Positions 1-23,924 of a stretch of DNA of 23,924 nucleotides are shown one piece after another. Positions within the stretch are counted from its first letter, which is position 1; the number at the start of each line of letters is the position of its first letter. Below the pieces are notes generated by a model. The model made no database searches. It had not been told where the DNA came from and worked only from the letters and a program-made list of their open reading frames with translations. The stretch comes from a virus: the IMG/VR virus record IMGVR_UViG_3300029319_000473, positions 1,082 to 25,005 of that record, one strand, 5' to 3'. The translations under genes and the position numbers were made by a program.

Positions 1-223
1 CACCACCAGCGACTGTACCTGGTGTATTTTGCATCATATCGGTGTAATACTTACCACCAATAACTATCGGATCTGGATCTGGATTTGTATTATCTCCAAC
101 AAATAATCTTCCACCTTTATTTCCTTGTGTTCCATTCGCAATCGTGACAGCAAGTTCACCGTAGTTTATACTAGCTGGAGCAGCATTGCCAGTCGATCTT
201 TTTACTCGTATTATGCTGGCCAT
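1..223 (-). CDS. Tail-fibre-like virion protein, N-terminal part (cut by window edge)
   Basis: Only the first 74 codons are inside the window; the reading frame is still open at base 1. The protein starts MASIIRVKRSTGNAAPASIN and continues with GELAV, then GGRLFVGD, then VIGGKYYTDMM. I recognise this N-terminal pattern (MASIIRVKRSTG, RLFVGDN, IGGxYYT) from tail-fibre-like or structural proteins of T4-like marine phages, where it precedes a long variable C-terminus. A short GATCCA tandem repeat encodes Asp-Pro-Asp-Pro-Asp-Pro just before the IVIGG segment. The ATG follows the TAA of the upstream 75-residue gene with no gap and in the same frame. A purine-rich GGGGGAAG lies about 7 nt upstream, inside the end of that gene. 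The role in host attachment is inferred from family and position, since the receptor-binding part is not visible. Confidence 0.75.
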   Translation of the reverse strand, partial: MASIIRVKRSTGNAAPASINYGELAVTIANGTQGNKGGRLFVGDNTNPDPDPIVIGGKYYTDMMQNTPGTVAGG

Positions 224-451
224 TTAAAAACTTCCCCCATTAATGTTTAAATTTTGTGTTGCTCCTGGTGTCAGGTCTAAAGTTGCTTCAAATTTACTCG
301 TTGATGCGTTAAAGACCAAGACCATTCCATCTGATAGACCACCAGATATATCTACGTCTGATAATCCACCTAAAGTTCCTCCACTACCAGATAAGGTAGA
401 TATAACTTTATTGGCATTTTTTGATCCAACTCTGACTTTTATGTTAGCCAT
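224..451 (-). CDS. Small putative tail-fibre-associated structural protein (75 aa)
   Basis: The product is 75 residues, starting MANIKVRVGSKNANKVIS and ending NLNINGGSF. The centre, LGGLSDVDISGGLSDGMVLV followed by FNASTSKFEATLDL, is the 'LSDVD...DG..LVY....SKFEA' segment common in phage fibre and structural proteins. The terminal NGGSF resembles the end of similar short proteins I recall from cyanophages. It has no signal peptide or membrane segment and is rich in Gly, Ser and Val, as expected of a beta-structured virion component. It lies 5 nt after the 112-residue gene and directly abuts the next fibre-like gene, which also begins with a short basic strand (MASIIRVKR). It probably belongs to the tail-fibre or baseplate-periphery module. 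Its exact role is unknown. Confidence 0.7.
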   Translation of the reverse strand: MANIKVRVGSKNANKVISTLSGSGGTLGGLSDVDISGGLSDGMVLVFNASTSKFEATLDLTPGATQNLNINGGSF

Positions 452-456
452 GTAAA

Positions 457-795
457 TTAACCTGTAGTAACTCCAGCAGTAACAATCGCACTTCCACTAA
501 CAATTCTTGTTTTTAAAGAACCGTCATTTAATAAAACATCATAACTATATCTACCTGCCTTTAAAGCAGCTGTAACAGAAGATCCTAAAGATATTCTCAA
601 CACTCCTTGTGCACGGTTTGGAAATGAAACTGCAAATGTTGCCTTATCATTTAAAGATGCAGGATGTTTTTTTAATTTGGAAGTTGCAGTATAACCACTT
701 AAATCTAGTGGTGCGTTTGATGAACTTTCTAAATTAAAAGTTTGATCAAAGTCAGCTCCAGCATCGATTACTATGTTACTGATATATGCTGCCAT
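457..795 (-). CDS. Small beta-rich putative virion protein (112 aa)
   Basis: The 112-residue product begins MAAYISNIVIDAGADFDQTF and contains LDLSGYTATSKLKKHP, a hydrophobic strand near GVLRISLG, and AGRYSYDVLL before GSAIVT. The pattern (DF.QTF.L.....PLDLSGYTA..K....., then T..L.AGRYSYDV) is found in many short phage proteins of fibre and baseplate-periphery modules. It resembles the N-terminal Ig-like fold of BppU-type proteins, though I cannot confirm that fold from sequence alone. A perfect T4-type late-promoter octamer lies about 30 nt upstream, so the gene probably heads a late transcript with the two downstream fibre-like genes. The Shine-Dalgarno sequence is weak. A role as a fibre-attachment or accessory baseplate protein is inference. 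Confidence 0.7.
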   Translation of the reverse strand: MAAYISNIVIDAGADFDQTFNLESSSNAPLDLSGYTATSKLKKHPASLNDKATFAVSFPNRAQGVLRISLGSSVTAALKAGRYSYDVLLNDGSLKTRIVSGSAIVTAGVTTG

Positions 796-824
796 TATTT
801 AACTAATTAGAATCTATCTTGGAA

Positions 825-832
825 TATTTATA
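825..832 (-). promoter_or_regulatory. Late promoter, TATAAATA octamer
   Basis: Read on the minus strand the sequence is TATAAATA, an exact match to the T4 late-promoter -10 element recognised by gp55-type sigma factors. It lies in the 39-nt gap directly after the TGA of the coiled-coil gene. A start site about 6 nt downstream would give a leader of roughly 25 nt before the ATG at 795. Position and exact match are seen; activity is inferred. Confidence 0.7.
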
Positions 833-834
833 AA

Positions 835-1059
835 TCATTTATCCATAATATTTCGAAGAAGAGTTTTTATCTCATTCATATCCTCTTTTAAAGAATCCAA
901 ATCACTACGCATATTATCAAATTTCTTTTTCTCCTCGTGTTTTTTTCGAGAAAGTTCCATAAATTTATCAAATTCATCTTTATTTCTATTCACAATGGCA
1001 TTTGAGTCTACGTCTCTGACTAGAGACTTGTCAGATTCAACTTTCAAATATTTTTCCAT
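835..1059 (-). CDS. Small charged coiled-coil protein (74 aa), function unknown
   Basis: The product is 74 residues and highly charged. The first 25 residues (MEKYLKVESDKSLVRDVDSN) are followed by a Lys/Glu-rich helix from about residue 28 to the end. Spaced hydrophobic residues in the last 30 (FDNMRSDLDSLKEDMNEIKT and on to LLRNIMDK) fit a heptad coiled coil. It has no signal peptide or membrane segment. The ATG overlaps the TAA of the 2518-residue structural gene by one base (TAATG), which suggests translational coupling. I recall similar short coiled-coil genes after the DUF4815 gene in T4-like cyanophages. A structural or assembly-chaperone role is plausible but unproven. The gene ends in TGA immediately before a late promoter. 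Confidence 0.75.
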   Translation of the reverse strand: MEKYLKVESDKSLVRDVDSNAIVNRNKDEFDKFMELSRKKHEEKKKFDNMRSDLDSLKEDMNEIKTLLRNIMDK

Positions 1060-4000
1060 TATTCAATTTCGAATGACCTGAGAGCAATTCCTCTAAAGTT
1101 TTTAATTCTAGGTGGTTTTGCCTGGTTTGTTGATGTCATTACCACTTTTAACATAAATCCATTGAATTGTGGAGTATTTTCTGCAGTATACTTATATTCA
1201 CTAAATCCATTTCGAGTCGTATTAGGATTTACGACTTTATCTGGAAGACCGTTAGTATTAAATGGTATATACGTAGCGTTTGAATCATCACCATCACTTC
1301 TTATTAATTTATAGAATACTCTAATATCTCCTTCTGCCTCTCTATGTCCATCAAATTGAACGAGTAATGAATTAGAAATAAATTCTAAATCAATCATCTT
1401 TGTTTCATATATGGCAGAGTTTGGATCAAAACCAGGAATTTTTGGTCTACTATCAGTTTCAAAATTATCTACCTTGTCATCAACTAAATTGCTTATTGCA
1501 ATAATATTTGGATTTTGTAAATCTATGACTGGAGATACATCAACATTATCAGTTGTAAGTGTGAGTTCAAGAGCAAATGATTTTTGATTACCAAGTATAT
1601 TATATTCATTTATATTTGAAGCTATGATTCTAGGATCATCAAGATAATTTAACTTGTTTAGAGCTATATTTTCATAACCCTTATCTGTAAATGATGCTTC
1701 ATTACCACTTAAACTGGTTCCAGAAGTTGTTTTTATTCTAGCACTTATGTTTGTTCCTGTAGGTGTTATTGATGTTATTTGTGGATCGATTGCTTCAAAT
1801 GGAATATTTTGAGACACTTGAAGTCCATTACCACCTCCAGATTTTGTTGTATTAAATGTTGGATTAGTTGATGCAGTAGAGACTTTTACAAAATAACTAT
1901 CAAATGTTTTTTCTCTAGGATCAATATTATGATATGGTTGGTTATCAATACTAACTTTATTGATTTTTCTTAGTGAAATTCCATTAAATTCATATTTAAA
2001 TACTAGAGAACCTCCAGCATGATTTGCTTTCAAACTAGAGTCGATACCACCATTCTCATCACCTCTAGATATACTTGTCAAGTTATTTCCAGAAACACCT
2101 TTGTATTCGATTATTTCCTTATCAATTAGAACATAACCAGGAAAAGAGGCATTGACTGTTTTACCTTCAAAGGTTTCAAAACTAGATCCAGATGTGACAG
2201 TTATTTGAGTGCTATCATCATCTAATTTTTGAGTTAGTGTTGTTGGAGTTCCGTCAGGATGGAAATTAGCAATTCTTAACTTATTGGTATTAGAGTGCAT
2301 TCCATGATTTTTATGATCAAACTTTAAAGTATAACCATCTCTTATGGAATCTGGAGTAACTGAAGTAATCTCACCATTAATTAAAGTAGTTTGTGCTCCA
2401 CCTTGAGTAAAATGAACCATATTAGTAGTTGGTACAAAATCATTTTTAACTTCATCTAAAACAATTAAGTCCGTTCCACCAATTGATACATGAGATGTAA
2501 CTATTGCTCTTACTCCAGATCCAGTTGCACCAACAGGATTCATGAGTAGCAAATCACCAGGTGCATATCCAGATCCTTGTGTAGTTATGGTAACATTACC
2601 AGCAGTTACTTCAGGTGGATTACCTGCAACCACAACTTGTGCTTCTAGACCTTGACCATCTCCTGTCAATGATGTAAAACCAATGCCAGTAAATGTTCCA
2701 GTCGTTAATCCAATACCAGTGTTTGATACTATAGTTAATTTACTGGTTCCTGTTTTTATTGGCCCACCAGTTTTAAATATTCTTCCCGTATTAACAACTC
2801 CACCAACTGTTTGTTGAATTTCATCACCTGGTGTTAGAGTCATTTCAGTTGCTATTCCCAGTTTTACATTAACTCTCTTAGAAAATGCAACAACTGGATT
2901 ATTTTTCATTATTTTACCAAGAGGTAATTCACTATTATAAAGTAGAACACTTGATGGCGTATTTGTTATAAATTGTGCTTGATTAAGAGTAAATTTTAAA
3001 TCCTCATACTGACTTGGAGACCAAGTAGTATTATTTTGTGATTTAAATAATGAACCAAGAACTGGTTGGGTAGTATTTAATCCTTGAGTGATCAAATCTG
3101 ACTCTCCCATTCTATTAATAAACGCTAGATATTTTTCAGTGAAAAATGCCATTAAAACTATGGCATATTCATGCCCACTTTGTAGAAAGACAGGTGTTTC
3201 AAATTTAAATGTAGTAACTGCACTACCATCTTCGGATAAATTTATGTCTTCTGGTTTTATTTTAGTTTCACCAAATGGAACAACCTCTTGTGTTGGTATT
3301 CCATCTCTCATTGTTCTTATCTGAACTGTTACTGGAATCTCATCATCCTTTGTTTTAAAGAATAATTCACCACTTGTAATGAATATACCACTTTCATACA
3401 CTGCTTCATCAACAAGGAATGATTGTGCTAATGGGTCTCCTCTTCTTCCACCTCTTCTTCTCCTTCTTCTTCTTCTTCTAGCTGGAGAACTATTTCTTCT
3501 TCTTCTAGGTATTGCTTGATTTTGAACATTAGTTGTAGTTTCTGTAACGTCTTCAGTTCTAGTATCAGTAAATGTTCTTGATACGTCAACAGATCCAATT
3601 TCAACTCTTTCAATAACTGGTGCTTTAATTGATAAAGTTTGTTCTTGAGTGTTTGTTTGGTATCCGCTTGAAAAATATTCTTCTTCTGCAGAGCTAGAAC
3701 CAGGATCTAATATTGATGCATTGGTTTCACTAGTTGTAACTTTAATTGTATTACTTCCAGTTGTAAATGTAGGATTTCCAGATTCTGTGGGATCTGGTAT
3801 GTGTAAAGAGAAGATCAAATCTCCATCACTATCACTCATTAAAGAAATGTCTCCAATTGTCGCTTCTGCAGTTCCTGAAGAATTTACGATTGACTGTCCT
3901 TTTTTAACATATCCAAAATGATTAGGATTATTTTGTAAAGCTAAATCAGCAGTATCAATATTTAAAATTTGACTTGTACTAGAATATGTCTGTGGAACTG

Positions 4001-7000
4001 CTATAGGGTCAGAATCATTTGCAACAGGTAAGATGGTTACAATTTCATTTGGATCATTGTATGGCCCAATTTTATGATTTGGGTTAGCAACTCTACATCT
4101 AATATTTGGTATTCCACTACCTGCAGATTCAACAGTTTCAACCTCTTCATTAACACTAAAACTTCCTCTTGTCATTGTTATTGGAAGATATTTTGGAACT
4201 GCATACTTAGTTAAGTCTTGATTTTCCATGAACACATAAAATTTTGTGTTTGGTTTTAATCTCTTTGCAAATACCTCAACATTTCTTGATCTTACAGTGT
4301 AAAGCACATCAATACCAAGAACCTTAGTTCCTAAATCAACAACTGTTTCACTGGAAGATAATTCAAGACCAAATTCTTTTTGAGTTCCAGATTCTCTAAA
4401 TGTTTGTTCAATAGTATTTCTAATATCTCTTGTAGTGGTCGTTGTGGTTCGTATATTACCTCCTGTAATCGCATTACCAGTTCTCCTAGTACTAGTTCTA
4501 GATCTTGATGAAAGAACTTGTCTTCCTGTGATCGACTCATCAATTAGTGTTGCACTATCTCTACCATTCCAAGTGGTTTCATGAGAATTCCAAAAACTAG
4601 ATGCCATTCCACCATTTTCACGATCTTCTACTCCTAATAACTGTGACATTGCATCATAAACATTATCAATTTCAACATTTTGTGGAGGTATGGGTGCTTC
4701 ATGAATCCAAAAATCAGAGTTAGGGGTTAATTCAATTGATCCAACAAAGACATCAACCATAAATGGATTTAAATTTTCAACTCTAGTTGCATTCGGTTGA
4801 ACTATAAAAGGAGTTTCAGAGTAATTTAAAGTTAATGCAGCTCCACCTCTAGTTACATTAGAATCTGGAAAATCACTAGCAAATTTATAATCAGATGATT
4901 CTGGACTTGCAGTTGTGCTAGTTGTTTCAAATACTAATGCTACATTTCTTTCAGTGGATCTTGGTCTACACTCACTATTTTCAATATCAATATCAAAATT
5001 AGATTCACCTGTTAAATTGTGGGAATTGTGATTCCTAAAATTATCGACAAAGAAACCTGATTTAAATTTATCTAATCCAGTGTTTGGATCTTTAACTGCT
5101 AAATTTTTAGTATCAGTTTCAAGTAATGATAGTGTAGTGTAATTTTCTAAATTTTTAATTCTACTTTCAAGACTACCAATATCCCTCATTGTATATCTTT
5201 TGTGAGGAACTCTCTTAATTAAAATTTCATTTTCAGCATTTCGAATGTAAGGTGGAAGTTTAATTGTAGCTACTTGAAAACCCTCTTCATTAGGAACTGG
5301 AGCTTTTGGAGTTCTAGATGGAGTACCATCCTTCATTACGAACGCACCATCTTTGGTTAAATATAATCTATCAATTCTTCCTTGATAATAAGAATAATCT
5401 ACTATTACTGTTTTTCCAGAGATAACACTATCAGATTGTGATGAACTAAAATCTCTAGATGCATTTACAAATGGTGAAATAGTAGAACTAGATCTATTAT
5501 AAGTTCCAACTCTTGGTCTAAAATCTAGATAATCTGAAGCCCAACTATCAAATACAAATGGTATATCATTTGTATAATTAAGGGTATTATAACTGTTTAC
5601 TGTTTCCACATTTCCCGAAACTTCATTATTTGAAAGATGATCAAATATAACTCTTAATTTTCTACTTGGTTTTTCAGCATCAGATTTTCTAATAAGTCTC
5701 GAATAATCACAAAATTCAATTCTTTGTCCATTATCTAAATCATAATTTTTAAGTATGTTTCTATCTCCAGGTGCTACTCCAGTCACTGTAGCAATGATGC
5801 CAGAGGTCTTCAGAGAGATAGTTTCTCCTATCTCGAAGGTATTTTCGTTTTCATAAACAAAAGACAACTGAGTCGGTTGTGGGATTACCACACGAGCAAC
5901 TGCACCTGATAATGAACCAATAAATTGTTCACCAACAACTACATTATTAGTAAAAGTGCTACTTTGATTATTTACAGTTACTAATGGTAAACTTGGAGGA
6001 TCAGAAACTACATCATTTGCTTCAAATATTCCTAAAATACGAGTTACTTCAGGAACATCTAATGATAATTCTTTATCCTGAACTCTTGTTCCATATATTG
6101 TACTTGTTGTTAATCCGTCAATTGTTGTTCCAGATCCAACTGATTCAGATCTATCAATGACTAAACTACTACATCTCGTAAGGGATTTTTCTTTTGATAC
6201 TAATTTACTTCTTCTTACTGCTACTGTGAGTTTTGCAGTTCTACTGGTGGCAGGCCCAGATAGACCAGAAATTGTAACTTGCTTTAATCCAATATCCACG
6301 CTTACCATTGTTGGTAAAAGTTTTTCAACAACTCTCGAATTAGGAGTGCTATCAAACATTTCTAAAATATAATTGTCTGCACTAAATGGTTCAAAGAAAA
6401 GATTAGTTGTATCTCCAGCAGTAGAAATATCGGTAATATTAAAAATAACTGAATTATTACTAAAAGTCTTTGTTATTTGTTCTCTCATAACATAAGAACT
6501 ATCCAAAACATTAATAGAGGAAATGTATTCATCTGCTAATTTAACTCTAAATCCTGGATCATCTGATTCATTTAAAGTTGGAACACGAACAAAAATATCA
6601 GTTGGTGATGAAGCTGCAACTCCTCCATTACATGTGCCAGAAACATCTGCAACATTTTCAATGAGGAAACTAGTTCCACCAATACCAATATCTTTTACTC
6701 GGTTAAAAGTGGGAATAGTGTTGCCAATATTTGCACCCCCAGTATAACTAATGATATCTCCAACTTTAACTAATGTTCTAAAATCTGTAACCGAAGACCC
6801 TCTTACAGTTGAAAAACCAGAAGTACTATCAGAAAGTGGTAGAATCTCAAATTCTGCACCTGTCTGAAATATTTGTTTCTTAGAATTTAAAACTGTATTT
6901 GCTGCAAAAGTTGTGCTACCACTTCCTAAACCACCAGAGCTATGAACTGCTTTAACATCTTCAAAAGTGTTATCCTCTATTGCGGTTACGCTATTACCCT

Positions 7001-8615
7001 CAGTAATACCATTAATTATTAATGGTTCATTAAGTTGGAACTCTCCTGTAACATCGGTAAGAACAATCAGAGAGGTATTTGTTATCGTAAATGCTGAATA
7101 TCCAACTGCCCCACTATTTTTTCCTTCTACACGGGTATAAGCACCATAATCAACATCAATATTTTTCGAGAGTGTAAGACGTGTATAAAGTTGGACATCA
7201 TAAATTGATAAATTATAAGTTGTAACTGCTACTCCTGTAGCACTTGTTTGTTTAAAATCATAAACTTTTGCAGTTCCAACTCTCTCATCTGCATCAAATG
7301 CTCCAGGAGCAGCAGCTTTATCAACAGTCAATCGATTACGTAATAATTGAACTTGTCCACTGATAGTATTATTTTGAAAACCTACGTCTGGTGATCCAAA
7401 AACATTCGATATTGAAACTGATTTTCCCATTCTAATTGGAACACTTTGATTCTCAACTAATTTTGTCGTTCTTGGTTTTAAAATATCTATTGATGATGTA
7501 CCAATATTTTCAACCTCATAACCTCTTACAAAAGCCTTTCCTGATGAAATTTGTAAACTAATTAAATTATCAGACGGTATATTACCATTTTGAGTTTGTT
7601 GTGTATCAAAATATACCCCTTTATTACCAATTCTATTATTTAAAGATTCTTTAGCATTTACAGTAAATGGTCTTACATAATAATCGCCAGATTCGTCATA
7701 AGTTCTTCTAGCTAATTCATCAGCAAAAATATTATATTCAGTTTTAGTAACAATTTCTTTTATTTCACCATTTTCAACTCTCAATAATTCGACAAAATCA
7801 TCATCATTACTATCTGATAACAGTTTTTTGTGTAAACTAATTGATAATTTGAATCTATCTGCACCTGGTGCTGACTCATTAGAAAATCCTTTTGCATTAT
7901 CATACAAATCAGAATTTACAGAGGATGCTCTTACTGTTTCCTCATTTATTAAAAATCCGACTCTATAACTTGGTTCGTTAGTATATTGATCCAATATCAC
8001 AGTAGATGCTACGTTTTTTACAAAAAATCCACGAATAAAGTAAACACCTTCACTTACAGAAAAGGCACAACCAGTTGATGTTGCATCAGATACAATACAT
8101 CTTGCAAATTGACTATTTGCTGTTATACTTGTATTCAAATAATTAAAAGATGAAAGAGTTATTAAATTTTCACCATCTAAAAATACTTTAGTCTCTCCAT
8201 CTGTTCCAGATTTAGTGTACTTTACATATAAAGTATCAAACCCATCAATAGATTCTGCAGATGTTAGTCTATTAACTACTGTTGCTTCTACTCCTGAAGT
8301 TTCTCCTTGAATTTTTATTCTTGCGTCTGCTATAATTTTTGTATAGTTAAAAACAGGTATATTTAAAAAATTTGGATCTATCTTTACTGCGTTATATTCA
8401 TCATCATATGAAGTTCCGCCAGGAATTACCATCGCACCTTCTTTAAAGAAGTGTTGCCCAAATTTTTCTACTTGATTTTGAAGAATTGTCTGAAGAGTTG
8501 TTAATTCTCTAGCCTGAACTGGAAATCCTGGTTTAAATAGAACTTTTTGATAGTTTTTACTATCAACAAAATCATCAAAATATGGGGAAACGTTTAAATT
8601 GGTATTTTGTGGCAT
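1059..8615 (-). CDS. Giant DUF4815-type virion structural protein (2518 aa)
   Basis: The N-terminal part, from about residue 8 (SPYFDDF, KVLFKPGFPVQARELTTLQT, QVEKFGQHFFKEGAMVIPGG), is the DUF4815 signature of phage structural proteins. Further family-typical blocks follow: a helical segment SLESRIKNLENYTTLSLLE near 1147, FKSGFFVDNF near 1190, and VRSRNVEVFAKRLKPNTKFY at about 1440-1460. An Arg-rich tract (1704-1725) precedes DPLAQSF (1727-1733), a motif common in tail-fibre and baseplate-periphery proteins. The C-terminal third has a Gly-rich GSGYAPGD module (about 1980-2045) and an IDKEIIEYKG module (about 2130-2207), both also seen in the gp7-like protein. The start lies 4 nt after the gp8 stop. 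It is probably a peripheral baseplate or fibre-network protein expressed late. The family is clear; the exact position in the particle is inferred. Confidence 0.85.
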   Translation of the reverse strand: MPQNTNLNVSPYFDDFVDSKNYQKVLFKPGFPVQARELTTLQTILQNQVEKFGQHFFKEGAMVIPGGTSYDDEYNAVKIDPNFLNIPVFNYTKIIADARIKIQGETSGVEATVVNRLTSAESIDGFDTLYVKYTKSGTDGETKVFLDGENLITLSSFNYLNTSITANSQFARCIVSDATSTGCAFSVSEGVYFIRGFFVKNVASTVILDQYTNEPSYRVGFLINEETVRASSVNSDLYDNAKGFSNESAPGADRFKLSISLHKKLLSDSNDDDFVELLRVENGEIKEIVTKTEYNIFADELARRTYDESGDYYVRPFTVNAKESLNNRIGNKGVYFDTQQTQNGNIPSDNLISLQISSGKAFVRGYEVENIGTSSIDILKPRTTKLVENQSVPIRMGKSVSISNVFGSPDVGFQNNTISGQVQLLRNRLTVDKAAAPGAFDADERVGTAKVYDFKQTSATGVAVTTYNLSIYDVQLYTRLTLSKNIDVDYGAYTRVEGKNSGAVGYSAFTITNTSLIVLTDVTGEFQLNEPLIINGITEGNSVTAIEDNTFEDVKAVHSSGGLGSGSTTFAANTVLNSKKQIFQTGAEFEILPLSDSTSGFSTVRGSSVTDFRTLVKVGDIISYTGGANIGNTIPTFNRVKDIGIGGTSFLIENVADVSGTCNGGVAASSPTDIFVRVPTLNESDDPGFRVKLADEYISSINVLDSSYVMREQITKTFSNNSVIFNITDISTAGDTTNLFFEPFSADNYILEMFDSTPNSRVVEKLLPTMVSVDIGLKQVTISGLSGPATSRTAKLTVAVRRSKLVSKEKSLTRCSSLVIDRSESVGSGTTIDGLTTSTIYGTRVQDKELSLDVPEVTRILGIFEANDVVSDPPSLPLVTVNNQSSTFTNNVVVGEQFIGSLSGAVARVVIPQPTQLSFVYENENTFEIGETISLKTSGIIATVTGVAPGDRNILKNYDLDNGQRIEFCDYSRLIRKSDAEKPSRKLRVIFDHLSNNEVSGNVETVNSYNTLNYTNDIPFVFDSWASDYLDFRPRVGTYNRSSSTISPFVNASRDFSSSQSDSVISGKTVIVDYSYYQGRIDRLYLTKDGAFVMKDGTPSRTPKAPVPNEEGFQVATIKLPPYIRNAENEILIKRVPHKRYTMRDIGSLESRIKNLENYTTLSLLETDTKNLAVKDPNTGLDKFKSGFFVDNFRNHNSHNLTGESNFDIDIENSECRPRSTERNVALVFETTSTTASPESSDYKFASDFPDSNVTRGGAALTLNYSETPFIVQPNATRVENLNPFMVDVFVGSIELTPNSDFWIHEAPIPPQNVEIDNVYDAMSQLLGVEDRENGGMASSFWNSHETTWNGRDSATLIDESITGRQVLSSRSRTSTRRTGNAITGGNIRTTTTTTRDIRNTIEQTFRESGTQKEFGLELSSSETVVDLGTKVLGIDVLYTVRSRNVEVFAKRLKPNTKFYVFMENQDLTKYAVPKYLPITMTRGSFSVNEEVETVESAGSGIPNIRCRVANPNHKIGPYNDPNEIVTILPVANDSDPIAVPQTYSSTSQILNIDTADLALQNNPNHFGYVKKGQSIVNSSGTAEATIGDISLMSDSDGDLIFSLHIPDPTESGNPTFTTGSNTIKVTTSETNASILDPGSSSAEEEYFSSGYQTNTQEQTLSIKAPVIERVEIGSVDVSRTFTDTRTEDVTETTTNVQNQAIPRRRRNSSPARRRRRRRRRGGRRGDPLAQSFLVDEAVYESGIFITSGELFFKTKDDEIPVTVQIRTMRDGIPTQEVVPFGETKIKPEDINLSEDGSAVTTFKFETPVFLQSGHEYAIVLMAFFTEKYLAFINRMGESDLITQGLNTTQPVLGSLFKSQNNTTWSPSQYEDLKFTLNQAQFITNTPSSVLLYNSELPLGKIMKNNPVVAFSKRVNVKLGIATEMTLTPGDEIQQTVGGVVNTGRIFKTGGPIKTGTSKLTIVSNTGIGLTTGTFTGIGFTSLTGDGQGLEAQVVVAGNPPEVTAGNVTITTQGSGYAPGDLLLMNPVGATGSGVRAIVTSHVSIGGTDLIVLDEVKNDFVPTTNMVHFTQGGAQTTLINGEITSVTPDSIRDGYTLKFDHKNHGMHSNTNKLRIANFHPDGTPTTLTQKLDDDSTQITVTSGSSFETFEGKTVNASFPGYVLIDKEIIEYKGVSGNNLTSISRGDENGGIDSSLKANHAGGSLVFKYEFNGISLRKINKVSIDNQPYHNIDPREKTFDSYFVKVSTASTNPTFNTTKSGGGNGLQVSQNIPFEAIDPQITSITPTGTNISARIKTTSGTSLSGNEASFTDKGYENIALNKLNYLDDPRIIASNINEYNILGNQKSFALELTLTTDNVDVSPVIDLQNPNIIAISNLVDDKVDNFETDSRPKIPGFDPNSAIYETKMIDLEFISNSLLVQFDGHREAEGDIRVFYKLIRSDGDDSNATYIPFNTNGLPDKVVNPNTTRNGFSEYKYTAENTPQFNGFMLKVVMTSTNQAKPPRIKNFRGIALRSFEIE
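3441..3506 (-). repeat. AGA-codon tract encoding an Arg-rich segment
   Basis: Within the DUF4815-type gene, codons 1704-1725 encode four arginines, NSSPA, nine consecutive arginines, two glycines and two more arginines. The nine-Arg run at 3453-3479 is AGA five times, AGG once and AGA three times, a near-perfect trinucleotide repeat. The tract lies one residue before the conserved DPLAQSF motif. Such repeats are prone to slippage in whole codons, so length may vary between relatives. A function in binding polyanions such as LPS or nucleic acid is speculation. Confidence 0.9.
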
Positions 8616-8619
8616 CTTT

Positions 8620-10245
8620 TTAGAACTCTATTACGATTTTTATTTCTTCTTTTTGGGAAGTTGATCTTGTGATTGGTGCTCTATTATCAACATAAATGAT
8701 ATCACCAGAGTATTTTTTAATATCTGGATTTGCCATACCAGTAATAAATGATTGACTTAGAGCAACATTTTTTCCACTTGCAGTAGAAATTGAATCATCA
8801 TTAAAATTTTTATTAATAATAAGATCTCCTCCAGCTGCGTTGGCATTAATTATAGGAGCATTATCATCAGCAATAAAATCAAGTTGTTTATAAGAATAAG
8901 ATGCTAATGTTGAAAAACCAACTGGTTGATAATACTTTAAGATTCCAGTTTCTGGATTCCAAGAGGCAACATATGCAACTGCAGTGGATCCTACCCCAAC
9001 TGTTTGTTTTATTATGCTATTAGTAGCATACGTAACTTGAGATGTGGTAGATACTCCAGCTGCACCATCAGAAGTTAAAGCTAAAGCACCTAAACTTGTT
9101 GCAGTCGTACTATTTAGAAGTGTGTTTCCAGTAAAAGTTTGAGGATTTTTGATTATACCAACACGAGAAAAATCATTACCAATAACATAATCTGGTGCAT
9201 CATCAACATTATTATCGTATTTTGAATACAACATAACTCTAAATCCACCTAGTTCACGGTAAACATCTGCCCCATGACCACCTTTAGGTGGTATTACAAC
9301 TTCAAAATTTGGTTGATTTACAGTAGAAGCTGGAACTCCAAGTTCAACGTTGTTTCCATTCTCTCCAACGTACGTGCCAGTTATAAATCTAAGATTTGCA
9401 TATGTGTAATTAGATCCACCAATAACTGTTACAGAATCTACAGACCCCCCTTTAATTTTAACTGTTGCTGAACCACCAGATCCATCACCACTAATTGGAA
9501 CTTGTGAAACTGTTCCTGCATCTGTACTTCCAACACTAATACCAGTTCCAGCATCTTTAACAACTATAGTTTCAATTTTTCCATCTACAGCAGCATTTTT
9601 TATGTTTTCATTAGTTGCATCTCCCCATTTTTTAGGAAGAGGTATGTATTTTGATGTAACAAATTTAACAATATCAGAAGGAGAAACACTGAATAGATAT
9701 TTCCATAAATAACCATCATCTCCTGCAGGTTGAGGTGCAGTGTTTGTATGAGTTGGTTCAAATAATGATTTGGATCCATCTGGATTAAGTGGATCAGAAC
9801 CGTTGTTTATACAAACATAAACTTTAAACTCTGATGTGACGACATAGTAGTTTGATCCATACAAAGTTGTAGATTTTGTTTGAGGTGTTAAATTTTGATC
9901 AGTATAACTATTTTTCCCATGATAATTATTCCTGTACATATCGTATATTGAGTTAGATTGCCAATTTATTCTTGGAATAACTCTTCGAACATCATCTGAA
10001 GTTACTTTTTTCAAAAATAACATGCTATCATGATAAAAATTTTCTTGAGAAAAAGAATCTATAGGATCTGGAATAGGAGCTCCCCAATTTTCAAATCCAT
10101 AATTTTTTACTTGCACATTTTTTGGATTAGGGTGTCCTAAAAAGGTGTAATAGTTATTATTTCCAGTCGTACCAATACCTACAAAACTGTCTATAAAAGT
10201 TTCTGCGTTTAATATACGATATTGGTCAGTGATTATTGCGGGCAT
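8620..10245 (-). CDS. 8: Baseplate wedge protein gp8
   Basis: The N-terminal 215 residues match the T4 gp8 family as I know it: MPAIITDQYRILNAETFIDS, a YYTFLG strand, IPDPIDSF, then DSMLFLKKVTSDDVRRVIPR, WQSNSIYDMYR, LYGSNYYVVTSEFKVYVC, GDDGYLWKYLFSVSPSDIVK and YIPLP. In T4, gp8 is a dimeric wedge component bound by gp7 and gp10. At 541 residues this is longer than T4 gp8 (334). Part of the extra length is a Gly-rich module at about 225-291 (VVKDAGTG, then GSNYTYANL) of the type repeated in the neighbouring gp7-like protein. A VGIGTTG motif occurs near residue 22. A perfect late-promoter octamer lies 21 nt upstream of the ATG, so gp8 can probably be transcribed separately from gp7. The Shine-Dalgarno sequence is weak. 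Confidence 0.9.
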   Translation of the reverse strand: MPAIITDQYRILNAETFIDSFVGIGTTGNNNYYTFLGHPNPKNVQVKNYGFENWGAPIPDPIDSFSQENFYHDSMLFLKKVTSDDVRRVIPRINWQSNSIYDMYRNNYHGKNSYTDQNLTPQTKSTTLYGSNYYVVTSEFKVYVCINNGSDPLNPDGSKSLFEPTHTNTAPQPAGDDGYLWKYLFSVSPSDIVKFVTSKYIPLPKKWGDATNENIKNAAVDGKIETIVVKDAGTGISVGSTDAGTVSQVPISGDGSGGSATVKIKGGSVDSVTVIGGSNYTYANLRFITGTYVGENGNNVELGVPASTVNQPNFEVVIPPKGGHGADVYRELGGFRVMLYSKYDNNVDDAPDYVIGNDFSRVGIIKNPQTFTGNTLLNSTTATSLGALALTSDGAAGVSTTSQVTYATNSIIKQTVGVGSTAVAYVASWNPETGILKYYQPVGFSTLASYSYKQLDFIADDNAPIINANAAGGDLIINKNFNDDSISTASGKNVALSQSFITGMANPDIKKYSGDIIYVDNRAPITRSTSQKEEIKIVIEF

Positions 10246-10265
10246 TGATACTTACATTTTTTGAT

Positions 10266-10273
10266 TATTTATA
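10266..10273 (-). promoter_or_regulatory. Late promoter, TATAAATA octamer, upstream of gp8
   Basis: The minus-strand sequence is an exact TATAAATA, the T4-type late-promoter element, placed in the 35-nt gap between the giant gp7-like gene and gp8. Initiation about 6 nt downstream would leave a leader of about 15 nt before the gp8 ATG. It would supply gp8 and the DUF4815 gene without first transcribing the 10.5-kb gene upstream. Confidence 0.7.
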
Positions 10274-10280
10274 CCTGTTA

Positions 10281-13200
10281 TTAATAAGAAGTTTTCATTG
10301 GTAGAGTTCTTATAACTTGAGCAGATGTTTCAATTCCAATTATTCCGTTTTGATTGTGGAAAGTAAATGATTTTGAGTCGGAACTTCTGGTTACATTAAT
10401 TGAACCCCAACTATATGTACCATATTTAGATTGACTTATTAATGTTGTTGTATCTATACCTGAAATAGAATCGACATTTGCAAATACTCTTATCATGGAT
10501 GATCCAACAGAAACATAATCTTCAGCATAATAAACATTATCTAGGAAGGTGTTACCAACACTAACAGTTTCTGGCCCAGAGGATGTGGTTCTAATTCCAG
10601 TAACTCCATCACCAATACTTGTATTTTGAATTACAAAATAATCACCAGTGGTAATACCAGACTTAGATACTTTATTTAATTCACTACCAGCTGGCGTTCC
10701 ATCTTCATCATATATGTTGGGATGTGGTTTAATTTCAAAAAATAAGGCAGGTTTAGTTGTGTTTATACCAACAGCACTTGTTCCAATTCCAACTATGATT
10801 CCATAGTCACCGTTGTATGAAACTTTTTCTATTGTTTCAACAGAAGCTATTGTTCCCATACCAACGATGTTTATATCATTCTGAGTTTGTCCCAAATTAT
10901 CAACTTGTTTGAATAACCAAGAGTCTTTAACGTAAATTTTACCATCATTTGTTGAAATTGATTTAATTATTCCAGTTGTTGGTAATATTTGTGGTTCTAA
11001 GTAATTTCTTTCTTTAGATATACTCACTCCATCTATAATTAAATCCTGTAATTGTTTCTTCCACACAGTTGGACGAGTAAAATCGGCATCAGTGGATATA
11101 CCAACACCAGAGTAAGTTGTTGTTTCTACAGTATCAGATGCAATTAACTCATAAACAACTCTTTGATCTTGTCTTGCTACTTTACCTAAAGATGTGACGG
11201 ACTCACTTCTTATTCCATCTGGTGATATACTACTATTCACAACAGAATCATTAAAATACTGTAATGTTAATTTATCTCCTGGTTTTATTGTTTCATCAAC
11301 ATCGACTTCAACAAAATCATCAGTAGAAGCAGTATAGAAATACATTTTAAACTTACTACCTGATTTAGGTGCCTCTCTAAATGTAATTCTAGTTCCACCA
11401 TCAAATGAGTAATCATTACCTGGTTTTTGTAAAATATCATTGAGGAATATTAAAAGATTATTTTGTAAAATTATTCCTGAACCTTCTTGAGCAACTATAC
11501 TATAGTATTCTTTAGTCGTAACTGTTCTTGTTATTAAGAATGATTTTCTAAATCCGTTAAATTGTGCACTAAAATCATCTAATTCTAATAATTGCCCAAA
11601 ACACCATCCTGCAAATTTATCTTGAAATTTGTTTTTTACAGTTATGTTAAAAGCACTAGTTCCTATTCCAACTTGGAATGGTAAAGTAGTTAATTCCAAA
11701 TTATCACCTATTTCATAACCTATTCCACGATCTGCCATATCAAATGATATAATACTACCACCTGTGCCTACAACTACATCAATAGTAGCCCCAGATCCGT
11801 TTCCACCAGACAAAGGAATATTTTTGTATGGACTTGGAGGTGCAACAGTGACAAAATTTATTCCTGTAGATATTCCTGTAGAAGTGTAACCACTACCTGG
11901 ATTCGCAATTGTAACAGCTGTAACTATACCAGCAGTTACGAACGCAGAAATCGCTGCACCAACTCCAGTTGTAGAACTTACAGAGACTAAAGGGTTTGAT
12001 AGATAACCATTACCACCACTCGCTATTCCTACAGACTGAATTGTTCCACTTGCAGAAACAACTGCGGTAAGTATTGCTTTTTTAGGAACTTGATAACCAC
12101 TTCCAATACCAACATCAAATTCATTAATTATTCCACCTCTAGGTAAATCTTTATTTGCTGGTGTTCCTGTAAAATCAATTGTTTGTCCAGTTCCAACAAT
12201 TTGATAATCTGATTTATTGATATCACCTACATCTCCATAAAAAGGTTTTTGGAATATATTATTAATTAATATAGCACCAAAATTAGTATTAATACCAGTT
12301 AACTGAACACCATTGGTTGTTAAATTGAATTTATCTGTACTTCCATCAAATCTATCAGATATGTCATCTATAATTTTGTTAGAATTATAATTTAATCTGT
12401 AATATGCTCTACCTGAAAATGTGGAGTGGGTAGTTATACCAACAATTCCTGTTGGCCCATATGGTGCTTCAGTGAAGTAAAGTCTTCCTTCATTAATTCT
12501 GTAATCACCTTTGATTATTGTTACTGCTGCTCCCACTGTATGTGCTGCAGCAACAGTTCCCATTTGACCTCTAAGAACACTAAGAGTAGTCGTCCCAACA
12601 CCAACACCTGATACCTTAAATATCTCCTCTTCTATTCTAAACAGAGATTTACCAGAAATTTCTGAAGTGTCATTTAAAAATACAGTGGTAGTTGAAATTC
12701 CAATATCAGTCGATAAACCAACAGAAATTACGGTTGTTATTCCTATGGGACTTTGAATAACATTATCAATACTAATTAAAGTTCTAATTGTGGCTTTTTC
12801 TGATGGAATTGAAAGAGAATTAGTGCTTCCTAGTCCTACTACGTTAGTAAATGATGCTGCAATTCCAGCAGATGCAAAAGTAGCAGAGATTGCAACTTTG
12901 ATATTATCTGCATCTTCTCTAATTACAAAAAGGGTTGAAGGTAATAAATTTGTTGCAGCTACACCAGCGTTAACATCTGATGTGTTTGCAATTCCAATAC
13001 TCCCATTTAATGCTTTATATACTAATTCCTCACCAGTATTAAAATTATGTTTTGGTAAATTTATTTTATATGTTTCGGTTGACACTCCTATTGATGGATC
13101 AAATTCTCTATGAAATAATGAATTACCATCTGCAAAAACATTAAAACTAGTTGTTCCAATGACACCCCCACCAGTGGTAGTAACTATTCCAGTAAATTGA

Positions 13201-16200
13201 GAACTTATATCATCAATTAAGAGTACTTTATTTGTTCTAGATTCATTGTAATCAGTTATAATTTTTGATTTAAATATGACTAATTTCGATAATTCTGAAT
13301 CATTAGTATCTTCACTAACCAGATCATAGTTATATTTTTCATGAACAGATGCCTCTTGATCAACATCTACTTCGAGCCCAAGTTCAGAATCTGCAGATAG
13401 ACTTTGTTGTGCTGTGGATCCGATCCCTAAATTACAGAAATTCTTAAATCCAGCAACATGATCTAAACTATTAACTGCATCTTTCCAAGTATTAAATGGA
13501 ACTGCACCTTTAATTGAATATGAAAATCTTTGATAATAATCATTATCATGAAGTCTTTGAACATCTAAGTTTAATTTTCCAGTATCTGTTTTCCAACTAT
13601 TACTAATATTTGCTAAACTATCAACATTTAAATCAAAATCAAATTTAAACTGAGTGGTTACAGTTCCTTTGTTATTAGTAACTGAACCAACAATCTTATC
13701 GTTTTCTGTAAAATCACCGTTAACACTGAATACCTTTAAAGTCTCTGAGATTGGATTCCAACCATTTTTAGCAACTATTCCTGAAATATTTTTACCATCC
13801 ACTGTTACAACTTCATCATCCTGAAATTGAGTTTCTTTAAATATTGGTTTAAATGAAACGAGATCACTCTTCTTTATGACTCTACCAAAATTATTATCCT
13901 GTTGATAAGTTCCTCCAGTTGTTCCAAGACCAACTAATGAATAACTAACAGATTCTTGGCCACCTGTGGTAACAATTCCAGTAACTCTAAAGTAATGATA
14001 ATTATAAGCACTGGAGTTATATGTATCAACACCCTCTACAGTTTTGATATTTTCAACAAATATTTCATCATTTACTTCAAATGGAAAACTTCCTCCTGAG
14101 TTGTAAAAACCACTATCTGAACCAGATTCTGGGTTTGGTGCTCTTAAACCAAGAGTTACTGTTTTATTGCCATCGGTAGAAGCATTAGTTACCACAACCC
14201 CATTAGAATTGACTATTGGTATAACTCTAACGTCATCTGATAATCCACTATCATTTGTTAAAATTGAAACACTGTCTATTGAAGTTCCGCTTAAAGTTGT
14301 TTGAGCAACTATACTCGGATTCCCAACAACTAAAACTTTTGGTGGACTAGTGTAATTTAATCCACCTGAAGTAATTCCTATACTATCTAAAGTTAATACA
14401 TTTTTTAATTTTAAAAGAACATTGCTGTCTGCTTTTGGTTTTAAAGTGCGATCTGGAGAAAACTCTAATCCTTGATCAATCACTTTAGCACTTTCTATTT
14501 TCCCAATTTCATCTGATTCTACAGTTAAAACAGAGTTCGTACCATCTGTAGTGCCTATTGATGTAATTAGGGGTAATTGTTTAAGATTAAGTCCTCTATT
14601 TAAAATATTTACTGAATATATCCCTCCCTTTTCATTAAGGGCTGATGTTGAATAGAACATCGATGAAATTCCAGCAGATGTATATGAATTAGTTTCAGCT
14701 ATTCCAGTTAAATTAAATTTAAATGTATTAGTATTGATTCCACTAACTTTGTATTGATTATTAAATTTAGATTCCGATAATATTATTTGGGAATGATTTG
14801 GAACTCTTTCATCAACAGGCAAAAAATGTGTTTTTATTGAATTGTTGTTTTTACCTTGAACTCTGTAGAAAAATTTTGGTGCTAACGAATCACTGACAGT
14901 TATTACAGTTTTTTCGTTAGTCTTTGTAATTAAGTCACTATTATATTTTGATTGAAAATTTTTATCTTCATAAAATTCTATATTATAGTTAGATAAACTT
15001 GAATCAGAAGTAACTAACTCTACAGTATTATTTTTGAATAAAGTTAATTTTGGATTTATCTTTGATATTTCGTGATTTTGTCCTCCAGTTTCTCCTATTC
15101 CAATGTAATTATATGGAAAAACCGATAAATCATAAGAATTTTCTGCTAATCTTATGGTGTTAGGAGAATCTTTTATCACATGGTAAACACCATCATTAAC
15201 TAACGGGCTAGCAGGAGTTAATGAATTATAAACAATTAAATCTCCAGTCTCAAAGTCATGGTTGTTTATTGTAATTGTTGATAATGTCGTTCCTATACCA
15301 ATTGCTGAATCGGTAAATGATAATGGATTTATGACTAATTTTCTAATACTTTCATTGTATTTTAAATTAAAAGTTTGAATTTTATTTGATTTTATGTGTA
15401 ATTTAAAATTATCATTTAAACTTAGTCCATGCTGCTGTCCTGACGTTGTGGCAGTGGCAACAGTAACAGTTCCATTTATTTTTCTTAAAGATCCAGATAT
15501 ATTATTTGTAATTAACTCTATTTTAATATCATCTTGAGATATTGATCCTGTATTGGTTAAAACTTCTCTAAAAAATACATTTTCAGAAGTTGAACTAATA
15601 CCTAAAGTTCCTATTCCTACCTTTTCAGTCGCTAATCCAATAAATTCACCACTAAGTTTAGTGCAGAAAAGTTTATCAAAGGATGACAAATCAAATGAAT
15701 TATTTAATAATGGATCTTTCGTTGCATTTATGGTTGACCCTAAAGAAACTAATCTAACTTCATCTCCACTATTAAATTCGTGATTAGGTAAATATATTGC
15801 TTTTGGTGGAATTGATTTAAAAATTGTTCCTATACCTGGATTAGTTCCTACTCCTGCAACAGCTACATTTGATATAGAAGTTCCTATTCCAACTGATTTC
15901 AATCCTTCAAAATATCTAATTTTAGGAAATTCGACATTTTTATTTTCTAGTTTCTTGGATATTTTATATGAAAATTGTGTTTCTAGTTTCTTAACTGCAG
16001 TTCCTGAATTATGAGTGACAAATGACGTTTCATTATATCCCCGTCTAACTCTATATCTATTATTAATATCATCATAATTAAGAATTAAAAAGTGTTCTGA
16101 TCCAATCTCAATAACATCATTTATTTTAAATTTTCTAGTTTTAGTAGGGGTAATTAAACTTATAAAAGTTGTAATCCCAGTTGCAGAAGACGCACCAATA

Positions 16201-19200
16201 GATTCTGATAAATTAGAAACTAAAGTTGTTATACCAATAGTTCTTATTCCCTCTATATTTTTGTAAGAAATTGATGATATTCCAGATATTTCAACAATAT
16301 CACCATCTGATAATCCATGTGGTAGGGTGGTAAAACCAATTACCTCCTTATCAATTACTGAAAATTCTATATTATCAATATTTTGTTCCGTAGTTCCTAT
16401 TGATACTACTGGTTGTCCAATAACCTCTTTGACATTGGCTGATATTGAATTGTTGTTAAAATTTATTAAATCATTAACTTTATAATTGATTCCAGATTGA
16501 TCAACTGTAATTTTTGTAATTTTTGAACTTTCAATTCCATCTACTTTGACTACCGCTTGTGAATCTAATGAGTCTTGTAAGAGAGGATATCTTCTAAATC
16601 GATCATTTAATCCTAAGTGAGTAACATTTCTTTTGTATTCTCCAGTATTAAGAATCTCATCCGTCTGTCTTTTACGGTTATCATAATTAAAAGCATCTGT
16701 AGCATTACGATGCATAAATGTAATATATGGAAAAGATGGATTTTTAGTAACACTGTCTATGGTTGAGAAATAAGCATAAGTTCCATTTGGGAAATCGGAA
16801 TTTGTTAAAAATTTACCATTATATTCATCTAAATCTTTATTTTCTTTATAAACATAATCTTGAATAAAGTATCCACTTGTAAGAGGTGGTCTCAAGTTTA
16901 CATCACTAATAATATCAATTTCATAACTAGATTCCATAAATGTGGTTATTCCTGCGGTGTTTATACCAACTGGGCCATAAATTGGATTTCCATCATAAGC
17001 CCAACCAACAATTTTTGAGTGGTTGGTGGTCAATTCATTAAAAGAACCATCCAAATTATCACCAACTAAATCACGAAACTTTTTAACTGGGTAAAAGGAA
17101 CAAATTTTATTATTGTAAGTTGCTAAATTTGAATTTACTTGAATAAATGCTGATGTAAATTCGTTGTCAGTTAAAAATTTACTATATCTTTCTACTGAGT
17201 TTATTTTCCACTCATGAATTTTAGTGCTAATAATTTCTCCTGATCCAGATGGTATAACTCTTATTGCTGTATTAATCGGATCATATCCATCACCCTGTGA
17301 AATCACATTTACACCAGTTATTTTTCCATCAGAAATAACTGCCTTTAGTTCCGCAAATGATCCAACTGTTCCTGCTGTTCCACCAAGTCCCACAACCTCA
17401 AGTTTTGGTGGAGTGGTATATTCTGAACCAGCATTTCCAATAGTTGCACCAACAATTTTACCGTTAAAAATTATAGGAGATATAAATCCATCTCTTCCTC
17501 TTAATAAAGATATTTTTGGTGTGCGTTCATAATTTACAATATTTGTAACTCCATATCCAACTCCTCCATCTTTTATAAAAATATTTTTTAATCCACCTAT
17601 TACTTCAACCTCTACTGATGCCTTATAATAGTCAGGTATTACAGATGTATTTCCTACAGAAACCTTTCCGCTAACTTCAATTTGAATATCAGGATATTTA
17701 AATGTATGCGTACCTACACCCACACTATTTAATTTTTCGTATATTTTTCTATTGTAATTTGTGTTTGAAATACTAGTAGCTGTTCCTGCATCACTTAATT
17801 TAAATTTATCGCTATCAATTACTGTAACTTTATATGATGTTTCTGTGGATAACCCTGATATGACAGTTCCAGTGCAAATATAATTTACGACATCACCGTC
17901 ATTAAAACTATGATTTTTGGCATAAATGTAATTATTAAAAGTGTTTATACCAACAAATTTTTTAAATAAATCTTTTTTATCATTTGGTGGCCACTGTTCA
18001 GATGTTATTTCAACACGATGTTTACCATAAACTGATCCAGATTCTTTTACCGATATTCTATCAATTATATTTCTTATTTTTTTAGATTTAAAAGTATGTG
18101 TTTTATTACCAAAAGAAAATAGATCTAATAAATTTTCTTTACTTAATGCATTATCTTTTGTTACAGCTAAACTAAATGAATTATTATCAATTTTTGCGAT
18201 AAAGTAAGATGTTCCTGAAGACAATCTATCAGTTGCAAATCCTACATTTATACCCGTGTTGATACCTACTGGAACTCCAGTGGCAATATAAGTTACTTCC
18301 TCACCATCAGAGAATCTATGATCACCTACAAATGTATCATCTGTTAAATTTAAATCAAAATCTGTGTATGATCTACTATAAACGAATCCTCTTAGTTTTG
18401 CTTCACAAACTGCTCCAGAACCATTTCCACCTGTTATTGTTACAGAAGGAACTTCAGAAAAATCAAATCCTGGTTCATTTACAACGACCTCTGATACTTT
18501 ACCCGAATAGTTAGCAATTACATCGCAACCTGTACCAATACTATCTGTAATCGATAATGTTGGTGGATTAATTACATTAAAATTTTGACCAGGATTAGTA
18601 ACTTCAATTTTATCAATCATTCCATAAAATATTGATTCATTTGAAATTGGTGAATGATATTCAACTCCATTTAAAGCAATCCCTACCGCACCCGTAATAC
18701 TTGATTTTGTTTTTTTAACCTTTGGATTTCGATATATTCTCTTAAAATTATTCTGATTACTTAACTTTTTACCATCATATAAAGTTGCTGGAGTTATAGA
18801 ATGATTTCCTGTATCTATATTATTCCATTTAATCGGTTCGAAAGAGTTATTATATAAATTTGCATAATTTAAGGCTATTTTTAAATTATTATCGTCAATA
18901 ACTTTTAAGTAATAATAACCACTAGACCCAGTAATTCCAGAGTTTGGAGAAATGTTTAAATAAATTTTCTCTCCGTTTATAAATTTATGGTTATTAATAT
19001 TAATTGTATTTGAATTTGTACTAATCCCACTTGATGAAAAATTTTGTGATCTATTATTCGTATCATTACTAGCAAAAGATGGATATCCAGAACAAGCAAC
19101 ATACGTATTATTGTCTATGTCTGAAAAAGAATTTTGGATATTTGAAAGAAGAGATGGAATACCAAAATTTGAATGTACATAACTAAATTTCTTTTTGATA

Positions 19201-20810
19201 ACGTAGTCACCACCTGCTAATTTACTGTATTCTGTACTATCCATTGGATTTCCATTTTTGCTAATTCCCCCATCAAGCAAAACTTCTTTAGAATCAATTA
19301 TTTCAGAAACTATTGCATTTTCTATTTCTGTTACTCCAGACTCTTTAAATTTTACATCTACGTAATCTCCAATATTTAAAAAATGCTCAGTTTCAGTTAT
19401 AAAATTTGTTCCAGCAATAGATCCAGCTTCACGTCCTAAAACATCAATATATGATAAGTTATTATAAAACCAAGTATTAAATTTTTTATCATTTGGATCA
19501 TATTTTTCACCTAAATGTTTAACTCCAATTAAATCATCAAAATCAAAATACTTAGTAGAAGAGACATCATCTGAAACTCCAGAAATTGACCCGACAATTC
19601 TCATTGTGCATATTTTAGTTAAATCATTATTTTCATAACCATATACAAAATTTGTATCAATTATCGGATCAGATTCATATAATGTTTCACTAATTCCAGT
19701 ACATCCAAAAAATTGATTACTAGATTTAGATGTATATTCTACTAATGTTAAAATATTATCATTATTAGTGTAATAAAAATTTCCTGTTTGTCCAAATCCA
19801 ATTGTAGAGTCAACTGTTAAAATATCTGAGGTTATAGCAGTTGTTGCGACTTTTGTTTTTGTTGATATTTTAAATTTATCAATTATAGTTCCTTTTGAGA
19901 AAGATATTTGATAGTATTTTTTATTTCCTAGAAACTTAGTGTTTACATTTGATATTGCACCACTGGCTGTGGGATTGGTAAATGAATCTTGAAATATTTT
20001 AACACCGACTAAATTTAAGGGATCACCAGAAATAACTTCAACTACAATATCATCAGAAATATCATACTCAGACTCCGATGCCATAAGTGTTTGTTCAAAA
20101 GGTTTAATTACATCAACTAACTCTCCATATAATACTTGAAAAAGAATTTTTAATGAACCATCTGTTCCTTTTGAATTATAAAAATCTCTAGCTCTTGATA
20201 AAACAGTTTCTATATTTAAACCGTATGATAAATTTCTTCCTTCTAAACCTGGTAAAAAATTATATCTATATTTTTTGTAAAATTCAGTTACAAAAACAAA
20301 ACTTAAATTAACTACTAATGAACTTGCAGAGTGCACACTAGCATTTGTATCACTAAACGTTAAAAATTCTGGATTATCAATTGTGCTAATTTCAGATACT
20401 CCACTAAATCCACGAATACATCCTGTAAAAGATGTTGCAGTTTTTCCTTTATATGTGATAATTTCATTATCAATTTTTAGAAGTCCATAACTTTCTGGAA
20501 ATCCAGTGGTTTGATTTACATTTATCACATCATCAAATGCAAATATTTGTGATGTTAGAATTACTGGTGAAGATGGGGTTGTGGTTCCTGGTAATGGAAT
20601 TGTTTGTTCTTCAACTATTGATATATCTGCAACATTTTTAATATTTTTAAGAGATGAAATATGATCAGATAAGTAAGTTGATCCATACTCACGTTCCTCA
20701 GATTTATAATATTGACTTAAAAATTCTTTGAAAAGAGGATTATCGGCTTGTATGAAATCTGGTATCTGACTACCAAGAATATTTGAAATTTTAACTTTTT
20801 TATCTGACAT
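10281..20810 (-). CDS. 7: Giant gp7-like baseplate wedge protein (3509 aa)
   Basis: The N-terminal region (MSDKKVKISNILGSQIPDFI, NPLFKEFLSQYYKS) and FYNSKGTDGSLKILFQVLYG at about 206-226 match the gp7-type wedge proteins of T4-like marine phages. In T4, gp7 (1032 aa) is the elongated wedge core joined by gp10, gp8 and gp6; this one is over three times longer. Most of it is beta-rich repeats: 'H.F..GD.V' modules near 476, 607, 830, 966, 1497, 1676, 1793, 1847 and 2587; Gly-aromatic modules at about 737-807, 1085-1195, 2067-2205 and 2900-3037; and an 'IITYKG' module at 90-140 and 2700-2767. A YHYH-like domain lies at about 1245-1370. Near the C-terminus, ILQKPGNDYSFDGG and ITFREAPKSGSKF (about 3120-3165) resemble other cyanophage copies. 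The ATG follows the gp6 stop in the same frame, separated by one CAG codon. Family assignment is firm for the N-terminus. The symbol is by synteny and family name. Confidence 0.82.
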   Translation of the reverse strand: MSDKKVKISNILGSQIPDFIQADNPLFKEFLSQYYKSEEREYGSTYLSDHISSLKNIKNVADISIVEEQTIPLPGTTTPSSPVILTSQIFAFDDVINVNQTTGFPESYGLLKIDNEIITYKGKTATSFTGCIRGFSGVSEISTIDNPEFLTFSDTNASVHSASSLVVNLSFVFVTEFYKKYRYNFLPGLEGRNLSYGLNIETVLSRARDFYNSKGTDGSLKILFQVLYGELVDVIKPFEQTLMASESEYDISDDIVVEVISGDPLNLVGVKIFQDSFTNPTASGAISNVNTKFLGNKKYYQISFSKGTIIDKFKISTKTKVATTAITSDILTVDSTIGFGQTGNFYYTNNDNILTLVEYTSKSSNQFFGCTGISETLYESDPIIDTNFVYGYENNDLTKICTMRIVGSISGVSDDVSSTKYFDFDDLIGVKHLGEKYDPNDKKFNTWFYNNLSYIDVLGREAGSIAGTNFITETEHFLNIGDYVDVKFKESGVTEIENAIVSEIIDSKEVLLDGGISKNGNPMDSTEYSKLAGGDYVIKKKFSYVHSNFGIPSLLSNIQNSFSDIDNNTYVACSGYPSFASNDTNNRSQNFSSSGISTNSNTININNHKFINGEKIYLNISPNSGITGSSGYYYLKVIDDNNLKIALNYANLYNNSFEPIKWNNIDTGNHSITPATLYDGKKLSNQNNFKRIYRNPKVKKTKSSITGAVGIALNGVEYHSPISNESIFYGMIDKIEVTNPGQNFNVINPPTLSITDSIGTGCDVIANYSGKVSEVVVNEPGFDFSEVPSVTITGGNGSGAVCEAKLRGFVYSRSYTDFDLNLTDDTFVGDHRFSDGEEVTYIATGVPVGINTGINVGFATDRLSSGTSYFIAKIDNNSFSLAVTKDNALSKENLLDLFSFGNKTHTFKSKKIRNIIDRISVKESGSVYGKHRVEITSEQWPPNDKKDLFKKFVGINTFNNYIYAKNHSFNDGDVVNYICTGTVISGLSTETSYKVTVIDSDKFKLSDAGTATSISNTNYNRKIYEKLNSVGVGTHTFKYPDIQIEVSGKVSVGNTSVIPDYYKASVEVEVIGGLKNIFIKDGGVGYGVTNIVNYERTPKISLLRGRDGFISPIIFNGKIVGATIGNAGSEYTTPPKLEVVGLGGTAGTVGSFAELKAVISDGKITGVNVISQGDGYDPINTAIRVIPSGSGEIISTKIHEWKINSVERYSKFLTDNEFTSAFIQVNSNLATYNNKICSFYPVKKFRDLVGDNLDGSFNELTTNHSKIVGWAYDGNPIYGPVGINTAGITTFMESSYEIDIISDVNLRPPLTSGYFIQDYVYKENKDLDEYNGKFLTNSDFPNGTYAYFSTIDSVTKNPSFPYITFMHRNATDAFNYDNRKRQTDEILNTGEYKRNVTHLGLNDRFRRYPLLQDSLDSQAVVKVDGIESSKITKITVDQSGINYKVNDLINFNNNSISANVKEVIGQPVVSIGTTEQNIDNIEFSVIDKEVIGFTTLPHGLSDGDIVEISGISSISYKNIEGIRTIGITTLVSNLSESIGASSATGITTFISLITPTKTRKFKINDVIEIGSEHFLILNYDDINNRYRVRRGYNETSFVTHNSGTAVKKLETQFSYKISKKLENKNVEFPKIRYFEGLKSVGIGTSISNVAVAGVGTNPGIGTIFKSIPPKAIYLPNHEFNSGDEVRLVSLGSTINATKDPLLNNSFDLSSFDKLFCTKLSGEFIGLATEKVGIGTLGISSTSENVFFREVLTNTGSISQDDIKIELITNNISGSLRKINGTVTVATATTSGQQHGLSLNDNFKLHIKSNKIQTFNLKYNESIRKLVINPLSFTDSAIGIGTTLSTITINNHDFETGDLIVYNSLTPASPLVNDGVYHVIKDSPNTIRLAENSYDLSVFPYNYIGIGETGGQNHEISKINPKLTLFKNNTVELVTSDSSLSNYNIEFYEDKNFQSKYNSDLITKTNEKTVITVSDSLAPKFFYRVQGKNNNSIKTHFLPVDERVPNHSQIILSESKFNNQYKVSGINTNTFKFNLTGIAETNSYTSAGISSMFYSTSALNEKGGIYSVNILNRGLNLKQLPLITSIGTTDGTNSVLTVESDEIGKIESAKVIDQGLEFSPDRTLKPKADSNVLLKLKNVLTLDSIGITSGGLNYTSPPKVLVVGNPSIVAQTTLSGTSIDSVSILTNDSGLSDDVRVIPIVNSNGVVVTNASTDGNKTVTLGLRAPNPESGSDSGFYNSGGSFPFEVNDEIFVENIKTVEGVDTYNSSAYNYHYFRVTGIVTTGGQESVSYSLVGLGTTGGTYQQDNNFGRVIKKSDLVSFKPIFKETQFQDDEVVTVDGKNISGIVAKNGWNPISETLKVFSVNGDFTENDKIVGSVTNNKGTVTTQFKFDFDLNVDSLANISNSWKTDTGKLNLDVQRLHDNDYYQRFSYSIKGAVPFNTWKDAVNSLDHVAGFKNFCNLGIGSTAQQSLSADSELGLEVDVDQEASVHEKYNYDLVSEDTNDSELSKLVIFKSKIITDYNESRTNKVLLIDDISSQFTGIVTTTGGGVIGTTSFNVFADGNSLFHREFDPSIGVSTETYKINLPKHNFNTGEELVYKALNGSIGIANTSDVNAGVAATNLLPSTLFVIREDADNIKVAISATFASAGIAASFTNVVGLGSTNSLSIPSEKATIRTLISIDNVIQSPIGITTVISVGLSTDIGISTTTVFLNDTSEISGKSLFRIEEEIFKVSGVGVGTTTLSVLRGQMGTVAAAHTVGAAVTIIKGDYRINEGRLYFTEAPYGPTGIVGITTHSTFSGRAYYRLNYNSNKIIDDISDRFDGSTDKFNLTTNGVQLTGINTNFGAILINNIFQKPFYGDVGDINKSDYQIVGTGQTIDFTGTPANKDLPRGGIINEFDVGIGSGYQVPKKAILTAVVSASGTIQSVGIASGGNGYLSNPLVSVSSTTGVGAAISAFVTAGIVTAVTIANPGSGYTSTGISTGINFVTVAPPSPYKNIPLSGGNGSGATIDVVVGTGGSIISFDMADRGIGYEIGDNLELTTLPFQVGIGTSAFNITVKNKFQDKFAGWCFGQLLELDDFSAQFNGFRKSFLITRTVTTKEYYSIVAQEGSGIILQNNLLIFLNDILQKPGNDYSFDGGTRITFREAPKSGSKFKMYFYTASTDDFVEVDVDETIKPGDKLTLQYFNDSVVNSSISPDGIRSESVTSLGKVARQDQRVVYELIASDTVETTTYSGVGISTDADFTRPTVWKKQLQDLIIDGVSISKERNYLEPQILPTTGIIKSISTNDGKIYVKDSWLFKQVDNLGQTQNDINIVGMGTIASVETIEKVSYNGDYGIIVGIGTSAVGINTTKPALFFEIKPHPNIYDEDGTPAGSELNKVSKSGITTGDYFVIQNTSIGDGVTGIRTTSSGPETVSVGNTFLDNVYYAEDYVSVGSSMIRVFANVDSISGIDTTTLISQSKYGTYSWGSINVTRSSDSKSFTFHNQNGIIGIETSAQVIRTLPMKTSY
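16701..17078 (-). other. YHYH-like domain inside the gp7-like protein (about residues 1245-1370)
   Basis: The segment carries the ordered signature of YHYH-type domains: VGWAYDGNPIYGP (W1270 to P1280), LDEYNGKF (L1327 onward) and PNGTYAYFST (Y1345 to F1348), then FPYITF. In the family the second block is typically LDxCNG and the third YHYH. Here Cys is Tyr1330 and both His are replaced (Y-A-Y-F), while both Tyr are kept. The function of the domain is not known to me. Boundaries are approximate and judged by eye. Confidence 0.6.
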
Positions 20811-20813
20811 CTG

Positions 20814-22691
20814 TTATCTTGTATATTTTTTATTACTAATAAAACTAGATGGTGGTGAATAATTTGTTCCTGATACATTTGAACCAGAAACGAGAACATC
20901 CTCTAATAGATTTAGTTGACTATTTCCTGTAGTATCTAGCACAATATAAAGGTTCTCTTTTGCAACAATATCATTCGATTCTGGTGTTGCTTCAATTTCA
21001 ACTCTGTTTGATAAACTCGTAGATACAATATTCAATGGAAATAAATCGACTTCTCCTTTTACATAATCAACTACACCAGCATTATTGTTAATATAAGTTA
21101 TAATACCATTATTCATTGTAAAGAATCTAACGACTCCAGTAAGTTGATCACTATTTGGTAAATCTGTTAAATAGACATCTCCATCAACATCTTCAATTCT
21201 AAATGCAGAAGAACGAATATTAAAACCCTCTAGATCAGCATGGAACTTATTTCCATAACAAACTTCATATGTTGCTAATTGATTATAAAGAGGAATCATA
21301 TTTCTTCTAATTACAAGAGTTGTAATGTTTGAAGTTATTCCAGTATCAACTTTATCAATCTGAGATAATAGTTTACTATATTTTAATCTTCCCCCAAATG
21401 AGTTAATATCAGCTGATTTTGCATAAGTTTCAATCGCAGATATTATTCTTGATTGTAAATTTAACTGATCAGAGATAAATCCTGAATCATAAGAAACAGT
21501 TGTTTTAAATTCAACATATAGATACATTAAATCAAGAAATTCCTGTTTAATTCCAGCCACTGTGTACTTTTTCAAATCATTTTTAATTGAATCTTTGGCA
21601 GCAGCAGTTAAAAATTCACCATTTTTAGGTTTGACAGTAATAAAAACTTTTCCAAATTGAGGTGGGTCAAGTTCTTCACCTCCATAAGCACTTACCGAGT
21701 CAATATTTGGATATAAAAATGGTATTAGACTTGTATAATCATTTGGTGTAACTGCCCTGTACTGTGAGGCATAGACCCTCGGAGCAAGGTATTTTATATT
21801 GTCTATAGATTCTATTGAATCTCCGTTTTCAGACGATTGTATGGTCGTTAGAAGCGATATACCATCTACGATAGTTGCTCCTGTATTACTTGTTAATGTC
21901 CCAGAAAAATTAAAATTAGCAGCACCATTTCCATTTTCTCCATTTGTTACAATATAACTAACTGTTATTATAGCTCCGTTACCTGGTTTTTTACCTAAAA
22001 CTCCGTCTCCAAATAAAATTTGATACTTTTCATCTTCAATTTCTTGGACTAAAAACAATCTAGACTCAGAATTAACATCAAAAATGTTTGCGTAAGCAGT
22101 ATATGGTAAAGATGTTCCATTTTCTTCTATTTGAACACGAATTGAGGAAGTATCAATATTAGAATTTGGTAAAATAAACCTCTGATTTGTTTGAGAACTA
22201 ATAACTTCAAAGGATTTTGTTAAATAAGTACCCTCATATATCTCAATATTGTTAAAACTTGCAAGTTTATTGCTATTTGGAGTAACTGTGATGTCTTCGG
22301 GTATAGAAAAAATAAAATTTCCACCCTGAACATTACCTAAAGCAACTAAACCTGCATTTAATTTAACACTAAGTGCGTTTGATGACGTTACATCTACATT
22401 AAAACTAACTCTTGCAACTGCTGATTTCTTTGATCTTGGTACATATCCTATATTTCTTGCAAGTGATACAACATTTTCACGTAGAGTTGCACTATCAATG
22501 AAAGATTCATTGACAGCCATGTTTGTATTGTACGAAGTTATATAAGAGTTATATGCTAACGTATCAATCAGAATTGAAAAATTTGAACCTTCAAAGTCAA
22601 AATCAGTAAAATTTGAGTTTGATCTCAAATAATCTTTGATCTGAGCTCTTAAAGTATTAAAATCGAGGTTAGTAAACTGTGTAAATGACAT
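20814..22691 (-). CDS. 6: Baseplate wedge protein gp6
   Basis: The 625-residue product is close to T4 gp6 (660). The N-terminus is characteristic of the family: LDFNTLRAQIKDYLRSNSNF, FDFEGSNFSILIDTLAYNSY, NMAVNESFIDSATLRENVVS, LARNIGYVPRSKKSAVA. A gp6/gpJ-like core follows at about 270-420, with YRAVTPNDYTSLI, KVFITVKPKNGEFL and then YVEFKTTVSYDSG. In T4, gp6 dimers link neighbouring wedges into the continuous inner ring around the hub and contact gp25, gp53 and gp7. The ATG shares one base with the gp25 stop (TAATG), and an in-frame TAG lies three codons upstream, so the start is fixed and translation is probably coupled to gp25. The gene ends one codon before the gp7-like ATG. Nothing appears truncated. 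Confidence 0.93.
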   Translation of the reverse strand: MSFTQFTNLDFNTLRAQIKDYLRSNSNFTDFDFEGSNFSILIDTLAYNSYITSYNTNMAVNESFIDSATLRENVVSLARNIGYVPRSKKSAVARVSFNVDVTSSNALSVKLNAGLVALGNVQGGNFIFSIPEDITVTPNSNKLASFNNIEIYEGTYLTKSFEVISSQTNQRFILPNSNIDTSSIRVQIEENGTSLPYTAYANIFDVNSESRLFLVQEIEDEKYQILFGDGVLGKKPGNGAIITVSYIVTNGENGNGAANFNFSGTLTSNTGATIVDGISLLTTIQSSENGDSIESIDNIKYLAPRVYASQYRAVTPNDYTSLIPFLYPNIDSVSAYGGEELDPPQFGKVFITVKPKNGEFLTAAAKDSIKNDLKKYTVAGIKQEFLDLMYLYVEFKTTVSYDSGFISDQLNLQSRIISAIETYAKSADINSFGGRLKYSKLLSQIDKVDTGITSNITTLVIRRNMIPLYNQLATYEVCYGNKFHADLEGFNIRSSAFRIEDVDGDVYLTDLPNSDQLTGVVRFFTMNNGIITYINNNAGVVDYVKGEVDLFPLNIVSTSLSNRVEIEATPESNDIVAKENLYIVLDTTGNSQLNLLEDVLVSGSNVSGTNYSPPSSFISNKKYTR

Positions 22692-23092
22692 TATATCCTA
22701 GTCGGTTGAAGTAAAAATTCGATATTTTGTGTCGGAAATGGCAAACCTGTAATTTCATATTCAATTCTTATCTGTAATTCATATGAATCAACTAGAGAAT
22801 CGATTATGACATGACGTAATGTAATCCTTGGTTCATAATTTTTAAGTAAAACCGTGATTTCTCTCTCTAGAAATGATGAAATGTCATCTAAATTCGTCTC
22901 AAACAACGAATCTTCAATTGATGTACCCAATAATTCGTTAAAAAACCTCTCATTAAGACGTGTTCTACACAAATTAACCACTGATTTCTTAATTGCATCT
23001 TCATTTCGAAGCACAGTCACATCGTTTGTGACAGGATGCTTCGTAAACGACAAGCTAATGTCCTTAAATGCACGAGAAATTTTAACTACCAT
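22691..23092 (-). CDS. 25: Baseplate wedge protein gp25 (GPW/gp25 family)
   Basis: At 133 residues the product equals the family length (T4 gp25 has 132). The order of features fits gp25: a short N-terminal strand (ISRAFKDISLSF), DVTVLRNEDAIKKSVVNLCR, TRLNERFFNELLGTSIEDSL, a helix around DDISSFLEREITVLL, the conserved NYEPRI segment (about 87-92), and beta strands ending IEFLLQPTRI. gp25 sits at the tube-sheath-baseplate junction, where it binds gp6 and gp53 and offers the handshake strands that start sheath polymerisation. An in-frame TGA directly precedes the ATG, so no earlier start is possible. An AGGA lies about 17 nt upstream, too far for a good Shine-Dalgarno. The stop overlaps the gp6 start by one base. 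Confidence 0.93.
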   Translation of the reverse strand: MVVKISRAFKDISLSFTKHPVTNDVTVLRNEDAIKKSVVNLCRTRLNERFFNELLGTSIEDSLFETNLDDISSFLEREITVLLKNYEPRITLRHVIIDSLVDSYELQIRIEYEITGLPFPTQNIEFLLQPTRI

Positions 23093-23110
23093 TCAATTTG
23101 ATATATTTTT

Positions 23111-23135
23111 CCTAATATATCTATAAGGGTTTTTT
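23111..23135 (+). terminator. Weak terminator-like hairpin with T-run, plus strand
   Basis: The plus strand reads CCTAATATATCTATAAGG, which can fold into a 7-bp stem with one mismatch and a 4-nt loop, followed by G and a run of T at 23130-23135. It lies in the 57-nt leader of gp25. It would act only on plus-strand transcripts, and no plus-strand gene is visible. On the minus strand the hairpin lacks a following U-run and would sit in the gp25 leader. Confidence 0.2.
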
Positions 23136-23145
23136 AATATTACGT

Positions 23146-23154
23146 TTATTTATT
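23146..23154 (-). promoter_or_regulatory. Candidate late promoter, AATAAATAA, for gp25
   Basis: The minus strand reads AATAAATAA, one base from the TATAAATA octamer and consistent with the relaxed ATAAATA core of cyanophage late promoters. It overlaps the TAA of the 43-residue gene and lies about 55 nt upstream of the gp25 ATG. Such AT-rich strings also occur by chance around stop codons. Confidence 0.4.
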
Positions 23155-23281
23155 GTTCTTCTTTCAAAAATTGAGGTTTTTGCTCCTCTTCTTCCTTAAA
23201 ATACTCATCACCATCGTACTCACTGATCAATTTTCGACCAGATTTAGCAAATTCTTCCGATTTGTCCATTTTAATGACCAT
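23150..23281 (-). CDS. Small acidic protein (43 aa), function unknown
   Basis: The product is 43 residues: MVIKMDKSEEFAKSGRKLIS, then EYDGDEYFKEEEEQ and KPQFLKEEQ. It is acidic in its second half, with no hydrophobic segment, signal peptide or cysteine. The ATG at 23281 has the best Shine-Dalgarno I found in the window (GGAG, 6 nt spacing), which is the main reason to believe the gene. A second ATG four codons on is less well placed. It lies 22 nt after the preceding gene and 57 nt before gp25, on the same strand and with the same AT-rich codon use. I do not recognise a family. It could be a conserved small gene of marine T4-like phages or a short regulatory peptide. Confidence 0.6.
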   Translation of the reverse strand: MVIKMDKSEEFAKSGRKLISEYDGDEYFKEEEEQKPQFLKEEQ

Positions 23282-23287
23282 TTTTGT

Positions 23288-23291
23288 CTCC
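23288..23291 (-). promoter_or_regulatory. Ribosome binding site GGAG for the 43-aa gene
   Basis: The minus strand has GGAG six nucleotides before the ATG at 23281. Most other starts in the window have weak or no Shine-Dalgarno sequence and instead overlap or abut the upstream stop, so this site supports calling the short gene and its start. Confidence 0.65.
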
Positions 23292-23299
23292 GTAATGAT

Positions 23300-23308
23300 T
23301 TATTTATC
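23300..23308 (-). promoter_or_regulatory. Candidate late promoter, GATAAATAA
   Basis: The minus strand reads GATAAATAA, seven of eight bases of the late-promoter octamer, overlapping the TAA of the upstream conserved gene. Initiation about 6 nt downstream would give a leader of some 13 nt that still contains the GGAG of the 43-residue gene. The match is imperfect. Confidence 0.4.
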
Positions 23309-23924
23309 CTAATTCTGGATTTTCCTTTCGTTCTTTTGCTGTTTTCCAAAAATAATTCTCTTCTGAACCTAATCCATCACGATCATGACCGTTTTCTACC
23401 TGATAATACACGGTTGATACCTTAAAATCGGGATTCTTAGGTGTCTCAGGAGTAATACTGTTATCATAAATCCTCATTCTGTTGTTTGGATAGAGACAAA
23501 ACTGTCCATTATCCAATTCTAAGAGATTATGACTCTTATGTTCAGCTGGTTGTTCACTTGTTGAGTAGTCAATTGCGTCTACATCTTGATGATAATTGTC
23601 TAGAGTGCAAATATAAGTGCCTGTTTGCGTTCCATAGTCTCTTGTAAGCACTTCATAGTGCATTGAACCGATAAACTGCTTCTGTACTGCTACAACTCCG
23701 TAGTCCATGCAATTCCAAAACTGAAGATTATGTAAGGTCATGTCTGGTTTCGGTGTCTCAGGGTCGGTTGTGAACGCAGAGATTGGCAATTTATCAAACA
23801 TTGCAGCATAGTCTGGTAGATAAGTCTCGAAGTAGAAGGCACGACCAGGTATACTCTTGGCAGCAACCCATACTCCTTTCACAAATTCACCATGACCACT
23901 CTTGTGGTCGGTTAGATATTCTTT
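23304..23924 (-). CDS. Conserved T4-like marine phage protein of unknown function (5' end cut by window)
   Basis: The frame is open to the window edge and reads KEYLTDHKSGHGEFV before the GTG at 23882, so the gene is partial and that GTG is not the likely start; at least 206 codons are visible. Conserved-looking blocks are VKGVWVAAKSIPGRAFYFET, YLPDYAAMFDKLPISAF, LHNLQFWNCMDYGVVAVQKQ, a TYICTLDNYHQDVDAIDYST segment, LLELDNGQFCLYPNNRMRIY and PDFKVSTVYYQVENG. I recall closely similar proteins in many T4-like cyanophages, always without a known function. The many Trp, Tyr, Phe and Cys residues suggest a globular protein, unlike the beta-repeat proteins downstream. No signal peptide or membrane segment is visible. 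Its place next to gp25 and gp6 suggests late expression; a structural role is possible but not shown. Confidence 0.8.
   Translation of the reverse strand, partial: KEYLTDHKSGHGEFVKGVWVAAKSIPGRAFYFETYLPDYAAMFDKLPISAFTTDPETPKPDMTLHNLQFWNCMDYGVVAVQKQFIGSMHYEVLTRDYGTQTGTYICTLDNYHQDVDAIDYSTSEQPAEHKSHNLLELDNGQFCLYPNNRMRIYDNSITPETPKNPDFKVSTVYYQVENGHDRDGLGSEENYFWKTAKERKENPELG

Follow-up and report, generated by a model that had tools for sequence, protein, structure and literature searches.

T4-like cyanophages belong to the most abundant viruses of the sea, and the greater part of the length of their giant baseplate proteins is unexplained. Two papers, from 2020 and 2021, mention the YHYH domain in phage tail or structural proteins: marine myophages were reported to carry it in their structural operon (PMC7029224), and YHYH domains were predicted to be Zn-dependent tail hydrolases from three histidines and one aspartate, citing the phage protein AOO14285.1 (PMC7824862, 2021). 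The presence of YHYH in cyanophage baseplates is therefore already known, and the sequence-only reading, which knew such domains mostly from bacterial and eukaryotic proteins, was incomplete on this point. What is new is the split of the domain, the true place of its namesake motif and the mismatch with the hydrolase prediction; in the literature searched, which leaves out most subscription journals, no report of a split YHYH domain was found.

Three groups of known relatives can be compared with the locus described here. The gp7 proteins (baseplate wedge initiator) of cyanophages (Kyanoviridae), e.g., S-CAM9, P-HM2, S-ShM2 and S-RIM14, are encoded after gp25-gp6 as in our locus and share with it both the split YHYH domain and the missing metal motif. 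In our lineage, by contrast, the insert is longer, the N-terminal piece holds an additional insert, and ICSF stands where the others have YAHL-like residues. Bacterial PF14240 proteins (Limnohabitans, Pseudoalteromonas, Deinococcus) resemble gp7 in DGxPIY, LDxxNG and PxGxYxY of the C half, in the order of its secondary structure and in LNGV of the N half, but they retain both D..NAHxQPxGxYHYH and the LDECNG cysteine and lack any large insert. Lastly, a stand-alone phage YHYH protein (AOO14286.1, ACG-2014d gp072, S-ShM2) adjoins gp7 and shares TYAYF and PIYGPxGY with it, but its domain is continuous, with an intact DACGGH....G.YHYH followed by a C-terminal GxSNGG part. Pfam names only the YHYH part of this protein (L071, L072, L261:18622-20343), and by eye the GxSNGG part resembles an alpha/beta-hydrolase. 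In ACG-2014d and S-ShM2 a baseplate protein (phrog_708; L088, L089; L094:4768-8232) has its YHYH domain interrupted by a stretch that, again by eye, resembles a cupredoxin. YHYH proteins are predicted in giant viruses (Mimiviridae, Megaviridae) as well (BFVD A0A5B8IDC5, A0A5J6VJS1).

The stretch of DNA analysed here (the window; 23,924 nucleotides) carries an ORF of 3509 residues which, by family profile and gene order, is assigned to the cyanophage-type gp7 baseplate wedge proteins (Table 1). The order gp25-gp6-gp7-gp8 is the same in the window and in cyanophages, when compared with cyanophage annotation. Because a purM-like fragment (23304-23924, minus strand) is 86% identical to the annotated purM of Prochlorococcus phage P-SSM2, and because the G+C content of the window is 31.6%, it probably belongs to a cyanophage, with the host deduced. 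The PHROGs label of this fragment, 'ferredoxin', looks wrong. A further ORF of 2518 residues (1059-8615) encodes a giant structural protein to which no function was assigned, and in it an arginine run, RRRRNSSPARRRRRRRRRGGRR, stands directly before GDPLAQSF (3441-3506, minus strand).

Table 1. Features of the gp7 locus in the window; residues are those of the gp7-like protein
Feature	Residues	Window position	Strand	Evidence
gp25 baseplate wedge neighbour		22691..23092	-	PF04965, E 3.8e-10
gp6 baseplate wedge neighbour		20814..22691	-	phrog_219, 641.7 bits; Gp6-like Pfam matches
gp7-like giant baseplate wedge protein, host of the YHYH domain	3509 aa	10281..20810	-	phrog_2885 'baseplate wedge subunit', 2271.6 bits
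YHYH N piece, first strand (TYVACSGYPSF)	569-579	19074..19106	-	alignment to cyanophage gp7
Insert 1, E1-FCCH / endosialidase-barrel-like, interrupting the N piece	~585-674	18789..19058	-	VIA-align
YHYH N piece, second part, with GIALNGVEYHSP	~675-724	18639..18788	-	hhalign E 7e-4 to 1.1e-3
Insert 2, beta-rich arm, ~470 residues	725-1190	17241..18638	-	hhalign template jump; DSSP
FCCH-like domain in insert 2	809-911	18078..18386	-	VIA-align Z 7.1-8.1 to E1 enzymes
Place of namesake YHYH, here I-C-S-F	1236-1239	17094..17105	-	element order of the models and homolog series
YHYH C piece	1262-1363	16722..17027	-	PF14240 E 1.4e-16; hhalign E 4.8e-24 to cellular profile
Second motif, GTYAYF (cellular G-[I/T]-Y-H-Y-[Y/V/F])	1343-1348	16767..16784	-
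gp8 baseplate wedge neighbour		8620..10245	-	PF09215, E 7.6e-14; phrog_438

A profile search matched PF14240 (YHYH) to residues 1262-1352 of the gp7-like protein (window 16755-17027, minus strand) with an E-value of 1.4e-16 and 61.5 bits, far above chance given a gathering cut-off of 25 bits, and the match was recovered again in the source record. The proposal that the gp7-like baseplate wedge protein contains a YHYH domain was thus borne out, and the three peptides on which it had been built, GWAYDGNPIYGP (1269-1280), LDEYNGK (1327-1333) and GTYAYF (from 1343), are present in the minus-strand ORF. The motifs kept in gp7, i.e., GWAxDGxPIY, LDxxNG, YPxGxYxYF and FPY, are the best-conserved part of an 821-residue segment compared across 51 gp7 sequences, and the columns invariant over these sequences cluster at the C piece. 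The change from Cys to Tyr in LDxCNG is real, as Cys is found in 85/89 cellular sequences. However, the loss of this Cys is shared by phage gp7 in general, with no Cys at the position in any of the 128 copies scored.

The YAYF of GTYAYF had been taken for the namesake motif with both histidines lost. In cellular YHYH sequences the N-terminal half carries an invariant D-x-x-N-A-H-x-Q-P-x-G-x-Y-H-Y-H, in which the D, the three His and YHYH are kept in 89/89, a figure that is biased upward because YHYH itself was part of one of the two patterns used for retrieval. This namesake motif lies before profile position 90 and so outside the matched part of the profile (positions 90-183 of 193); the window match begins after it, and GTYAYF is ruled out as the namesake. 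Its place in cells is held by Y-H-Y-[Y/V/F], where the first His is present in 67 and the second in only two of the 89 sequences, counts that are free of the retrieval bias, and the loss of both histidines cannot be claimed there. Among 132 phage gp7 copies this second motif is YAYF in 96, YCYF in 20 and YAYH in four. Judged by these alignments, the earlier reading confused two motifs of similar look. A comparison of D..NAH..YHYH with LDECNGR..YHY as an internal duplication extended over only 18 columns, and self-comparison gave no off-diagonal match.

The loss of metal ligands nevertheless holds, at the true place of the namesake. An ungapped homolog series (YHYHGMP / YAHLSNP / CSFYPPK) puts I-C-S-F at that position, and the strand at 1234-1238 and the helix at 1243-1248 of the gp7 model correspond to the cellular YHY strand and its following helix. 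YHYH is absent from the 3509-residue ORF and from all 132 phage gp7 copies scored, the window protein has no His or Asp between residues 1224 and 1239, and the three His and one Asp of the predicted Zn-hydrolase were not found in it as a ligand set. The predicted metal-binding residues are, on alignment evidence, lost in phage gp7, while another gp7 site could bind metal. These absences weigh against the prediction of the 2021 paper, by which the domain would be an active, metal-dependent hydrolase of the tail with a part in breaching the cell envelope. The protein cited there, AOO14285.1, is the gp7 of S-RIM14 and of the same type as the window protein, yet it has no YHYH in its 6198 residues, carries YAHL at the motif place and is divided in the same way, with its N piece at 1049-1119 and its C piece at 1420-1537. 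The intact motif, DACGGHPEQNGRYHYH, is kept in AOO14286.1, encoded by the next gene, and a relative of this intact stretch occurs in 72 phage records. We regard an active hydrolase within gp7 as very improbable.

The large insertion that splits the domain had been missed in the earlier reading. With a profile built on one phage protein and three bacterial YHYH proteins encoded on plasmids, an upstream piece was found in many gp7 proteins. In a sliding scan, the entire window gp7 was compared by hhalign with the cellular YHYH profile; the signal rose above background (best background 0.0083) only at residues 639-720, equivalent to template 59-141 (E 0.0011, improved to 7e-4 by tuning the slice), and at residues 1188-1410, equivalent to template 151-309 (best E about 1e-24). 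Three other gp7 lineages gave the same order, with N-piece E-values of 3.4e-8 (P-HM2-like lineage), 2e-6 and 9e-5, the N piece ending at template 140-144 and the C piece beginning at 177-210. As the two pieces are colinear in the scans, the break in the domain lies after LNGV and before the metal motif; on this evidence it is split and not truncated, the N-terminal half being present in gp7 but displaced about 470 residues upstream of the C piece. Within the N piece, GIALNGVEYHSP is equivalent to cellular G.aLNGVkfD, and TYVACSGYPSF, which alone in the window sequence is not significant, aligns with 'YVYIAS[ST]G[IL]P' just before the N piece of cyanophage gp7 and is equivalent to cellular [S/A]NG[I/L]PDH. 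Counts of N-piece motifs by regular expression were left out as unreliable.

The limited span of the Pfam match would also fit a gp7 that captured the C half only, with the upstream LNGV-like stretch a chance resemblance, and the N piece of the window lineage is weak when taken alone (E 7e-4 against the best background of 0.0083), which we count against our own reading. However, the N piece is colinear and has the same profile end point in four gp7 lineages, with E-values as low as 3.4e-8, and slices overlapping neither piece gave 0.0083 or worse. On the hhalign scans of the four lineages we reject simple truncation and regard this account of the upstream stretch as highly unlikely.

Insert 1 is not present in other gp7 lineages, and VIA-align placed it (model residues 31-123) beside the endosialidases of phi92 (Z 6.9) and K1F (Z 6.1, 28% identity). 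Insert 2, which directly precedes the place of the metal motif and is shorter in other lineages, carries GY-type repeats and FCCH-like domains, and in the gp7 model is nearly all strand by DSSP; across it the hhalign template positions pass from about 141 straight to about 151-210. Residues 809-911 align with E1 enzymes over ~74 residues at an rmsd of ~2.3, a level at which Z can reflect only a common arrangement. The likeness to E1 FCCH and to the beta-barrel of the phi92 and K1F endosialidases concerns the inserts (585-677 and 809-911) only, at Z 6-8, which is within the range of unrelated folds. The Pfam match to E1_FCCH is below cut-off and elsewhere in gp7 (E 0.0035; residues 1497-1525, window 16236-16322, minus strand), from which FCCH-like modules may recur through gp7.

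Confident AlphaFold models were obtained for gp7 residues 555-1375 (pLDDT 89.2, pTM 0.82), which is in keeping with the split, and for a Limnohabitans YHYH protein (pLDDT 93.9, pTM 0.91). The order of strands and helices in the C half agrees between the two, and this order and the Foldseek links would fit a common fold. Searches with the gp7 model led to YHYH-annotated phage proteins. Among the gp7-type proteins reached with the cellular model, A0A482IHF7 gave a TMq of 0.66 across 452 columns, spanning a gap, and E3SJZ4 of S-ShM2 an E-value of 9.8e-11. Several of the Foldseek matches to gp7 models have a large rmsd. In the PDB copy searched, no relative by sequence was found for the window domain or for a cellular YHYH, and among the chains compared with the cellular model the best Z was 2.9, with nothing usable. 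The N and C pieces would pack as one domain in the virion.

The domain is not peculiar to this phage. A tblastn search with it retrieved about 460 GenBank phage records, nearly all named Synechococcus, Prochlorococcus or cyanophage, the PF14240 cut-off was exceeded in 12/12 cyanophage genomes tested, and IMG/VR yielded 57 loci in one scan and at least 80 in another; at least 132 gp7 copies from IMG/VR share the domain. In a tree of the C piece, a branch with support 100/99 parts cellular from phage sequences, with the stand-alone phage proteins nearest to the cells; we make no claim on origin or direction, as the tree is unrooted, includes one long outlier and is built on only 121 columns.

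Homology, the order of the split pieces, the lack of YHYH in every gp7 examined and the strongest conservation at the core are observed. The core motifs are the best conserved although the predicted ligands are gone, and therefore a structural module is favoured: we consider it reasonably probable that the gp7 YHYH domain of T4-like cyanophages is complete but discontinuous and serves as a structural module, its predicted metal site being lost. A structural or adhesive role, as the sequence-only reading supposed, is the better bet. Adhesion is the main rival to the structural reading, and hydrolysis is unlikely. As a receptor- or carbohydrate-binding module, the domain would bind a glycan or ion at the cell surface through the polar cluster DGxPIY, LDxxNG and YPxG, and loss of the metal motif would be irrelevant. 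This cluster is conserved in cells and in gp7, and the insert-1 domain resembles a phage endosialidase beta-barrel region. T4 gp7, however, is a wedge core protein and not a fibre, and the core seems to vary little across gp7 lineages, unlike most receptor binders. Fusion of YHYH to concanavalin-like lectins has been noted (PMC7824862). Taken together, we think a binding module rather unlikely.

Under the structural reading, a beta-rich arm, variable in length and ~470 residues long in the window, would stand in place of the loop before the cellular D..NAHxQPxGxYHYH, with the YHYH core as the base that carries it. ICSF in the window, and YAHL in other lineages, would have taken the place of the YHYH ligand residues, with the core motifs conserved. 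The arm may project outward, and the job of the domain would be wedge assembly or surface contact without hydrolysis. As the domain is cut in two by an insert of ~470 residues and its metal-binding residues are lost, its role is probably structural rather than that of the enzyme predicted in 2021. More tentatively, the baseplate protein may have captured a putative metalloenzyme domain, dismantled its active-site motif and turned the preceding loop into a docking point for the beta-rich arm, the enzyme fold becoming a structural base in most T4-like cyanophages and an intact enzyme-like version being kept as a separate neighbour in some. Because of the split, family searches detect just one half of the YHYH domain. 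The finding corrects the expectation, set by a published prediction, that YHYH in the baseplate acts as a cell-wall hydrolase, and the neighbouring stand-alone YHYH protein is the better enzyme candidate.
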